From: Marinifilum caeruleilacunae
GTDB lineage: Bacteria > Bacteroidota > Bacteroidia > Bacteroidales > Marinifilaceae
DNA length: 64,000 bases
NCBI RefSeq assembly: GCF_013141825.1
Contig: NZ_RZNH01000015.1
Location: 1-64,000, forward strand
Reading direction: 5' to 3'
The notes beneath the pieces were generated by a model that was given only the letters and a program-made list of their open reading frames with translations, was not told where the DNA came from and did no database searches. Below are positions 1-64,000 of the stretch, piece after piece (position 1 is the stretch's first letter; every line of letters begins with the position of its first letter). The position numbers and the translations under genes were made by a program.

Positions 1-102
1 GGTCATTTCCCCTTCTTCAACTTGACGTACAACTGACAATTTAAAGGATAAATTATAATTTCGTTGGGTACGCCTTGCTACAGTCTTTCTCAATATTTTC
101 AT
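1..102 (-). CDS. IS3-family transposase OrfA, N-terminal 34 residues only
   Basis: An ATG at 102 (minus strand) opens a frame that runs off the left edge after 34 codons. The peptide starts MKILRKTVARRTQRNYNLSF and continues with a basic, helical stretch ending VEEGEMT. This is the typical beginning of the helix-turn-helix OrfA protein of IS3-group elements, which binds the element ends and is normally joined to the DDE protein OrfB by a -1 frameshift. Identification rests on this short N-terminus and the terminal repeat just upstream, so the exact IS is unknown. Whether the rest of the gene is intact cannot be judged here. Confidence 0.6.
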   Translation of the reverse strand, partial: MKILRKTVARRTQRNYNLSFKLSVVRQVEEGEMT

Positions 103-143
103 AAATAAGTCGATTTACTGTCAACTTATTTCAGGACGGGACA
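1..143 (-). mobile_element. End of an IS3-family insertion sequence (cut by window edge)
   Basis: Read on the minus strand, the DNA from about 143 downward begins TGTCCCGTCCTGAAATAAG, which looks like an IS3-group terminal repeat. It leads within 41 bases to the start codon of an OrfA-like transposase. The outer boundary at about 143 is inferred from the TG terminus. No target duplication can be checked because the other end is outside the window. The element sits only a few bases beyond the terminator of the neighbouring outer-membrane gene. Confidence 0.6.
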
Positions 144-149
144 AAGCAT

Positions 150-187
150 AAAAAAAGAGGGTGATTTAAAATCACCCTCTTTTTTTT
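150..187 (-). terminator. Intrinsic terminator, bidirectional
   Basis: A perfect stem (AGAGGGTGAT / ATCACCCTCT, five-base loop) is flanked by an A-run on the left and a T-run on the right, so it can act in both directions. It ends the outer-membrane protein gene on the minus strand; the stop codon of that gene lies in the T-run. Confidence 0.85.
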
Positions 188-1070
188 AAATACCTATTGA
201 TATTCCGGCACTGACAAAGAAATTGTTGTCTAGATCGAAATCCACTACTTTATCTGTACCATCGTTAAATTCAAAATTTCTTGAGAATGTGTGACCTGCA
301 TTTGCTTTTACAGTAATTTTCTTAGCTATTTTCTGATTCAGGTAAATACCACCACCGATGTTCATGATTCCAACATTATCTATTGTGGTATTGCCATCTT
401 CAGATCTAATTTTATCACTCAAAGAAAAATTCTCACCTGCAATTAAAAGGTTCGCTCCCAGCTGGGTGTTAGGACTTAATTGGTAGTTTACGTCCATGCG
501 CGGGAATCCAAAATTGATGGTCCATTTTTTATCGGGTTTCCACATTAAACTGGCTACCGGAATAGGAGCTGGAAATCCTAAAGTGTTTGAGTAAATGGCA
601 CCTATACTCAACATTAAATTCTTTTTCTGATTAATTGGCTTGGTAAATAATGCCATACCAAAAAGATTGAGTTCATCCCAACTTACCGAAGAATCGAAAT
701 TCGAAGAGATATTTGGTTTCACAAAAGCTGTTAAAAACCAACCTTTTTTTAGGGGTTTCGAAATGCCAAATGTATATCCAATCGAATGAAAATTTTCCAA
801 TTCAACGCCCAGGTCTGGTACAATTCCATATTCGATATTTGTTTTGGCGTAATCTACAGTGTGGAAAATTCGCAATCCTTTTTGGTTTAAACTTTTAGGG
901 AATGTGAGGGAGATACTATACTTCTCAAAAGAGACATCAGAACCAGTGGATGCATCACCTTTTCCAATGTGAGTATAATTGGTGTTAAACCTCTCGTTAC
1001 CAAATTGTGCAATGCTTGTGAAGGATGTGATCAGCAACAAGCTAACGAATAAAATTACTTTTTCTTTCAT
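186..1070 (-). CDS. Predicted outer-membrane beta-barrel protein
   Basis: The 294-aa product has a clear signal peptide (residues 1-21, ending SIAQ). The remainder alternates polar and aromatic/hydrophobic residues in short strands and ends in a strand with the GISIGI terminus, as in beta-barrel outer-membrane proteins. Phrases such as TVDYAKTNIEYGIVPDLG and the Trp/Phe-rich middle fit the DUF6268-type barrels common in Bacteroidota, but that family call is from memory and not certain. No enzyme motif is visible. It is followed by its own strong terminator, and the divergently unrelated cyclase gene lies 23 bases upstream in the same direction, so the two could be co-transcribed. Confidence 0.6.
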   Translation of the reverse strand: MKEKVILFVSLLLITSFTSIAQFGNERFNTNYTHIGKGDASTGSDVSFEKYSISLTFPKSLNQKGLRIFHTVDYAKTNIEYGIVPDLGVELENFHSIGYTFGISKPLKKGWFLTAFVKPNISSNFDSSVSWDELNLFGMALFTKPINQKKNLMLSIGAIYSNTLGFPAPIPVASLMWKPDKKWTINFGFPRMDVNYQLSPNTQLGANLLIAGENFSLSDKIRSEDGNTTIDNVGIMNIGGGIYLNQKIAKKITVKANAGHTFSRNFEFNDGTDKVVDFDLDNNFFVSAGISIGI

Positions 1071-1093
1071 CTAAAATTTATGTGTAAAACAAT

Positions 1094-2194
1094 TTATGAG
1101 TGGGTTTTGTTTATACTATAAATACTAACTTTCTCTTTCTTTCCTTTTAAATTAAGATTATCGATATATGAATAATTGAAGGTATTATATACCGACAGGT
1201 CGCTTATTATCAATTTTGATGCCAAAAATTCCTTTTCGAAAGAATTACACAAACCTTGAATGCGCGAAGCTGTATTAATTACATCGCCATGATATGCAAT
1301 AGAACGTTTAATAACACCAACTTCAGCGGCCATTAAGGTTCCGCCGTTCAGGCCTGCTTTAAATTGTGGAACAAATCCGTAGGAGCTTAAATAATGATCG
1401 GATCTTTTTTCCAAATACTCTTTAAAGCGATAGAATACCTTTACGCATTTCGCATTTCTTACACCTTCTTCGTAGGGCCAAATCAGTACAACTTCATCAC
1501 CAATATATTGGTAAATATTGGCGTTAAATTCATTCACTGCAAGGGTTAAATCGGTGAAACAATCCTGAATCAGTTGGCTGTATTTTTTGTGTCCCAGTTT
1601 TTCGGCGTAAGTTGTGGACGATTTTAAATCCATAAACAAGAAAATCATCTTTACTTCTTTTGGCTGTCGATATTTCCCCAAAAGAAGATCGATCAATACG
1701 CCTGGTCCGAATTTTTGGTTAAAAATCTGCATCAGGATGATGCCCGAGCTAATGAGGTAGGTATATATCAATATCTTGAAAAAATTGGCCGACCTAACAA
1801 ACGATCTAATCTCAAGAATGTCTTCCTTGTTAATTTCACCAATCATGATATACTGAGAAAGTATACCGATAATAAAAACACAGATAACGGTAAGAATCAA
1901 GTGAACAATACTGTAGAATAAAATAATCCTGCCATAAGATTGTTTCCTTAACTGTTCCTGCTTTTTGTTAATTCTCATATTTAGCAAACTAAATATGGTA
2001 CCCATTAACACACCTCCAAGTAGGAGGTTTAAACCATCCATTCGCTCTTTAAAGGGATCTTTAAGTTCCTCTGGGATCTCAATTTCGGGATCCATCTGCA
2101 AAAAATTCCATAAATAGATAAAAATGATCCAAAAGGCATTTATGGTGAGAAAACTTTTGATTTGATCCTTAGTACTTTTTTTAAGTTTAAGCAT
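1094..2194 (-). CDS. Membrane-bound class III adenylate/guanylate cyclase
   Basis: The 366-aa protein has about four transmembrane segments in residues 15-170 and a cytoplasmic class III nucleotidyl cyclase domain in roughly 180-360. The two metal-binding aspartates are visible: D189 in FMDLKSST and D233 in YIGDEVVLIW, 44 residues apart as expected. The later HGDVINTASRIQ block carries the Asn/Arg pair that contacts the transition state. It should make cAMP or cGMP from the nucleotide triphosphate; the substrate cannot be told from sequence. This compact layout without HAMP or CHASE2 is widespread in Bacteroidota, where its signalling role is poorly known. Confidence 0.85.
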   Translation of the reverse strand: MLKLKKSTKDQIKSFLTINAFWIIFIYLWNFLQMDPEIEIPEELKDPFKERMDGLNLLLGGVLMGTIFSLLNMRINKKQEQLRKQSYGRIILFYSIVHLILTVICVFIIGILSQYIMIGEINKEDILEIRSFVRSANFFKILIYTYLISSGIILMQIFNQKFGPGVLIDLLLGKYRQPKEVKMIFLFMDLKSSTTYAEKLGHKKYSQLIQDCFTDLTLAVNEFNANIYQYIGDEVVLIWPYEEGVRNAKCVKVFYRFKEYLEKRSDHYLSSYGFVPQFKAGLNGGTLMAAEVGVIKRSIAYHGDVINTASRIQGLCNSFEKEFLASKLIISDLSVYNTFNYSYIDNLNLKGKKEKVSIYSINKTHS

Positions 2195-2361
2195 GTGATT
2201 AACAGTTGTTAAGTGTTAAGTGGGTTTGGCATTAAATAATAAAGATAGAATAGAATTGTTAATTTCTTTGACGAATCAAGAAAAATGGATTAATTTATAT
2301 CATAGAGTAAGAAGAATTGCTCCACAAATATTATTAGTTAAATATAGAATTGAATTCGCAA

Positions 2362-2934
2362 ATGTTAAAAGAATTAGTTGCTAAAAACAGAAGTTACAGA
2401 AGATTTTTTGAAGGAGAACAAATTTCTTCCACACAGGTTAAGGGTTGGATTGATTTGGCAAGATTAGGAGCATCAGGAAGAAATGCTCAAACCATAAAGT
2501 ATAAAATTGTGTTGTCGGAAGAAATGCGTGATAAAGTGTTTGAGAATTTGGCATGGGCTGGTTACCTGAAAGATTGGGATGGACCTGTAAAAGGTGAAAG
2601 ACCATCGGCTTATGTGATCATGATTAACGATGATGCGCTTGGGAAAAATTATTTTAGCGACGATGGAATTGCGGCCCAAAATTTGTTGTTAGGAGCAGTC
2701 GAAAGTGGTTTTGGTGGCTGTATCATTCGTGCTTTTAAAAACAATGAGCTTCGTAACTTGTTACAAATTGATGAAGGATATTCAATTATTCAGGTAATTG
2801 CATTGGGCAAGCCAAAAGAAGAAGTGGTAATTACAGAAATGAAAGATGGGGATATTAAGTATTGGCGCGATGAGAATGGAGTACATTATGTGCCAAAACG
2901 TAATATCGATGAGGTAATATTGGAAGAATTATAA
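2362..2934 (+). CDS. Nitroreductase-family flavoprotein
   Basis: The 190-aa protein belongs to the FMN-dependent nitroreductase fold. The N-terminal KNRSYRRF matches the RxSxRxF phosphate-binding signature of the family, and GIAAQNLLLGAVESGFGGCII matches the conserved helix that packs over FMN. Such enzymes use NAD(P)H to reduce nitro groups, quinones or flavins; the physiological substrate is unknown. I start it at ATG 2362 (MLKELVAKN). An in-frame TTG four codons earlier at 2350 is possible but less likely. It is followed 35 bases later by a secreted protein gene in the same direction. Confidence 0.8.
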   Translation: MLKELVAKNRSYRRFFEGEQISSTQVKGWIDLARLGASGRNAQTIKYKIVLSEEMRDKVFENLAWAGYLKDWDGPVKGERPSAYVIMINDDALGKNYFSDDGIAAQNLLLGAVESGFGGCIIRAFKNNELRNLLQIDEGYSIIQVIALGKPKEEVVITEMKDGDIKYWRDENGVHYVPKRNIDEVILEEL

Positions 2935-2969
2935 GAATAGGTCTGCGGATCGAATTAAAAACTGGTAAA

Positions 2970-3683
2970 ATGAGAAGATATGTGATTGGGTGCATTGCTC
3001 TTTTTTGTTTTGTTCTGGCAAGTGAGACGCTAAGTGCACAGAAGTTAAGAACAGATTCATTATTTTTTACAGGTGCAGTAATGGACCAGGAAGAACTAGC
3101 ACCATTGCCATACGCGCATTATAAAGTAAATAATAAAAAAGCAGGTACTTCCAATGCTTTTGGTCGTTTCTCATTTTGGGTAAATGCGGGTGATACGATT
3201 CAATATTCTTACGTTGGATATCAGAATGTACAGGTTGTTGTAAGCGATAGTTTAACTCAGGATTCTTACCTTTTTGGTGTATTTATGGCCAAAGATACAG
3301 TTGCTTTGCAGGAAGTCTTGATTCTTCCTCGATTTGGAGATTTTAAACAGGCCTTTATCAGTGCCAAAGTAAATACTCCAGAATATGTTAGAGCCAAGAA
3401 CAATGTAAATTCAGCCACTTACGAAGCTTTAACCAAGCGACCGGAAAAGATGGATGCCAAAGCCAATACCGATTTGTTGATTCAACAGCATGTAATCGAA
3501 AATGAGCACAAAGCCATGGTACCTCAGGAAATGGTTGCAGGAGTTAGTACTTTACGAACATTACCAGAGGTGAAACGAATTCAGCGTAAGCGTAAGATGA
3601 AAATTCCGGACAACCTGGTAACCGATAAGGAAATTACCACCCTGAAACAGATGTATCGATACGGTGTAAAAAATAAGAAATAA
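2970..3683 (+). CDS. Secreted protein with carboxypeptidase-regulatory-like domain
   Basis: The 237-aa product has a signal peptide (to about residue 23, LSAQ). A short beta-sandwich domain follows at roughly 30-115, with the GTSNAFGRFSFWVNAGDTI and YSYVGYQNV pattern of CarboxypepD_reg-like domains, which are common at the N-terminus of SusC/TonB-dependent proteins. The C-terminal half (120-237) is charged and helical, with no recognised motif, and ends in a basic tail. Its role is unknown. It may be a periplasmic or outer-membrane-associated accessory protein. It shares a bidirectional terminator with the converging proline dehydrogenase gene. Confidence 0.6.
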   Translation: MRRYVIGCIALFCFVLASETLSAQKLRTDSLFFTGAVMDQEELAPLPYAHYKVNNKKAGTSNAFGRFSFWVNAGDTIQYSYVGYQNVQVVVSDSLTQDSYLFGVFMAKDTVALQEVLILPRFGDFKQAFISAKVNTPEYVRAKNNVNSATYEALTKRPEKMDAKANTDLLIQQHVIENEHKAMVPQEMVAGVSTLRTLPEVKRIQRKRKMKIPDNLVTDKEITTLKQMYRYGVKNKK

Positions 3684-3712
3684 AAAAAGCGGTGAATTTT
3701 CACCGCTTTTTC
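3684..3712. terminator. Bidirectional terminator between convergent genes
   Basis: AAAAGCGGTGAA pairs perfectly with TTCACCGCTTTT around a two-base spacer, with A- and T-runs on the two sides. It serves the secreted-protein gene (+) and the proline dehydrogenase gene (-). Confidence 0.85.
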
Positions 3713-3717
3713 TTTTA

Positions 3718-4629
3718 TTATCCTCTGTTAAATAAGGCTTTTATAATCAGGGAAGCCATTTTTGGGTTTTCTTTCAATCTTCTGGTTGAGTATCCAAACC
3801 AATCTTTTCCAAATGGTACATAAACTCTCATGGTATGTCCTTTGTCAACAATCGATTTTCTCAATTCTGGCGTTACACCATATAGCATCTGGAACTCATA
3901 CTTATCTTTAGGTACATTGTACTTCTCAATCAATTTGTAAGCACCATCAACCAATGGTTTATCGTGAGTTGCAATTCCTGGATATACGTCATTTTTTAGC
4001 ATGAAATCCAAATCTTCAAGGAAGTGCTCGTTAATTTCTTCGTATTTTTTGTAAGCAATTTCTTCAGGCTCAACATAAATTCCTTTGCACAAACGGTAGT
4101 TTAACTTTGAAACACCATTTTGCATATCCATCATGTTAGTCAAATCGTCAAGGGTTCTTTTCAGGTATGCCTGAACAACCAGTCCAACATTTTTTGGGAA
4201 CTCAGCTTTCAGCTTTCTAAAAATTCTGATTTCCTTATCAACACAAGGAGAATCTTCCATATCGATTCTTACAAAGTTGTTGTATTCTGCCGCCTTGGCA
4301 ACCACTGTGCGGATGTTCTGGTAACAAACTTCCTCATCAAGTAGTAAACCGAAAAATGTTGGTTTTACAGAATAGTTTCCATCAATTTTATTCGATTCAA
4401 ATGTGTCAATAATTTCAAGGTAAGCTTCTTTGTTCTCGGTAGCTTCGTCAAGGTTTTTAATGAATTCTCCTAAAAGATCAACGGTAACTTTCATTCCTTG
4501 ATCGTTTAATTTTTTGGATTCTCTTACTGCATCAGCAATGGTTTCACCTGCAATGTATCGTTTAGAGAATATCCAAACTAATTTCTTAGGCATATAGGGT
4601 AGGGTTGCCGCTATAAGTTTATTGAACAT
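3718..4629 (-). CDS. Proline dehydrogenase (monofunctional)
   Basis: This 303-aa FAD enzyme oxidises L-proline to 1-pyrroline-5-carboxylate and passes electrons to quinone, the first step of proline catabolism. Family signatures are visible: VRIDMEDSP in a barrel strand, YRLCKGIYVEPEE (the RLxKGxY block), GIATHD, and FQMLYGV followed by the C-terminal RRLKENP segment that binds the substrate carboxylate (YSTRRLKENPKM). The length fits the stand-alone enzyme rather than bifunctional PutA. Its partner, P5C dehydrogenase, is encoded separately on the same strand at 7514-9145, with unrelated genes between. Confidence 0.93.
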   Translation of the reverse strand: MFNKLIAATLPYMPKKLVWIFSKRYIAGETIADAVRESKKLNDQGMKVTVDLLGEFIKNLDEATENKEAYLEIIDTFESNKIDGNYSVKPTFFGLLLDEEVCYQNIRTVVAKAAEYNNFVRIDMEDSPCVDKEIRIFRKLKAEFPKNVGLVVQAYLKRTLDDLTNMMDMQNGVSKLNYRLCKGIYVEPEEIAYKKYEEINEHFLEDLDFMLKNDVYPGIATHDKPLVDGAYKLIEKYNVPKDKYEFQMLYGVTPELRKSIVDKGHTMRVYVPFGKDWFGYSTRRLKENPKMASLIIKALFNRG

Positions 4630-4806
4630 TGAGTTAAATTTTTAGTGATTTACGTTTGATAATTGTTGTTCACAATGTATAGAGTATTCACATCAAAAAG
4701 AATGATGTTTATCAGCATATAAAAATGTTTGGATATTTGATGATATTTATTGTTGCTGCATTTTTAAAATTGAATGCCAGGAATTTTTTAGTCTACTTAT
4801 AAAAGT

Positions 4807-4814
4807 TATATTTG
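4807..4814 (+). promoter_or_regulatory. Putative Bacteroidota -7 box for the OmpH/Skp gene
   Basis: TATATTTG fits the TAnnTTTG consensus recognised by the Bacteroidota primary sigma factor. A T-rich -33-like element lies about 19 bases upstream. The start codon is 76 bases downstream. Confidence 0.45.
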
Positions 4815-4889
4815 TTAGGCAAAATCAAAAAATGGCAATACCATTTGTGGTATTGAAATAAAACCTGAAAAATTAAATACTAAATACCT

Positions 4890-5477
4890 ATGAAAAATTT
4901 ATCTGTTGCATTAAATGCCGTGTTAGTTGTTGCTGTTGCAATTCTGTACTTTGTTCAATTTTCTGGTAAAGGAGAATCGACCGAAGTAAAAACTGTAGCT
5001 GGAGAAGGAGCTGTTGTATACATTAACACTGATTCATTATTAAGCAACTATAACTTTTCACGTGATTTGAATGAGAAGTTTTTGAAGAAACAAGAAGATT
5101 CACGTACTGATTTCAACTTTAAAGCTCAGAAATTGGAGCAAGAAGCAGTTGCATTTCAGCGTAAACTTCAGAATAATGGATTCTTAACTCGTCAGAGAGC
5201 AGAAGAAGCGCAGCAAAAGTTAATTGCGAAGCAACAAAATTTGCAGCAATTGGAGCGTGAGCTTAGCGCAGAATTAATGGGTGAGCAGCAAGCAAACAGC
5301 AAGCGTTTATTCGATAGCGTTACCAACTACCTAAAAGAGTACAATGCAACACGTAATTTCAGCGTGATTTTAAGTACTACAAAAGGTGGTAATGTATTGT
5401 TCTCGCAAGATGGTTTAGACATTACACAGGATATTGTTGATGGCTTAAATGCAAGATATACTGCTGAAGCAAAATAA
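4890..5477 (+). CDS. OmpH/Skp-family periplasmic chaperone-like protein
   Basis: The 195-aa protein has an N-terminal hydrophobic helix (residues 7-25) that could be an uncleaved anchor. A short YINTDSLLSNYNF segment follows, then a long Gln/Glu/Lys-rich helical region (about 65-150), and a C-terminal strand segment (FSVILSTTKGGNVLFSQDGLDIT). This order matches the OmpH/Skp family, whose trimeric coiled-coil arms hold unfolded outer-membrane proteins in the periplasm. Bacteroidota encode several paralogues, often next to bamA, but here it stands alone. It has its own promoter-like box and a strong terminator. Confidence 0.85.
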   Translation: MKNLSVALNAVLVVAVAILYFVQFSGKGESTEVKTVAGEGAVVYINTDSLLSNYNFSRDLNEKFLKKQEDSRTDFNFKAQKLEQEAVAFQRKLQNNGFLTRQRAEEAQQKLIAKQQNLQQLERELSAELMGEQQANSKRLFDSVTNYLKEYNATRNFSVILSTTKGGNVLFSQDGLDITQDIVDGLNARYTAEAK

Positions 5478-5500
5478 TAAAAGATTTTACAAGCAAGAAA

Positions 5501-5535
5501 GGGCAGGTAGCAGATTTAGCTATCTGCCCTTTTTT
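5501..5535 (+). terminator. Terminator after the OmpH/Skp gene
   Basis: GGGCAGGTAGC pairs with GCTATCTGCCC (one G-U pair, seven-base loop) and is followed by six T residues. The promoter-like box of the next gene begins immediately behind it. Confidence 0.85.
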
Positions 5536-5536
5536 A

Positions 5537-5544
5537 TATATTTG
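5537..5544 (+). promoter_or_regulatory. Putative -7 box for the GT2 gene
   Basis: TATATTTG fits TAnnTTTG, and ATTTAG about 18 bases upstream resembles the -33 element, although it lies inside the preceding terminator hairpin. The start codon is 24 bases downstream. Confidence 0.45.
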
Positions 5545-5567
5545 CCCTTCGTATCTAAATAAGAAAT

Positions 5568-6836
5568 ATGGCTTTCGCTGATAAATACCTGAAAAAACAA
5601 AGAATGTACCCTGAGTACATTGCTGCTCCTGTGGATGAGAACTTAAATTTAATTGTAACGATACCTTGTTATGATGAGCCGGATTTGATTCCAAGTTTGG
5701 AAGCATTATGGAATTGTGACAGACCCAATGGTGTTGTGGAAGTAATTGTGATTGTAAATTCAGGTGAACAAACCGAGCAGAAAGCCCTTGATCAGAATGA
5801 AAAAACCATTGCCGAGGCTACAGCATGGATGGAAACTCATCAGGATGAGAAATTGAAATTCTATTTGATTCACCAACCCAAATTAAAACGAAAGTTTGCC
5901 GGAGTTGGCTTTGCCAGGAAAATTGCGATGGATGAGGCTGTTGCCCGTTTTAATAAAATCGATAAAGCAAATGGAATCATAACAGGTTTCGATGCAGATT
6001 CAACTTGCGATTCGAACTATTTGGTAGAGATTGAAAACTTATTTAAAAAATATCCAAAAGCCAATGGTGCGAATATTTTCTACGAACATCCTTTGGAGGG
6101 AGAAGATTTCGATCAGCAAATTTACGATGCCATTGCTCAATATGAACTGTATTTAAGATACTACATGCTAGCCATGCGATATGCAGGCCATCCGCATGCT
6201 TTTCATACAGTAGGTTCGAGTTTTGCTGTTTCGGCAAGTGCTTACATCAAACAGGGAGGAATGAATCGCAGACAGGCAGGTGAAGATTTCTACTTTCTAC
6301 AGAAAATTATTCCATTGGGTAAGTTTTATGAAATTAAAACTACCCGTGTAATTCCATCGCCTCGCGTTTCGGATCGAGTGCCGTTTGGAACTGGAAAGGC
6401 GGTTTCTACTTTCGTTGATGAGGGAATTCTTGATTACCAGACTTACAACTATTCTGCCTTTAAAGAACTCAAAGCCTTTTTTGATAAGGTGGATGATTTC
6501 TTTGGTGTAGATTACGATACCTACCTGAATGATTTATTGGTACAATTGCCAGGCTCGGTGCGAAGCTATTTAAAGGAAGATAATTTCTTTGAAGCCCTGG
6601 AAGAAATCAATAAAAACTGTGCGTCAATCGATACCTTCAGAAAGAAGTTCTTTGCTGCATTTAATGCCTTTAAAGTATTAAAATACCTGAACAATGTGCA
6701 CGAACAGTTTATCGATGAGGAGAGCATTCTAGTTTGTGCAAAACAATTGCTAACAGACCTGGAGATCGATACCAAAGGCATTTATTCTGCAAGAGAACTA
6801 TTAGAGATCTATCGTGATTATGAGAGAAAACATTAA
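5568..6836 (+). CDS. Glycosyltransferase family 2 protein
   Basis: This 422-aa cytosolic protein has a GT-A fold at about 28-290. LIVTIPCYDEPDLIPSLEAL is the nucleotide-sugar binding start, FDADST is the metal-binding DxD, and AGEDFYF supplies the ED acidic acceptor-side motif. No transmembrane segment is evident. The C-terminal 130 residues are helical and not recognised. The donor and acceptor sugars cannot be told from sequence, and there are no neighbouring glycan genes to suggest a pathway. The gene appears to be transcribed alone. Confidence 0.8.
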   Translation: MAFADKYLKKQRMYPEYIAAPVDENLNLIVTIPCYDEPDLIPSLEALWNCDRPNGVVEVIVIVNSGEQTEQKALDQNEKTIAEATAWMETHQDEKLKFYLIHQPKLKRKFAGVGFARKIAMDEAVARFNKIDKANGIITGFDADSTCDSNYLVEIENLFKKYPKANGANIFYEHPLEGEDFDQQIYDAIAQYELYLRYYMLAMRYAGHPHAFHTVGSSFAVSASAYIKQGGMNRRQAGEDFYFLQKIIPLGKFYEIKTTRVIPSPRVSDRVPFGTGKAVSTFVDEGILDYQTYNYSAFKELKAFFDKVDDFFGVDYDTYLNDLLVQLPGSVRSYLKEDNFFEALEEINKNCASIDTFRKKFFAAFNAFKVLKYLNNVHEQFIDEESILVCAKQLLTDLEIDTKGIYSARELLEIYRDYERKH

Positions 6837-6945
6837 GCGATAAGTATCGAAGCTTGAAGCTGTAGGCGGAAAACTTTAGTTTAACACTGCAGCAATTGAA
6901 TAAAGGCGCGCAGTATTTGTTCTACTCAGCATAAGGTAAGATCAA

Positions 6946-7251
6946 CTATTCTTCAATAAAAATAAAGATATCCTCATTTTCTTTCTTCATGAGGTACTGC
7001 TCACGTGCAAACTTTTCAAGGTTTTTCTTGTTGGTCTTCAGTTCGTGAATACGAGCCTTATCGTTCTCAATTTTTTTCAGAAAGTAAGCTTTTTCTTTCT
7101 CTAAGGCTTCAATTTTCGATTCGTAGCCTTTTCTTTCCCAGATGGAATGCTGGTCACCAAAAAACAACCACACATAGAATATCAGGAAAGCAATTACATA
7201 TTTACTTCTGATAATCTGGGGAATGTATTTTTTAGCAAGTTTGAGAATCAT
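6946..7251 (-). CDS. Septum formation initiator (DivIC/FtsB-like)
   Basis: The 101-aa protein has a short cytoplasmic N-terminus, one membrane helix (about 19-33, VIAFLIFYVWLFF), a charged coiled coil (42-85) and the family ending KFAREQYLMKKENEDIFIF. This is the layout of the bitopic division protein DivIC/FtsB. It forms a complex with FtsL and FtsQ at the division site and helps activate septal peptidoglycan synthesis. It lies alone on the minus strand, as is common in Bacteroidota, where division genes outside the mra cluster are scattered. Confidence 0.85.
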   Translation of the reverse strand: MILKLAKKYIPQIIRSKYVIAFLIFYVWLFFGDQHSIWERKGYESKIEALEKEKAYFLKKIENDKARIHELKTNKKNLEKFAREQYLMKKENEDIFIFIEE

Positions 7252-7413
7252 AGCTGTGTCTTTCCGGCTAAATTACAAATAATGTGTAAGAGTAGAAAGG
7301 TGAAAAAGTAGAAAATTTGTGCTTTTATCAGCGAAAAGCTTAAGTGGTTTTTAGGATAAAAATATCATTGAATTAATGATAACAGCTGCATGAATTTCGT
7401 TCATGCAAATCCA

Positions 7414-7449
7414 TAAAAAAACGACCGAAGAAACTCCGGTCGTTTTTAT
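7414..7449 (-). terminator. Terminator after the P5C dehydrogenase gene
   Basis: ACGACCG pairs with CGGTCGT across a nine-base loop. An A-run on the left (T-run on the minus strand) and a T-run on the right make it usable in both directions. It lies about 65 bases past the pruA stop codon. Confidence 0.8.
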
Positions 7450-7513
7450 CCAAAATAAATCATGTCATTGGAAGCCGGAGCGAATCCGGCTTAACGATCC
7501 AATATTTTTATTC

Positions 7514-9145
7514 CTAGTCTTCCAAGAAGTTAGGATACATATAGTCTGTTGGAGGAACAAATGATTCCTTGATTGTTCTTGGAGAAACCCAACGAAGTAG
7601 GTTAATCATAGAACCAGCCTTATCATTTGTACCAGATCCTCTACCACCACCGAATGGTTGCTGACCAACAACAGCTCCAGTTGGCTTATCGTTGATATAG
7701 AAGTTACCTGCAGTGTGAGTTAAACGCTTCACTAATTTTTCGATTGCATAACGACAGTTAGCGAAAATACCACCAGTTAATGCGTAAATAGAAGTTTGAT
7801 CAAGAATATCCAAAGTTTCATCTACCTTATCATCTTCGTAAACAAAGATTGTAATGATAGGACCGAATAACTCTTCTTCCATTGTAATATAATCAGCTTT
7901 TTTAGCCTGAATTACAGTTGGCTTGATAAAGTAACCTACCGACTTGTCATACTCACCACCAGCAACGATTTCAGCATCAGGAGAAGCTTTCGCATCGTCA
8001 ATAGCAGAAGCTAACTTATCGAAAGTAGTTTCATCAATAACCGCATTGTGGAAGTTTGTGAAATCTTCAGTTCCACCAGTTTTGATCTTGGCAAGATCTT
8101 CCTGAACCAACTTCAATACTTTATCCCACTTGCTTGCAGGAATATAAGCACGAGAGGCAGCAGAACATTTCTGTCCCTGGTATTCGAAAGCACCACGAGT
8201 AATTGCAGTTGCAACTTCTTGCTCATCAGCAGTTGGGTGCATGAAAATATAATCTTTACCACCAGTTTCGCCTACGATACGTGGGTACGACTTGTACTTG
8301 TGGATATTGCTACCAATTGTGTTCCACATACCCTGGAATACACCAGTTGATCCAGTAAAGTGAATACCAGCAAAATCTGGAGAGTTGAAAATTACGTCAG
8401 CAGCAGCAGGACCAGAAACGTATACCAAATTGATTACGCCATCAGGTACACCCGCTTTTTTGAATACTTCCATTAAAACTTGAGCCGAGTAAACAGCAGT
8501 TTTAGATGGTTTCCAAACTACAGTGTTACCCATCATAGCAGGAGCAGTTGGAAGGTTACCAGCAATAGCAGTAAAGTTGAATGGAGTCAAAGCAAAAATG
8601 AATCCTTCTAATGGACGTTGCTCTACGCGGTTCCAAACACCTTTCGATGACATTGGCTGTTGCTTGTAAATTTCAGTCATATACTGAACGTTGAAACGCA
8701 AGAAATCAGCAATCTCACAAGCAGAGTCGATCTCAGCCTGGAAAGCATTTTTCGATTGTCCCAACATGGTTGCAGCGTTTAATTTCATGCGGTAAGGACC
8801 AGAAATTAATTCAGCAGCTTTTAAGAAGATAGAAGCTCTATGTTCCCATCCTAAGTTTTCCCATGCTGGCTTAGCAGCTAATGCAGCATCAATAGCCATT
8901 TGTACATGCTCCTTACCACCTTGGTGATAGTGTCCTAACACGTGTTTGTGATCGTGTGGAGGAGTCATTGCGAACAAGTTGTTGGTTCTAACTTCTTCGT
9001 TACCAATGTACATAGGCACATCAATTACTTCAGAACGCATTTTTTTAAGGGTAGCTTGCAATTCAGCTCTTTCAGGAGTTCCTGGTGCATATGAGTAAAT
9101 AGGCTCGTTGGTTGCAACCGGAACATTGTATATACCTTTTGGCAT
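7514..9145 (-). CDS. pruA: L-glutamate gamma-semialdehyde (P5C) dehydrogenase
   Basis: This 543-aa NAD+-dependent aldehyde dehydrogenase oxidises glutamate gamma-semialdehyde to glutamate, the second step of proline breakdown. The catalytic cysteine is C327 in YQGQKCSAASRA and the general-base glutamate is in IVGETGGKD. The phosphate/ribose-binding PWEN, FNFTAIAGNLP and FTGSTGVF segments are in the usual order. The length and the GSGTNDKAGS ending match the eukaryote-like stand-alone P5C dehydrogenase group. With the proline dehydrogenase at 3718-4629 it gives a full proline-to-glutamate route, though the two genes are not in one operon. Confidence 0.95.
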   Translation of the reverse strand: MPKGIYNVPVATNEPIYSYAPGTPERAELQATLKKMRSEVIDVPMYIGNEEVRTNNLFAMTPPHDHKHVLGHYHQGGKEHVQMAIDAALAAKPAWENLGWEHRASIFLKAAELISGPYRMKLNAATMLGQSKNAFQAEIDSACEIADFLRFNVQYMTEIYKQQPMSSKGVWNRVEQRPLEGFIFALTPFNFTAIAGNLPTAPAMMGNTVVWKPSKTAVYSAQVLMEVFKKAGVPDGVINLVYVSGPAAADVIFNSPDFAGIHFTGSTGVFQGMWNTIGSNIHKYKSYPRIVGETGGKDYIFMHPTADEQEVATAITRGAFEYQGQKCSAASRAYIPASKWDKVLKLVQEDLAKIKTGGTEDFTNFHNAVIDETTFDKLASAIDDAKASPDAEIVAGGEYDKSVGYFIKPTVIQAKKADYITMEEELFGPIITIFVYEDDKVDETLDILDQTSIYALTGGIFANCRYAIEKLVKRLTHTAGNFYINDKPTGAVVGQQPFGGGRGSGTNDKAGSMINLLRWVSPRTIKESFVPPTDYMYPNFLED

Positions 9146-9198
9146 GATAATGTTTGTTTAAGGGTTAAATTTTTTACAGTTTTCTTTTACTCTCTGAG

Positions 9199-9206
9199 CA
9201 AATCTA
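9199..9206 (-). promoter_or_regulatory. Putative -7 box for pruA
   Basis: On the minus strand the sequence reads TAGATTTG, which matches TAnnTTTG, 54 bases before the pruA start codon. No good -33 element is seen at the expected distance. Confidence 0.35.
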
Positions 9207-9402
9207 AAAAAAAAACAATTTCTGATTTATGAGTATTATCATGCTTTATTGATTACATGAAAAACACTCAGCATAAGAAGTTCACAAGAATTTCGGTTTT
9301 GATATTAATTTTCAACTTATGATATAAAAAGCCTAACAAATTAACAGTCTAAACCTCTAATCGTCGAACAGTTTATAAGTTTTACTTTGGGCTTAAAATT
9401 CT

Positions 9403-10842
9403 TTAACTTTTAGATATTCTTCTGATCTTTATATTTAGGTAGGCCATTGCAATGCTTACAAAGGGACTGATAATATTAAAGAAACAGAATGGGGCAAAGG
9501 CTGCTGTTGCAACTCCCAATGCACCTGCCTGGGCGGCTCCACAGGTGTTCCAGGGTACCAAAACCGAGGTTACTGTGCCCGAGTCTTCCAATGTACGACT
9601 CAAAACCTCTGGTTTTAAATCCTGATCCTGGTACGATTTTGCAAACATTCTCCCCGTAACCACAATAGAGATATATTGGTCGGAAGCAGTCAGGTTTAAG
9701 AATCCACAACTTACTGCCGTGGTGGCCACCAAAGAGCCGGTTGAGTGTACAGCCTTTAACATGGTTTCCGTTATCTTCTTTAAGATACCTGCTGTTTCCA
9801 GGATACCGCTAAATACCATAGCCGTTAATATTAACCAGATTGTATTAAGCATGCCTTTCATTCCTCCGGTTGAAAGCAAATCTTGTATGTTTTCATTATC
9901 AACAGGTACACTGATATCGGTAAAGATAGATTTCATGATTACCTGGTAGCTGGCTTCAACAAATGAAGAGCTATCAGAAAGTTGGTTGATAATTTGGGGC
10001 TGAAAAATAATAGCAAAAATTCCTCCTATTAGAGTGCCAGCAAAAATGGCAGGCAAGGCAGGCACCTTTTTACTAATGATTACAAATAATAAGATGGGTA
10101 CCAAAAACAACCAGGGTGTAATGGTAAAGTTATCCTTAATGGCCAACTGAACTTGTTGTATGCTTTCCGGATCGATTTCTCCATGTTTGGTGAATCCGAT
10201 AATTGTAAATATTACCAATGTAATTAATATAGAGGGCACAGTTGTGTACATCATATAACGAATGTGTACAAACAAATCGACATTGGCCATGGCTGGTGCC
10301 AGGTTGGTTGTATCGGAAAGGGGAGATATTTTATCGCCAAAATAGGCTCCCGAAATAATGGCTCCTGCAACCAGGGCCGGATTAATCTCCATGGCATTCC
10401 CAATTCCGAGCAAGGCAACTCCAATGGTTGCAATGGTCGACCACGATGATCCTGATACAACCGAAACAATAGCACATATAATTACCGATAGCATCAAAAA
10501 CAGTTTTGGGTTCAGGAATTCCAGTCCGTAATAAATCATGGCAGGAACCACCCCTGAAATCATCCAGGTTCCGGCTAAGGATCCAATCAGCAATAAAATT
10601 AACATGGAAGGCATTGCTGTACCAATGCTTTTTACAAAGCCTTTTTGCAGGTCTTCCCATTTTTTTCCGTAACGAAGGGCAATTATGCCTCCAACAGCTG
10701 CTGCAATGAGCAGGGAAAACTGGTTTGCACCTTCTATGGCCATATCGCCAAATACAAATGCATTAATACTCAGTAATAGAATAAGCAAAAGAATGGGAAT
10801 TAAAGCTTCGCCAAGCGAGAGAGGTTTGTTGTTTTGGGTCAT
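9403..10842 (-). CDS. NhaC-family Na+/H+ antiporter
   Basis: The 479-aa polytopic membrane protein (about 11-12 predicted helices) carries the NhaC-family signatures VSVVSGSSWSTIATIGVALL, SGAYFGDKISPLSDTTNLAPA and, near the C-terminus, LEDSGTVTSVLVPWNTCGAAQ. The family exchanges Na+ for H+ or carries substrates such as malate/lactate with Na+. The SPLSDTTNLAP loop is the usual ion-binding region. It lies behind pruA in the same direction but 258 bases apart, so it is probably separately transcribed. A second NhaC relative is encoded at 28514-30430. Confidence 0.88.
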   Translation of the reverse strand: MTQNNKPLSLGEALIPILLLILLLSINAFVFGDMAIEGANQFSLLIAAAVGGIIALRYGKKWEDLQKGFVKSIGTAMPSMLILLLIGSLAGTWMISGVVPAMIYYGLEFLNPKLFLMLSVIICAIVSVVSGSSWSTIATIGVALLGIGNAMEINPALVAGAIISGAYFGDKISPLSDTTNLAPAMANVDLFVHIRYMMYTTVPSILITLVIFTIIGFTKHGEIDPESIQQVQLAIKDNFTITPWLFLVPILLFVIISKKVPALPAIFAGTLIGGIFAIIFQPQIINQLSDSSSFVEASYQVIMKSIFTDISVPVDNENIQDLLSTGGMKGMLNTIWLILTAMVFSGILETAGILKKITETMLKAVHSTGSLVATTAVSCGFLNLTASDQYISIVVTGRMFAKSYQDQDLKPEVLSRTLEDSGTVTSVLVPWNTCGAAQAGALGVATAAFAPFCFFNIISPFVSIAMAYLNIKIRRISKS

Positions 10843-11078
10843 GAGTAGGTTTTTGGGTTGGTTTTAGAGCCTATGAACTTACAAAAAATCGTGCTGAAAT
10901 GGAATTTAAACCATAACACTTGTTAAATTTATGCTGGAAACCCGAAATCGAAGCAGATTTGTTTTCTACCGAAACATTGCTGGCATACATCGAAAGATTT
11001 TTAGATTGAAGCATTGATTCCTTTATTTTGATTGTAGATCATGATCAATAGGACAGAAGTTTCACTAAAACAAAAATC

Positions 11079-11810
11079 ATGAATACGAAACAGTTGAAAA
11101 GAATCAAATTAATTGGAATTTTCTTGCTACTGCTTGCAGCAACACAATCTTGCGTGGTAAGTTCTTTAAATCCATTGTATACAAATACCGACCGAATTCA
11201 TTTAGATGAGTTGAATGGTGTTTGGAAAGGCGAAGAAAAAGATCGCTATATTATTAAAACCATCGTCGACTCTTCATCTCATAAAATAAATGGAAAGCCA
11301 GATGTGAGAAGTAGCTTTGGATCCGATGAAATCGATCATGATGAAATTAAGAAGCGGGTTCAGGAAATCGAAAAAGACCTCGGGGTTACAGTCGAATTTC
11401 CCAAAATGAATAAATACTACGAGATTACAATGATTACCGAAAAAGATACCAGCATTTTTGATGGGAAACTTTCGAATTTAGGCGGGCATTACTTTCTCGA
11501 TCTAATTCCCAATGATAAGCATGTTGGTGATAAAATTTCGGGAAGTTTTATTGCAGGAATGATTGTAAGAACGCATGGTTTTTTCAAAATCGATTTTAAA
11601 GGTGATGAGTTGGTTGTAAATACCATAGAGAACGATGATTTTGAAGATTTGATTGAAAACAAGCGAGTTCGCATAGAGCATGTCGAGCATGATAATAAGG
11701 TAATTATCACAGCAAAAACCGAAGATATCCAGAAGTTTCTGATAAAGTTTGCCGATTCACAGATCTTTAATGATCCGGATGAAGCCTTGATATTGAAAAG
11801 AATAAAATGA
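11079..11810 (+). CDS. Lipoprotein of unknown function, first gene of a LytS/LytTR operon
   Basis: The 243-aa product has a lipoprotein signal: a hydrophobic stretch ends in LAATQSC, so Cys26 would be lipidated. The mature part is hydrophilic with alternating beta and helical segments. It includes LNGVWKGEEKDRYII, which resembles the opening of lipocalin-like or small beta-barrel domains, but I do not recognise a family. Its stop codon overlaps the start of the downstream histidine kinase by four bases (ATGA), so translation is likely coupled. This suggests it senses, or is controlled with, the envelope signal read by the kinase. Confidence 0.65.
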   Translation: MNTKQLKRIKLIGIFLLLLAATQSCVVSSLNPLYTNTDRIHLDELNGVWKGEEKDRYIIKTIVDSSSHKINGKPDVRSSFGSDEIDHDEIKKRVQEIEKDLGVTVEFPKMNKYYEITMITEKDTSIFDGKLSNLGGHYFLDLIPNDKHVGDKISGSFIAGMIVRTHGFFKIDFKGDELVVNTIENDDFEDLIENKRVRIEHVEHDNKVIITAKTEDIQKFLIKFADSQIFNDPDEALILKRIK

Positions 11811-12868
11811 TTCATCAATTGAAAAATAGCTTGAAGCGAGTACTCCAAAACAGAAGATTACATCACCTCCTGTTTTGGGGGCTTTCCTTCTATGTGCTGA
11901 TACATTATTTCTCTTATGAGGAAAAGCTATCCAAAATCGACTATGTGTATACTGCTTTGTTTCACATTAGTCTGGTAATGGGCGTATACATCAATCTTCT
12001 CTTTTTAATTCCAGGATTTTTAAGACGGGAAAAGTATTTTTTATATATGCTATGCTTCGTGATTGTATGGATTGCTGTAGCCTATATGAATGAGTTTACC
12101 TTTGAATATGTAAGTGATTTTCTTGCGCCAAATTATTTCTTTATCTCATCTTATGAAATTGCTGAATTGCTCAAGTTCAGTATCGTTTACCTGGGATTGA
12201 CCACATTGCTTAAGTTATCGGAATCGTGGTTCAAAGTAATTGAGACCGAGAAAAGATTGGTGGAGATGAAACAAAAACAATCGGAAACCGAATTGTTGGC
12301 TTTGAAATCGAATATTCATCCCCATTTTTTATTCAACAATTTGAACTCCTTGTATGCCCTGGCACGAAAAAAATCGGATGAAACACCTGGTTACATTCTT
12401 CAGTTATCCGATTTAATGCGATACATGATTTACGAATCCAACGATCAGCATGTAGATTTGGAAAAAGAAATTGCCTACATTACCAATTACCTGGAATTGC
12501 AAAAGCTTCGTTGTAAAAATAAAACCAGAATTCGTTACCTGATAGAAGGGGAGTTGAAGCATCAGAAAATAGCACCCTTTTTAATGATTCCATTTATCGA
12601 AAACAGTTTTAAACACGGCGGTTTAAACCAATTCGACCGGGATATTATTGATCTAAGTATTCGAATCGAAAATGGGATATTGGAAATGGATTTGTGCAAT
12701 TCCATTCCAAAGCAATCCTCTAAGGAAATTGACCCAATTGGTGGATTTGGAATAGAAAATGTAAAAAGCAGGTTGGAATCCTTATATCCAAACAAACATG
12801 ACTTACATTTATCCAAACAGGAAGATGAATATAAAGTAGCCCTTAAACTAGAACTGAATCATGAATAA
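11807..12868 (+). CDS. LytS/YehU-type sensor histidine kinase
   Basis: The 353-aa protein has four hydrophobic helices (about 22-140) and then a short coiled coil. The His_kinase signature IHPHFLFNNLNSL follows, carrying the phospho-accepting histidine, with a HATPase_c domain containing PFIENSFKHGG (N box) and GGFGIENVKSRLE (G box). This is the LytS/AlgZ class that pairs with LytTR regulators. No extracellular sensor domain is present, so the signal is probably detected in or at the membrane. It overlaps the lipoprotein gene by four bases and the regulator gene by eight. Confidence 0.93.
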   Translation: MIHQLKNSLKRVLQNRRLHHLLFWGLSFYVLIHYFSYEEKLSKIDYVYTALFHISLVMGVYINLLFLIPGFLRREKYFLYMLCFVIVWIAVAYMNEFTFEYVSDFLAPNYFFISSYEIAELLKFSIVYLGLTTLLKLSESWFKVIETEKRLVEMKQKQSETELLALKSNIHPHFLFNNLNSLYALARKKSDETPGYILQLSDLMRYMIYESNDQHVDLEKEIAYITNYLELQKLRCKNKTRIRYLIEGELKHQKIAPFLMIPFIENSFKHGGLNQFDRDIIDLSIRIENGILEMDLCNSIPKQSSKEIDPIGGFGIENVKSRLESLYPNKHDLHLSKQEDEYKVALKLELNHE

Positions 12869-13565
12869 AACCACCGATCGAACATACAAATGCATTATTG
12901 TTGAGGACGAACCACTATCGCAGGAAATTTTGGAATCCTATATTAAAGATTGTCCTCAATTAGAGCTCAGAGCAATCTGTAATGATGCATTAGAGGCAAA
13001 CCAATTTTTATTGAAAGAGCAGGTAGATTTGTTGTTTTTGGATATCAATATGCCAAAAATGAATGGGATAGAATGGTTGAAGAGTCTGGGTCAAGCTCCG
13101 AAAGTGATTTTTACCACTGCCTATCCCGAATATGCGGTTGAAGGTTTTGATTTGAATGCCTTGGATTACTTGTTGAAACCATTTTCCTTCGAACGATTTC
13201 TAAGGTCGGTTAATAAGTTTCTATCATTACAGGATAAGCCTGAGCTGAAACAAGATCAGCAGGAGGAGACCATTTTGGTCAAATCAAACAAGAAAACCTA
13301 TTTGCTAAAACCTTCGGAGCTGAACTTTATCGAATCGGAAGGAGACTATTTAAAGCTTTATAGAAATGAGGATTGCATTGTGATTCATGAAACGCTTAAA
13401 AGTTTCATCACAAAGCTGCCCGATAATACCTTTCTGCGGGTTCATCGATCTTATATTATCAATATCAGGAAAATTGAATATTTAGAGGGAAACCAGGTTT
13501 GTATTGCCAACCGCTTGCTGCCAATAGCCAGTTCGTATCGCGATGAACTGATGAAGGTGTTGTAA
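12861..13565 (+). CDS. LytTR-family response regulator
   Basis: The 234-aa protein has a receiver domain (about 10-125) with phospho-acceptor D61 in LLFLDINMPKMNG, acidic pocket EDE at 15-17 and switch lysine in LLKPFSFE. A LytTR DNA-binding domain (about 137-232) follows, with FIESEGDYLKLY and FLRVHRSYIIN. It is the cognate regulator of the kinase gene that overlaps it by eight bases. Its targets are unknown. LytTR proteins usually bind paired imperfect direct repeats, and I did not find an obvious pair upstream of the operon. Confidence 0.94.
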   Translation: MNKTTDRTYKCIIVEDEPLSQEILESYIKDCPQLELRAICNDALEANQFLLKEQVDLLFLDINMPKMNGIEWLKSLGQAPKVIFTTAYPEYAVEGFDLNALDYLLKPFSFERFLRSVNKFLSLQDKPELKQDQQEETILVKSNKKTYLLKPSELNFIESEGDYLKLYRNEDCIVIHETLKSFITKLPDNTFLRVHRSYIINIRKIEYLEGNQVCIANRLLPIASSYRDELMKVL

Positions 13566-13597
13566 AAATGCCTCGAACAGGCAATGTATAGATACAG

Positions 13598-13632
13598 AAT
13601 TGGTATCCCCACAAGGTGTAAGGATACCAATT
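13598..13632. terminator. Bidirectional terminator between LytTR and bioB genes
   Basis: An 11-bp perfect stem (AATTGGTATCC / GGATACCAATT) with a 13-base loop lies between two convergent genes. The T-tract is imperfect, so the strength is uncertain. Confidence 0.65.
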
Positions 13633-13648
13633 TATAATTTTGTTGCTA

Positions 13649-14623
13649 TTATTCTTCCAAAGTAGTCAGTTCGTGGTATTTGGTTGGAGTCAAGCCCAAC
13701 TGACCTAAAAGATGCTCATCTTCGTTGATGGTCATGTTATCCACAGTCAGCAATTTATCTCCAAAGAAGATAGAATTTGCACCGGCAAGGAAACAAAGTG
13801 CTTGTCCTTCCTGGCTATAATGCGTTCTACCCGCTGCAAAGGCAACCACAGTTTTAGGCATTAAAATTCGTGCAGTGGCAATGGCACGCACCATCTCGAA
13901 AATACCAATGGTTTCTTTCCCGTAAAAAGGAGTTCCTTCAACTGGCACCAATGAGTTTAGCGGAACATTATAAGGATGATTTTCCTGGTTGGCCAAAGTT
14001 CGAAGCATTTCAATGCGATCTTCGTCGTTTTCACCCATTCCAAGAATACCACCAGAACAATACTGAATTCCTGCTTCCTGAAGGTTTGCAAGAGTCTCCA
14101 GTCTTTCCGAATAAGTACGAGTTGTCGTAATATTTGGGTAATGTCTTTCCGAAGTATCAATATTGTGATTCACGGCAGTAACACCCAAATCGGCCAATTT
14201 ATGAGCTTTTTCCTTGTTAATCATACCCATGGTACAACAAACTTCCAAGCCCATTTTCTTCACTTCCGTGATCATTTCTGCAATTTCATCGAAACGATCG
14301 TCGCGGTTTCCATCTCTACCAGCCGAACTAAGACACACACGTTTTACACCATTTTCCTTGGCAAATTTTGCTTCCTCAAGCACTTTTTCAAGGCTAAGTT
14401 TTTGTGGTTTTACATGTGTGTTGTATCTGGCCGATTGGGCACAGTATTTACAATCCTGCGAACATGCTCCGGTACGAACCGAAATTAAAGTATTCATGTT
14501 CATTTTCGATGGATCGTGATATTTTCTGTGAAGGTTCGAAGCGCGGTTTACCAAATCAAGCAATGGCAAGTTGTAAATTTCTTTCACTTCTTCGTGAGTC
14601 CAGTTGTTTCTAATGTCAGTCAT
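13649..14623 (-). CDS. bioB: Biotin synthase
   Basis: This 324-aa radical SAM enzyme inserts sulfur into dethiobiotin to make biotin. The SAM cluster motif is C54-SQD-C58-KY-C61. The conserved YNHNIDTS-like block appears as VNHNIDTSERHYP. CSGGILGMGE, ARILMPKTVV and FFGDKLLT follow in the right order; R and C residues that hold the auxiliary 2Fe-2S cluster lie in these segments. No other bio genes are present nearby. It is preceded on the same strand, 20 bases upstream, by a small ORF of unusual type (14644-15000), and the two probably form one transcript. Confidence 0.95.
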   Translation of the reverse strand: MTDIRNNWTHEEVKEIYNLPLLDLVNRASNLHRKYHDPSKMNMNTLISVRTGACSQDCKYCAQSARYNTHVKPQKLSLEKVLEEAKFAKENGVKRVCLSSAGRDGNRDDRFDEIAEMITEVKKMGLEVCCTMGMINKEKAHKLADLGVTAVNHNIDTSERHYPNITTTRTYSERLETLANLQEAGIQYCSGGILGMGENDEDRIEMLRTLANQENHPYNVPLNSLVPVEGTPFYGKETIGIFEMVRAIATARILMPKTVVAFAAGRTHYSQEGQALCFLAGANSIFFGDKLLTVDNMTINEDEHLLGQLGLTPTKYHELTTLEE

Positions 14624-14643
14624 AATAAGATTTTTCTAGTCGT

Positions 14644-15000
14644 TTAATTTTTAGGAAAGGATAAAATTTGAGCAGAAAGAATCTTATTCGACACTATGCC
14701 GGACTCTTTCCCATTGGTGATTTTTCTACTTTCGTTCTGTATCACCAGCATTTCGATGATTTCGGATGCTATAAGATCCGGTTCATCCAATTCATTTTTA
14801 TCCCGTCCGCTTTCTGGTAAAAAACAGAATCCCGAAAAGCCGGATTCTTTCGATGGAACCAATAGGTTGTAACTTGCATTCATGTTGGAAATTTTAATTT
14901 CCTGGTTCATGCTTGCAAATGCAGCATACGATTTTCTGCTCCATCGTCTGAATACCTGCAAATCAGTTCTTTGTTTACCGATTTTTTGTACAGACGTCAT
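14644..15000 (-). CDS. Small protein upstream of bioB with an FRRWSRKSYAAFAS motif
   Basis: The 118-aa product is soluble, basic at the N-terminus, and without a signal peptide. Residues 17-33 contain the aromatic-basic string FRRWSRKSYAAFASM. The rest (about 45-118) is polar and low in recognisable structure, with a possible helix at DLIASEIIEMLVIQ. I recall similar RRWSRKxYAxFxS strings in short Bacteroidota proteins or N-terminal extensions linked to vitamin-related genes, but I cannot verify that here. Only 20 bases separate it from bioB, and a -7-like box lies 55 bases upstream, so it may be a leader peptide or small partner protein for biotin synthesis. Confidence 0.5.
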   Translation of the reverse strand: MTSVQKIGKQRTDLQVFRRWSRKSYAAFASMNQEIKISNMNASYNLLVPSKESGFSGFCFLPESGRDKNELDEPDLIASEIIEMLVIQNESRKITNGKESGIVSNKILSAQILSFPKN

Positions 15001-15054
15001 AATTCTATTTTTTAATTGCAGTCAGCAAGATAATGAATCTTACTAATTCGGAGT

Positions 15055-15062
15055 CAAAAGTA
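15055..15062 (-). promoter_or_regulatory. Putative -7 box for the small ORF-bioB transcript
   Basis: The minus strand reads TACTTTTG, a full match to TAnnTTTG, 55 bases before the start codon of the small ORF. No clear -33 element was found. Confidence 0.4.
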
Positions 15063-15278
15063 TTATTTTTTTTCGTTTTAGAAGTGATTCTAAAACATGT
15101 TGATGTTTAAACGCTGATCTATATGATTATAAAGATAAACGCAGATTAAGAATGCCTATTCATTTTCTATCATACTGTGTTTAAATGGAAATTATTTTGA
15201 AGACAAAATCATAATCCATCATATCAGATCTTAATAATCTGCGTCTTTAATTTAGTCCTCAATAGGGTATTTATGGGC

Positions 15279-16568
15279 TTAAAATCTTTCTGTCGAATTA
15301 ATGGTTTTATAGCCAATCAGCATATCGTAGTTCAGTGCAATGTCGTGATAATACACAAAAATGATATAGTCGTTTTCTGTTTCCCAATGGTTGCCTTCAA
15401 TGTAACCCGTGTCAGGAATTTTCGATTTGTGATCGACCAAAGCAAACTGGTAATTGTAGTATCCCTGTTTCATGAAAATTTTTGAAACATAGGCTCCTTT
15501 GTCAAAATCGTAGTGCATTTTATTTCTTTGGTTGCATTGCCAGTTGTTAAAATTTCCATGCACATAAAAATCACCATGTTTTAGCTCATTATCCATCGGC
15601 AATGTAAAGGTGATATAGGCATAATCTGCTTCGGTTGCAGGGATATCCCTTTCCTGCACTTCAACAAGGTAGTTTCCGTTAATGTCCTGATCGAAAATGT
15701 ATTGCTTAAAATGGCGGTTATTACCAGGCGAAAGCAAAACCGTTGTAGTATCGTTTACCCGTGTTATTTCCCTGATAAAACGGGTTTGATATCGTAAACT
15801 TTTCAGATCGAAATTGCGAAACTCGTTACCGCCCGGAAAAATATTTTCATCTTCATAATCGAATACCAACTCGTTTTTACGGATAAAAATCGGTTTTAAT
15901 TTTTTCTCAGTCCCATCCAACCTGTTGTTTTGGGTCAACACTACATTTAAATCGAGTTGTGGGTTGTCAATTTTAAAATTCGGATGAAGAATGCTAAAAT
16001 CAATCTCCTGGTGCGATTCTCTTTTTTCGATATTTACAGGATGTTTCACGATTCCTTTAATATCAACTTTCGAATCCAGAATCATAAATCGTTGTCGAAC
16101 AATTACCTTTTCAGGATCAAAATCTTCGTATACTTCAATTACGTAATTGCCCGATAGTTTTAGGCTGATATCATTGTTAGGAATTTTTACACTGTAGTGG
16201 ATATAATTTACATTCGTATTAAAGGAATGTTCGTAATCGCTAATCTGATTTTCCGAAAAACCTTCCAGAAAATCGAACTCACTTAAGCCAGAATTGTACC
16301 AATTTTTATCACAATGTATAATTCTATAGGAGTAATCTTGAATATTTTCTTTAATTTCGTCAAAAGAAAAAAGGAGCTGATTATCTCCTTTTAATTCGAT
16401 AACCGGAGCAGCCAGTTCCCATCCAATGGGAAACATTTGAACAGTATGAATGCTTTTTTTCTTGATTTCATTGCGATATACGAAATCATAATCGGAAGCA
16501 TAGGTGTTGCAAGTTGCTGAAATTAAGGTTAAACACAAGAGAAGTGATATAAGGAAATTTTTACGCAT
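15279..16568 (-). CDS. Type IX secretion system plug protein (former DUF5103)
   Basis: The 429-aa protein has a signal peptide (about 1-24) and then several beta-sandwich domains. Stretches such as VQMFPIGWELAAPVIEL, YRIIHCDKNW, FDFLEGF and IHYSVKIPNND match the DUF5103 family as I recall it. That family was identified structurally as the periplasmic plug that blocks the SprA/Sov translocon barrel when PorV is absent. The C-terminal part holds GDFYVHGNFNNWQ, a carbohydrate-binding-like fold, and GYYNYQFALVD. It is encoded alone here, apart from the PorE/PorP cluster at 33-37 kb, which is normal for T9SS genes. Confidence 0.85.
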   Translation of the reverse strand: MRKNFLISLLLCLTLISATCNTYASDYDFVYRNEIKKKSIHTVQMFPIGWELAAPVIELKGDNQLLFSFDEIKENIQDYSYRIIHCDKNWYNSGLSEFDFLEGFSENQISDYEHSFNTNVNYIHYSVKIPNNDISLKLSGNYVIEVYEDFDPEKVIVRQRFMILDSKVDIKGIVKHPVNIEKRESHQEIDFSILHPNFKIDNPQLDLNVVLTQNNRLDGTEKKLKPIFIRKNELVFDYEDENIFPGGNEFRNFDLKSLRYQTRFIREITRVNDTTTVLLSPGNNRHFKQYIFDQDINGNYLVEVQERDIPATEADYAYITFTLPMDNELKHGDFYVHGNFNNWQCNQRNKMHYDFDKGAYVSKIFMKQGYYNYQFALVDHKSKIPDTGYIEGNHWETENDYIIFVYYHDIALNYDMLIGYKTINSTERF

Positions 16569-16632
16569 ATTGATATGTATATATATTGGTTAAAAATAAA
16601 CCAAAAACTTAAAAAATAAGGAAATTGCTTTA

Positions 16633-16640
16633 TATATTTG
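16633..16640 (+). promoter_or_regulatory. Putative -7 box of the nqr operon
   Basis: TATATTTG matches TAnnTTTG, 136 bases before the nqrA start codon. The -33 element is not obvious. If it is used, the operon has a leader of about 130 nt with no strong hairpin visible. Confidence 0.4.
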
Positions 16641-16775
16641 TGTGCGAATTTTTTACATGTATTACAAAACATGTTCTCAATCGTTTTAGAACACAAGCCA
16701 AGACTTGGTTCTATTATGAATTAGAGTTTTATTTATTTATTTTTGACGCAAATTAATAAAATCAAATAGTTTAAC

Positions 16776-18131
16776 ATGTCTGAAGTTAAAAAGATCAAAA
16801 AAGGCTTAGATATTAAGCTGATAGGAAAGGCTGAAAAAGTACTTGAAAAAGCTGATCGTTCTGAGACATACGCAATTAAACCTACCGATTTTCCTGGATT
16901 AACACCAAAATTAAAAGTTAAGGTTGATACTGAAGTAAAGGCTGGAAGTCCTTTATTTTTTGATAAGTACAGCCCTGAAATTAATTTTGCTTCTCCGGTA
17001 AGTGGTAAAGTAATTGCCGTAAACAGAGGAGAACGAAGAAAGATTTTAGAAGTAGTTGTTCAAGCCGACGCAGAAATCCAATACGAAGAGTTTAAAAAAG
17101 CTGATCCGAATGGTCTTTCGCGCGAAGAGGTTAAAGAAGAGTTACTTAAAAGTGGTCTTTGGGCCTTTATTCGTCAACGTCCTTACGACGTAATCGCGAA
17201 ACCACAGGATACACCAAAAGCAATCTTTGTTTCTGCATTCGATTCAGCACCTTTGGCTGCCGATGTTGATTTCCTTGTAGAAGGGGAGGCAGAAGCATTC
17301 CAGGCGGGTATTGACGCTCTTGCAAAATTAACCGACGGAAAAGTTCATTTGAACGTGAATCCAAACATGAACCAGGCAAAAGTGTTTTCAGAAGTGAAAA
17401 ATGCGACTGTAAACAAATTTACTGGTATTCACCCTGCGGGTAATGTTGGTGTACAAATTCACCACATCGATCCTATTAATAAGGGAGAAACGGCTTGGGT
17501 TGTTCGTCCACAAGAAGTTATTTTCATTGGTCGATTGTTCCAAAAAGGTGTTTACGATGTAAGTCGTAAAGTAGCACTTTGTGGTTCTGAAGTAAAAACA
17601 CCTTGTTATTTCGAAACCATTACAGGAACTTCAGTTCGAAACATATTAAAAGGTAAACTGAAAGATGACGAAACCATTCGTGTGATTTCAGGAAACGTAC
17701 TTACTGGTTCAAAAATTCCAGAAGATGGTTTTTTAGGCATGTACGATTCACAAATTACAGTAATTCCAGAAGGAGATAAGCATGAATTCTTAGGCTGGGC
17801 ATTGCCAGGTTTAAGTAAATTCTCAATGTCTAAATCCTTTTTCTCTTGGTTAACACCAAACAAAGAGTACCGTTTGGATGCGAACCTACATGGAGAGCAC
17901 CGTGCTTACGTTGTTTCCGGAGAGTATGAGAAAGTTCTTCCTATGGATGTATTGCCTGTTCACCTGATTAAATCAATTTTGGTTGAAGATATCGATCAAA
18001 TGGAACAATTAGGGATTTACGAAGTTGCACCAGAAGATTTCGCACTATGCGAGTTTGTGTGTACTTCTAAAATTGATGTTCAGGATATCGTACGTCAGGG
18101 AATTGATCTGATGATTAAAGAAATGAGCTAA
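16776..18131 (+). CDS. nqrA: Na+-translocating NADH:quinone oxidoreductase subunit A
   Basis: The 451-aa cytoplasmic-side subunit begins with the typical KIKKGLDIKLIGKAE and contains GVQIHHIDPINKGETAW and PCYFETITGTSVRN. NqrA contacts NqrB and lies near the quinone site but binds no cofactor of its own. It opens an uninterrupted six-gene operon, nqrA-F, with gaps of 7-54 bases. The complex couples electron flow from NADH to quinone with outward Na+ pumping. The length is usual for Bacteroidota NqrA. Confidence 0.96.
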   Translation: MSEVKKIKKGLDIKLIGKAEKVLEKADRSETYAIKPTDFPGLTPKLKVKVDTEVKAGSPLFFDKYSPEINFASPVSGKVIAVNRGERRKILEVVVQADAEIQYEEFKKADPNGLSREEVKEELLKSGLWAFIRQRPYDVIAKPQDTPKAIFVSAFDSAPLAADVDFLVEGEAEAFQAGIDALAKLTDGKVHLNVNPNMNQAKVFSEVKNATVNKFTGIHPAGNVGVQIHHIDPINKGETAWVVRPQEVIFIGRLFQKGVYDVSRKVALCGSEVKTPCYFETITGTSVRNILKGKLKDDETIRVISGNVLTGSKIPEDGFLGMYDSQITVIPEGDKHEFLGWALPGLSKFSMSKSFFSWLTPNKEYRLDANLHGEHRAYVVSGEYEKVLPMDVLPVHLIKSILVEDIDQMEQLGIYEVAPEDFALCEFVCTSKIDVQDIVRQGIDLMIKEMS

Positions 18132-18152
18132 AAAAACGGATAATAATATACA

Positions 18153-19337
18153 ATGAAAGCACTTAGAAAATTTCTTGATAAAAAGAAACCTTTATTTGAA
18201 AAAGGGGGCAAGTTTGCAAAGTTGCAGTCTACTTTCGACGCTTTTGAAACTTTCTTGTTTGTTCCTGATCATACCTCCAAAACGGGTACACACATCAAGG
18301 ATGCTATCGATTTGAAGCGTACGATGTCTGTGGTTGTTATGGCCCTTATTCCATCCTTGTTGTTTGGTATGTACAATATAGGATATCAGCATTTTCTATC
18401 GGTAGGCGAAACAGCGGACTTGATGGATATGTTTGTTTATGGTTTAATTAAAGTATTACCAATTGTTGTTGTTTCATACGTAGTTGGTTTGGGAATCGAA
18501 TTTGCCTTTGCGCAAATGAGAGGACATGCTGTAAACGAGGGTTTCCTTGTTTCAGGTATGTTAATTCCTTTGGTGATGCCAGTTGAAGCTCCACTTTGGA
18601 TGGTAGCAGTTTCTACCGCATTTGCAGTAGTTATTGGTAAAGAAGTATTCGGTGGTACCGGAATGAACATTTGGAACCCTGCTTTGGTTGCTCGTGCATT
18701 CTTCTTCTTTGCTTACCCATCTAAAATGTCGGGTGATGCCGTTTGGATTGCAGAAAAAGCAGATAGCTTTTCAGGAGCAACTCCACTAGCTCACGCTGCA
18801 TCTTTAGCAGAGTATAAAGGAGGTTCGGAAGCAGCAACTTCGATTATCGAACAGCATTTGAGTAATTCATGGGATATGTTTGTTGGATTGATCCCGGGAT
18901 CAATTGGGGAAACATCAACTCTTGCAATTTTAATCGGAGCCGTTGTCCTTATTGCAACAGGAATTGGTAGCTGGAGAATTATGCTGTCTGTGTTTGCCGG
19001 AGGACTTGTAATGGGAACCATCTTCAATTTAATTGGAGTGAATGCTTATATGACTGATATTCCTGCATATCAACACTTACTATTAGGTGGATTTGCATTT
19101 GGTGCTGTATTTATGGCAACCGATCCGGTATCAGCTACTCAAACAACACGTGGTAAATACATTTACGGTTTCTTAATCGGATTACTTGCAGTATTAATTC
19201 GCGTTGTGAATGCAGGTTTCCCTGAAGCGATGATGTTGGCAATTCTTTTCATGAATACATTCGCACCGTTGATCGACCACTATGTTGTTCAAGGAAATGT
19301 GAAGAGAAGATTGAAACGAGTTAAGGTGAAAGCTTAA
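18153..19337 (+). CDS. nqrB: Na+-NQR subunit B (covalent FMN and riboflavin carrier)
   Basis: The 394-aa polytopic membrane subunit has about ten helices. FSGATPLAHAA carries the threonine to which ApbE attaches FMN by a phosphoester bond (the SGATP motif). The glycine-rich NIWNPALVARAFFFF and FMATDPVSATQTTRGK segments are family signatures; the latter is shared with RnfD. NqrB forms the central part of the Na+ channel and the quinone site. The gene follows nqrA by 21 bases. Confidence 0.96.
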   Translation: MKALRKFLDKKKPLFEKGGKFAKLQSTFDAFETFLFVPDHTSKTGTHIKDAIDLKRTMSVVVMALIPSLLFGMYNIGYQHFLSVGETADLMDMFVYGLIKVLPIVVVSYVVGLGIEFAFAQMRGHAVNEGFLVSGMLIPLVMPVEAPLWMVAVSTAFAVVIGKEVFGGTGMNIWNPALVARAFFFFAYPSKMSGDAVWIAEKADSFSGATPLAHAASLAEYKGGSEAATSIIEQHLSNSWDMFVGLIPGSIGETSTLAILIGAVVLIATGIGSWRIMLSVFAGGLVMGTIFNLIGVNAYMTDIPAYQHLLLGGFAFGAVFMATDPVSATQTTRGKYIYGFLIGLLAVLIRVVNAGFPEAMMLAILFMNTFAPLIDHYVVQGNVKRRLKRVKVKA

Positions 19338-19357
19338 TTAAATAATCAAACTAAGAC

Positions 19358-20062
19358 ATGAATACGAATAGTAATACATATACTTTCCTTTATGCTTCTG
19401 TAATGGTGCTAATTGTAGCTGCAGTTCTTTCATTTACTGCTTTACAATTAAAACCTCGTCAGAACAAGAACAGGGAAATTGAGAAAAAGCAAGACATCCT
19501 AAATGCTGTGGGTGTTTCTTCTACTCCTGCCGATGCTGAAAAGTTGTATGATCAGTATATCGTGAAAGCTTTTACTGTTAGCTCGGAAGGAACTGTTAAA
19601 TCGGAAGATAAAGATGCAACCTTTAAGGTTGATTTGAAAAGAGAGGCTAAAAAAGATCTTGAAGAAAGAGATTTGCCTGTTTTTGTTTTCAACAAAGAAG
19701 GTGTTGGCGAGAAAATGATTTTGCCGGTAAGAGGTAAAGGAATGTGGGGACCACTTTGGGGATACATCGCAATGGAAAAAGATGGGAATACCATTTTTGG
19801 GGCAACTTTTGCTCATCAAGGCGAAACACCTGGTTTGGGGGCCGAAATTTCTACTCCTGCTTTTCAGGATCAATTCATCGGAAAGCAAATTTTCAATGAA
19901 GCTGGAAAATTTACCTCTATTATCATGGTAAAAGGTACAGCTAGTGGAAATCTTCACCAGTTCGATGCAGTATCGGGTGGTACTGTTACGTCTAAAGGTT
20001 TTGAAGCAATGCTTCTTGATAACCTTAGCAGTTATGAAAAGTTTTTAAAATCTTCAAAATAA
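19358..20062 (+). CDS. nqrC: Na+-NQR subunit C (covalent FMN carrier)
   Basis: The 234-aa subunit has one N-terminal membrane helix (about 8-28) and a periplasmic FMN-binding domain. GETPGLGAEI and the FMN-accepting threonine in DAVSGGTVTSKG are visible; the SGxTxTS motif is the ApbE target. It shuttles electrons from the membrane Fe centre to NqrB-FMN in current models. The gene follows nqrB by 20 bases and precedes nqrD by 7 bases. Confidence 0.96.
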   Translation: MNTNSNTYTFLYASVMVLIVAAVLSFTALQLKPRQNKNREIEKKQDILNAVGVSSTPADAEKLYDQYIVKAFTVSSEGTVKSEDKDATFKVDLKREAKKDLEERDLPVFVFNKEGVGEKMILPVRGKGMWGPLWGYIAMEKDGNTIFGATFAHQGETPGLGAEISTPAFQDQFIGKQIFNEAGKFTSIIMVKGTASGNLHQFDAVSGGTVTSKGFEAMLLDNLSSYEKFLKSSK

Positions 20063-20069
20063 GCACGAG

Positions 20070-20714
20070 ATGAGCGATAAAGAACCATTATTCTCAGCTA
20101 AGAATCGAAAATTGCTTACCAATCCTTTGGGAAGCGATAACCCGATTACCGTTCAGGTATTGGGGATCTGTTCGGCCTTGGCAGTAACTGCTAAGTTGGA
20201 ACCTGCAGTGGTTTTAACAATTTCGGTTACAGCAGTATTGGCCCTTGCTAATGTAATTATATCATTATTAAGACATACAATTCCTTCAAGAATTCGAATC
20301 ATTGTACAGTTGGTTGTAATTGCCGCATTGGTAATTCTTGTAGACCAGGTATTGAAAGCATTTGCTTACGATGTAAGTAAACAGCTATCGGTATTTGTAG
20401 GTTTGATTATTACAAACTGTATTATCATGGGACGTTTAGAGGCTTTTGCACTTGGTAACAGACCTTGGCCAGCATTCCTTGATGGTATTGGTAATGCAGC
20501 CGGATACGGTATCATCCTTGTAATTGTAGCTTTCTTCCGTGAATTGTTAGGATCGGGAACACTTTATGGTTTCCAGGTAATTCCTCAGGCAGTTTACGAT
20601 ATGGGTTACGAGAACAACGGATTAATGATTCTACCTCCAATGGCTTTGGTTGTAGTAGGAATCATTATTTGGGTACAAAGATCTAAGGATAAATCCTTAA
20701 TTGAGTCGAACTAA
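20070..20714 (+). CDS. nqrD: Na+-NQR subunit D
   Basis: The 214-aa membrane protein has six helices in the inverted-repeat fold shared by NqrD/NqrE and RnfA/RnfE. Two cysteines lie in half-membrane helices: one in LGICSALAV and one in [15 protein letters not shown]. With the equivalent pair in NqrE they hold the intramembrane iron centre. The extra N-terminal stretch ([17 protein letters not shown]) is normal. That iron site is the one thought to require the maturation factor NqrM, for which a candidate is encoded at 23920-24087. Confidence 0.96.
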
Positions 20715-20733
20715 TCAAAAGAAAAATCGAAAC

Positions 20734-21351
20734 ATGGAAAATCTGATTAATATATTTGTCAAGTCGATCTTTATCGACAACATGGTATTCGCATATTTCT
20801 TTGGAATGTGTTCGTACCTTGCGGTTTCGAAAACCGTTAAAACTTCTATGGGTCTTGGTTTGGCAGTAATCTTCGTATTGGGAATTACAGTTCCTGCGAA
20901 CTACATGCTAAACAAATACATATTGGCAGAAGGAGCACTAGTTTGGCTAGATCCTTCGATGGCAGATGTTGATTTAAGCTTCTTAAGCTTTATCATGTTT
21001 ATTGCCGTAATTGCTTCTATGGTACAATTGGTGGAAATGATTGTTGAAAAATTTGCACCAACACTATATTCATCACTAGGTATTTTCTTACCATTGATTG
21101 CTGTAAACTGTGCAATTTTAGGTGGATCGTTATTTATGCAGGAAAGAGGTTACACTTCTTTAGCAGAAGCTACCTCGTTCGGTTTAGGATCCGGTATTGG
21201 ATGGTTACTTGCCATTGTAGGTATTGCAGCAATTCGTGAGAAAATCCGCTACTCAAATGTACCTGCTCCATTAAGAGGATTAGGGATTACATTTATTGTA
21301 ACAGGATTAATGGGAATTGCTTTTATGAGCTTCATGGGTATCAAACTCTAA
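20734..21351 (+). CDS. nqrE: Na+-NQR subunit E
   Basis: The 205-aa protein with six helices is the partner of NqrD. The iron-ligand cysteines appear in [11 protein letters not shown] and [14 protein letters not shown] start it at ATG 20734 ([15 protein letters not shown]), which matches family N-termini. An upstream in-frame TTG at 20701 would add 11 residues and overlap nqrD, and is unlikely. The gene is 19 bases behind nqrD and 54 bases before nqrF. Confidence 0.96.
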
Positions 21352-21405
21352 GCTGATAACAGAATAAAGTAAATTGAATTTTCTAAAAAATTAATCGGAA
21401 TAGAG

Positions 21406-22665
21406 ATGATATTATTAACAACACAGGGAACAGTGATTGCCACAAGTATTGTGATTTTCTTACTTGTGATACTGGTACTGGTTTCTATCCTATTGTACGC
21501 AAAGAAGAAACTTACTCCTTCAGGAGAGGTTACAATTGATATTAATGAGGGAGACCTAAAATTGGTTGTTGAACCAGGGAATACTCTTTTGGGTACCTTA
21601 GGAGATGAAAAAATCTTCTTGCCATCGGCTTGTGGTGGAGGTGGTACTTGTGCAATGTGTAAGTGTCAGGTACACGATGGAGCTGGATCAATTTTACCAA
21701 CCGAAACAGGATATTTTACTCGTAAAGAAGCTCAAAACGATTGGCGTTTGGCTTGCCAGGTAAAAGTAAAAGAGGATATGACAATGTCAATTCCTCAGGA
21801 AATTATGGGAATTAAGAAATGGGAGTGTGAAGTGGTTTCGAACCACAACGTTGCAACTTTCATTAAAGAATTCGTTGTAAAACTTCCTGATGGAGAAATT
21901 CTTGACTTTAAATCAGGTGGATACATTCAGATTGATGTACCTAAGATTAATGTTGATTTCAAGGATATGGACATTGAAGAAGAGTACAGAGGTGATTGGG
22001 ATCAATTTAAGATGTTCGATCTTACCATGAAAAACCCAGAGCCAACTTATCGTGCTTACTCAATGGCTAACCACCCTGCAGAGGGTAACATCGTGATGTT
22101 GAACATCCGTATTGCTACGCCACCATGGGATAGAGTAAACAACAGCTGGATGAATGTAAATCCAGGTATCTGTTCTTCTTTCATCTTCTCGCGTAAGCCA
22201 GGTGATAAGGTTACTGTATCGGGGCCTTATGGTGAGTTCTTCATCAAAGAAACAAACAACGAAATGATGTTTATTGGTGGTGGTGCCGGTATGGCTCCAA
22301 TGCGTTCACACATCTTCCACTTGTTCCACACAGTGAAAACAGGTCGTAAGGCTACTTTCTGGTATGGAGCTCGTTCGTTAAAAGAGGTGTTCTACGCAGA
22401 TCAGTTCGACGCTATCGCTGCTGATTTCCCGAACTTCGAATGGCACTTGGCACTTTCTGAGCCACTTCCAGAAGATAAGTGGGAAGGACCAACAGGATTT
22501 ATTCACCAGGTAATTTACGATAACTACCTAAGCAAACACGAAGAGCCGGAAGATATCGAATACTACTTGTGTGGACCTCCAATGATGAACTCAGCTGTTA
22601 CAAACATGCTGTATGAATTAGGAGTACCAGACGAAATGGTTGAATTTGACGATTTCGGATCGTAA
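21406..22665 (+). CDS. nqrF: Na+-NQR subunit F (NADH dehydrogenase, FAD and 2Fe-2S)
   Basis: The 419-aa protein has one N-terminal membrane helix (about 9-28) and a plant-type ferredoxin domain with 2Fe-2S ligands in SACGGGGTCAMCKCQV and LACQVKV. An FAD-binding domain with YRAYSMANHP follows, then an NADH-binding domain with MFIGGGAGMAPMRSH and YYLCGPPMM. It takes hydride from NADH and passes electrons to the membrane subunits. The acidic EFDDFGS ending is typical. A terminator follows directly. Confidence 0.97.
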   Translation: MILLTTQGTVIATSIVIFLLVILVLVSILLYAKKKLTPSGEVTIDINEGDLKLVVEPGNTLLGTLGDEKIFLPSACGGGGTCAMCKCQVHDGAGSILPTETGYFTRKEAQNDWRLACQVKVKEDMTMSIPQEIMGIKKWECEVVSNHNVATFIKEFVVKLPDGEILDFKSGGYIQIDVPKINVDFKDMDIEEEYRGDWDQFKMFDLTMKNPEPTYRAYSMANHPAEGNIVMLNIRIATPPWDRVNNSWMNVNPGICSSFIFSRKPGDKVTVSGPYGEFFIKETNNEMMFIGGGAGMAPMRSHIFHLFHTVKTGRKATFWYGARSLKEVFYADQFDAIAADFPNFEWHLALSEPLPEDKWEGPTGFIHQVIYDNYLSKHEEPEDIEYYLCGPPMMNSAVTNMLYELGVPDEMVEFDDFGS

Positions 22666-22671
22666 CAATAT

Positions 22672-22708
22672 AAAACAAGCCTCGATTTTTCGGGGCTTGT
22701 TTGTTTTA
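22672..22708 (+). terminator. Terminator after nqrF
   Basis: ACAAGCC pairs with GGCTTGT around a CG-closed loop and is followed by TTGTTTT. It separates nqrA-F from apbE, although read-through to apbE is possible. Confidence 0.75.
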
Positions 22709-22791
22709 TAGAGTCTGTGTAATTTCGTGAATCAGTAATATTAACAATGAGGATGAAATACTTGCCTCCTCTTAATTCGTAATTGTATATC

Positions 22792-23796
22792 ATGTATAAG
22801 TATAAATATATCTTTTTGCTCCTAATTGGCTTCGCCCTTGTATCCTGTAAAAAGGAAGCAACATATCATTTCAAGGAAGGGAAGGTTTTTGGAACTTTCT
22901 ATCATTTTGTATATGAATATCCTGAAGGTGAAGACTTGCAGGTTGAAATTATGCAAAAGCTGAAAGAATTTGATTTCTCTTTATCAACCTACAATCCTGA
23001 ATCGGTGATTTCGAAGGTGAATGATAATGATTCATCGGTTGTATTGGATGATTATTTTATCACCTGTTTTAAGACCAGTGAACAAATAGCACAAATTACC
23101 GATGGAGCGTTCGATTGGACAGTAGCACCACTTGCAAATGCATGGGGATTTGGATTTAAAAACAAGCTCGAACCAGAGGATATCCCGGTAGATAGTCTAC
23201 TAATGGTAGTTGGATATCAGAAAGTGAAATTACAGGGCGGAAAAGTGATAAAAGAGGATCCGAGAATCATGTTTGATGCCAGTGCCATTGCAAAAGGTTA
23301 TGGAGTGGATATTGTAGCTGATTACCTGGAGTCGAAGGGAATTGTCAATTATATGGTTGAAATTGGCGGAGAAATCAGGGCAAAAGGCAATAGCAATAAG
23401 AATCGTCCGTGGAGAGTTGGAATCGATCAGCCAATAGATGATCCTTCAAGTTTGTCGCGACAAATTCAGGACGTAATGGAATTGGAAAATGGCGCATTGG
23501 CTACCTCTGGCAATTACCGTCAGTTCTATATTAAGGATGGTAAAAAATATGCACATACCATCGATCCCCGATTGGGATATCCCGTGCAACACAGCCTACT
23601 TTCGGCTTCGGTAGTAGCTCCAACTTGTATGAAAGCCGATGCATATGCAACCGCCTTTATGGTTTTAGGACTTGAAAAAAGTATCGAAATTGTGAAAAAT
23701 GATCCGGAATTGGAAGCCTATTTCATCTACACCGATGAGGAAGGTGCTCTGGCAACATATATCAGTGAAAAATTGAATGCCAAAATCCTGAAGTAG
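22792..23796 (+). CDS. apbE: FAD:protein FMN transferase (flavinyl transferase, lipoprotein)
   Basis: The 334-aa enzyme attaches FMN to the threonines of NqrB and NqrC using FAD and Mg2+. It has a lipoprotein signal ending FALVSC and the family blocks STYNPESVISKVN, FDASAIAKGYGVD, GGEIRAKG and KKYAHTIDPRLGYP, followed by the metal-binding CMKADAYATAFMVLG. The start is set at ATG 22792, which gives the signal peptide MYKYKYIFLLLIG. A TTG three codons earlier is less likely. Its position directly after nqrF fits its role in maturing the complex. Confidence 0.95.
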   Translation: MYKYKYIFLLLIGFALVSCKKEATYHFKEGKVFGTFYHFVYEYPEGEDLQVEIMQKLKEFDFSLSTYNPESVISKVNDNDSSVVLDDYFITCFKTSEQIAQITDGAFDWTVAPLANAWGFGFKNKLEPEDIPVDSLLMVVGYQKVKLQGGKVIKEDPRIMFDASAIAKGYGVDIVADYLESKGIVNYMVEIGGEIRAKGNSNKNRPWRVGIDQPIDDPSSLSRQIQDVMELENGALATSGNYRQFYIKDGKKYAHTIDPRLGYPVQHSLLSASVVAPTCMKADAYATAFMVLGLEKSIEIVKNDPELEAYFIYTDEEGALATYISEKLNAKILK

Positions 23797-23833
23797 GAAG
23801 AAATAGATACTTTGATGTAAAGTGCTTAAATAA

Positions 23834-23916
23834 GTTATCGGTTTTTCGATTTAAAAAAGTTTGAATGGTAGTTGTTATGAAATAATACAAACCGAGTAAA
23901 ACGGAAAACCGATAAC
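23834..23916. repeat. Inverted repeat between apbE and the small Cys-rich gene
   Basis: GTTATCGGTTTTTCG (23834-23848) is matched in reverse by CGGAAAACCGATAAC (23902-23916), 14 of 15 positions paired, with 53 bases between. It lies between two convergent genes. It could act as a weak transcription end, an mRNA 3' stabiliser or a remnant of a small repeat element. Confidence 0.6.
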
Positions 23917-23919
23917 CAA

Positions 23920-24087
23920 TTATTTAGTGTCGCACGACTCTACTTCATCTTCATTACATGCACAGATATTGCATCCTCCACCTGTAAAGCTGGCATTTTT
24001 ATCAACGAAAAGTTTGATGGCAAAGCCAAGAAATGCCAGAATAAGTAAAAAAACTGCAAGTAGTAATATTTTAAAAAATACTGCCAT
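23920..24087 (-). CDS. 55-aa membrane protein with four-Cys tail, NqrM-like candidate
   Basis: An ATG at 24087, preceded by a good AAGGAG site, opens a 55-codon frame. The product has one membrane helix (about 5-27, KILLLAVFLLILAFLGFAIK) and a short tail with four cysteines at 39, 42, 44 and 52 (GGGCNICACNEDEVESCDTK). The NqrM (former DUF539) maturation factor of Na+-NQR has the same plan: one helix, then a GxC...CxC...C tail, encoded behind apbE in gammaproteobacteria. Here the gene lies directly behind apbE but on the other strand. I infer it helps insert the NqrD/NqrE iron; sequence identity to NqrM is not established. Confidence 0.6.
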   Translation of the reverse strand: MAVFFKILLLAVFLLILAFLGFAIKLFVDKNASFTGGGCNICACNEDEVESCDTK

Positions 24088-24194
24088 AACGATCTCCTTT
24101 TTACTCTAAATACGCATAAGTTAAAGGTGATGTTCTACCCGGCAGCTGTTTTTAGACTTTTTTAACTTTTGTAAAATCAACGATTCAAATGATT

Positions 24195-24440
24195 TTACAA
24201 ACTTTCCAATTCTTTATCGAGAAGAGTCAATTTTTTATGAAGCTTGGCATTTTTGGCTTTTTCCTGCTCCATTTTGTGTTGAGAAGTAGCGCAACTAATC
24301 CCTCTTTTCTTCAACTCTTCATTTCTACCTATATGCAACTCAGGGAATCTACCATTCTTCTTTATCAGGATAGAAATGGCAAATCCAACAAAACCAATTG
24401 CCAGAATAACAGCAGTTATAAGGATAACTTTTACAATCAT
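24195..24440 (-). CDS. 81-aa single-helix membrane protein, possible partner of the NqrM-like protein
   Basis: The 81-aa product has an N-terminal helix (about 3-26, ending GFAISILIKKNG), then a polar region with FPELHIGRNEELKKRGISC and a charged, coiled-coil-like tail (55-80). Its helix-plus-loop (LGFAIKLFVDKN against VGFAISILIKKN) resembles the 55-aa protein next to it, which suggests a common origin, but it has only one cysteine. I recall similar short membrane proteins in other Bacteroidota, with no known role. A well-spaced promoter lies just upstream, and the 55-aa gene follows 107 bases later on the same strand. Confidence 0.6.
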   Translation of the reverse strand: MIVKVILITAVILAIGFVGFAISILIKKNGRFPELHIGRNEELKKRGISCATSQHKMEQEKAKNAKLHKKLTLLDKELESL

Positions 24441-24466
24441 TTGGATAATTCTTAATAAATTAATGG

Positions 24467-24498
24467 CAAATATATCATTTCAGGATTGTACAGCCAAA
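24467..24498 (-). promoter_or_regulatory. Promoter of the 81-aa membrane protein gene
   Basis: On the minus strand TTTG (24498-24495) and TATATTTG (24474-24467) are separated by 20 bases, which is a full match to the Bacteroidota -33/-7 promoter with the expected spacing. The -7 box ends 26 bases before the start codon. Confidence 0.6.
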
Positions 24499-24561
24499 TT
24501 AAACAAGAATAAAAGGTCTGAAATACTTGGAGTAATCTTTCTTATTTAGAATAATTCTTTC

Positions 24562-24569
24562 TAAATTTG
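24562..24569 (+). promoter_or_regulatory. Putative -7 box for the E1 fusion gene
   Basis: TAAATTTG fits TAnnTTTG, with a TTTC element about 20 bases upstream. The predicted leader is about 95 nt. Confidence 0.45.
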
Positions 24570-24672
24570 ATCTTAGAAAAATCAAAAAAATTCTGTTAAA
24601 TAAACACACTAACACACTCGTGGATTCTGGAATAAGGGGGAAATTATTTCGAATTCAGAAAATTGAAATAAT

Positions 24673-27117
24673 ATGTCAGAAACATTAAAAGAAAACATGG
24701 AAGCTAAGGATGATCACCTATCATACGAAGATTTTACTTCCGAAGTTCTTGAAGATTACCGCATAGCAAATATAAGCCGTCAGTTAAGTATTTTGGGTCG
24801 TAAGGAAGTGTTAACCGGGAAGGCCAAATTTGGAATCTTTGGAGATGGAAAAGAGATTGCCCAAATTGCAATGGCAAAATCATTCCGCAATGGAGATTGG
24901 CGATCGGGATATTACCGAGATCAGACCTTTATGCTAGCAGCCGGAATGCTAACACCTGAAGAGTTTTTTGCCCAATTATTTGGGGAGACTCAACTGGATA
25001 AAAATCCGGCAAACGGTGGACGATTGATGAACAACCATTACGCATCAAGAAGTTTGAACGAAGATGGTACGTGGAAGAACCTTACAGAGCAAAAAAATTC
25101 ATCGGCCGATATCTCGCCAACTGCTGGTCAGATGCCTCGTTTACTTGGCCTGGCATATGCCTCCAAATTATTCCGTGAAAATAAAGACTTACATCAGTTT
25201 ACCGATTTTTCCATTAAGGGAAATGAAGTGGCTTTTGGAACAATTGGAGACTCCAGTACCTCAGAAGGTCATTTTTGGGAAACCATTAATGCCGCAGGTG
25301 TACTAAAAGTTCCGATGGCAATGAGTGTTTGGGACGATGGATGGGGAATTTCAGTTCCAAATAAATATCAAACCACAAAACAAAACATATCAGAAGTATT
25401 AAAAGGTTTTGAGCAGGACGAAAACGGTGATGGTTACCTTATATACAAAGCAAAAGGTTGGGATTACCCTGCCTTGTGTAAAATGTTTGCAGAAGGTGTT
25501 GAACTTTGCCGACGTGATCATGTTCCGGTACTGTTTCATGTCACAGAAATGACCCAACCTTTGGGACATTCAACTTCCGGATCGCACGAAAGATATAAGA
25601 CGAAAGAGCGATTGCAATGGGAGGCCGACTTCGATCCGATTAAAAAAATGAGAGAATGGATTCTTTCAATGGAATTAATTGAAAGCGATAAGCTGGACGA
25701 TATAGAAAAGGAAGCCATTGATGTGGTGAAGAAAGCCCGCCAGACTGCCTGGAAGAGTTTTACCAGTCCAATCAAAAAGGAACGTGATGAATTGATAACT
25801 CTTGTAGAAAATGCAGGATGTAAGTGCAAGAAGACAGATCGAATCAACAACATCACTTCTGGTTTGAAGAAAGTGATTCACCCGGTTCGTAAAGACAATG
25901 TGAGTGCTGCCAAGAAAATCTTAAGGCATATCTGTTCTAATTGCGAAAGCTTTAAACCTTTGAAGTCGCAGCTACAGGTGTGGTTGAAAAATACCATTGC
26001 CGAAAATGAGGAAAGATACAGTAGTCACCTGTACAGCGAAACAGGACTAAAAATTAGCAATATTGAACCGGTAGAACCTGTTTATGGTGAGAATTCAAAA
26101 ACTGTAAATGGGCGAGAGGTTCTGCGTGATAATTTTGAAAAATTATTTACCAAATATCCACTTTTACTGACTTTTGGTGAGGACACGGGTTTTATTGGAG
26201 GTGTGAACCAAAGTTTGGAAGGGATGCAGGAGAAATTTGGAGAACTTCGCGTAACAGATACCGGTATTCGTGAAGCAACGATTCTGGGGCAAGGTATTGG
26301 CCTCGCTTTACGCGGATTAAGACCCATTGCGGAAATTCAATACTTCGATTACCTTCTATATGCACTGCAAACCATGAGCGACGATTTGGCCACCATGCAG
26401 TATAGAACCAAGGGAGGTCAGAAATCACCAGTGATTATTCGTACTCGTGGTCACCGTTTGGAAGGAATCTGGCATTCAGGATCACCTCTAAGTATGGTAA
26501 TTAATTCGATACGTGGAGTACATGTTTGTGTGCCAAGAAATATGACTGTGGCAGCAGGATTGTACAACTCCCTTCTGGAATCGGATGAACCTGCATTGGT
26601 TATAGAACCTTTAAATGGCTATCGTTTAAAGGAAAAAATGCCTGAAAATTTAGGAGAATTTAAAACGGCCTTAGGTGTTCCTGAGGTTTTAAATGAAGGT
26701 TCCGATATCACTTTAGTGACTTATGGCTCATGTGTTAGAATTGCCGAAGATGCAGTGAAACAGCTGAAAGATTTTAACATTTCAGTGGAATTGATCGATG
26801 TGCAAACTTTACTGCCATTCGATGTAAATCAAAGAATTTTGGAGTCGGTGAAGAAAACCAATCGCATTGTATTTTTCGATGAGGATGTTCCGGGTGGAGC
26901 TACAGCATTTATGATGCAAAAAGTATTGGAAGATCAGAAAGCTTATTTCTATTTAGATTCGGAACCAAGAACAATTACTGCAAAAGATCATCGACCTGCT
27001 TATGGAACTGATGGAGACTACTTCTCTAACCCTAATGCTGAGGACGTTTTTGAAGTAATTTACGATATCATGAGAGAATCAAATCCAGGTAAATTTCCTT
27101 CGATTTATACAGAATAG
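24673..27117 (+). CDS. Branched-chain 2-oxoacid dehydrogenase E1, alpha-beta fusion
   Basis: The 814-aa protein joins an E1-alpha half (about 20-360) to an E1-beta half (about 475-810). The alpha half aligns with the thiamine diphosphate motif at GDSSTSEG (192-199), but the usual ENNG that completes it reads WDDG (220-223). The beta half has FGEDTGFIGGV, IREATILGQGIG and the HSGSP, DEDVPGGA and DHRPAYGTDG blocks. The 110-residue linker contains two cysteine pairs, C383/C385 and C421/C424. E1 decarboxylates branched-chain oxoacids and loads the acyl group on E2; a matching E2 gene is at 43144-44469. The fusion is a known Bacteroidota form. Confidence 0.85.
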   Translation: MSETLKENMEAKDDHLSYEDFTSEVLEDYRIANISRQLSILGRKEVLTGKAKFGIFGDGKEIAQIAMAKSFRNGDWRSGYYRDQTFMLAAGMLTPEEFFAQLFGETQLDKNPANGGRLMNNHYASRSLNEDGTWKNLTEQKNSSADISPTAGQMPRLLGLAYASKLFRENKDLHQFTDFSIKGNEVAFGTIGDSSTSEGHFWETINAAGVLKVPMAMSVWDDGWGISVPNKYQTTKQNISEVLKGFEQDENGDGYLIYKAKGWDYPALCKMFAEGVELCRRDHVPVLFHVTEMTQPLGHSTSGSHERYKTKERLQWEADFDPIKKMREWILSMELIESDKLDDIEKEAIDVVKKARQTAWKSFTSPIKKERDELITLVENAGCKCKKTDRINNITSGLKKVIHPVRKDNVSAAKKILRHICSNCESFKPLKSQLQVWLKNTIAENEERYSSHLYSETGLKISNIEPVEPVYGENSKTVNGREVLRDNFEKLFTKYPLLLTFGEDTGFIGGVNQSLEGMQEKFGELRVTDTGIREATILGQGIGLALRGLRPIAEIQYFDYLLYALQTMSDDLATMQYRTKGGQKSPVIIRTRGHRLEGIWHSGSPLSMVINSIRGVHVCVPRNMTVAAGLYNSLLESDEPALVIEPLNGYRLKEKMPENLGEFKTALGVPEVLNEGSDITLVTYGSCVRIAEDAVKQLKDFNISVELIDVQTLLPFDVNQRILESVKKTNRIVFFDEDVPGGATAFMMQKVLEDQKAYFYLDSEPRTITAKDHRPAYGTDGDYFSNPNAEDVFEVIYDIMRESNPGKFPSIYTE

Positions 27118-27140
27118 AAAGAACATCATATTGATAATGA

Positions 27141-27174
27141 ATCCACAAATTGAAAAGTTTGTGGATTTTTTTTT
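27141..27174 (+). terminator. Terminator after the E1 fusion gene
   Basis: ATCCACAAA pairs with TTTGTGGAT across an eight-base loop, followed by a nine-T run. Confidence 0.85.
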
Positions 27175-27186
27175 GATGAGGCTTTC

Positions 27187-27372
27187 ACCCTTTTTTGGAA
27201 CTAAACTGTCTTATATATGATTGAGAGAATTACTTAGTGGGTATTTTCTCAATAGGCTTTTAGTTAGTAGTAGTTGGATGCAATGTGGTAATTCTTCCCA
27301 ACAATACAAACGATTAAGCTAAATATACTTGCAGAAGCAATCACTTCCCTTAAAAGTGATTGCTTTTTTTTA
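27187..27372 (+). ncRNA. Candidate small RNA unit A
   Basis: The stretch starts with CCCTTTTTT and a TATATATG box, contains CTTTTAGTTAGT at 27257-27268 followed by CAATGTGGTAA, and ends in a strong terminator hairpin (AAGCAATCACTT / AAGTGATTGCTT plus eight T residues, 27335-27372). It has no ORF, lies behind the E1 terminator, and shares blocks with units B and C. The promoter spacing is not ideal, so expression is inferred only. Confidence 0.35.
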
Positions 27373-27564
27373 TCTGCTTCGAAAATCAAATTCAACAAAA
27401 AGAAAATCCTACTTGCCCCTACCAGAATGTAATGCGAATGTGTGATTAAGCCCTCATGACAGCAAAGGTGAATTTGATTGTTTAAGTTTTCTTAACCTCC
27501 TAAACAGTAAGAAAAAGAGAGTGTTATGATTTAGTTGGTGAAAAAAACAATTTTTTTAAATTCT

Positions 27565-27760
27565 TTTGTCACCCTTTTTATATACTTCCCTGTTTTAGTA
27601 TTGTTCAAGACAAGAAATAGGGGTCTTGTTAAGAATAACTTTTTAGTTCGTTCGTTCGTGCCGACGATAATGGTAAAGATATAATTGGGCACAATTCTAA
27701 AGGGCTATATATATAGCATTGAAACGGTCATTCTTAGGGGGGATGATCGTTTTTTTTTAC
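27565..27760 (+). ncRNA. Candidate small RNA unit B
   Basis: It opens with a CACCCTTTTT block and a TAGTATTG box. Then come a CAAGAC/GTCTTG hairpin, the related CTTTTTAGTTCGT block (27639-27651) with TAATGGTAA, and a terminator hairpin (AAACGGTCAT / ATGATCGTTT plus nine T residues, 27722-27760). It ends 30 bases before the GNAT start codon, so it could also be a leader with an attenuator for that gene. Confidence 0.35.
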
Positions 27761-27789
27761 TTTTGATTACATGATTAATCAAAACTAAA

Positions 27790-28272
27790 ATGATTCGTAT
27801 AGCCACTATTGCTGATGCTGAGGCCATTAGCAGAATATACAATTACTACATTAAAAATACAGTTGTAACTTTCGAAGAGGAGGAGGTATCTGCAAAGGAA
27901 ATTGAGAAAAGAATTTCAAAAGTTCTTGAAAAATACCCATGGTATGTTTACATATTGAATGATACTCTTGTGGGTTATGCCTATGCCAGTGAATGGAAAC
28001 CCCGACGTTCGTATCAATTTTCGGTTGAAACAACCGTTTACCTTCATCCTGATTTTGGAGCTCGAGGAATAGGCACATTACTATATGGAAAGTTGATATC
28101 TGACCTTCGAGCAATGGACTTGCATGTCGCAATTGGGGGAATCACCCTACCAAACGATTCGAGCGTTGCATTGCATGAGAAATTTGGATTCAAAAAAACT
28201 GGACAGTTTAAAGAGGTTGGTTACAAGTTTAATCAATGGTTGGATGTAGGCTATTGGCAATTAATATTTTAA
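27790..28272 (+). CDS. GNAT N-acetyltransferase, phosphinothricin-acetyltransferase-like
   Basis: The 160-aa protein is a GNAT enzyme of the Pat/YwnH type. It begins IRIATIADAEAISRIYNYYI and has WKPRRSYQFSVETTVYLHP, the acetyl-CoA pyrophosphate loop GARGIGTLLY and LHEKFGFKKTGQFKEVGYKF. Members acetylate the amino group of phosphinothricin, methionine sulfoximine or related small amines; the natural substrate here is unknown. It stands alone between two hairpin-ended intergenic units. Its start codon lies 30 bases behind a terminator-like hairpin, which could attenuate it. Confidence 0.85.
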   Translation: MIRIATIADAEAISRIYNYYIKNTVVTFEEEEVSAKEIEKRISKVLEKYPWYVYILNDTLVGYAYASEWKPRRSYQFSVETTVYLHPDFGARGIGTLLYGKLISDLRAMDLHVAIGGITLPNDSSVALHEKFGFKKTGQFKEVGYKFNQWLDVGYWQLIF

Positions 28273-28359
28273 AACAGATTAAGCTAAAAATGACCCAAAA
28301 TCGGCACTAAAAGTTAAAGTTTGTTAAAAAATGAAAGAAAATGGCCCAAAAAGTAACCT

Positions 28360-28512
28360 ATTTTCCCTTTTTAATCGTCTTTATAGTAGAAAACTTTTAG
28401 TTAGTGTTGGTTTGATTCATTGTGGTTAGTGGTTAATTGTCTGAGAAGATAATTTACAAATCAACATAAAATTTTTCACCCGGCATTACCCCTTAATATG
28501 CCGGGTTTTTTC
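28360..28512 (+). ncRNA. Candidate small RNA unit C
   Basis: CCCTTTTT is followed by CTTTTAGTTAGT (28394-28405), identical to 12 bases of unit A, then CATTGTGGTTA. The unit ends in the hairpin ACCCGGCAT / ATGCCGGGT with a six-T run (28478-28512). It may be an independent RNA or simply the 3' untranslated region of the GNAT gene; the shared 12-mer favours the first view only weakly. Confidence 0.3.
28478..28512 (+). terminator. Terminator before the converging NhaC gene
   Basis: ACCCGGCAT pairs with ATGCCGGGT across an 11-base loop, followed by TTTTTTCTTT. It ends plus-strand transcription just before the stop codon of the opposite gene. Confidence 0.8.
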
Positions 28513-28513
28513 T

Positions 28514-30430
28514 TTACTTCTTTCCAAAGAATTTTACAATTAGAAACAGTGTTAAAAATCCTGTAGGAATTAAAATCCAGGAACTAACGCCATAGGCTGC
28601 TGGAATTAAACCCAAAAGTATAGCTACTGAACCAACTGTAAGAGCATATGGCAATTGGGTGCGTACATGCTCTATATGATTACAAGAACTCGCCAGGGAA
28701 CTTAAAATGGTTGTATCTGATATTGGAGAACAATGATCACCAAGAACAGATCCTGCCAAAATTGCCGAAACGGTAATGTAAAAAATATCCATGCTTTGTG
28801 CATCGGCCAAGCCTGCCGAGTGACATAAGGCCCAGGATGCCGGAAGAATTAATGGATAAAGAATGGCCATTGTTCCCCAGGATGAACCTGTAGAGAAAGC
28901 GATTAGTGCCGATAATATAAAAGTAAAGCTTGGCAAAAATTGTGGAGGAACTTCCGTTGCTATTAATATTTTCGAAATAAAGTCGGCAGTATGCAAATCT
29001 TTTGTGATATCGGCAAGAGCCCAGGCCAGTATCAGGATTAGAATAGCAGTGAGCATGGTTTTGAAGCCTTTTACCAAGGCATCGATGGTTTTCTTAAGAC
29101 TCAGAATTCTTTGTCCAATGCTTAATGCTGCAGCAACCAATACAGCCGAAATGGACGACCACAAAAGTGCCAGGTACGAATCGGATGCCCCAATAATATG
29201 AGACAGCTTTGTTCCAAAAGATACTGCTGAATCATTCCAGACTTCACTACTCCAGCCTGTGTATATTAAACCGGCAAAAGTTCCAAAAATAACTACCATT
29301 ACAGGGATTCCTGCATTGTACCACCTGGTGGGAATTTCATCAGAAATCTCTATGCTCTCAACTTCATCATTGTTTTTCTGTTTTACTTCCGAAATTTTTT
29401 CTTCAGACTTCGCCCTTTGCTCAGCTTTGTACATCGGGCCAAAATCTCTTTTCATGATCACAATCATGAGAATAAAAAACAAGGTAAAGAAAGGGTAGAA
29501 GCGGGTGGGCAATGAGTTTAAAAAGATACTGTAAGCACTTTCGTCGATATTGATCTGAACCGTTGCCGATTGAATATAGCTCAGCTCAATGCCAATCCAG
29601 GTTGTTATCATGGCAATGGAAGCAACTGGAGCAGCCGTAGAATCGACAATGTATGCCAGCTTTTCACGCGAGATTTTTAATCGGTCTGTTACAGGTCGCA
29701 TGGTGTTCCCCACGACCAGTGTATTGGCGTAATCGTCGAAGAAAATCAGCACACCCAAAATCCAGGTAACAATCTGTCCTGATCTGGAACTATTGGCGAA
29801 TCGCGATAATTTGTTTACCACGCCTTGCATACCGCCATTTTGAGTAATCAGGTTCACCATGGCTCCAATTAGCATGGAAAATACAATGATGGAAATATGA
29901 CCTGTATCGGCAAGTGATTGTATGATATAGGTGTCGGAAATTGCGAATATCGCCTTAAAAAATGCCGTAAAAAAAGAAATATCCTGGTAAGTAAAAATGA
30001 TGAGCGTGCCCGTGAATAAACCTACAAAAAGAGCCGAAAACACCTCTTTAAATACCAATGCCATTAAAATTGCAATAAGTGGTGGTAATATCGACATCCA
30101 AAGTGGAATGGCCGAATAATTAACAGCTCTACTCTGTTCTGAAATGCTTACTTGTATCCGATCGTTGCCCTTAAACACAAAAGGGACTACAATTTTATCT
30201 GTATCCGCTTTGTGCCACATTTCCGTTTGGTTAAGCTTCACCAACACAGAATCACCATCAGATTGGTAATGAATGGTAATTTCAGAAGGGATATCGGAAA
30301 TAATAATTTTGGGAAGCTCAATGCGAAAATCGTCTGATCTTGTTTCATCTTTATTAGTTTCGGCAAATGCGACTTGATTTAAAATCAAGAATAAAACAAA
30401 CAGTAGTGAGAGGGCAGATTTTTTATTCAT
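28514..30430 (-). CDS. NhaC-family antiporter with extracytoplasmic N-terminal domain
   Basis: The 638-aa protein has a signal peptide (MNKKSALSLLFVLFLILN, cut near AFA) and about 70 residues of beta-rich extracytoplasmic sequence. An NhaC-type transporter of 11-12 helices follows, with FDDYANTLVVGNTMRPVTD, DSTAAPVASIAMITTWIG, STGSSWGTMAILYPL and GDHCSPISDTTILSS. The HCSPISDTT loop matches the NhaC ion site. The start is ATG 30430; the upstream TTG would spoil the signal peptide. The extra domain is not in classical NhaC and may sense or bind something outside the membrane. It differs in length and pattern from the NhaC at 9403-10842. Confidence 0.8.
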   Translation of the reverse strand: MNKKSALSLLFVLFLILNQVAFAETNKDETRSDDFRIELPKIIISDIPSEITIHYQSDGDSVLVKLNQTEMWHKADTDKIVVPFVFKGNDRIQVSISEQSRAVNYSAIPLWMSILPPLIAILMALVFKEVFSALFVGLFTGTLIIFTYQDISFFTAFFKAIFAISDTYIIQSLADTGHISIIVFSMLIGAMVNLITQNGGMQGVVNKLSRFANSSRSGQIVTWILGVLIFFDDYANTLVVGNTMRPVTDRLKISREKLAYIVDSTAAPVASIAMITTWIGIELSYIQSATVQINIDESAYSIFLNSLPTRFYPFFTLFFILMIVIMKRDFGPMYKAEQRAKSEEKISEVKQKNNDEVESIEISDEIPTRWYNAGIPVMVVIFGTFAGLIYTGWSSEVWNDSAVSFGTKLSHIIGASDSYLALLWSSISAVLVAAALSIGQRILSLKKTIDALVKGFKTMLTAILILILAWALADITKDLHTADFISKILIATEVPPQFLPSFTFILSALIAFSTGSSWGTMAILYPLILPASWALCHSAGLADAQSMDIFYITVSAILAGSVLGDHCSPISDTTILSSLASSCNHIEHVRTQLPYALTVGSVAILLGLIPAAYGVSSWILIPTGFLTLFLIVKFFGKK

Positions 30431-30584
30431 TCCGGGCAATTTGGTTAGAGAATGTTAAATATAATTATTTTGTCTGCCTTGTACTAATGAATTGGAAAGA
30501 ACTAATCAGATTTTAGCAGGGGAGAAATCTTTTTTTCTTTCGCAAAATTGGTTAATTTGTATCTGAAAACTTAAAATAATTAGT

Positions 30585-31175
30585 GTGGAAGGAAGTTCGG
30601 ATTTATTCAGAATGGAGAATAATAATATTAATCCTGAAAAAGGGAAGGTACTAATTGCCGAACCCTTTTTGGAAGGAAGATATTTTAAACGCTCTATTGT
30701 GTTGTTGGCAGAATTTAATGAAGAAGGTGCAGTTGGATTTGTTTTGAATAAGCCAATTAACCTGAGTGTTGATGAAGTTTTGGTGAGTATCGCCCATTTT
30801 GATGGAGATGTTTTTGTTGGAGGACCGGTTGATACCAACAGAATTTACTATATCCATACCTTACCCGATTTAATTCCCAACAGCATTCATATTTTCGATA
30901 ACCTTTACTGGGGAGGCGATTTCAGTGTTTTAAAGGATTTGATTGAACAGAAAAAAGTACTTCCTCACCAGGTGAGATTTTTTGCCGGTTATTCTGGTTG
31001 GAGTTCGGGTCAGCTAAACGAGGAAATTAAAGAAAACTCATGGTTGGTAAGCCAAATCGATGTGCGAAGTATCATGAGCCTTAATAACGACGATTTGTGG
31101 GAACAATCGCTTAGAAAACTGGGTGGACGATACCGCATGTGGTCTAATTTCCCCGAAAATCCAAGTATGAACTAA
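30585..31175 (+). CDS. YqgE/AlgH family protein
   Basis: The 196-aa protein of the UPF0301 family contains KGKVLIAEPFLEGRYFKRSIVLL, GAVGFVLNKPIN, VFVGGPVDTNRIYYIHT and FFAGYSGWSSGQLNEEI in the usual order. The biochemical role of the family is not known. I accept the GTG start at 30585 because DLFRMENNNI aligns with the common Bacteroidota beginning DLFKIESNNI. The ATG at 30612 would remove it. The gene stands alone between two minus-strand transcription units. Confidence 0.88.
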   Translation: MEGSSDLFRMENNNINPEKGKVLIAEPFLEGRYFKRSIVLLAEFNEEGAVGFVLNKPINLSVDEVLVSIAHFDGDVFVGGPVDTNRIYYIHTLPDLIPNSIHIFDNLYWGGDFSVLKDLIEQKKVLPHQVRFFAGYSGWSSGQLNEEIKENSWLVSQIDVRSIMSLNNDDLWEQSLRKLGGRYRMWSNFPENPSMN

Positions 31176-31186
31176 GCAATCTCAGC

Positions 31187-32041
31187 TTAATATCTAAAGG
31201 TGTTCCGATTTAACTCTTCCAATAAAAGCTTGGCAGTTTTGTTGAAATATCTTCTATCCTTGTATGCCACAACCCATCTTATTCCGCTAATTGAATTGCT
31301 TAAAAATATTTCATCGGCCTCCAACAGGTCATTGGCGGTAATGTTACAATCATCGTAAACAGTCATGTTTAACTTCAGGGCAGTTTCGATTAATTGTTCG
31401 CGCATAATTCCACTAACTGCACCACTTTCAATTGATGGAGTCATTAGAATATTGTTTTTCACAATAAACAGGTTTGAGCTGATACTCTCAATCGGATTTC
31501 CTCTTTCATTTAGGATCAGGCAGTCATCCAATCGCATTTTATTTTTGTAATTACCTGCCATGATAAACAGTAAAGAGTTACCTGTTTTAAACTGTGAAAT
31601 AATTCCAGAAGATTTCCTGCATTCGCTATAAAGGTCAATTTTCAGTCCTTTTTTGTTCAAAGCATAGTGGTCGTTTTCCAGGCGCGAAGTTTCAATCAAG
31701 TATGAAATGTTATTGTCGCTTGGTGTATACAAACCGCCATCGTTTCTAAAAACACTTAACCTGATTCTTGTTCCTGCAAAGGCTTTGTTCTTGTTGATCA
31801 GGTAGGTGATGTTGATTTTCAATTTGTCCCGGAAATTTTCAGGTACAATCATCCCAATTGTGTTCATGCCTTTTATGAGGCGGTCTAAATGCTGATCGAG
31901 AAATTGTATTTCGGTTCCGTTGGAATGGATGGTTTCAAAAAGAGAATCTCCATATCTGAAAGCTCGATTCCCAGCACCAAAAACAGCACTATCCTTAGGA
32001 AATAATTCACCGTTTAGATTAATATACTCCGATATGCTCAT
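31187..32041 (-). CDS. Class IV aminotransferase (aminodeoxychorismate lyase/BCAT fold)
   Basis: The 284-aa pyridoxal-phosphate enzyme of fold type IV shows RYGDSLFETIHSNG near the N-terminus and the catalytic lysine in FKTGNSLLFIMAG. GNPIESISSNLFIVKN, SGAVSGIMREQLIE and ADEIFLSNSISGIRWV are the later family blocks. The group includes branched-chain and D-amino acid aminotransferases and 4-amino-4-deoxychorismate lyase (PabC). The size and lack of a BCAT-specific motif make PabC-like function possible but unproven. It is the last gene of a long minus-strand run, one base after the HAD phosphatase gene. Confidence 0.75.
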   Translation of the reverse strand: MSISEYINLNGELFPKDSAVFGAGNRAFRYGDSLFETIHSNGTEIQFLDQHLDRLIKGMNTIGMIVPENFRDKLKINITYLINKNKAFAGTRIRLSVFRNDGGLYTPSDNNISYLIETSRLENDHYALNKKGLKIDLYSECRKSSGIISQFKTGNSLLFIMAGNYKNKMRLDDCLILNERGNPIESISSNLFIVKNNILMTPSIESGAVSGIMREQLIETALKLNMTVYDDCNITANDLLEADEIFLSNSISGIRWVVAYKDRRYFNKTAKLLLEELNRNTFRY

Positions 32042-32042
32042 G

Positions 32043-32540
32043 CTATAATTCTCCTTTTAATATTTGATCGCAATATGCTTCGATATTTTCGTTTGCATCC
32101 ACTTTTATTCCTGTAATTCCAGCTGCTTCGGCCGATTGTTTATCTCGAGGGCTATCGCCAATCATGAACGACTTTTCAGGATCGATATTGTACTCTTTTA
32201 TGGCCTTTTTGATAAAGTATGGACTTGGTTTCCGACATTGGCAAGCTGCTACACTGTCGTGATGAGGACAGAAGTAGATTTTCTCAATCGTTATATTTTC
32301 CTTTCGCAGAATTGATAAGAGGTGCTCATGCACTTTGTTCACATCATCCTCGGTATAAATTCCTTTTGCTACGCCTCCCTGGTTGGTTACGATAAATAAC
32401 ATGTAACCCGCTTCAGAAAACTTTTTTAAAGAGGGAATAATTCCTTCATTGATAACAAAATCTTCAACCCGGTAAATATAATAATGACCTACATCGGAAT
32501 TGATGACTCCATCGCGGTCGAGAAAAATGGCTTTTTGCAT
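32043..32540 (-). CDS. HAD-IIIA phosphatase, GmhB-like
   Basis: The 165-aa protein has catalytic aspartates D9 and D11 in AIFLDRDGVIN, the VTNQGG motif II, and the zinc-binding CPHH...CQCRKP loop. PSPYFIKKA and MIGDSPRDKQSA (motif IV) follow. These are features of D-glycero-D-manno-heptose 1,7-bisphosphate 7-phosphatase (GmhB) and of histidinol phosphatase relatives. A role in making the heptose of lipopolysaccharide or S-layer glycan is likely, but no other heptose genes are nearby. It lies between the rhomboid and aminotransferase genes with gaps of 1-3 bases. Confidence 0.82.
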   Translation of the reverse strand: MQKAIFLDRDGVINSDVGHYYIYRVEDFVINEGIIPSLKKFSEAGYMLFIVTNQGGVAKGIYTEDDVNKVHEHLLSILRKENITIEKIYFCPHHDSVAACQCRKPSPYFIKKAIKEYNIDPEKSFMIGDSPRDKQSAEAAGITGIKVDANENIEAYCDQILKGEL

Positions 32541-32543
32541 GCT

Positions 32544-33149
32544 TTAAAAATTGAGAATCTGCTGCAAAAATAAGGAGAATAATTTGGGTTTAATGATTAA
32601 TGGAAACAGAAATCCGAATAATGCACCCGAGAAATGTGCACTATGACCAATATTATCAAGATTTTTCTTTCCCATATAATAGGAATAGTAGAGGTATCCG
32701 GCAGCGAAAAGAATGCCCGGAATTGGAATTACAAAAAACAGGTAAATGGGCTGTAGAGGTGCAAAAAATATGGTAGCAAAAACCACAGCCGATGTTGCGC
32801 CCGAGGCACCCACAGCATTATAATGGTAGTGCTCTTTGTGTTTCTTTAAATCGTAAAGGGTTGAAAATACAATCGCACTAAGATATAAGGCTATAAAATA
32901 GATTACGCCTGCCGATCCAAAATTATAACTGAAATAATATTCAAGTGCATCGCCAAAAAAATACAGTACAATCATATTTACCAGCAAATGATCCCAATTG
33001 GCATGTAAAAAACCGTAGGTAAGAATTCTGTACCACTGATTTCTTTTGGTAATCTGATATGCGTTGAACTGATATTTGTACAGCAAATCGTTGTTCTGAA
33101 ATGCTGTCAAAGAAACGAGTACTGTGATTGCAATTATAATAATGGTCAT
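32544..33149 (-). CDS. Rhomboid-family intramembrane serine protease
   Basis: The 201-aa membrane protein has six helices. The catalytic dyad is visible: S116 in VGASGATSAV (GxSG motif) and H172 in IGHSAHFSGALFGF. WYRILTYGFLHANWDHLLVNM is the L1 loop signature with the supporting His and Asn. It cleaves single-pass proteins within the membrane; its substrates are unknown. It is encoded 11 bases after the PorE-like gene of the T9SS cluster and 3 bases before the GmhB-like gene, so it is likely on the same transcript as the secretion genes. Confidence 0.9.
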   Translation of the reverse strand: MTIIIIAITVLVSLTAFQNNDLLYKYQFNAYQITKRNQWYRILTYGFLHANWDHLLVNMIVLYFFGDALEYYFSYNFGSAGVIYFIALYLSAIVFSTLYDLKKHKEHYHYNAVGASGATSAVVFATIFFAPLQPIYLFFVIPIPGILFAAGYLYYSYYMGKKNLDNIGHSAHFSGALFGFLFPLIIKPKLFSLFLQQILNF

Positions 33150-33160
33150 GTTGTTCGATG

Positions 33161-35242
33161 CTAAAATGCTTCCAACAGTTTTACTGTTAAAGCCGGTTTA
33201 CCCGGATCGTAACCTCCGGGTTTGTATTCTACTCTGTTGCTGGTAATGCCTTTCGATATTACATATTCAGCTGCTTGCGAGGCCCTTTCCAAACTCAGAA
33301 TCTTATTTTCTTTTTTGCCATTATCGAAGTTGGTAAAACCAATTATCTGAATGGCGATATTCGGATTCACAAGCAATAAATTTGCCAGGTTATCGAGCTC
33401 TGTAATTGTATTTTTTTCAAGCTCTGCTGAGCTCTTTTCATATTCAACCCCAAATAGTTGCATGTTTTCATTTTTATTGAATTTTTGCAACTCGATTTGT
33501 TCAAACTGCTCGTTTTGATATCTGTAATTCTGAATCACCTTGGTAAAGTATCCGCCCTGACGGATTATGATATCGTAAGATTTTGATGGATCGATGTCTT
33601 GCACAAATTCACCATAATCATCGGTTTCGCAAAAACGATTGGTTTTATAACTGCGGTTAATAATTTCGATGGTAGCTTGCTCCAGAGCTCTGCCCGAGTA
33701 CTGATCAACTACAATGCCTTTAAACTTTACCCAGGGAGTGGTTTCCATGGAGATATTCAATTGCTTTGGAGCAGATCCTTCCTGATCGAAATACAAAATT
33801 CGCTTGGTTTTATATCCTGGTTTGCTTACAATTAAGCTGTAATTTCCTCCTTCGAAAATATCAAGTTTAAACATTCCTTTATCGCTGCTTTTAGCGCTCT
33901 TTTCTTTCGATAGGTTATCCATTAAAACTATATCTACATCAGGAATGCTTTTTTTCGAATACATATCTACCATTCGCCCGTGCAGAGATTTAAGTTTGTC
34001 AGGGTTTTGAGCAAAGGAAAAAATATCATCGTTTCCTCTCCGGTTAGAAGAGAAATAGCCTTCTGCTTTGGAATTTTTAAAGATCAGGCCAAAATCATCC
34101 TTCTCAGAATTAAAAGGAGGGCCAAGGTTGATTGGGAAAGTCCAATGATTTTGTTCAAATGTAGTTTTAAAAATGTCTAAACCTCCAAAGCCAATATGTC
34201 CGTCAGAAGCAAAATACAGGTAATTGTCATTGCCAATAAAAGGAAACATTTCGTTACCCGATGTATTCACTGTTGGACCCAGGTTTATGGGTTTGCTCCA
34301 TGAAAAACCTAGCTTTCGGCACACGTAAATATCCGTTCCTCCATATCCACCTTTCATGTTTGATATGAAATACAGAGATCTGCCATCAGGAGAAATACTA
34401 GGATGCCCAATTGAATAGGCACGACCTGAAAATAGAAACAGTTCAGGTTTATCCCAAGATTTGCCGTTGAATCGAGAAGTGTAGATGTTCAATTCCGATT
34501 TTCCTTCCAGGTTTAAGTTCCCTTTATTTCTGGTAAAAAAAACGAATCGCTCATTGGGTGTAAAACAAGCTGGTCCTTCGTGATATTTAGAATTGAAAAT
34601 TTCGCTAAATGGGATTGCCTCTACAAATCGATCACCTACACGTTCTGTGTAATACAAATCCAGGTAGTGTTCTCCTGTGCGGCCATCGATCTGTTTCGAT
34701 GTTTTGTTATGTCGGCCCGAGACAAAAACAAGGCCATCTTTATAAAGTGCCGAAGCAAAATCGGATTGCGGAGAATTAATACTCACTGCTTTGGCAATAA
34801 ACTGTTGTTTATCCTCCAGTTCATTGATTAAATTGCATGAAAGAATCAGGTTTTGAATGTCTTGATCTCCTGGCTTAATTTTGGCATATTTTTCGAACCA
34901 AACTTTTGCTTCATTGTAATTCCTCATGCTTTTTAAAAGGTGCGCATAGTTCAGGAAATCTTCTGATTTTGCCCGAGGATCGTTCACCAGTTTTTCCATG
35001 ATATAAAGAGCCTCTGTATCTTTCTGGGTTTGCACGTAGCATTTGGAAAGCTTTCTTTGGATATCAATATCATTGTTATTTTCCAGATACTTTTCAAAGT
35101 AATTTATGGCATGTGCAAATTCTTTATTGTTGAAATATCGTTCTCCTTTCTGAACCAATTGCGATTGTGCATACAGGTTGATATTTCCTAATGTTATTAG
35201 AAATAATACAAGAAAAATATTTATTCCAGCTTTACTCTTCAT
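33161..35242 (-). CDS. PorE-like protein: TPR, PD40 propeller, CarbReg domain, OmpA domain
   Basis: The 693-aa protein has a signal peptide (to about 25, LYAQ), TPR-like helices (28-140) and a WD40/PD40 propeller (about 165-400, with repeated SPDGRSLYFISN-type blades). A carboxypeptidase-regulatory domain (about 420-500), a second beta domain and a C-terminal OmpA-like domain (590-693) with LSLERASQAAEYVISKGI follow. The order matches PorE of the type IX secretion system, which links the periplasmic PorK/N ring to peptidoglycan. Bacteroidota carry many paralogues of this kind beside PorP/SprF and CHU_C proteins, as here, so it may belong to one substrate set rather than the core machine. Confidence 0.75.
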   Translation of the reverse strand: MKSKAGINIFLVLFLITLGNINLYAQSQLVQKGERYFNNKEFAHAINYFEKYLENNNDIDIQRKLSKCYVQTQKDTEALYIMEKLVNDPRAKSEDFLNYAHLLKSMRNYNEAKVWFEKYAKIKPGDQDIQNLILSCNLINELEDKQQFIAKAVSINSPQSDFASALYKDGLVFVSGRHNKTSKQIDGRTGEHYLDLYYTERVGDRFVEAIPFSEIFNSKYHEGPACFTPNERFVFFTRNKGNLNLEGKSELNIYTSRFNGKSWDKPELFLFSGRAYSIGHPSISPDGRSLYFISNMKGGYGGTDIYVCRKLGFSWSKPINLGPTVNTSGNEMFPFIGNDNYLYFASDGHIGFGGLDIFKTTFEQNHWTFPINLGPPFNSEKDDFGLIFKNSKAEGYFSSNRRGNDDIFSFAQNPDKLKSLHGRMVDMYSKKSIPDVDIVLMDNLSKEKSAKSSDKGMFKLDIFEGGNYSLIVSKPGYKTKRILYFDQEGSAPKQLNISMETTPWVKFKGIVVDQYSGRALEQATIEIINRSYKTNRFCETDDYGEFVQDIDPSKSYDIIIRQGGYFTKVIQNYRYQNEQFEQIELQKFNKNENMQLFGVEYEKSSAELEKNTITELDNLANLLLVNPNIAIQIIGFTNFDNGKKENKILSLERASQAAEYVISKGITSNRVEYKPGGYDPGKPALTVKLLEAF

Positions 35243-35247
35243 GGTGT

Positions 35248-36201
35248 TTAGAAATATCGAGGTGACGTAATTCGGCTCTTTCGTAATGATAAATTGTAAT
35301 TTAATATTATTTCGTGATTTGTATAGCCTTTTGATCCATAAATTCCGAAATATTTTTCATAAGAATATGAAAACCTAAGTTTCGGGTTCAATTGGTATCC
35401 AAGAATTCCTGCCCATGAATCATCTGTTCTGTATCCAACGCCTGCCGAAACGCCACTTTCATGTTCCAATTCAAAATTAGTCATGGCTGTAGTTACGCCC
35501 GAATAAGAGCTAATAACCAAGAGTGAAGGCTTAAACTTTAGTTCTTGACCAATCGGGAAATTAACACCACCACCCAAATAAAAAACAGTATTCTTCAACT
35601 TGAATTTCATGTTATCAGAAAACCCTTCTGTTGCAGGCTGATCGTTCGAAAGTAACCTGGGAGTCGATAATCCAATGTAATACTTTGGGGTGTAGTAATA
35701 AAAACCGATCCCAAAATTGGGAACCCATGTTGAAATATCCTGATCGGGAAATGCAGGATCATCCGGCGATGGAAAGTTTGGATCGTAAGTGGTTAAATCT
35801 GTCCAATTGATCTGCTTATTGACAACACCAGCTTGTATTCCCATAGATAATACGCCTTCAAAACTCACTTGTAAATGGTAGGCATAGTTCAAAAAAACTG
35901 CATTGTCTTTTTGTATTCCAAAACGATTGTTATACACCACTGCACCCAAACCAAATTTACTAAAGTTAACAGGAGCCTGAACCGACAGAACAGCTGTTTC
36001 CGGCGAGCCTTCTATATCTACCCATTGGTTTCGATAGGCCAAAACGGCTTCCATAAAACCTGTACTTCCGGCATAAGCTGGGTTATAAAATAAGCGATTG
36101 TAAGAATAGTTGGAAAATCGGATGTCTTCCTGAGCCCTTACCTGTAGTATGGGTAATAACAGAAATGCAATTGATATGGCAATTTTGTAAAGTTGATTCA
36201 T
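35248..36201 (-). CDS. PorP/SprF-family type IX secretion outer-membrane protein
   Basis: The 317-aa barrel protein has a signal peptide (ending VRAQ) and the family start EDIRFSNYSYNRLFYNPAYAGS. Repeated beta strands follow, ending ILNYNLSLR. PorP/SprF proteins sit in the outer membrane and work with T9SS substrates that carry type B C-terminal domains, helping them attach at the surface. The ATG at 36201 is the likely start; the longer frame would need a TTG. It lies two bases behind the type B sorting-domain gene and five bases before the PorE-like gene. Confidence 0.85.
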   Translation of the reverse strand: MNQLYKIAISIAFLLLPILQVRAQEDIRFSNYSYNRLFYNPAYAGSTGFMEAVLAYRNQWVDIEGSPETAVLSVQAPVNFSKFGLGAVVYNNRFGIQKDNAVFLNYAYHLQVSFEGVLSMGIQAGVVNKQINWTDLTTYDPNFPSPDDPAFPDQDISTWVPNFGIGFYYYTPKYYIGLSTPRLLSNDQPATEGFSDNMKFKLKNTVFYLGGGVNFPIGQELKFKPSLLVISSYSGVTTAMTNFELEHESGVSAGVGYRTDDSWAGILGYQLNPKLRFSYSYEKYFGIYGSKGYTNHEIILNYNLSLRKSRITSPRYF

Positions 36202-36203
36202 TC

Positions 36204-36887
36204 TCAATATTTAACTACAATATAACCACTTTTTACATACTCCTTATCTTTAATAATTAGCTTAAAGAAATAAGTTCCTTTGGGCAGTTTATCTCCCGGA
36301 CCGAGTTTTACTCCTGCATTGTTGTAGCTGCCATCCCAGGCATCCTGGTTGTTGTAGTTTTTCTTTTCGAAAACTTTGGTGCCCCAACGCGAGAAAACAA
36401 TAAACTCGTTTTCCGGATAATTCTCAATACCCTTAATGTAAAATTTGTCGTTAATATTGTCGTTATTCGGCGAGAATGACGAAGGTATAAATAGTTCAAC
36501 CTGATTTGGATCAAGAACGTTCACAAGGATTAGTGCCTTGCTACAACGATTTGCCTGATCGCATATTTCATAATAGATTGTATCTGTTCCGTAGCTCATT
36601 TCATACGGATAGTAAACCATGAGCGTATTATCCTCAATCAAATAAGCTTTACCAAATTGATCAGTCTGGCGAAGTATGGCTTTTTCAATTTCATCGGATG
36701 ATGAAAAGCTATCGTTTTTCAGAAAATCAATTTCGATGTAAACCACCTCGCTTGCCGAACTCTGGTTCGTAACCGAAACAGTGTCGTTTTTTGCAACAGG
36801 TGGCTGACCTGTTTGTCCCATGCACAATAATCCTGTACAGAGAATTAGTCCAGTTAGTAGTAGTCGAATGGGTAAAATTCCTCTCAT
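36204..36887 (-). CDS. Gliding-motility-associated C-terminal (T9SS type B) domain protein
   Basis: The 227-aa secreted protein has a signal peptide (to about 24), a cadherin-like beta domain (about 30-125) and a C-terminal CHU_C/type B sorting domain (about 130-227). The latter is recognised by LFIPSSFSPNNDNINDKFYI, FSRWGTKVFEKKNYN, AWDGSYNNAG and GTYFFKLIIKD. The type B domain directs export through the T9SS and depends on a PorP/SprF partner, encoded directly downstream. At 227 residues it is very small for this class, whose members are often giant adhesins such as SprB. Confidence 0.88.
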   Translation of the reverse strand: MRGILPIRLLLTGLILCTGLLCMGQTGQPPVAKNDTVSVTNQSSASEVVYIEIDFLKNDSFSSSDEIEKAILRQTDQFGKAYLIEDNTLMVYYPYEMSYGTDTIYYEICDQANRCSKALILVNVLDPNQVELFIPSSFSPNNDNINDKFYIKGIENYPENEFIVFSRWGTKVFEKKNYNNQDAWDGSYNNAGVKLGPGDKLPKGTYFFKLIIKDKEYVKSGYIVVKY

Positions 36888-36923
36888 ATTAGGGTCTTGC
36901 GTAAATTTAAGTAAACGCTGATG

Positions 36924-37925
36924 CTAATGGAGAATTTTAAAAATTAACTCTTTTAAAAGGTCTCCTTGTTTCGTTCCTGCATCACCAAATCCTTTCGATC
37001 TTAAATCATATTCCCGCAACAATTCAATTATCGACACCAATTTCTTGGGGTTATAATTTCTCGATGCAAGTTTATAATCTTTGACGAAATAAGGATTGAT
37101 TCGCAAACTCGAAGCAACAGCTTTTTCGTTCGTTTTATTTTTTAAGAAATAATACTTTAAAACTTTGGAGAAATACGAGTGTAACAGGGCAATGGTTACA
37201 ACGATAGGATGATTTTTTTCGTTGGTAGCGAAATAGCTTATGATTTGATTGGCCTTTAATACGTCTTTTTTACCTAATGCATTCTGGAGCTCGAAATTGT
37301 TGTAATCTTTTGATATTCCGATGTTTTTCTCAATGTCTTCGGGCGTTATAATATCACTGTTGGTAATATTTATGGTTAACTTTTCCAGGGCATTGGTAAT
37401 TTTCCCCAAATCGTTGCCTAAAAACTCTGCCAGAAGGAATGCAGCTTTGTTATCAATCTTATATTTTAAGTTTGCAGCATACTTTTTAATCCAATCCGGA
37501 ATTTGGTTATCGTATATTTTTTTCGATTCGAACAAAATACCATTCTGTGCTACTTCTTTGGTAAATGCCTTTCTTTTATCCAGTGATTTGTATTTGTAAT
37601 TGATCACCAAAATGGTAGACTGTAATGGACTTTTTACATAGGAAGACAGCTGATCGATGTTCTTAATATTTTGTGCTTCACGAACCACAACAACTTGTTT
37701 TTCGGCCATCATTGGAAATCGTCTGGCAGTGGTAACTATTGTACCAATATCGGTATCCTTACCATACAGAATGGTCTGATTAAAATCTCTTTCGTGTTCG
37801 GGCAATGCATTTTCGATAATATAATCGGTGATTTTATCGATAAAGAAACTCTCTTCGCCCATTAAAAAATAGACAGGAGCATATTCTTTCTTTTTTAGCC
37901 CTTTAAATATTTCTTCGTAAGTCAT
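36924..37925 (-). CDS. holA: DNA polymerase III delta subunit
   Basis: The 333-aa clamp-loader subunit starts with YAPVYFLMGEESFFIDKITDYII, includes RRFPMMAEKQVVVVREAQ and IPDWIKKYAANLKYKIDNKAA, and ends with the helical collar domain SRNYNPKKLVSIIELLREYDLRS. Delta opens the beta sliding clamp during its loading on DNA. It follows the AMP nucleosidase gene by nine bases and precedes the T9SS cluster by 36 bases. In many Bacteroidota holA is near the HsdR-N domain gene found here at 38766-39224. Confidence 0.92.
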   Translation of the reverse strand: MTYEEIFKGLKKKEYAPVYFLMGEESFFIDKITDYIIENALPEHERDFNQTILYGKDTDIGTIVTTARRFPMMAEKQVVVVREAQNIKNIDQLSSYVKSPLQSTILVINYKYKSLDKRKAFTKEVAQNGILFESKKIYDNQIPDWIKKYAANLKYKIDNKAAFLLAEFLGNDLGKITNALEKLTINITNSDIITPEDIEKNIGISKDYNNFELQNALGKKDVLKANQIISYFATNEKNHPIVVTIALLHSYFSKVLKYYFLKNKTNEKAVASSLRINPYFVKDYKLASRNYNPKKLVSIIELLREYDLRSKGFGDAGTKQGDLLKELIFKILH

Positions 37926-37934
37926 TCTGTAATC

Positions 37935-38705
37935 TTAAAATCTAAGGTGTTTCACCGATTGGCGATTGTGCATAATTTCTTTTAAGGCTTCAATTCCAAC
38001 TTGCAGATGCTGATTCACATAGCTATCGGTAACCAGGGCATCACTTTTATCAGTTTTAACACCTTCCGAAATCATTGGTTGATCTGATACCAAAAGCAAA
38101 GCACCAACAGGAATTTCATTGTAGAATCCAACTGTGAAAATTGTAGCAGTTTCCATATCAATAGCCATTGCCCTTGTTTTGGTCAGGTATTTTTTAAAGC
38201 GTTCGTCGTATTCCCAAACTCGTTTATTGGTGGTGAATACTGTTCCGGTATAATAATCTTTATTTCGATCTGATATGACCTGCGATACTGCCATTTGAAG
38301 CGAATATGCAGGCAATGCAGGCACTTCTGGAGGAAGGTAATCATTCGATGTACCTTCGCTTCGAATGGCTGCAATAGGAAGGATTAAATCTCCTAATTTA
38401 TTTTTTCTTTTTAATCCACCACATTTACCCAGGAAGAGTACACCTTTGGGTTTAATGGCGCTTAATAAATCAAGAATTGTTGCAGCATTCGGACTTCCCA
38501 TTCCAAAGTTGATAATTGTTATTCCATCTGCCGATGCATTAGGCATTGCTTTGTCCTCACCTAAAATTTCGCAATTGTGCCATTCTGCAAATAGTTCTAC
38601 ATAATGGTTGAAATTGGTTAGCAAAATGTATGGTGTAAAATCAGAAAGTTCCCGGCCAGTATATCTTGTTAGCCAGTTTTTTACAATTTCTTCTTTGGTC
38701 TTCAT
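37935..38705 (-). CDS. amn: AMP nucleosidase
   Basis: The 256-aa enzyme of the nucleoside phosphorylase fold contains ITIINFGMGSPNAATILDLL, GVLFLGKCGGLKRKNKLGDLI, YYTGTVFTTNKRVWE, MAIDMETATIFTVG and LLLVSDQPMISEGVKT. It would hydrolyse AMP to adenine and ribose 5-phosphate. The length matches the short AMP nucleosidase type of Bacteroidota rather than the 480-aa proteobacterial form. MDMETAT is the purine/ribose-binding glutamate segment. It heads the minus-strand run with holA nine bases downstream. Confidence 0.85.
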   Translation of the reverse strand: MKTKEEIVKNWLTRYTGRELSDFTPYILLTNFNHYVELFAEWHNCEILGEDKAMPNASADGITIINFGMGSPNAATILDLLSAIKPKGVLFLGKCGGLKRKNKLGDLILPIAAIRSEGTSNDYLPPEVPALPAYSLQMAVSQVISDRNKDYYTGTVFTTNKRVWEYDERFKKYLTKTRAMAIDMETATIFTVGFYNEIPVGALLLVSDQPMISEGVKTDKSDALVTDSYVNQHLQVGIEALKEIMHNRQSVKHLRF

Positions 38706-38765
38706 AAATGTGTAGCGGTTTTATAAGGAATAATCTTGTAACTTTAGCCGATCAACAGCTTTTTT

Positions 38766-39224
38766 ATGGAAAATTTAAATTTACCAACTTATTCTTTCAA
38801 AATAAAATCTGATCTGCAAAGAAAACTAATTTTCGACAGTATCCGAAAGAAGTATGTTGTATTAACTCCCGAAGAGTGGGTAAGGCAGAATTTTATTCGT
38901 TTTTTGGTAGAAGAAAAGGGATATCCGGCTTCATTAATTGCGGTTGAAAAGAAGGTTGATGTAAATCTCTTGCCTCAACGCAGCGATATCGTTTTATACA
39001 ATGGCAAGGCAAATCCTGTGATGATTGTGGAATGCAAGGCAAGTAAAATTAAAATTACCCAGGATGTATTCAATCAGATTGCACGCTATAACATGAAATT
39101 AAGAGTGCCTTTTTTGGTGGTAACCAACGGGCTAAGGCACTTTTGCTGTTTTATGGACTACGAAAAGAAAAGTTTTACATTTTTAGAAGATATTCCCCAA
39201 TACCAAAGCATTAAAGATTTGTAG
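38766..39224 (+). CDS. Stand-alone HsdR N-terminal-type PD-(D/E)xK domain protein
   Basis: This 152-aa protein consists only of the nuclease fold found at the N-terminus of type I restriction subunit HsdR. The catalytic residues are D74 in QRSDIVLY and E89-x-K91 in MIVECKASK; FNQIARYNMKLRVPFLVVTNG is the following Q-motif helix. There is no helicase, HsdM or HsdS nearby, so it is not part of a restriction system. Its place beside holA, which as I recall recurs in Bacteroidota, suggests a housekeeping DNA-related role. It is transcribed divergently from the AMP nucleosidase gene. Confidence 0.85.
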   Translation: MENLNLPTYSFKIKSDLQRKLIFDSIRKKYVVLTPEEWVRQNFIRFLVEEKGYPASLIAVEKKVDVNLLPQRSDIVLYNGKANPVMIVECKASKIKITQDVFNQIARYNMKLRVPFLVVTNGLRHFCCFMDYEKKSFTFLEDIPQYQSIKDL

Positions 39225-39225
39225 T

Positions 39226-39756
39226 TTACCGATTATTTATTTTTTGCAATAAATATTCATCAAGCCAACCTGTTGGTGTTTTGATCCATTCTTTTTTTAA
39301 CCCTGCAATTTCGAAACCCTGGTTTTGAAAAAGCTTCATGCTCGCTTCATTTTTCGAAGTAATATTGCAGTACAATTGATGAACTTGTAAAACCGAAAAT
39401 GCGTAATCGCATAGAGTTTCGAGCGCCTCGTTTGCATATCCTTTTTTCTGATGCTCTCTATTGTTAATGGAAATTCCGATTCCTGCATGCTGATGAAAAG
39501 GATCAAAATCAAAAAGATCGATCAATCCAACAGCTTCATCATCTTCCTTTCTTTCGATCACCAGGCGCAACTGTTTGCTTTCAAAAATATCGAGGTGACT
39601 GGTTTCCAGGTATTGTTTTAAAACAAACAAGGAAAATGGTTTTAAAGTATGGCTAACCTCCCAAATAGAAGAGTCGTTTTCCCATCTGTAAAGAAGATTT
39701 AAATCGGAAGGTTCCAGAGCTCTCAGACGAATATTGTTATTTTCGAGAATTTGCAT
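39226..39756 (-). CDS. RimJ/RimL-type GNAT N-acetyltransferase
   Basis: The 176-aa protein begins MQILENNNIRLRALEPSDLN and has the acetyl-CoA loop NREHQKKGYANEALE, followed by LQVHQLYCNITSKNEASMKLFQNQGFE. These are features of the group that acetylates ribosomal protein N-termini or small amines. The start is set at ATG 39756 because the longer frame would overlap the upstream gene. The stop codon of the propeller-SPOR gene is at 39758, one base before, so the two are probably co-transcribed. Confidence 0.82.
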   Translation of the reverse strand: MQILENNNIRLRALEPSDLNLLYRWENDSSIWEVSHTLKPFSLFVLKQYLETSHLDIFESKQLRLVIERKEDDEAVGLIDLFDFDPFHQHAGIGISINNREHQKKGYANEALETLCDYAFSVLQVHQLYCNITSKNEASMKLFQNQGFEIAGLKKEWIKTPTGWLDEYLLQKINNR

Positions 39757-39757
39757 T

Positions 39758-42700
39758 TTAGTGTTCGTTATACCATTTAATTTCTCTTGTAAAGGCATCA
39801 AGATATCCCTTTTTAATTACCGTAGAAAGGCGACTTTTTGCCTGTGCCTGGTTTGAGAATTTTTGGTAGGTATACCTCGATAAACCATCTTTCCCATTGT
39901 GCAGACTCAGGTTATCTTTTCCCAAATTGTCGAAATAGTTTAATGGGCGCGCATTTTTTAAAGCCATTACCTGGATGGTGTAGTAGTTCTCTTTTTCCAT
40001 GCTTTCATTCGAAGGCAAACGCTCTCCTCGTAAGGATTTTCGCACAAATGAATCCCAATAACCATTTTTAAGAACTGTTCCTAAATTTCTAATGGCTTCG
40101 TTTTTGGTTTTGTACGAGCCGTAAGTGTATCGATATAAGCCAGTTTGGTCAACAAACACACTCACATCTCCTAAATCTTTAAAGTAGCTTAGTGGTTTAG
40201 GGTAACGAAGTGCCATTACCTGAATGGTATAGCTTGAACTTCCCGAGTACTTTAAACCAGAATACAAGAGTTCATCATGAATCACTGTTCTGATGAAAGC
40301 ATCCCAATAACCCATTCTGATGAGTTGGTTCATTACTTTAACCGCTTCATCGAACGATTTGAATTTTCGGTATGTGAATCGTGTTAAACCATCTTCTCCT
40401 ACAAATACTTTCACATTGTCCAGATTATCGAAGAATTCTTCTTCTATCGGGATCTTAAGCGCCATGATCTGGATGGTGTAATAAATTTCTCCACCAGTTT
40501 TCTCTTTTATCAGTTTATCATTCGATAAAATCTTTATAGTTGGCGACTTAAAGCCTTTCTTGGCAATAACCTTTTGTGCCTTGCTAGCTTCAGTATAGTC
40601 CTTAAATTTACCGTAAGTGTATCGATATTTGTTATCAGGGCCTTTGGTTTCAATCACTCCATCCAATTCTTCAAACAATTCAGGGCGTGGAGAATTGAAG
40701 TTTCCTAAATCCAGGGTAAAAGCAAGATCGCCAGATTCAATGGCCCGAACATCCGAAGATTTCCCTTTCAGAGTAGATTCTTTCTGAGCAGTTTGATCTT
40801 CTTTGACAACAGGCTTTTTCTCCATCTCTTTTTGAATGGCTTTATCTACCTTCGCCAGTTCTGTTACCTTATCGGGAACACTAACTTTAGGCAATACCTT
40901 AGGTGTAACTACATTCTTCGGTGGAAGTGTAATCTGCGAATCGCCTGTTGTTTTGGCAGGTGGAATGTCTTTTCTAACTGCATTGCTGTCCTTTAAATTA
41001 CCCGCATTATTACTTTGATTAAGTTCGCCTGTAGCTTTAGAATCAACTGCACTGATTGTGCTGTCTTTCTGAACTTCTTTTACAGGAGTTTCAGGAAGAA
41101 CCGGTTCTTCAAATTTTTTGTCACCAGGAATTGAATCTTTCGTTCCTTCCAAACTGCCAACTTGATTCAGTTTACTTTCTTCAAAATCGATTAAATCAAT
41201 GCTTTGAGGATAATCAGGCTCATCTTTTGTACGAAGAGTAAGTGGCAACAAGGTAATGATACTGTGATTTTCCTTGTTGGCAAACTCAGGTGGAATGTTC
41301 AGAATTGTTCTCAAAGTTCTAAAGCCTTCAGCCACAATTTCGATATCGTATTTTTTTCCTGCATCGATAATGAACAGGAATTTACCACTTGCCGTGTTAG
41401 GGGTATAAATACCAATGGTTTTACCATTTCTGCTCACCGTTATTTTGGCTCCTCCAACCGGTTCACCGCTGGTGGTTACAATTTTTCCTTTTAGTACAAA
41501 CAATCCAACCTGATCGGCATCAGGGGTTTTAATCAGGAAAATATCAGTTCTACCCACACTACCCGTTCTGTACGAAGCAAAATAAGCTCTTTTCCCATCA
41601 GGAGTAGGAGTGTAGTAAATATCATCATCTGTCGAGTTAATCGGATATCCAATGTTTACAGGAGTTGTCCAGCGACCTTTAATATTGATACTTTTAAAAA
41701 TATCAAGCCCACCCATTGTTTTATGTCCTGCCGAACTAAAATACAAAGTCTTTCCATCGGGGTGGATAAAAGGAGCATCGTCGTTGTATTCGGTATTAAT
41801 TGCCGGACCCAGATTTTTGGCTTTTCCCCATTTTCCGTTAGGGAGTTTGCTTACCGTATATACATCCATTCCACCATATCCTCCCGGGCGATCGCTTGAG
41901 AAATAAATGGTTCTTCCATCGGCCGAAATGGAAATATGACTCTCTTTGCTTTTGGAATTGATGCTAGGCCCTAATTTTTTAGGTTCCGACCATTCGTTTC
42001 CTTGTAATTTACTTACGTAGATATCTCCACCTTCCGATTCTTTTCTGCTCAAGAATCCTGCCTTGTAAATGTACAATTCCTGCCCATCAGCCGATATGGA
42101 TATCGAGGCATCGTGATCAATGGTATTTAGCTTGGAAATTCCTTTAGGTTCGGTCCATATTCCGTTTACCTTATTCGAAATGTAAATGTCTTCAAAGTAC
42201 TGTCCATCAATATCCAGCTTACTGCCAGTTCCATTTCTACGCGATGTAAATACCATGGTACTTTCATCGGCGGTTACTCCCGGACTGTGTTCGGCGTATT
42301 CGGTATTGATTTTATTTCCCAGGTTGATGATAGAGATGTTTACCGGATTTTTCACCAGATCTAATCCATTTTTGCACATCTTAATTTCGCGCTGAATTTC
42401 GTTGCGAAAAGCCGTGTTCTGAGGCGAGATAATTTGCAGTAAATCTTTGTAAACCTTTAAAGCTTCCCTAAACTGATAATTGGTGTGGTATGCCTTTGCC
42501 AAATTGTAGTACACATCCATTGGCACATTGTTCTTTGAACTTGTGTATTGAATCGATTTTTCCAATAAACCAACCGATTTATCTTTTTCCGAGACAATAT
42601 TCAGGTAGCATAAGCCCAATTTAAAATTCAAATCGGCATTGCGAGAAGCCTGTTCTAATAATTCTTTGTAAATGCCTGCAGCCTTGGAGTAATTACCGTT

Positions 42701-42901
42701 GGCAAGAAATTTCTCGGCAATTTGATACTTGCGTCGATCTTTAATTTTTTGCTTTTTTGGGCTGGCGTTAAGAGAGTACGGACTACAGATCCCTATGTAA
42801 ATAGAGAGTATGACCATTAAAACTGTCTTGGTGGCAGAAGACAATTTTAATTTAAATTTTGGGCCTGTAGAGGGTTTTATATGTTTTAAACTAATTAACA
42901 A
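39758..42901 (-). CDS. TPR / PD40 propeller protein with four C-terminal SPOR-like repeats
   Basis: The 1047-aa envelope protein has a signal-like helix (about 25-47), TPR-type helices (55-175), a PD40 propeller (about 195-460, repeated ISADG/FSSDRPGGYGGMDVY blades), a carboxypeptidase-regulatory domain (about 470-560) and a Pro/Lys/Glu-rich linker (570-720). Four repeats of about 83 residues follow (from about 722, 803, 888 and 970), three with YTIQVMAL starts and GLxRYTY centres, as in SPOR domains. SPOR domains bind stripped peptidoglycan. The usual OmpA domain of this family is replaced. The start is TTG; an in-frame stop lies three codons upstream and no ATG gives a signal peptide. Confidence 0.75.
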   Translation of the reverse strand: MLISLKHIKPSTGPKFKLKLSSATKTVLMVILSIYIGICSPYSLNASPKKQKIKDRRKYQIAEKFLANGNYSKAAGIYKELLEQASRNADLNFKLGLCYLNIVSEKDKSVGLLEKSIQYTSSKNNVPMDVYYNLAKAYHTNYQFREALKVYKDLLQIISPQNTAFRNEIQREIKMCKNGLDLVKNPVNISIINLGNKINTEYAEHSPGVTADESTMVFTSRRNGTGSKLDIDGQYFEDIYISNKVNGIWTEPKGISKLNTIDHDASISISADGQELYIYKAGFLSRKESEGGDIYVSKLQGNEWSEPKKLGPSINSKSKESHISISADGRTIYFSSDRPGGYGGMDVYTVSKLPNGKWGKAKNLGPAINTEYNDDAPFIHPDGKTLYFSSAGHKTMGGLDIFKSINIKGRWTTPVNIGYPINSTDDDIYYTPTPDGKRAYFASYRTGSVGRTDIFLIKTPDADQVGLFVLKGKIVTTSGEPVGGAKITVSRNGKTIGIYTPNTASGKFLFIIDAGKKYDIEIVAEGFRTLRTILNIPPEFANKENHSIITLLPLTLRTKDEPDYPQSIDLIDFEESKLNQVGSLEGTKDSIPGDKKFEEPVLPETPVKEVQKDSTISAVDSKATGELNQSNNAGNLKDSNAVRKDIPPAKTTGDSQITLPPKNVVTPKVLPKVSVPDKVTELAKVDKAIQKEMEKKPVVKEDQTAQKESTLKGKSSDVRAIESGDLAFTLDLGNFNSPRPELFEELDGVIETKGPDNKYRYTYGKFKDYTEASKAQKVIAKKGFKSPTIKILSNDKLIKEKTGGEIYYTIQIMALKIPIEEEFFDNLDNVKVFVGEDGLTRFTYRKFKSFDEAVKVMNQLIRMGYWDAFIRTVIHDELLYSGLKYSGSSSYTIQVMALRYPKPLSYFKDLGDVSVFVDQTGLYRYTYGSYKTKNEAIRNLGTVLKNGYWDSFVRKSLRGERLPSNESMEKENYYTIQVMALKNARPLNYFDNLGKDNLSLHNGKDGLSRYTYQKFSNQAQAKSRLSTVIKKGYLDAFTREIKWYNEH
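39763..40735 (-). repeat. Four tandem SPOR-like coding repeats, period about 249 bp
   Basis: The plus strand shows near-identical blocks GCCATGATCTGGATGGTGTA (about 40462), GCCATTACCTGAATGGTATA (about 40212) and GCCATTACCTGGATGGTGTA (about 39963), each 249 bases apart, plus a more diverged first copy. This records internal duplication of an 83-residue module at the 3' end of the propeller-SPOR gene. Confidence 0.8.
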
Positions 42902-43089
42902 TAACTAAATATAACTTTTCTAAGTCAAATATTACCAGAGAATCTGATAAAAAACAGTGAATTGTTGATAAAATCTGCTTTCCTATCAGTTTAATTTTCC
43001 GTATGATTAAATGTAATTATATAAATCTTAATAAATAGACAAAATAAATAAAAATGTAACATTTTTTGTGCATAACTTTTTATAAAACA

Positions 43090-43122
43090 CAAAAAAAGCC
43101 GAAGAATAATTTCCTTCGGCTT
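43090..43122 (-). terminator. Terminator after the E2 gene
   Basis: AAGCCGAAG pairs with CTTCGGCTT across nine bases. The A-run on the left gives a T-run on the minus strand. Confidence 0.82.
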
Positions 43123-43143
43123 CTATATTTGAATCAAACTTAA

Positions 43144-44469
43144 TTATATTTTTCTTTCTGTATCGAAGTTTTCCAGGTATTCGGCCACTCTTTTCAGGAA
43201 CATACCACCTAAAGCACCATCTACAACTCTATGGTCGTAAGATAGGGAAAGAACCATGATATTTCTGATTCCAATGGTATCGCCCTGAGGGGTTTCAATT
43301 ACTGCCGGTTTCTTTTTAATGGCGCCAACAGCTAGTATCGCAACCTCTGGTTGATTTATAATTGGAGTACCCGTTGTGCTACCAAATGCACCCAGGTTTG
43401 TAATGGTAAAGGTGCTGCCCTGAATTTCATCGGGCTGTAGTTTGTTTGCACGGGCACGATCGGCCAGGTCATTTACCTGCTTGGTAATTCCAACAAGATT
43501 CTTCTCGTCGGCTCCTTTAATAACCGGAACAATTAAATTTCCACTAGGTAGGGCAGTTGCCATTCCAATATTGATAAATTTCTTGCGAATAATTTTGTCA
43601 CCATCCACCGATACATTTACCATTGGGTAGTCTTTCAAAGCCATGCTTACCGCTTCAACAAAGATTGGCGTAAAAGTTAATTTTTGCCCTTCTTTTTGTA
43701 GAAATTCATTCTTCACTTTGTTTCTCCACTGTACCAAGCCTGTAACATCAACATCGATAAATGAGGTAACATGTGGCGATACCTGCTTCGATTGAACCAT
43801 GTATTGCGCAATGAGTTTTCTCATTCTGTCCATCTCGATAATTTCCACATTTTCACCATTGTAGGATTGATGTGAAACAGGAGTTGATGTTGGAGCTGGC
43901 GCAGGAGATGCACTTACAGGAGCCACAATTGGTTCAGCAACTTTTGCTTGTGAGGTTTTATTTTCGATGAATTGAAGAATATCTTTTTTGGTAATTCTGT
44001 TGTTTTCGCCAGAACCTTGAACCTGGTTTAACTCTTCAAGGCTAATATTTTCTTCCTGGGCTATTTTGCGTACCAAAGGAGAAATAAACGAGCCATTTTC
44101 GGTTTTACTGGTCATTTTCGCCTCTGTTTCTATAGCTACTACCTCATTGGGCAATTCAATCACTTTTTCTTCCGTTTTTGCTTGAACAGGACTTGCCGTG
44201 CTAAGTTCTTCATCATTTAGCTCTTCGCCTTCCGGAATAAGAATGGCCACAACGTCGCCTACCTGGGCAACATCGCCTTCGGCAAATAAAAGTTTGGCAA
44301 TTTTTCCGTTTTGTGGTGCAGGAATTTCAGAATCCACTTTATCGGTGGCAATTTCGACGATCGATTCTTCTTCTTCGACAAAATCTCCCTCTTTTTTTAG
44401 AAACTGCGTAATGGTTGCTTCGGTGATTCCTTCCCCCATTGCCGGAATCATTATTTCAATTTTAGCCAT
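43144..44469 (-). CDS. 2-oxoacid dehydrogenase E2 (dihydrolipoamide acyltransferase)
   Basis: The 441-aa protein has one lipoyl domain with lipoyl-lysine K44 (EIATDKVDSEI), a peripheral subunit-binding domain (about 133-170, SPLVRKIAQEENISLEELN), a Pro/Ala linker and the acyltransferase domain (about 205-441). The last has IGMATALPSGNLIVPVI, TFTITNLGAFG and the catalytic DHRVVDGALGG. One lipoyl domain and the overall form fit the branched-chain complex, where E2 transfers the acyl group to CoA. The E1 fusion gene is 18 kb away at 24673-27117, and no E3 gene is in the window. Confidence 0.9.
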   Translation of the reverse strand: MAKIEIMIPAMGEGITEATITQFLKKEGDFVEEEESIVEIATDKVDSEIPAPQNGKIAKLLFAEGDVAQVGDVVAILIPEGEELNDEELSTASPVQAKTEEKVIELPNEVVAIETEAKMTSKTENGSFISPLVRKIAQEENISLEELNQVQGSGENNRITKKDILQFIENKTSQAKVAEPIVAPVSASPAPAPTSTPVSHQSYNGENVEIIEMDRMRKLIAQYMVQSKQVSPHVTSFIDVDVTGLVQWRNKVKNEFLQKEGQKLTFTPIFVEAVSMALKDYPMVNVSVDGDKIIRKKFINIGMATALPSGNLIVPVIKGADEKNLVGITKQVNDLADRARANKLQPDEIQGSTFTITNLGAFGSTTGTPIINQPEVAILAVGAIKKKPAVIETPQGDTIGIRNIMVLSLSYDHRVVDGALGGMFLKRVAEYLENFDTERKI

Positions 44470-44677
44470 GTGTGATTGTTTTTTTGATACCCATTAAGTT
44501 AGGCAATCCCGATGAATATTTACATAGAAATCGGGCATAGTGTTTAATTGATTTGTGTTTATTTAGTCTAAATACTATGCGAATTTAATAAAAATGGAGA
44601 AAAAGACAAACGTATCCGAACATACAATTTATCGATATGCTGATAGAGAGAACTTAAGGCTAAAAACTGTTGCAAAT

Positions 44678-45298
44678 CTATAAATTCTGATCGAATGGGG
44701 TACGATGTAAAATTGATCTTCCAAGCGTAATTTCATCGGTGTATTCCAACTCATCGCCAATGGATACACCACGGGCAATGGTTGTGATATTGATATTGAA
44801 TTTATTCAACTTTTTGTAGAGATAAAAATTTGTGGTGTCGCCTTCCATTGTTGTGCTTAAGGCAAGTATCACCTCTTTCATTTTTCCTTCATTTGCTTTT
44901 ACTATCAGCGGATCAATTTGCAAATCGCTAGGTCCGATACCATCCATCGGAGAGATAATTCCTCCCAAAACGTGGTAGATGCCATTGTATTGTTGTGTGC
45001 GCTCAATGGACATGACATCGCGTATGCTTTCCACCACACAAATGGTTTCGTGGTCACGTTTTGGATTTGCACAGATATCGCAAATTTCAGTATCTGAAAT
45101 ATTGTAGCAGGAAGAGCAATGTTTGATTTCGTCGCGCAATTGGGTAATGGAAGAGCCAAATTTATGAACATCCTCTTTGGGCTGATTTAGCAGGTGCAAA
45201 ACCAAACGCAAGGCCGTTTTTCTTCCAATGCCCGGAAGTTTCGAAAATTCGGCAACTGCATTTTCCAATAGTTTAGAGGGGAAGTTGGTGTAGCTCAT
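44678..45298 (-). CDS. recR: Recombination mediator RecR
   Basis: The 206-aa protein starts with the helix-hairpin-helix [17 protein letters not shown], then the zinc finger [22 protein letters not shown]. The Toprim domain includes [30 protein letters not shown] and [22 protein letters not shown]. RecR with RecO helps load RecA on gapped DNA. The upstream minus strand has two TAnnTTTG matches (45325-45332 and 45335-45342), back to back with the promoter of the divergent symporter gene. Confidence 0.96.
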
Positions 45299-45373
45299 CT
45301 TATCATCAATTCAAAAGTTCTCTTCAAAAATAATCAAAGCTAGCAGGATTCTGAAACCTGACAGGTTTTTTAT

Positions 45374-45381
45374 TACTTTTG
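45374..45381 (+). promoter_or_regulatory. Putative -7 box of the symporter gene
   Basis: TACTTTTG fits TAnnTTTG. It overlaps an in-frame TTG that could be mistaken for the start codon. The GTG at 45406 lies just behind the expected transcription start, leaving a very short leader. Confidence 0.5.
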
Positions 45382-45405
45382 ACTATCATTCTAAAATTAT
45401 CTACT

Positions 45406-46845
45406 GTGACTCCAATTACCATACTCACTGTTGTTATTGGCTATTTTGCCCTTCTTTTAATCATCTCTTATTTCACAGGTCGCAAGGCCGATAACAAAGG
45501 CTTTTTTGTTGGCAACAAGCAGTCGCCATGGTATGTAGTTGCATTCGGAATGGTGGGAGCTTCTCTATCGGGAGTTACCTTTATTTCTGTTCCGGGATGG
45601 GTAAAATCTATCGACTTTACCTACATGCAAATGGTTTTTGGTTACATGCTGGGATATATTGTAGTAGCGAATATTCTTTTGCCTTTGTACTACAAATTAA
45701 ATCTAACCTCAATTTACACCTATCTCGATGGACGATTTGGCAGGGCATCCTATAAAACCGGTGCATCTTTTTTCTTATTGTCGCGAACAATTGGAGCGTC
45801 GTTCAGACTCTTTTTGATGGCAAATGTTTTGCAAATTACGGTTTTCGATTCATGGGGAGTACCATTTGCGGTAACTGTAGTTCTTACCATATTACTGATA
45901 TGGCTCTATACCTTTAAGGGCGGAATTAAAACCATTGTGTGGACCGATACCTTACAGACCCTGTTTATGCTTTTGGCCGTTGGTGTCAGCATCTTCCTTA
46001 TTATGGACAAACTAAACATGGATATTTCCGGATTAACCAACATGATCAGCGAAAGCGAGTATTCTAAAGTATTTGTTTTTGATGATTGGCAGAGCAAACA
46101 AAATTTCTTTAAGCAATTTTTTACCGGAGCTTTTATCACCATTGTAATGACCGGATTAGACCAGGATATGATGCAGAAAAACCTGAGTTGTAAAAACCTG
46201 GCTGAGGCCAAAAAGAACATGTATTGGTATGGCTTTGCATTTATTCCTGCTAACCTTCTCTTTTTGGTTTTAGGAGCATTATTACTAATTTTTGCCCAGC
46301 ACGAAGGCATTGCAATTCCAGAACGTGGTGATGATTTATTTCCGCTATTGGCCACTCAATACCTGGGGCCGGTGGTAAGTTTGTTTTTCCTTGTGGGATT
46401 AATGGCTGCGGCATACTCTAGTGCAGATTCGGCCCTAACATCACTTACTACATCATTTACTGTTGATATTTTAGGAGCCGATGAAAGCGACGAGTCAAAA
46501 ACAAAAAGTTTACGACGCCAGTCGCATCTGCTGTTTTCTGCGCTATTACTGGTTGTAATCATGATTTTTAGGGCCATAAATGATGATTCTGTGATTGCAG
46601 CCATTTTTACGGTGGCAGGTTATACTTATGGTCCGCTTTTAGGACTTTATGCCTTCGGATTATTCACAAAATTCAAGGTGAAGGACAAACTGGTTCCAAT
46701 TATTGCCATTCTTTCTCCGCTTATCAGTTACATTTTAAAAGATAATGCAATGGATTGGTTTGGCATTAGCATTGGATTTGAACTGCTGATGATTAATGGT
46801 GCACTTACTTTTCTGGGCTTACTATTCATTCGAAAAAAGCAATAG
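45406..46845 (+). CDS. Sodium:solute symporter (SSS family)
   Basis: The 479-aa membrane protein has about 13 helices of the LeuT-like SSS family. WYVVAFGMVGASLSGVTFISVPG, YIYLDGRFG-type YTYLDGRFGRASYKTG, GLDQDMMQKNLSCKN and LVGLMAAAYSSADSALTSLTTSFTVDIL are the sodium- and substrate-site signatures. The solute is unknown. I take the GTG at 45406 (VTPITILTVVIGYF) as the start, because the longer TTG frame begins inside a promoter box. It stands alone and would use the Na+ gradient made by NQR. Confidence 0.88.
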   Translation: MTPITILTVVIGYFALLLIISYFTGRKADNKGFFVGNKQSPWYVVAFGMVGASLSGVTFISVPGWVKSIDFTYMQMVFGYMLGYIVVANILLPLYYKLNLTSIYTYLDGRFGRASYKTGASFFLLSRTIGASFRLFLMANVLQITVFDSWGVPFAVTVVLTILLIWLYTFKGGIKTIVWTDTLQTLFMLLAVGVSIFLIMDKLNMDISGLTNMISESEYSKVFVFDDWQSKQNFFKQFFTGAFITIVMTGLDQDMMQKNLSCKNLAEAKKNMYWYGFAFIPANLLFLVLGALLLIFAQHEGIAIPERGDDLFPLLATQYLGPVVSLFFLVGLMAAAYSSADSALTSLTTSFTVDILGADESDESKTKSLRRQSHLLFSALLLVVIMIFRAINDDSVIAAIFTVAGYTYGPLLGLYAFGLFTKFKVKDKLVPIIAILSPLISYILKDNAMDWFGISIGFELLMINGALTFLGLLFIRKKQ

Positions 46846-46930
46846 AATTAATATTTTGTAAAAGTTTTGGCATTTCATGACAATTGAAGATTTTTCGATA
46901 TCTTAGATTGCATTTCAAAAAATCTGACTC

Positions 46931-47788
46931 ATGAAAAGACTTGTTTTTCTGGCCTTTATTTTAATGGCTTTTAGTAATGGTAATCCAGCCTATCGATTGT
47001 TTAAAGAGAATGGGAAGCCTATTAAATATCAGAAAATGGTAAAGCAAATTGCCGATGCTGATATTGTTTTGTTTGGAGAATTGCATAATAACCCCATTTC
47101 GCATTGGTTGGAATTGCAGCTTACTAAAGATTTGCATGCACTGAAAGGAGAGAAGCTGATATTGGGTGCAGAAATGTTCGAGGCCGATAACCAGGAATTT
47201 GTAAGTAAATATCTGCGTGGTGAAATGGATGAGGAGAGCTTTATGGATACCACTCGTTTATGGCCCAATTATAAAACCGATTACAAGCCATTGGTCGATT
47301 TTGCCAAAGAGAATCAACTGAACTTTGTAGCAAGTAATATTCCTCGAAGATATGCATCGAAAGTATTTAAGGGAGGTTTTGAAGCCCTTGAAGAATTAAG
47401 CACCGAGGAAAAAACCTGGCTTGCGCCACTTCCGGTAAAATACGATGCCGAATTGCCAGGATACAAGGCAATGAAAAAAATGGGCATGCATATGAGTTCA
47501 AAGAAATTGGATAATTTCCCAAAAGCACAAGCCATAAAAGATGCTACAATGGCTCATTTTATATTGGAAAATTGGGAAAGAGGCCAACAGTTTCTGCATT
47601 ATAATGGTGCCTACCATTCCGACAATTATGAAGGAATTGTGTGGTATTTGAAACAAGCTAAACCCGATTTGAAGATTGTGACCATTTATACCGCTACTGC
47701 AGAGAAAATCCGTAAAATAAATCCAGAATTAAAAGGCAAGAATAGCTACTACATTGTGGTTAGAGATGATATGACCAAGACCTATTAA
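46931..47788 (+). CDS. ChaN-like haem-binding-type secreted protein
   Basis: The 285-aa product has a short signal peptide (to about 17). The ChaN/Cofac_haem_bdg fold follows, with ADIVLFGELHNNPISHWLEL, LILGAEMFEADNQ, LVDFAKENQLNFVASNIPRRYAS and HYNGAYHSDNYEGIVWYL. ChaN of Campylobacter is an iron-regulated lipoprotein that binds paired haems; the GELH and GAYHSD histidines mark the family. No lipobox cysteine is seen, so it is probably periplasmic or secreted. It lies 64 bases before an RDD protein gene in the same direction. Confidence 0.8.
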   Translation: MKRLVFLAFILMAFSNGNPAYRLFKENGKPIKYQKMVKQIADADIVLFGELHNNPISHWLELQLTKDLHALKGEKLILGAEMFEADNQEFVSKYLRGEMDEESFMDTTRLWPNYKTDYKPLVDFAKENQLNFVASNIPRRYASKVFKGGFEALEELSTEEKTWLAPLPVKYDAELPGYKAMKKMGMHMSSKKLDNFPKAQAIKDATMAHFILENWERGQQFLHYNGAYHSDNYEGIVWYLKQAKPDLKIVTIYTATAEKIRKINPELKGKNSYYIVVRDDMTKTY

Positions 47789-47852
47789 TCCAATTTATAC
47801 TGCCAAAGCGATTAGAAAAAAAACATTTTAAAATCAGATATAAAACCAGAAA

Positions 47853-48452
47853 ATGACAAACGAATTTAGCGATGTAATGTCGGAGCGAAGTAATGAGGAA
47901 CTCATTAAAATTACTACCGAACTTCGATTGGATTATCAGCCCGAAGCTGTGGTGGCAGCCGAAAAAGAATTGGCAAAACGAGAGGTAAGTGCTGATGAAG
48001 TGGAGGCAACTAAAGAAGTGATTCGTGAAAAAAAGATTGAAAACGAAGAATTGGATGGTCTTAAAGTAAAATCGTGGGTCCGATTTGTGCACATGATTGT
48101 TGATTGGATCGTGATTTTCTTTACATATATCGTATTGTTTGCTCTTTTTGGTGGAATTATGCTTGAAAATTCAGACCCAAAGCTTTTTGAGGCTGTAATG
48201 CCATTTACTCTTCTGCTTTATGCTTTTTTATATTATATCATTTTAGAGTCAAAAACCCAGAAAACTTTGGGCAAAATGTTAATGAAAACCAAAGTGGTAA
48301 AAATGGATGGTACCGTACCCGAAGTAGCCGATATCATCGCTCGTACGTTTTGTCGCCTAATTCCATTCGATAGAATATCTTACCTGTTTACCAAAAATGG
48401 TTTTCACGATCGATTGTCCAGCACCATGGTTGTGAAGGATCTCGAAGAATAA
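47853..48452 (+). CDS. RDD-family membrane protein
   Basis: The 199-aa protein has an N-terminal charged helical region (about 1-65, with an odd AEKELAKREVSADEVE stretch) followed by an RDD domain with three membrane helices. The signature appears in VRFVHMIVDWIVIF, ESKTQKTLGKMLMKTKVVKMDG and ARTFCRLIPFDRISYLF, ending GFHDRLSSTMVV. RDD proteins are small membrane proteins of mostly unknown function, some linked to Na+ or Na+/H+ resistance. The first Arg-Asp pair is present, spaced as usual. Confidence 0.82.
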   Translation: MTNEFSDVMSERSNEELIKITTELRLDYQPEAVVAAEKELAKREVSADEVEATKEVIREKKIENEELDGLKVKSWVRFVHMIVDWIVIFFTYIVLFALFGGIMLENSDPKLFEAVMPFTLLLYAFLYYIILESKTQKTLGKMLMKTKVVKMDGTVPEVADIIARTFCRLIPFDRISYLFTKNGFHDRLSSTMVVKDLEE

Positions 48453-48514
48453 GATTAGCCATCTATAAACAACCCGAATTTGTATTGATAAACATTAATC
48501 ACTTTACTTATTTT

Positions 48515-49483
48515 ATGAGAACATTGCTAGTCAGTCTGTTTTTTTCTTTTTTGTTTATATCAGCTAATGGACAGAGTAATATAAGATATTTTAAGAAGGG
48601 TGTTAAAATGCAAATTAAAGGGAAGTATAATTTAGCTGATTCTTTATATACCTTATCTATTGAGAAGGGTGAAGGGGTAGATTATGATGCTTATTTTAAC
48701 AGAGGAGCTGTTCGACTTTATTTAAAAGATACAATAGGTCATTGCGATGATATCAAAGTTCTCATGGATCGTTCGGATAAGGAGGCAATTAATCAATACA
48801 AAAAGAATTGCATAATACACAATGAGGAAGCCTATAAATCGTATAAACTAGGATTAATAGAATATAGAAAGGAAAATTATGAACATGCTGATTCATTATT
48901 GATGTTATCTGTAAATCAGTACCCTTTTGTAGACAACGTATTACTTAAAGGGATTAATAGGTTGAAATTAAAAGATACAATTGGTTTCTTCGAAGATATG
49001 AAAGCCATCTTCTACCTACATGAAGGGGCTAAAAAGAATTTTCTTAATTACTATAAATATATTGCGAGAAAGAAACAAAGAACTCTTCCCAAAAATATCG
49101 TTAGGAGTTATTCTTCAAGAGTTATTGAAGAAAATGATTATACCTGTGAAATAATTAATGAAACCGGCGATACGATATATAATGCTGTAAAGTATTATAA
49201 GCATTTTGAAGCTGCAAAAGCAGATTGGTTAATGCATGTTACAATGAATATGAGATATCCTCAAGAATCAAATATGATAGGAGCAGGAGGACGTGTATAT
49301 GTTGAATTTATAATATCCCCAAATGGTAAAATTAAGTATGTCAAGACGTCTGAGGCTGATCCATATTTGCAATATGAGGTACATAGGTTGGTATCAGAAT
49401 TACCTCCGCTAAAACCAGCGGAATTCAATAATAAGGAGCGGTATTTTAAGTTTAATTTCCCCATTACATTTCATTCTCGATAA
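48515..49483 (+). CDS. Secreted TonB C-terminal domain protein with TPR-like repeats
   Basis: The 322-aa product has a signal peptide (MRTLLVSLFFSFLFISANG) and two TPR-like helical repeats (about 30-70 and 110-150). A middle region follows, and then a TonB_C domain (about 240-320): MRYPQESNMIGAGGRVYVEF, IISPNGKIKYVKTSEAD and PPLKPAEFNNKERYFKF. There is no membrane anchor or proline-rich spacer, so it is not a classical energy-transducing TonB. The start at ATG 48515 gives the signal peptide; the TTG at 48485 does not. Its coding sequence looks more AT-rich than its neighbours, perhaps from recent transfer. Confidence 0.78.
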   Translation: MRTLLVSLFFSFLFISANGQSNIRYFKKGVKMQIKGKYNLADSLYTLSIEKGEGVDYDAYFNRGAVRLYLKDTIGHCDDIKVLMDRSDKEAINQYKKNCIIHNEEAYKSYKLGLIEYRKENYEHADSLLMLSVNQYPFVDNVLLKGINRLKLKDTIGFFEDMKAIFYLHEGAKKNFLNYYKYIARKKQRTLPKNIVRSYSSRVIEENDYTCEIINETGDTIYNAVKYYKHFEAAKADWLMHVTMNMRYPQESNMIGAGGRVYVEFIISPNGKIKYVKTSEADPYLQYEVHRLVSELPPLKPAEFNNKERYFKFNFPITFHSR

Positions 49484-49791
49484 TTATTTTTTGTTATCGA
49501 CCTTAATGCTAGTGATCATTTAATATAGCCAGTGAGAGTTTGTAGCGATTAGCTTGTGAAGGGATGGAATGATAAACAATATTCAAACCTTCCTGATTCT
49601 CAAACGAGGCAGCACTTATTTTTACTTTGCAGTATAACAAAAGCTAAGTCCCCATATCTTGACTTGCTGCAGCATATTGCCTAATTTTGTGATTACCCAA
49701 AACATTACCTCTCTTTAACTTTATCGAACAATAGAATTTCGGATAAGGTGTATACAGCAATAGTATTTTTTAATGCTTGAAAACGAATAAA
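49484..49791 (+). other. 308-bp spacer without clear features
   Basis: I see no ORF with coding character and no strong hairpin. The only weak signal is TAACTTTA at 49716-49723, a 7-of-8 match to the -7 box, which could serve the following gene. Confidence 0.4.
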
Positions 49792-50610
49792 ATGAAACGC
49801 AAAAGTTTATTTGGGGCTCTGTTGTTTGCAGTATTTTTAGTGTTTGTATGTTATCAACCTTTATCGGCAGGTTGGATTATCAAATCCAAAACAACCAGTC
49901 AGTACGATGTTAGTTGGAGCAAAATGTATTTGCAAAACAATGTATTTAAAATGGTTGATGAGGATCATATTTTTATTATGAATGGAAATACTCGCGATCT
50001 CACTTTTATCAATACGAAAGAAAATACATTCTGGAAAGGGAATATGGATGATTTCAAAAATAGAATGAAAGAATTCTTTGGTAAGACCATGAACGATTAT
50101 TCTGCTCAAATGGAGGAGGCCATGAAAAATCTTACGCCCGAGCAACGAGAAATGATGAAACAGTTCGGAGCTAATAATCCCATGTTGAATAAAATGCAAG
50201 GAACAAAAGCAAAGAAACCTGAGGTAGAAGTCATTCGAACCAGTGAAGTGCTGTCTATCCTAAAAAGATCAGCCAGAAAATACATTGTAAAATCTGACGG
50301 AAGAAAGATGGAAGAAGTTTTTTTGGCCGAAAATATGATTTCGAAGAAAGATTGGAACCCGGAAATTTTCAGAGAATTGGCCGAAAGTATGCGCATGGGA
50401 ATTGTTTCTACCGATTATGAAGATGACGATCAGTATTGGGATTTACAGAAGAAAGGAATTCCTTTAAAGACAATTCATTTTAATGGAAACAGTCAAGTGG
50501 TTGATGAGGTGGTAGAGTTAATCGAGAAAAATCTTCCGCCATCTACTTTTTTACCTCCATCGGATTGTAAAGAGGTAAAGCTTGAGAATGTTTTACAGAA
50601 TATGGAATAA
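49792..50610 (+). CDS. Secreted protein of unknown function, DUF4412-like
   Basis: The 272-aa product has a signal peptide (MKRKSLFGALLFAVFLVFVC, cut near LSAG). A beta-rich region contains VFKMVDEDHIFIMNGNTRDLTFINTKENTFW, a pattern like that of DUF4412 proteins that bind an unknown ligand. A helical middle segment (about 90-130) has MEEAMKNLTPEQREMMKQFG. No catalytic motif is visible. The start is ATG 49792; the TTG five codons earlier is less likely. A terminator follows about 50 bases after the stop codon. Confidence 0.55.
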   Translation: MKRKSLFGALLFAVFLVFVCYQPLSAGWIIKSKTTSQYDVSWSKMYLQNNVFKMVDEDHIFIMNGNTRDLTFINTKENTFWKGNMDDFKNRMKEFFGKTMNDYSAQMEEAMKNLTPEQREMMKQFGANNPMLNKMQGTKAKKPEVEVIRTSEVLSILKRSARKYIVKSDGRKMEEVFLAENMISKKDWNPEIFRELAESMRMGIVSTDYEDDDQYWDLQKKGIPLKTIHFNGNSQVVDEVVELIEKNLPPSTFLPPSDCKEVKLENVLQNME

Positions 50611-50660
50611 ACCAATCCTGTTTGCCAATGAAGCAACTGATGAGTTTGGATGAGATTTGG

Positions 50661-50698
50661 AAAGCCTGTTCGCTTATAGATAGCCGACAGGCTTTTTT
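50661..50698 (+). terminator. Terminator after the DUF4412-like gene
   Basis: AAAGCCTGT pairs with ACAGGCTTT and the stem is followed by a T-run. It isolates the FKBP gene from upstream transcription. Confidence 0.82.
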
Positions 50699-50722
50699 CA
50701 TTTTTCATCTCATGTATTTCAT

Positions 50723-50730
50723 TATATTTG
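50723..50730 (+). promoter_or_regulatory. Putative -7 box of the FKBP lipoprotein gene
   Basis: TATATTTG fits TAnnTTTG and lies 28 bases before the ATG at 50758. The TTG within it is not a start codon. Confidence 0.5.
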
Positions 50731-50757
50731 TGGCTTATAACTACAAAATCGATTAAA

Positions 50758-51600
50758 ATGAAGTACAGTTTACTAGCCGTGTTGTTGGCATTTATGCTTG
50801 CATCGTGTTCAACTTCGAGCGATGGCAATAAGGATTACAGGGAAGAAAATGAAGCGGAGATTGCCTCCTATGTGGCAAATAACAACCTAAACGCAACCCA
50901 ATCGGCATCGGGCTTGTATTACGTGATAGAAGAAGAGGGAACAGGCAAAGAAATAAATGTAACATCGGATGTTACGGTGAGCTACAAAGGATATTTAACC
51001 AATGGAAATGAATTTGATACAACAGGTGATGATTTTGTTTCCTTTAACTTGCAAGGAGTGATACCTGGATTTGCCGAAGGATTAACTTATATCAAGGAAG
51101 GTGGGAAAATTACCTTGCTTATTCCTGCACATTTGGGTTATGGCAGCAATGATTTGAATGGAATACCGGGAGGTTCAGTTTTGATTTTTGAAGTAAGTGC
51201 CTTGTCGCCAGAACAAATTGCAGAGAAAAACGATGCAGACATAACAGAGTACCTTGAAAAGGAAGGTTTAAATGCCACCAAAACAGATTCTGGATTGTAC
51301 TATATTATCGAGACTGAAGGAACAGGGGCTCAACCAAGCTCCGATTCAAATGTAACAGTTGCATACACGGGGTACTTTTTAAACGGAACAAAATTCGACG
51401 AAAGTGGAGCCAGCGGTGTAGCTTTTAACCTTGATGAGGTAATTGAAGGCTGGAAAGAAGGCATTACCTATTTTAAAGTAGGCGGTAATGGTAAACTGAT
51501 TATTCCTGCACACCTTGCCTATGGAAGTTATAATTACAGCACTATCCCAGGAGGTTCGGTATTAATTTTCGATATTGATTTGAAGTCGATAAACGAATAA
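50758..51600 (+). CDS. Lipoprotein with two FKBP-type peptidyl-prolyl isomerase domains
   Basis: The 280-aa protein has a lipobox (FMLASC, Cys17) and two tandem FKBP domains, about 50-150 and 180-280. Each opens with SGLYYVIE/SGLYYIIE and has VTVSYKGYLTNGNEFD or VTVAYTGYFLNGTKFDES, then PGFAEGL/EGWKEGI and the IPAHLGYGS/IPAHLAYGS and IPGGSVLIF signatures. It would catalyse proline cis-trans isomerisation at the outer membrane and help fold exported proteins. The tandem arrangement probably arose by internal duplication. It is framed by terminators on both sides. Confidence 0.9.
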   Translation: MKYSLLAVLLAFMLASCSTSSDGNKDYREENEAEIASYVANNNLNATQSASGLYYVIEEEGTGKEINVTSDVTVSYKGYLTNGNEFDTTGDDFVSFNLQGVIPGFAEGLTYIKEGGKITLLIPAHLGYGSNDLNGIPGGSVLIFEVSALSPEQIAEKNDADITEYLEKEGLNATKTDSGLYYIIETEGTGAQPSSDSNVTVAYTGYFLNGTKFDESGASGVAFNLDEVIEGWKEGITYFKVGGNGKLIIPAHLAYGSYNYSTIPGGSVLIFDIDLKSINE

Positions 51601-51620
51601 AAGTAAAAAATGATATTCAG

Positions 51621-51650
51621 CAAAAAGACACATGAGAATGTGTCTTTTTT
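51621..51650. terminator. Bidirectional terminator between FKBP and kinase genes
   Basis: AAAAAGACACAT pairs with ATGTGTCTTTTT across a short GAGA-type loop between convergent genes. Confidence 0.85.
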
Positions 51651-51673
51651 GTTTTCTGTAACTCTTCTATTAT

Positions 51674-53086
51674 TTACTCGCCGATTGGCAGGATCAGGCT
51701 GAAACAACTTCCCTGCTCTGGTTTACTGATAACATCAATTTGCGCATTAATTCTCTCGGCCAAAATCTTCACAATGTAAAGACCTAATCCCGACGACGAT
51801 TCTTCGTTAGTAGGCCTGGCGCTGAGTTTGCTAAACTTCTTAAAAAGTTTAGGCATTTCTTTCTCTTGTATGCCTTTGCCTTTATCTTTAAAATGAATTG
51901 TAATTTCAGTATTACTCTTTTCCAATTGAATGATTACAGTTTCACCCATTGGCGAATATTTAATGGCATTCGATAGCAGGTTATCCACAATTCTATTCAG
52001 TTCGTTTAATCCAGTTATGAGCATCAACTCTTTTTCATTGCTATCGATATTTAGCTTTATATTTTTCTTGCTGGCAAGGGTGTTAAAATTGTTCTTTTTC
52101 TTTTCAATAAAGCTGATTAAATCAAGTCTGTCTTTACTCAATTCACTGGTGTCATTTTCAAGTCTATTCATTTCCAGAACATCACTAATAAGATTTCTGG
52201 CCGATTTAACTTGTTGTTCCAATAAAGAGAAATACTCTTCCTGCTCTTCATTTAATTCTCCGGCACTTTCTACCAAATCTACAACACTTTCCATTCCGCC
52301 AAGCGGATTTTTCAGGTCGTGCGCCATAATCCCCAACAAACTGTCTTTTTCTTCGGCCAAATCTTCAAGTTGTTCGTTCTTTTTCCTTAAAACTTTGTTT
52401 TTGTCTTTAATCTCCCGATTAATTTGTGTGAGCGCTATATTCTGATCGTATATTTTTAACTGGTAACGCTTTACTTGTTGATGGATAATGTAATAAGCCA
52501 TAATGGATAAAACCAGGGCAAAGCCGAGTCCTACCCAAAACAAAGGCATCGATTTACTTTTGGCCTGTTCTTTTATTAATTTTGCATTTTGATGCACCAG
52601 CAGTTTGTATCCGGTAAATTGATGTTTCATCCCCACAATGATATCTGAGTAATCAATCTCCTCGTACTCGTAATATCCATTAAAAGGACTCTGTTTGTAA
52701 AACTCGTGGAAGTCTAATTTTCTACTTCTGTCAGAGGTGCTAAAACTTGCCGCAGTCAGACTAATTTTTCGGTCGCCTTTAAAGCCGGGAGCGGCCAAAA
52801 GGTTCCCAGTTGAATCTACCATGCACAGGTAACCATCATTGGGTAATTTCATTACATCACAGGTTTCCTGAACCGTTCGGATGAAGAGCGCAGGATTACT
52901 CGCATTGACTCCTGCTTTTTCCAACATCCCAAATATCGATTCGCCGATTGTAAGATTATCTTCAAGGGCTTGCTTTTTTAAATTGTTGTAAACAATTTTT
53001 TCTACCCAAACCGAATAGAAGAAGAAACCTACCAATAGAAGTGAAAAGACACTAAATGAAACAAGAATCTGAAAGCGATTTTTCAT
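51674..53086 (-). CDS. Membrane sensor histidine kinase
   Basis: The 470-aa kinase has two membrane helices (about 7-27 and 180-200). They bracket a periplasmic Cache-like sensor of about 150 residues, with YLCMVDSTGNLLAAPGFKG. A coiled coil (210-250), HisKA with phospho-histidine H256 in IMAHDLKNPLGG, and HATPase_c with LLSNAIKYSP (N box), FKDKGKGIQ (G1) and SSGLGLYIVKILAERI (G2) follow. No response regulator is adjacent, so it is an orphan kinase. The sensor looks like the single-Cache type for small ligands. Confidence 0.9.
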   Translation of the reverse strand: MKNRFQILVSFSVFSLLLVGFFFYSVWVEKIVYNNLKKQALEDNLTIGESIFGMLEKAGVNASNPALFIRTVQETCDVMKLPNDGYLCMVDSTGNLLAAPGFKGDRKISLTAASFSTSDRSRKLDFHEFYKQSPFNGYYEYEEIDYSDIIVGMKHQFTGYKLLVHQNAKLIKEQAKSKSMPLFWVGLGFALVLSIMAYYIIHQQVKRYQLKIYDQNIALTQINREIKDKNKVLRKKNEQLEDLAEEKDSLLGIMAHDLKNPLGGMESVVDLVESAGELNEEQEEYFSLLEQQVKSARNLISDVLEMNRLENDTSELSKDRLDLISFIEKKKNNFNTLASKKNIKLNIDSNEKELMLITGLNELNRIVDNLLSNAIKYSPMGETVIIQLEKSNTEITIHFKDKGKGIQEKEMPKLFKKFSKLSARPTNEESSSGLGLYIVKILAERINAQIDVISKPEQGSCFSLILPIGE

Positions 53087-53182
53087 TGGGTGATATTTTA
53101 AATAGTCATTCTAAGAGTACGAGTCTTAGCTGAAAAAGTTAAGTTGATGTACTCTGCGATTTATCCATACTAGAAAAAATAA

Positions 53183-53210
53183 AAAGAGACGTATTTTTGT
53201 ACGCCTCTTT
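53183..53210 (-). terminator. Terminator after the fused ccsBA gene
   Basis: AAAGAGACGTA pairs with TACGCCTCTTT (one mismatch) across six bases. The A-run on the left gives the T-run on the minus strand. Confidence 0.78.
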
Positions 53211-53226
53211 ATATCTGATGATGTTG

Positions 53227-56200
53227 TTAAGCCTCTTCTGTTTCGGGCTCATAATTGTATTTCTTATAATTAAAGTATGCCAAAATACTAAGTGCAAATA
53301 GTATTGCTACCGTGTAATATACCCATGTTGGTATTGGAACAGGATCCCCTTTGGCATAAGAATGTAATCCGGCAAGGTAATAGTTCACTCCAAAATAGGT
53401 CATCAAAATGGCACTGTACGACCATATCGAAGCAATATTAAAGGCGTAAATCGATTTTAAACCAGGAATAAAACGCATGTGTAAAACAAAGCTGTACACC
53501 AAAATGCTAACTAAAGCCCAGGTTTCTTTTGGATCCCAACCCCAATAACGTCCCCACGATTCGTTTGCCCAAATACCACCCAGGAAAGTTCCGATGGTTA
53601 AAAAATACAAACCAATGGTCATGGTCATTTCACTAATTCTGCTCAAATCCAGAATGTTTTCGGCAATAACGGCTTTGTTTTTCTGATCCTGCAGAATATA
53701 CAAACTTAGGTTAATTAATCCCAAAATGGCGCCCAGTGCTAAGAATGCATAGCTCGATGTAATAATGGCAACATGAATGGTTAGCCAATAAGATTTCAAT
53801 ACCGGAACCAGGTTGGTTACTTCAGGATTCATCCAGCTTAGGTGAGCTACAAATAAAAACATACCTGCCAGTACAGCCGTTGCAGCCAGTGCAAGTTTCG
53901 ATTTTTTCGCAAACATAAATCCTGCCAACAAGCATCCCCATGCAATAAATGTCATGGTTTCGAATCCATTACTCCATGGTGCGCGACCGGCTATGTACCA
54001 ACGTGCTGCTAATCCACCTGTATGCAGAAGAAATCCAATTCCTAAAATGATCATTGCACCGCCAACAACCCATTTAATTGGAAATTTAGGGCGTAAAATG
54101 TGCGTAACAAGAAAAATCAGCAAGAAGAATCCAATAAGTAGGTAATAAGGGAACAATCGCTTAAAAATATTGATGTTGTTGTACAAAATCTCCACTTTTT
54201 GCTTGGCCTCCGAAGGCATTACTTCACTTCCGAATTTCTTCTGATATGTTTTTATTCCTTCAATATAGGTCTCTGCCATTTTACTATCGCCAGCATTCAA
54301 AGCCTGGCTCAGCATCACTACCGATTTTTTAATGAATAAAGAATCATCTTTAGCCGCATTTACTTCTGATGTTGGATTATACCAGGCTCCCATTTTATCA
54401 TTTGGGTTTGGAAAAATCTTTAAAAACTCCCCGGTAAACACCATATAGGTAATGTTGATTCTTTCATCAACAGCCATAATTTCCTTATCGTATTTTGAGC
54501 GATGAGCTGGTTTTTTTGAGTAGGCATCCTGAACCTTTTTGCTCAGTTTGTACTGGCCCATTTCATTCACAAAATCCCTAAATGAAGCATACTTTCCGCT
54601 AATTCCGATTTCTTTTGCCAGATCAGAATTGCCAACCTTAATCATATCAACAGTTTGCCATTGCTGGGGATTACTCACCATACTCAGGAAAATCTGCTCG
54701 GCAGGATAACCTTTAAATTTACCCTTCTTGGTTACCTTTCTCACCACTTCACTTGCCAAAGTATTAATAGGCTCAAATCGTCCTCCATTATCCTGAATCA
54801 TGATTTCGCCAAAACTTCTGGCTTGTTCCAATGGTACAACTTTTAATTCCTGTGCATTTGCACCTAAAGAACTACCAGCCATCACAAAGGCCAGGATAGC
54901 CAAAGTTTTTACTTTTCGTGATTGACGTCCTAATATTTTGAATCTGCTGTATGGATTAATCAACGACCAAGCCATTCCTAAAATCAGTAAGAAATATCCA
55001 AAATAGGTAATGGTCATGCCCACTCGATCATGATTCACAGAAAGAACAGTTCCCAACTCATCGGTATCATACGATGCCTGGAAGAACCTGTATCCTTCAT
55101 GGTTTAATATGTTGTTCATGTAAATTCGGTAATCTTTTTCAATTCCTTTTGATTCATCGATAAGAGTAACTTCGCTTGCAAAAGAGGACGGACTGTTAGA
55201 GCCAGGATATCTTTCCAATTGGAAATCGTTCAGTTTTAAAGAAAATGGAAGTTCAATAATTTTAGATCCATAGGCAATAGAAACATTTACGTCTCCAACA
55301 CTGCTAATCTCAGGTTGACCCAGGTAATCTTTTTTCCCTTTTACAATTAGCTCTTTCTTCTGATTTCCATTTTTTACATCAAAAACCAAAAGGGTAGGAG
55401 CATTTTTATCCTGTCCTTGTACATACTTGAATTTTGCCGCGGGATAGAAATTTTTAATCACCAGCTTGGTACCACCTACATCATATAATTTGCGCGGAGA
55501 AACCAGGTGCCACTGTTTTGCCTCCATCGGAATCGCATCGCCACCCATCATGCTCAGCTCTTGCATTGGCATCGGGCTCATCATGCGCAAGCTATCGGTA
55601 TATTCTAATACAATTGCATTGGGATGCGGATTACTTCCAAAGGCCAAGAGGTTGTTTTCAACCATCTGATGTGAGTTGTATTCCAGCGTGAAATTTTTCA
55701 TGCCAGCCATTCCTCCGCTGCCTACCGCTACCATTTCAATTACAGGAGCACCATTCATATCCTGAACAAGGCTAGTTTGAGCATTAGGGATAAAAGTCTT
55801 TAATTTAATATCCACTTCACTTCCTTCAATCGAAACACGCTCTTCAAAATCATCGGCCTTTACAGTCGAAAGGCTAATCTTTTCACTTACTCCGGATATT
55901 TTACCATTCTTTTCAAGCTTCACATCAATAAATGATTCCATTGTGGTAATCTTATTGGTTGCTTGTCCTTCACGAATGTGCATATTTCCTTCGTAGCCAA
56001 CGTAACGGGTAAAACCAGCCCCAACAATAATTACAATAAAAGAAGCATGGAACAGGAAGATGGACCACTTTTCTCTTTTGTACAGTTTGTATCTGAAAAT
56101 ATTGGCAATCAAATTCATAGTGAGCAGCAGTAGTAAAATTTCGAACCAGCGGGCATCATAAACCAGAGCACGAGCTGCCGGGGTGCCAAAGTCATTTTCG

Positions 56201-56301
56201 ATAAATGTTGCTGTACCAATTGAAAATGCAAACAGAATAATGAGTACTCCCATCATTTGCATAGAGAATAGAAAATTCAAAAGTTTCTTCATCTGATTCA
56301 T
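53227..56301 (-). CDS. ccsBA: Fused ResB-CcsA cytochrome c haem synthase (System II)
   Basis: The 1024-aa membrane protein joins a ResB-like half (about 1-440, four helices around a large beta-rich extracytoplasmic domain) to a CcsA half (about 700-1024). A further periplasmic segment of about 220 residues lies between. The haem-handling WWD motif is WANESWGRYWGWDPKETWAL, and histidines in LHTGGLA, IHVAIITSSYA and LHMRFIPG are in the places of the haem-binding His. System II exports haem and attaches it to CXXCH motifs. A second, split ResB/CcsA pair is encoded at 60587-62624. The two surround the nrfHA genes and may have different motif specificities. Confidence 0.92.
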   Translation of the reverse strand: MNQMKKLLNFLFSMQMMGVLIILFAFSIGTATFIENDFGTPAARALVYDARWFEILLLLLTMNLIANIFRYKLYKREKWSIFLFHASFIVIIVGAGFTRYVGYEGNMHIREGQATNKITTMESFIDVKLEKNGKISGVSEKISLSTVKADDFEERVSIEGSEVDIKLKTFIPNAQTSLVQDMNGAPVIEMVAVGSGGMAGMKNFTLEYNSHQMVENNLLAFGSNPHPNAIVLEYTDSLRMMSPMPMQELSMMGGDAIPMEAKQWHLVSPRKLYDVGGTKLVIKNFYPAAKFKYVQGQDKNAPTLLVFDVKNGNQKKELIVKGKKDYLGQPEISSVGDVNVSIAYGSKIIELPFSLKLNDFQLERYPGSNSPSSFASEVTLIDESKGIEKDYRIYMNNILNHEGYRFFQASYDTDELGTVLSVNHDRVGMTITYFGYFLLILGMAWSLINPYSRFKILGRQSRKVKTLAILAFVMAGSSLGANAQELKVVPLEQARSFGEIMIQDNGGRFEPINTLASEVVRKVTKKGKFKGYPAEQIFLSMVSNPQQWQTVDMIKVGNSDLAKEIGISGKYASFRDFVNEMGQYKLSKKVQDAYSKKPAHRSKYDKEIMAVDERINITYMVFTGEFLKIFPNPNDKMGAWYNPTSEVNAAKDDSLFIKKSVVMLSQALNAGDSKMAETYIEGIKTYQKKFGSEVMPSEAKQKVEILYNNINIFKRLFPYYLLIGFFLLIFLVTHILRPKFPIKWVVGGAMIILGIGFLLHTGGLAARWYIAGRAPWSNGFETMTFIAWGCLLAGFMFAKKSKLALAATAVLAGMFLFVAHLSWMNPEVTNLVPVLKSYWLTIHVAIITSSYAFLALGAILGLINLSLYILQDQKNKAVIAENILDLSRISEMTMTIGLYFLTIGTFLGGIWANESWGRYWGWDPKETWALVSILVYSFVLHMRFIPGLKSIYAFNIASIWSYSAILMTYFGVNYYLAGLHSYAKGDPVPIPTWVYYTVAILFALSILAYFNYKKYNYEPETEEA

Positions 56302-56790
56302 TATATTTTAACAAGTACGCGAGTACTTGAAGTTAGGTGTAGAATGTTAGTTGGTATAAATTGGAGTTCAAGATACGCTTTTCTTTATAAATTCAAAATC
56401 GATGCATCTCGGTTCAGATACGGAAAATTCATTGTTTTATGTCAAAAGAAAAATGTAACTTATTGCATGTTAGATGAAATCGAGGGGAGTGCTAAGTATT
56501 TGTGAAATTCAGAAGTTGGATTTGCGCTTAAAAAATTAAAAATGAAGAGTTCAAACCGTATTCTTATTAAGATTAAAAACAAATTGCATTTTCGACATAT
56601 TTTATTTCATCGATATGAATTGATTGAAAACCAAGTATAGAAACAGATAAAAAGGTATTAAAATTTAAATATAATAAATTTAAATAATCCCTTAATCTTG
56701 AAATAATTCAATAATTCGGTTAGTATTGTAACGTTATCACTTAATTATAGAATTGAAAAACAGATTTTTAATTTAAAATCTAACCAAACT
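56302..56790. other. Divergent control region between ccsBA and the porin-nrf genes
   Basis: No ORF is credible. Features are a perfect palindrome next to the ccsBA start (56313-56328), two copies of AAATTTAAAT 15 bases apart (56661-56670 and 56676-56685), a near -7 box TAGTATTG (56721-56728) and the self-complementary TAACGTTA at 56730-56737. The paired AAATTTAAAT copies about 40 bases before the -7-like box could be a regulator site for nitrite or anaerobic control. This is a pattern observation only. Confidence 0.45.
56313..56328. promoter_or_regulatory. Palindrome AAGTACGCGAGTACTT before ccsBA
   Basis: Two 6-base perfect arms around GCGA lie 12 bases before the ccsBA start codon. They share TCAArTACTCG (minus strand) with the long inverted repeat before the second ResB gene. 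It could be an operator or an mRNA hairpin over the ribosome site. Confidence 0.4.
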
Positions 56791-58050
56791 ATGAAAAAAC
56801 TATTTCGCCTTTTTTTAGTCCTGTTTTTAGGACTAGTGCCATCTGTACTTATGGCTCAGCTAACATTTACCGGAGAAATTAGACCTAGAACAGAGTATCG
56901 TCATGGTTTAAAAACACTGTTTAATTCTTCAGATGATGCTGCATTCGCAACATCTCAACGTACTCGTTTAAACCTAGGATATGCCGATGAAAAGTTCCGC
57001 GTAGGATTATCAGTTCAGGATGTTCGTACATGGGGTGATGTAAAGCAATTGAATCTTTCTGATAAGAATCAGTTAATGCTTCATGAAGCATGGGGAGAGA
57101 TTATCTTCAACGAAAACTTCACATTAAAAGTAGGTCGCCAGGAATTGGTATACGATGATTCAAGAATTTTAGGTAATGTGGGTTGGGCGCAACAAGCAAG
57201 AAGCCACGACCTGGCATTGTTAAAATTCAAGACAGATGAAAAAGGTAAATTCCATGTAGGTTTTGCAGTAAATAACGACGCTGAATTCTTATCAAGACAA
57301 TTGTATACAACTAACTATAAGAGTATGCAATTTGCATGGTATAACAGAAAATCAGAAAAATTTGATTTCAGTTTGTTATTCATGAATGTTGGACAGGAAA
57401 GAGATGCTGACCCTACCGATGCTGTTGATCGTGATACAAGATACAGCCAGACTTTTGGTACGCACATGAACTATCGTCCTGGTAAAATATCTTTCACTGG
57501 TTCATTATATGCACAGTCGGGTAAAGATGCTTCAAACACTGATTTGAGCGCTTACATGTTTAACTTAGGTATGAAATTCCCTGTTGCTGCAAACTGGAAA
57601 GGTAATATTGGTATTGAAATGCTTTCGGGAACCGACGATACAGAATTGGAAGATAACAACTCATTTACTCCTTTATTTGGTACAAACCACAAGTTTAATG
57701 GTCATATGGATTATTTCTACGTTGGAAACCATGTTGGTAATGTTGGTTTGACAGATATTTATGGTGGATTGAACCACTCTAAAGGACAATGGTCTTTTGC
57801 AACAGCAATCCACTTGTTCTCAACAGCTGCTGATCTTTATTTAGGTCCTGAAAAACAAGATAAATACTTAGGTACTGAGGTTGATTTATCAGTAGGATAC
57901 AAATACTCAAAGAATGTTTTGATTAAAGCTGGTTACTCGCACATGTTTGCTACCGATTCTATGGAAGCATTAAAAGGTGGTGACAAGGACGAAACTCAGA
58001 ACTGGGGTTGGGTAATGCTTGTATTCAAACCAAACTTCTTGAAAAAATAA
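56791..58050 (+). CDS. Alginate-export-type outer-membrane porin of the nrf cluster
   Basis: The 419-aa barrel protein has a signal peptide (to about 22, LMAQ) and then LTFTGEIRPRTEYRHGLKTL, QRTRLNLGYADEKFRVGLSVQDVRTWG and LKVGRQELVYDDSRILGN, signatures of the Alginate_exp porin family. It ends with a strand, NWGWVMLVFKPNF. It lies 30 bases before nrfH in the same direction and probably begins that transcript. I infer it passes nitrite or ammonium, or another small anion, across the outer membrane, but substrate specificity cannot be read from sequence. Confidence 0.82.
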   Translation: MKKLFRLFLVLFLGLVPSVLMAQLTFTGEIRPRTEYRHGLKTLFNSSDDAAFATSQRTRLNLGYADEKFRVGLSVQDVRTWGDVKQLNLSDKNQLMLHEAWGEIIFNENFTLKVGRQELVYDDSRILGNVGWAQQARSHDLALLKFKTDEKGKFHVGFAVNNDAEFLSRQLYTTNYKSMQFAWYNRKSEKFDFSLLFMNVGQERDADPTDAVDRDTRYSQTFGTHMNYRPGKISFTGSLYAQSGKDASNTDLSAYMFNLGMKFPVAANWKGNIGIEMLSGTDDTELEDNNSFTPLFGTNHKFNGHMDYFYVGNHVGNVGLTDIYGGLNHSKGQWSFATAIHLFSTAADLYLGPEKQDKYLGTEVDLSVGYKYSKNVLIKAGYSHMFATDSMEALKGGDKDETQNWGWVMLVFKPNFLKK

Positions 58051-58080
58051 GGCAAACTCCATACATCAAAACTTTTGCTA

Positions 58081-58680
58081 ATGGTAAGACTATTAAAATT
58101 TTTAACACCACCTCCAAAATGGAAGCTTCCGGTTTATGTGACGCTTGGGATATTCTTCGGATTAGGGTGCTATGTGCTTTACTTATCTAAAGCTGCATCT
58201 TATTTGTCCGATGCTCCTGAGACCTGTGTGAACTGCCATGTGATGGCTCCACAGTACGCTACATGGAATCACAGCTCGCATCGCGAAGTTGCCACGTGTA
58301 ACGATTGCCACGTTCCACACAATAACGTCTTTAACAAGTACTTTTTTAAAGCTAAAGACGGTTTACGCCACGCAAGTATGTTTGCGTTAAGAATGGAACC
58401 AGAGGTAATTTTTATACTCGATGAGGGTAAGGAAGTAGTTCATAACAACTGCATCCGATGTCACAGTCAGCAGCTGACTGATCCGAAACTGGCAACTAAA
58501 GTGCCAAATCACGCTCACAATACTCAGGATAGAGTATGTTGGGAATGCCACCGCGAGGTTCCACACGGAAGAGTGAACAGTTTATCAAGCGTTCCAAACG
58601 CCAGAGTTCCACTTCCAGAAAGTCCGGTACCAGACTGGTTAAAAGAATACATGAAAGAATCAGAATTAGAAAACGAATAA
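58081..58680 (+). CDS. nrfH: Cytochrome c nitrite reductase small subunit NrfH
   Basis: The 199-aa NapC/NirT-family protein has one N-terminal membrane helix (about 16-36) and four CXXCH haem sites: CVNCH (from C49), CNDCH, CIRCH and CWECH. It takes electrons from menaquinol and hands them to NrfA. The start is ATG 58081 (MVRLLKFLTPPPKW); an in-frame TTG two codons earlier is less likely. The gene lies between the porin and nrfA with gaps of 30 and 19 bases. Confidence 0.95.
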   Translation: MVRLLKFLTPPPKWKLPVYVTLGIFFGLGCYVLYLSKAASYLSDAPETCVNCHVMAPQYATWNHSSHREVATCNDCHVPHNNVFNKYFFKAKDGLRHASMFALRMEPEVIFILDEGKEVVHNNCIRCHSQQLTDPKLATKVPNHAHNTQDRVCWECHREVPHGRVNSLSSVPNARVPLPESPVPDWLKEYMKESELENE

Positions 58681-58699
58681 AACTTAAACTAAATATACT

Positions 58700-60214
58700 A
58701 TGAAACCAATACAAGAATCTGTAGGCAAAAAACCAATGTTGGGATGGTTCATCTTCCTGGTTACTTTGGTGGTTGTATTCCTACTTGGATTGTTAGCTTC
58801 ATCTATTATGGAAAGAAGGGCAGAATCTGTTTATGCCTATACACCACAAGTGGAGCACGAACAGTGGGAACCAAGAAATGAAGTTTGGGGTGAAAATTTC
58901 CCAAGAGAATTTGAATCGTACTATAACACTGCTGACACTACTTTCCGTAGTAAGTATAACGGTGGTGCTATGATTGATATGTTAGAGGTTGATCCTCGAC
59001 TAGTTGTACTTTGGGCTGGATACGGTTTTGCGAAAGATTACAACCAGGGACGTGGTCATTATTATGCAGTTGAAGATTTGAGAAACACATTACGTACAGG
59101 TGGTCCGGTGGATGATAAAACGGGTCCTATGCCATCTACTTGTTGGACATGTAAATCTCCTGACGTACCTCGTTTGATGAACGAAATTGGTGTTGCTGAA
59201 TACTATGCAGGAAAATGGTCGTCAAAAGGACATGAAGTTGTAAATCCTATTGGATGTGCTGACTGTCATGATTCAGAAACAATGAATCTTAAAATTACTC
59301 GTCCTTACTTAATCGAAGCTTTCGAAAGAATGGGTAAAGATATCAATGATGCAACTCATCAGGAAATGCGTTCTTTGGTTTGTGCTCAGTGTCACGTAGA
59401 GTACTACTTTAACAAGAATCGTGTAAAAGGATCTGCATTTGTTCAGCTGCCTTGGGATAAAGGTATGGGTGTTGAAGAAATGGAAGAGTACTATGATGAA
59501 ATGGAATTCAAAGATTGGACTCATGCTTTAAGTAAGGCTCCAATGTTGAAAGCTCAGCATCCAGGTTACGAAGTATACCTGAAAGGGATTCACGCCGATC
59601 GCGGAGTATCTTGTGCAGACTGTCACATGCCATACAAATCAGAAGGTGGACAGAAATTCACAGATCACCATATTCAATCTCCTTTGAACAATGTAGCAAA
59701 CTCATGTCAGGTTTGTCACCGTGAGGAGACAGATAAGTTGATCGAGAATGTGTACACTCGTCAGGATCAGATTATTCACAATCGCGACAAGCTGGAAGAA
59801 TTGTTGGTACGTGCTCACGTAGAAGCTAAGAAAGCTTGGGATTTAGGTGCTAAGGAAGAAGAAATGAAGCCAGTATTGAAGATGATCCGTCACGCACAAT
59901 GGCGTTGGGATTATGCAGCTGCTTCTCATGGTGGTTCATTCCATGCTCCAACTGAAACTGGTCGTATTATTACCACTGGTGTAGAGCGTGTACAGGAAGC
60001 TCGTATCGCTTTGGTGAAGATCTTCCACAAGTATGGTTTCACAGGCGAAGTTCCTTATCCAGATATTACTACAAAAGCTAAGGCTCAGAAATTTATTGGT
60101 TTACCAATGGATAAATTGAATAAAGAGAAAGAAACATTCAAGAAGAACTTAGTTCCAGAGTGGGATAAGAAAGCAAAAGAACGCGAAGCAACTTACCAAG
60201 TAAAAGTGCAATAA
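58700..60214 (+). CDS. nrfA: Cytochrome c nitrite reductase catalytic subunit NrfA
   Basis: The 504-aa pentahaem enzyme reduces nitrite to ammonium with six electrons. The active-site haem is on the rare CXXCK motif C148-WTC-K152, where lysine is the axial ligand. The other four are CADCH (from C186), CAQCH, CADCH and CQVCH. The substrate pocket includes VEYYFN and KGIHADRGVSCADCHMPY. An N-terminal membrane anchor or signal (about 15-37) is present. The CXXCK haem usually needs a dedicated lyase, which gives meaning to the extra System II genes that follow. Confidence 0.97.
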   Translation: MKPIQESVGKKPMLGWFIFLVTLVVVFLLGLLASSIMERRAESVYAYTPQVEHEQWEPRNEVWGENFPREFESYYNTADTTFRSKYNGGAMIDMLEVDPRLVVLWAGYGFAKDYNQGRGHYYAVEDLRNTLRTGGPVDDKTGPMPSTCWTCKSPDVPRLMNEIGVAEYYAGKWSSKGHEVVNPIGCADCHDSETMNLKITRPYLIEAFERMGKDINDATHQEMRSLVCAQCHVEYYFNKNRVKGSAFVQLPWDKGMGVEEMEEYYDEMEFKDWTHALSKAPMLKAQHPGYEVYLKGIHADRGVSCADCHMPYKSEGGQKFTDHHIQSPLNNVANSCQVCHREETDKLIENVYTRQDQIIHNRDKLEELLVRAHVEAKKAWDLGAKEEEMKPVLKMIRHAQWRWDYAAASHGGSFHAPTETGRIITTGVERVQEARIALVKIFHKYGFTGEVPYPDITTKAKAQKFIGLPMDKLNKEKETFKKNLVPEWDKKAKEREATYQVKVQ

Positions 60215-60237
60215 TTTGCAGTTCAAATATCAGGTTC

Positions 60238-60270
60238 ATATGCCGTCCAGTTTTGGGCGGCATATTTTTT
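60238..60270 (+). terminator. Terminator after nrfA
   Basis: ATATGCCGTCC pairs with GGCGGCATAT (one bulge) and six T residues follow. It marks the end of the porin-nrfHA transcript. Confidence 0.82.
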
Positions 60271-60361
60271 AAGTTTCAAAAATTGTTACGATCTTAAGAT
60301 TCTTGTTAATAACCTGAGTTCGATTAAAAATATTGTCACAGTTTGTTCTGGTTTTGAGTAG

Positions 60362-60418
60362 AAATTTTCTCAAATACTCGAAGTAATATCGGGATATTTC
60401 GAGTATTTGAGGAAATTT
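60362..60418. repeat. Long inverted repeat, 21-base arms
   Basis: Arms 60362-60382 and 60398-60418 pair at 20 of 21 positions, with CTCAAATACTCGAA in each, around a further AATATC/GATATT core. It is not followed by a T-run, so it is not a standard terminator. It may be an operator, a cruciform or a small mobile-repeat relic. Confidence 0.8.
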
Positions 60419-60468
60419 ATGCCAAAAGCAGGTAAATTCTTTTAAAAACCATCTTCATCCAATCTTTA

Positions 60469-60517
60469 CATTAAAAAATCTTCAAAATACCCCGGTATTC
60501 TTTTTGATTTTTTAATG
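60469..60517. repeat. Inverted repeat with CATTAAAAAATC arms
   Basis: CATTAAAAAATC (60469-60480) pairs perfectly with GATTTTTTAATG (60506-60517). Inside is the palindrome AATACCCCGGTATT (60486-60499). It lies 70 bases before the resB start codon. Confidence 0.7.
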
Positions 60518-60586
60518 CAAATCCCGAATAAATATGATTTTCTGTGAACGATATTTTTAATCGGACTCAGGTTAATAAATTAAGAT

Positions 60587-61828
60587 ATGAGTAAACCCAC
60601 TAAACCATTATGGCAAACCCCATGGGGATATGCCGAGAGTTTTTTAATAGCATTTGGATTGATAATTATTGGATTTCTTCTTGAATTTACAATACAAAGC
60701 TCTACAGGTACATCCATTCGTTATCCAATGAATCTGATTTTAGGAGCTGTATTCCTGGCGCTCTTATTGGGTTTTTACCGATTGATTCGAAAATCAAGTC
60801 TGTTCCTGTTTTTATCAGGAATACCCGCTTCAATCGGTGCAATAAGTGTTCTTACACTTTTGGTTATTATAATGGGACTTACTCCGCAAGTGCCAATGCA
60901 AGAAGAAAATCTGATCACAAAACTGAGTTTAAATCAGTTGACTACTTCCTGGCCTTTCCTATTCATTAACTTTTACTTGCTAATCGTATTGGCATTGGTC
61001 ATCATTCGAAAAAGTATTCCATTTAAAATGAAGAACTGGGGCTTTGTTTGCAGTCATTTAGGTTTATGGATTACCATATTTGCCGCAGGTTTAGGTTCTG
61101 GCGATCTGATGCGCCTGAAAATGGATTTACATGAGAATAAAACGGAGTGGAAAGCTTACGATGACAAAGGGAATTACTACGAATTGCCACTTGCCATTAA
61201 ACTGAATGACTTCATGATCGACGAATTTAATCCGAAGTTGGCAGTTGTTGAAAACGAAACAGGAAAACTGTATGAACCAAGCAAACCATCTATGATCATG
61301 ATTGAAAACGATTTGACTACTCAATTGCATGATTGGTCGGTTACAGTAGATGAGTTTTTACCTGTATCGGGAAGAGCAGGAGATAAATACCATCCATTAC
61401 ATGATTTTGGTGCTGCTCCTGCTGCCAGAGTGAGCGTTAGCACAAGTACCTCAGAAACTCTAACGGGTTGGATTTCTTGCGGTAGTTTCAATCGACCACA
61501 TGAATCGCTTAAACTAAACGAAAACTATTCCTTGTTGATGACAGTGCCGGAACCAAAGAAGTTTTCTTCTAAGGTTACCATATTTACTCCTGATGGAAAA
61601 AAGGAAGAACAGGTTCTTGAAGTGAACAAACCACAAAGTGTAAATGGGTGGAAAATTTATCAATTAAGTTATGATGAGAAAATGGGGAAATATTCCACTT
61701 TAAGTGTGGTTGAAGTCGTAAAAGATCCTTGGCAAATTTATGTGTATATCGGCATTTTCATGATGATGATTGGATCCATTTACATGTTTTGGAGAGGTAA
61801 TAAAGTAACAATTAACAACGAGCAGTAA
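60587..61828 (+). CDS. resB: ResB-like cytochrome c biogenesis protein (System II, split form)
   Basis: The 413-aa protein has four membrane helices (about 12-33, 41-62, 70-97, 115-140) plus one near the C-terminus (about 383-403). Between them is a beta-rich extracytoplasmic domain with YYELPLAIKLNDFMIDEFNPK and WKIYQLSYDEKMGKYS. This matches ResB/CcsB, the chaperone half of the System II synthase. It lies 10 bases before the CcsA gene. Together they form a second synthase besides the fused ccsBA. The place directly after nrfHA suggests service to NrfA. Confidence 0.85.
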   Translation: MSKPTKPLWQTPWGYAESFLIAFGLIIIGFLLEFTIQSSTGTSIRYPMNLILGAVFLALLLGFYRLIRKSSLFLFLSGIPASIGAISVLTLLVIIMGLTPQVPMQEENLITKLSLNQLTTSWPFLFINFYLLIVLALVIIRKSIPFKMKNWGFVCSHLGLWITIFAAGLGSGDLMRLKMDLHENKTEWKAYDDKGNYYELPLAIKLNDFMIDEFNPKLAVVENETGKLYEPSKPSMIMIENDLTTQLHDWSVTVDEFLPVSGRAGDKYHPLHDFGAAPAARVSVSTSTSETLTGWISCGSFNRPHESLKLNENYSLLMTVPEPKKFSSKVTIFTPDGKKEEQVLEVNKPQSVNGWKIYQLSYDEKMGKYSTLSVVEVVKDPWQIYVYIGIFMMMIGSIYMFWRGNKVTINNEQ

Positions 61829-61838
61829 AAAAGAAGAT

Positions 61839-62624
61839 ATGATTTGGAACTATTTTTTAATGGCGGCAGGTGTGAGTTCTGCAAGTTGGATATTATCTGC
61901 ATTGATACCCAAAAAAGAGATACTTAGAAATGCACTGGTACTTACGGGAATTCTGAGTATGGCCATTTACATTGGCTTTCTATGGACCAGTTTGGAACGG
62001 CCTCCTTTACGAACTCTAGGTGAAACCAGGTTATGGTATTCTTTTTTTATTTCTATTATTGGCTTGATTACCTATTTTAGATGGAGATATTTATGGATGT
62101 TGTACTACTGTTTGTTCATGTCCTTGCTATTCTTGTTCATAAACTATTTGCATCCCGAAAATTTTTCGAAAACATTAATGCCTGCTTTGCAAAGTCCATG
62201 GTTTGTACCACATGTGGTGGTTTATATCATTTCATATGCATTTTTGGCGGCTTCAACTCTTGTAGCCATTTATGGTTTGTACCAAATTAAACGCGATAAA
62301 TTCGAGGAAAAATATATGCTTGTCGCCGATAACCTGGTTTACCTTGGCTTTGCTTTCCTTACATTTGGCTTGCTGTTTGGAGCTTTATGGGCGAAAGAAG
62401 CCTGGGGGCATTACTGGACCTGGGACCCAAAAGAAACCTGGGCTTTTATTACCTGGATGGGATATTTGGTTTACATTCACCGCAGGTATCAGAAACCTAA
62501 AAAATATGTATCAGCTTTATGGATATTGGCACTTGCCTTTGTAATTCTTCTGGTTTGTTGGTTTGGTGTTAATTATATGCCTTCAGCACAATTTAGTGTT
62601 CATACCTATAGCATGCAGCCTTAA
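61839..62624 (+). CDS. ccsA: CcsA-like cytochrome c haem synthase (split form)
   Basis: The 261-aa membrane protein has about eight helices and the WWD haem motif LWAKEAWGHYWTWDPKETWAF. The flanking histidine positions lie in PWFVPHVVVYIISYA and VYIHRRY, and GVNYMPSAQFSVHTY near the end resembles the usual His-containing terminal loop. It exports and attaches haem together with ResB, encoded 10 bases upstream. It is a separate copy of the function fused in the ccsBA gene at 53227-56301, and a terminator follows. Confidence 0.9.
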   Translation: MIWNYFLMAAGVSSASWILSALIPKKEILRNALVLTGILSMAIYIGFLWTSLERPPLRTLGETRLWYSFFISIIGLITYFRWRYLWMLYYCLFMSLLFLFINYLHPENFSKTLMPALQSPWFVPHVVVYIISYAFLAASTLVAIYGLYQIKRDKFEEKYMLVADNLVYLGFAFLTFGLLFGALWAKEAWGHYWTWDPKETWAFITWMGYLVYIHRRYQKPKKYVSALWILALAFVILLVCWFGVNYMPSAQFSVHTYSMQP

Positions 62625-62645
62625 AGCAAACTAAATTCTATAATA

Positions 62646-62680
62646 TAAAAACGCCGATTCATATGAATCGGCGTTTTTTA
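62646..62680. terminator. Bidirectional terminator between ccsA and alaS
   Basis: A 32-base perfect palindrome, AAAAACGCCGATTCAT and its complement, is followed by T residues on both strands. It serves both convergent genes. Confidence 0.9.
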
Positions 62681-62703
62681 TACTTGTAGCTTAAAGCTTT
62701 TAA

Positions 62704-64000
62704 TTATCCTTCAATTTTGTGAAGTACCATTTTCTTTGCAGTTTCGATAGCTTGTTGCAATCCTTTTGGATCTTTACCACCTGCCGAAGCGAAGAATGGT
62801 TGTCCACCACCACCACCTTTAATTTCTTTGGCAGCTTCGCGAACAATATTTCCTGCGTGTAAATCGTATTCTTTCACCAGGTTATCAGAGAACATGATTG
62901 TTAAGTTTGCTTTTCCACCCAAATCAGCTCCTGCGATAAATACAAGGTTTTCAACCTCACCTTTTAATTGGAAGGCAATATCTTTTAATTCTCCTGCATT
63001 TTGAACCATTACCGTATCAGCAATAATTCCTACATTGTTTGTAATAGAAATGTTGGCCTTTAAATCATTCTTGGTAACCTTTAACTGATCTGCCATGAAG
63101 GCATCCAGATCTTTTTTCATATCAGAATTTTGAGAAATCAAGTCTTCAATATTCTTAATCAGATTTTGATTAGACTTAAAAATTTTCTCGATATCACGCA
63201 AAGTATTTAATTTATCGTTGATGTATTGCTCAGCTTTGTCGGCAGTAATTGCTTCGATACGACGAACACCAGCAGAAATAGCACCTTCTGATGTAATTTT
63301 GAATAATCCGATTTGACCCGTTGCATCCACATGAGTACCTCCACACAGCTCAACCGAGTCTTCGAATTTTACAACACGTACCAAATCGCCGTATTTCTCA
63401 CCAAACAATGCCATTGCTCCCATATTAACCGCTTCGGTCATTGGAATGTTATTGTGAATATCAACAGCAATATTTTCTCTGATCTTCTTATTGACAATTG
63501 CCTCTACCTTTGCAATTTCCTCTTCACTTACTTTTTGGAAGTGCGAGAAGTCGAAACGCAAGTGATCAGGATTTACCAATGAACCTTTCTGCTCAACATG
63601 ATCGCCTAATACTTCGCGTAAAGCGTGGTGCATAAGGTGAGTAGCAGTATGATTGTTGGCTGTAAGTGTTCTTTTACTTCCACTTACTACAGCTTTAAAT
63701 GTTGCTGTTGGATCGTTTGGTAACTCTTTGGCAAAATGAACAATTAAGCCATGCTCTTTTTTGGTATCGATGATAGAAATTTTCTGACCATTGGCTTCGA
63801 TATAACCGGTATCGCCAACCTGTCCACCACTTTCTCCATAGAAAGGAGTGATATTGAATACCATCTGATAAGAATCTTTTCCTTTGCTCGAAATTTTTCG
63901 ATAGCGAGTAATTCTAACATCAGTGCTTAGGTAATTGTAACCAATAAATTCTTCAACATCGTCTTTTAAAAGCTCAACCCAATCGCCAGTATCAACCGAA
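62704..64000 (-). CDS. alaS: Alanine-tRNA ligase, 3' part (5' end beyond window)
   Basis: The frame is open through the right edge, so this is the C-terminal 432 residues of alanyl-tRNA synthetase, not a complete protein starting at an internal Met. Upstream of MVFNITPFY the frame reads DDVEEFIGYNYLSTDVRIT, as in AlaS. Visible parts are the end of the tRNA-binding region, the editing domain (NNHTATHLMHHALREVLGDH and VELCGGTHVDATGQIG with zinc ligands), a coiled coil and the C-Ala domain ending GGGGGQPFFASAGGKDPKGLQQA. The enzyme charges tRNA-Ala and clears mischarged Ser/Gly. Confidence 0.95.
   Translation of the reverse strand, partial: SVDTGDWVELLKDDVEEFIGYNYLSTDVRITRYRKISSKGKDSYQMVFNITPFYGESGGQVGDTGYIEANGQKISIIDTKKEHGLIVHFAKELPNDPTATFKAVVSGSKRTLTANNHTATHLMHHALREVLGDHVEQKGSLVNPDHLRFDFSHFQKVSEEEIAKVEAIVNKKIRENIAVDIHNNIPMTEAVNMGAMALFGEKYGDLVRVVKFEDSVELCGGTHVDATGQIGLFKITSEGAISAGVRRIEAITADKAEQYINDKLNTLRDIEKIFKSNQNLIKNIEDLISQNSDMKKDLDAFMADQLKVTKNDLKANISITNNVGIIADTVMVQNAGELKDIAFQLKGEVENLVFIAGADLGGKANLTIMFSDNLVKEYDLHAGNIVREAAKEIKGGGGGQPFFASAGGKDPKGLQQAIETAKKMVLHKIEG

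Follow-up and report, generated by a model that had tools for sequence, protein, structure and literature searches.

In many gut and marine Bacteroidota, respiration begins at NQR, whose [2Fe-2S] centre, situated between NqrD and NqrE, is considered to depend on NqrM. One cysteine of this protein, Cys33 of V. harveyi NqrM, is reportedly indispensable. In two publications, NqrM is regarded as supplying the iron for the [2Fe-2S] cluster that NqrD/NqrE contain within the membrane (PMC12174285, PMC6209661). In proteobacteria, nqrM is also found downstream of apbE; no description of NqrM in Bacteroidota was found in the literature searched.

The stretch of DNA analysed here (the window) comprises 64,000 nucleotides of Marinifilum caeruleilacunae (contig NZ_RZNH01000015.1, positions 1 to 64,000). 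A preliminary description of it had proposed a 55-aa frame beside apbE, here called S55, as a candidate NqrM of Bacteroidota. This idea is partly supported, being right in direction and wrong in scope: S55 is a branch, restricted to one lineage, of a far larger family linked to nqr, and this family is the more important find.

The nqr region and the gene S55

The region contains the following features:

16776..18131, plus strand: nqrA (NCBIfam model over curated cut-off)
18153..19337, plus strand: nqrB (NCBIfam model over curated cut-off)
19358..20062, plus strand: nqrC (NCBIfam model over curated cut-off)
20070..20714, plus strand: nqrD, proposed client (NCBIfam model over curated cut-off; Cys34, Cys117)
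20734..21351, plus strand: nqrE, proposed client (NCBIfam model over curated cut-off; Cys26, Cys126)
21406..22665, plus strand: nqrF (NCBIfam model over curated cut-off)
22673..22702, plus strand: terminator-like hairpin in the gap between nqrF and apbE
22783..23796, plus strand: apbE, flavin transferase (PF02424, E 6.8e-85), convergent with S55
23834..23916, no strand: 15-bp inverted repeat (arms 23834-23848 and 23902-23916) in the gap where apbE and S55 converge
23920..24087, minus strand: S55, proposed NqrM-like factor, a 55-aa four-cysteine one-helix protein
24195..24440, minus strand: S81, type II one-helix homologue of 81 aa that keeps Cys50 only
24469..24497, minus strand: promoter-like site TTGGCT-17-TATATT upstream of S81, such matches being no more frequent than in shuffled sequences

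All six nqr subunits and apbE are thus present, as had been stated, the former over curated NCBIfam cut-offs and ApbE by Pfam. The NqrD and NqrE of the window retain their four cysteines (two each), which we take to be the likely cluster ligands. S55 does adjoin apbE, but the two genes are convergent, so that it is not the next gene in the same direction of transcription. S81, which the preliminary description had passed over, adjoins S55 upstream on the same strand and is found beside it in all 12 genomes with S55. The order apbE> <S55 <S81 of the window recurs unchanged in the 10 other S55 genomes with a retrieved nqr region, and in the twelfth (G005) S55 and S81 are situated on a different contig from nqrA. 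The folding of the inverted repeat beats all 200 shuffles on either strand. The window's own genome carries both nqr and rnf. Divergent from nqrA lies an ORF of 429 aa (15279-16568, minus strand), and Parabacteroides has a DUF5103 gene at the equivalent place.

S55 starts with ATG and possesses, as had been described, one helix and cysteines at 39, 42, 44 and 52, the hydrophobic stretch preceding the Cys tail. AlphaFold2 predicts a single helix of residues 2-32 and a tail of low confidence (pLDDT <50), the mean pLDDT of the model being 67. The tail reads C-x2-C-x-C-x7-C (Cys spacing 3, 2, 8) and exhibits the motif GGGC, GGSC or GNSC. Homologues exist in 12 of the 58 genomes searched, all 12 within the bacterial family of the window (34 genomes) and none outside it; the named loci with a gene of this type belong to Marinifilum, to Labilibaculum, and to a Marinifilaceae MAG. 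Since the ORF has these homologues, since all four cysteines are invariant in 13/13 aligned sequences, and since the median dN/dS is 0.097 (31 of 78 pairs, those with finite dS), it is a real gene, beyond chance. With S55 in 12 of 58 relatives and nqr in 53 of them, it is not the general NqrM of Bacteroidota.

Concerning classical NqrM (PF04400), the window's genome yielded no match at E <= 10, in line with the preliminary description. The same profile exceeded its cut-off in 0/247 Bacteroidota genomes, 84 of which have a weak sub-threshold match at E <= 1, whereas nqrA (PF05896) is present in 50 of the 247; as a positive control, the same search found NqrM over cut-off in 5/5 annotated proteobacterial plasmid records. 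The Bacteroidota are without a recognisable NqrM, and the supposed maturation gap is real. Scanned against Pfam and NCBIfam, S55 had no match at E <= 10, NqrM included, and when S81 and nine homologues were scanned too, all matches stayed sub-threshold; the FeoB-associated model PF12669 did not match S55, its best score for a homologue being 14.0 bits (E 0.064) with a cut-off of 27. In a Marinibacterium plasmid, an apbE neighbour annotated as hypothetical (L178, 8478-8711, minus strand) is an unannotated classical NqrM.

A family of one-helix cysteine proteins

Three types of protein are distinguished here, two of which (type I and the CCGGG type) emerged when nqr regions were screened for short ORFs encoding a helix followed by a Cys tail. 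Type I (alignment A2), found in other parts of the phylum, follows the pattern helix-(K)-x-G-x-F-x-G-[TS]-C-A-x-N-x-P-x-L-...-G-x-x-C-x-x-C-G-...-C, with a Cys spacing of 14, 3, 7-11 in 50/50 sequences; it comprises at least 7959 proteins, whose current annotation is 'hypothetical' or else 'membrane or secreted protein'. Type II (alignment A5) is the homologue in most Bacteroidales, and among 27 sequences F-P and one Cys are invariant; the first Cys has disappeared from most of the Bacteroidales proteins of this type. S81 belongs to this type, and compared to the four-cysteine type its first, third, and fourth Cys are gone, one being retained. The widely distributed family member in the order of the window is of S81's type, minus three of the four cysteines. 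In some Bacteroidales type II proteins (L113, L239, L240, L241, L243, L245, L246, L249), a further Cys motif, for example C-x-x-C or CGIGCSC, is present at the C-terminus, as though an arm like S55 had been appended. The third type (alignment A6), situated behind apbE in bacterial family f41 (loci L131, L134, L135, L138, L142, L259, L260, L261), consists of a helix followed by CCGGG-x-C, often with a His-rich stretch.

S55 and S81 are both members of this phylum-wide unannotated family. A profile of eight four-cysteine proteins from other Bacteroidota matches both of them (E 1.5e-4 for S55 and 4.4e-7 for S81). Using hhalign, S55 is aligned with type I at a probability of 96.8, none of 60 tail shuffles being as good, and with type II at 97.3; the two types are aligned with each other at 98.4, again with 0/60 tail shuffles as good. 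Concerning the branching order, the S55 profile scores type I and type II alike. S55 shares with type I the helix and the K-x-G-x-F-x-G stretch, but is without the 10 residues that link Cys 1 to Cys 2 there. In two genomes (G038 and G053) the sole family member found is a four-cysteine C-x-C form, with spacings of 13, 2, 8 and 15, 2, 10, which stands between type I and S55.

Co-occurrence with nqr and position behind apbE

Among the 247 Bacteroidota genomes, the A2 profile at E <= 1e-3 matches 42 of the 50 nqrA-positive and 0 of the 197 nqrA-negative genomes (Fisher p 1e-39); at E <= 0.01, two nqrA-negative genomes, G236 and G265, are added, both scoring marginally. The eight nqrA-positive genomes without an A2 match all belong to f41, and all possess the CCGGG type behind apbE. 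The respective profile A6, searched in 26 genomes only (including G036 and G046, see below), was found in 8/8 nqrA-positive f41 genomes, in 0/8 nqrA-negative ones of the same family, and in 0/8 other nqrA-negative genomes. A5 matches 37 nqrA-positive genomes of the 247 and, weakly, the nqrA-negative G176 (2.5e-4) and G302 (0.005). The association is also seen within genera: in g47, both genes occur in G141 and G211, and neither, judged at the A2 threshold, in seven others listed; in g104, nqrA and A2 are both present in G216 and both absent from G118 and G146; in g119, G165 has both, and G176 and G260 are without nqrA and without A2; in g94, G181 has nqrA and A6, and G088 neither.

RNF does not substitute for nqr in this co-occurrence. 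Of the 35 genomes in which rnfC exceeds its cut-off, 20 lack nqrA, and none of these 20 has an A2 match (rnfC with A2, p 0.33); A6 was tested in 11 of the 20.

For the 58 relatives, PF05896 indicates 54 nqrA genes, a count corrected to 53, since the weak match of G043 is RnfC-like and situated in an RNF locus. A match of A2 or A5 exists in 51 of the 53 nqr-positive genomes, and the four nqrA-negative relatives G034, G039, G045, and G052 have no family match. The following exceptions count against the link: G036 (L290), with a complete nqrA-F, and G046 (L291-L293; 79% complete) have no family match by A2, A5, or A6, and in the nqr region of G036 no convincing small Cys protein was found; in G043 (L296, L310; 91% complete), a type II protein (2.6e-25) is accompanied by RNF only, nqr not being detected; and there are the weak matches in nqrA-negative genomes mentioned above.

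For the position of the gene, 80 nqr regions from as many of the 102 other nqrA-positive genomes were studied, nqrA being the sole criterion of choice. apbE is found in 37 of these regions, and in 26 of the 37 a family gene follows within 600 bp downstream (21 convergent, 5 in the same direction). If four further regions, picked for holding a family gene or for belonging to f41, are included, a family gene lies no more than 600 bp from apbE in 30 of 41 apbE regions, downstream in every case (22 convergent, 8 in the same direction), and the genomes of the remaining 11 have a family member elsewhere. A survey of gene neighbourhoods, as suggested in the preliminary description, thus favours the family, and it places S55 by nqr and apbE in the 11 of its 12 genomes with a readable region; S55 itself, however, is rare.

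Hitch-hiking does not account for the link to nqr, since in flavobacterium-like genomes the family gene lies far from nqr, among differing neighbours. No neighbour recurred throughout the 10 proteins compared by eye; genes that are presumably MazG-like and RlmB-like appeared twice or so. In one genome (G070, L308), the family gene adjoins a protein that by eye resembles a metal-dependent regulator of the DtxR/MntR type.

Proposed role and comparison with NqrM

The profiles of 22 NqrM and 50 type I sequences are aligned at a probability of 95.8 (score 45.3) over 53 columns, which comprise the helix, the first Cys, and the Cys pair. If the NqrM tail columns are shuffled, the score against type I averages 35.6 (sd 2.2), and 1/300 shuffles is as good as the real tail; with six NqrM sequences 4/60 shuffles equalled it, and with the tails alone the similarity is weak (16/300). 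The direct comparison of NqrM with S55 is likewise weak (probability 45; 3/60 tail shuffles as good), such that the HMM-HMM comparison envisaged in the preliminary description speaks for type I more than for S55. For NqrM against type II 5/60 shuffles, and against the CCGGG type 13/60, are as good, and a kinship of the latter with NqrM finds no support beyond the shared plan. Given these comparisons and their shuffles, the chain from S55 through type I to NqrM is supported at each link, and the direct step from S55 to NqrM weakly. A tblastn search of a type I protein against plasmids gave no match. A ranking of 7349 ORFs by the NqrM profile, whose top 38 all belong to the family, was dropped as proof: NqrM profiles with shuffled tails equalled or beat it in 3/60 cases and placed 20 of 20 in 15/60, such that helix and Cys content explain much of this ranking.

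We consider it rather probable that the family of S55 and S81 is an NqrM-like factor for the iron-sulphur centre of NqrD/NqrE, which is here split over two tandem genes. The candidacy gains from the co-occurrence of the family with nqr and from its likeness to NqrM in plan and profile, and loses from the weak direct match of S55; S55 probably acts in the manner of NqrM. A point against is that the first Cys, said to be essential in V. harveyi NqrM, is gone in most Bacteroidales type II proteins. As to topology, metal binding, client, and division of labour, we infer the following: the single helix would anchor the protein beside the assembling NqrD/NqrE pair, and the Cys tail, to whose cytoplasmic location the higher number of K after the helix than before it gives a weak hint, would bind Fe or an Fe-S unit and pass it to the four membrane cysteines of the pair, ApbE meanwhile attaching FMN to NqrB and NqrC. 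S81, with the linker of the family and one Cys left, may retain the docking part, and the compact tail of S55 may supply the metal-binding cysteines.

It is unlikely, in our opinion, that S81 as type II protein alone is the maturation factor of NQR and that S55 is a tandem duplicate with another metal or redox role. Type II is indeed counted in 51 of the 53 nqr-positive relatives and S55 in 12, always beside S81 (12/12), and G021 and G031 possess S81 behind apbE without S55; however, the four cysteines of S55 are invariant and its dN/dS is low, whereas type II keeps one Cys. Moreover, the four-cysteine form can stand alone, since it is the sole family member found in G038 and G053, adjoining apbE in the latter. 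Improbable to a further degree is a small accessory subunit of the assembled NQR, serving stability or ion handling instead of assembly. Co-occurrence with nqr would be expected equally of a subunit and of a maturase, but type I and S55 retain the Cys tail, and the gene is usually found behind apbE, which itself serves maturation, or unlinked, and not within nqrA-F.

We regard a partnership with ApbE in flavinylation, without a role in iron delivery, as very improbable: the gene does lie directly behind apbE in 26/37 regions, but a Cys tail is not expected for such a role, and none of the 20 rnf-only genomes has an A2 match, though RNF, according to one publication, is likewise flavinylated by ApbE (PMC12174285). 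There is hardly any probability that the family belongs with the FeoB-associated membrane peptides (PF12669), with a general role in iron or metal, and is situated near nqr by chance: weak matches to that model (best E 0.064, for a homologue, below cut-off) speak for such a kinship, but the distribution of the family tracks nqr phylum-wide and also within genera.

If the NqrM-like reading of S55 and S81 holds, the family is a candidate for the missing maturase of the phylum and provides a name for thousands of 'hypothetical' proteins. It would also allow a direct test of which cysteines the task of NqrM needs, since nature has removed them one group at a time. Furthermore, it bears on the origin of NqrM, because in published trees NQR originates in Chlorobi/Bacteroidetes (PMC4014512). 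With slightly more doubt than conviction, we suggest that the Bacteroidota own an NqrM family that goes about one-to-one with nqr, that proteobacterial NqrM is a later branch of it, that the Bacteroidales dropped most of the cysteines, and that the Marinifilaceae have a two-protein version, in which S55 is a four-Cys arm apart from its one-Cys partner.

The organization of S55 is most similar to that of proteobacterial NqrM (PF04400), which equally possesses one N-terminal helix, a four-cysteine tail, and a gene following apbE by nqr. Despite this general similarity, there are differences between them: NqrM exhibits C-x11-C-x(1-2)-C-...-C and GSCGG, both unlike S55, and S55 has no Pfam match, is convergent with apbE, and is paired with a one-Cys homologue. 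The spacing of type I comes closer to that of the NqrM sequences compared (12, 2-3, 4-16), and the order of the cysteines and the distance of the first Cys from the start are the same in NqrM and type I. The FeoB-associated Cys-rich membrane protein (PF12669) is likewise small, with one helix and a Cys tail, but the family described here matches it below threshold only and goes with nqr. S55 agrees with NqrM in the helix, in the four cysteines, and in the place by apbE and nqr, but since it has no match to the profile and differs in GSCGG and spacing, it is not filed under PF04400. In the NqrM-like family of Bacteroidota as defined here, it is included both by its profile match and by the co-occurrence of the family with nqr and not with rnf.
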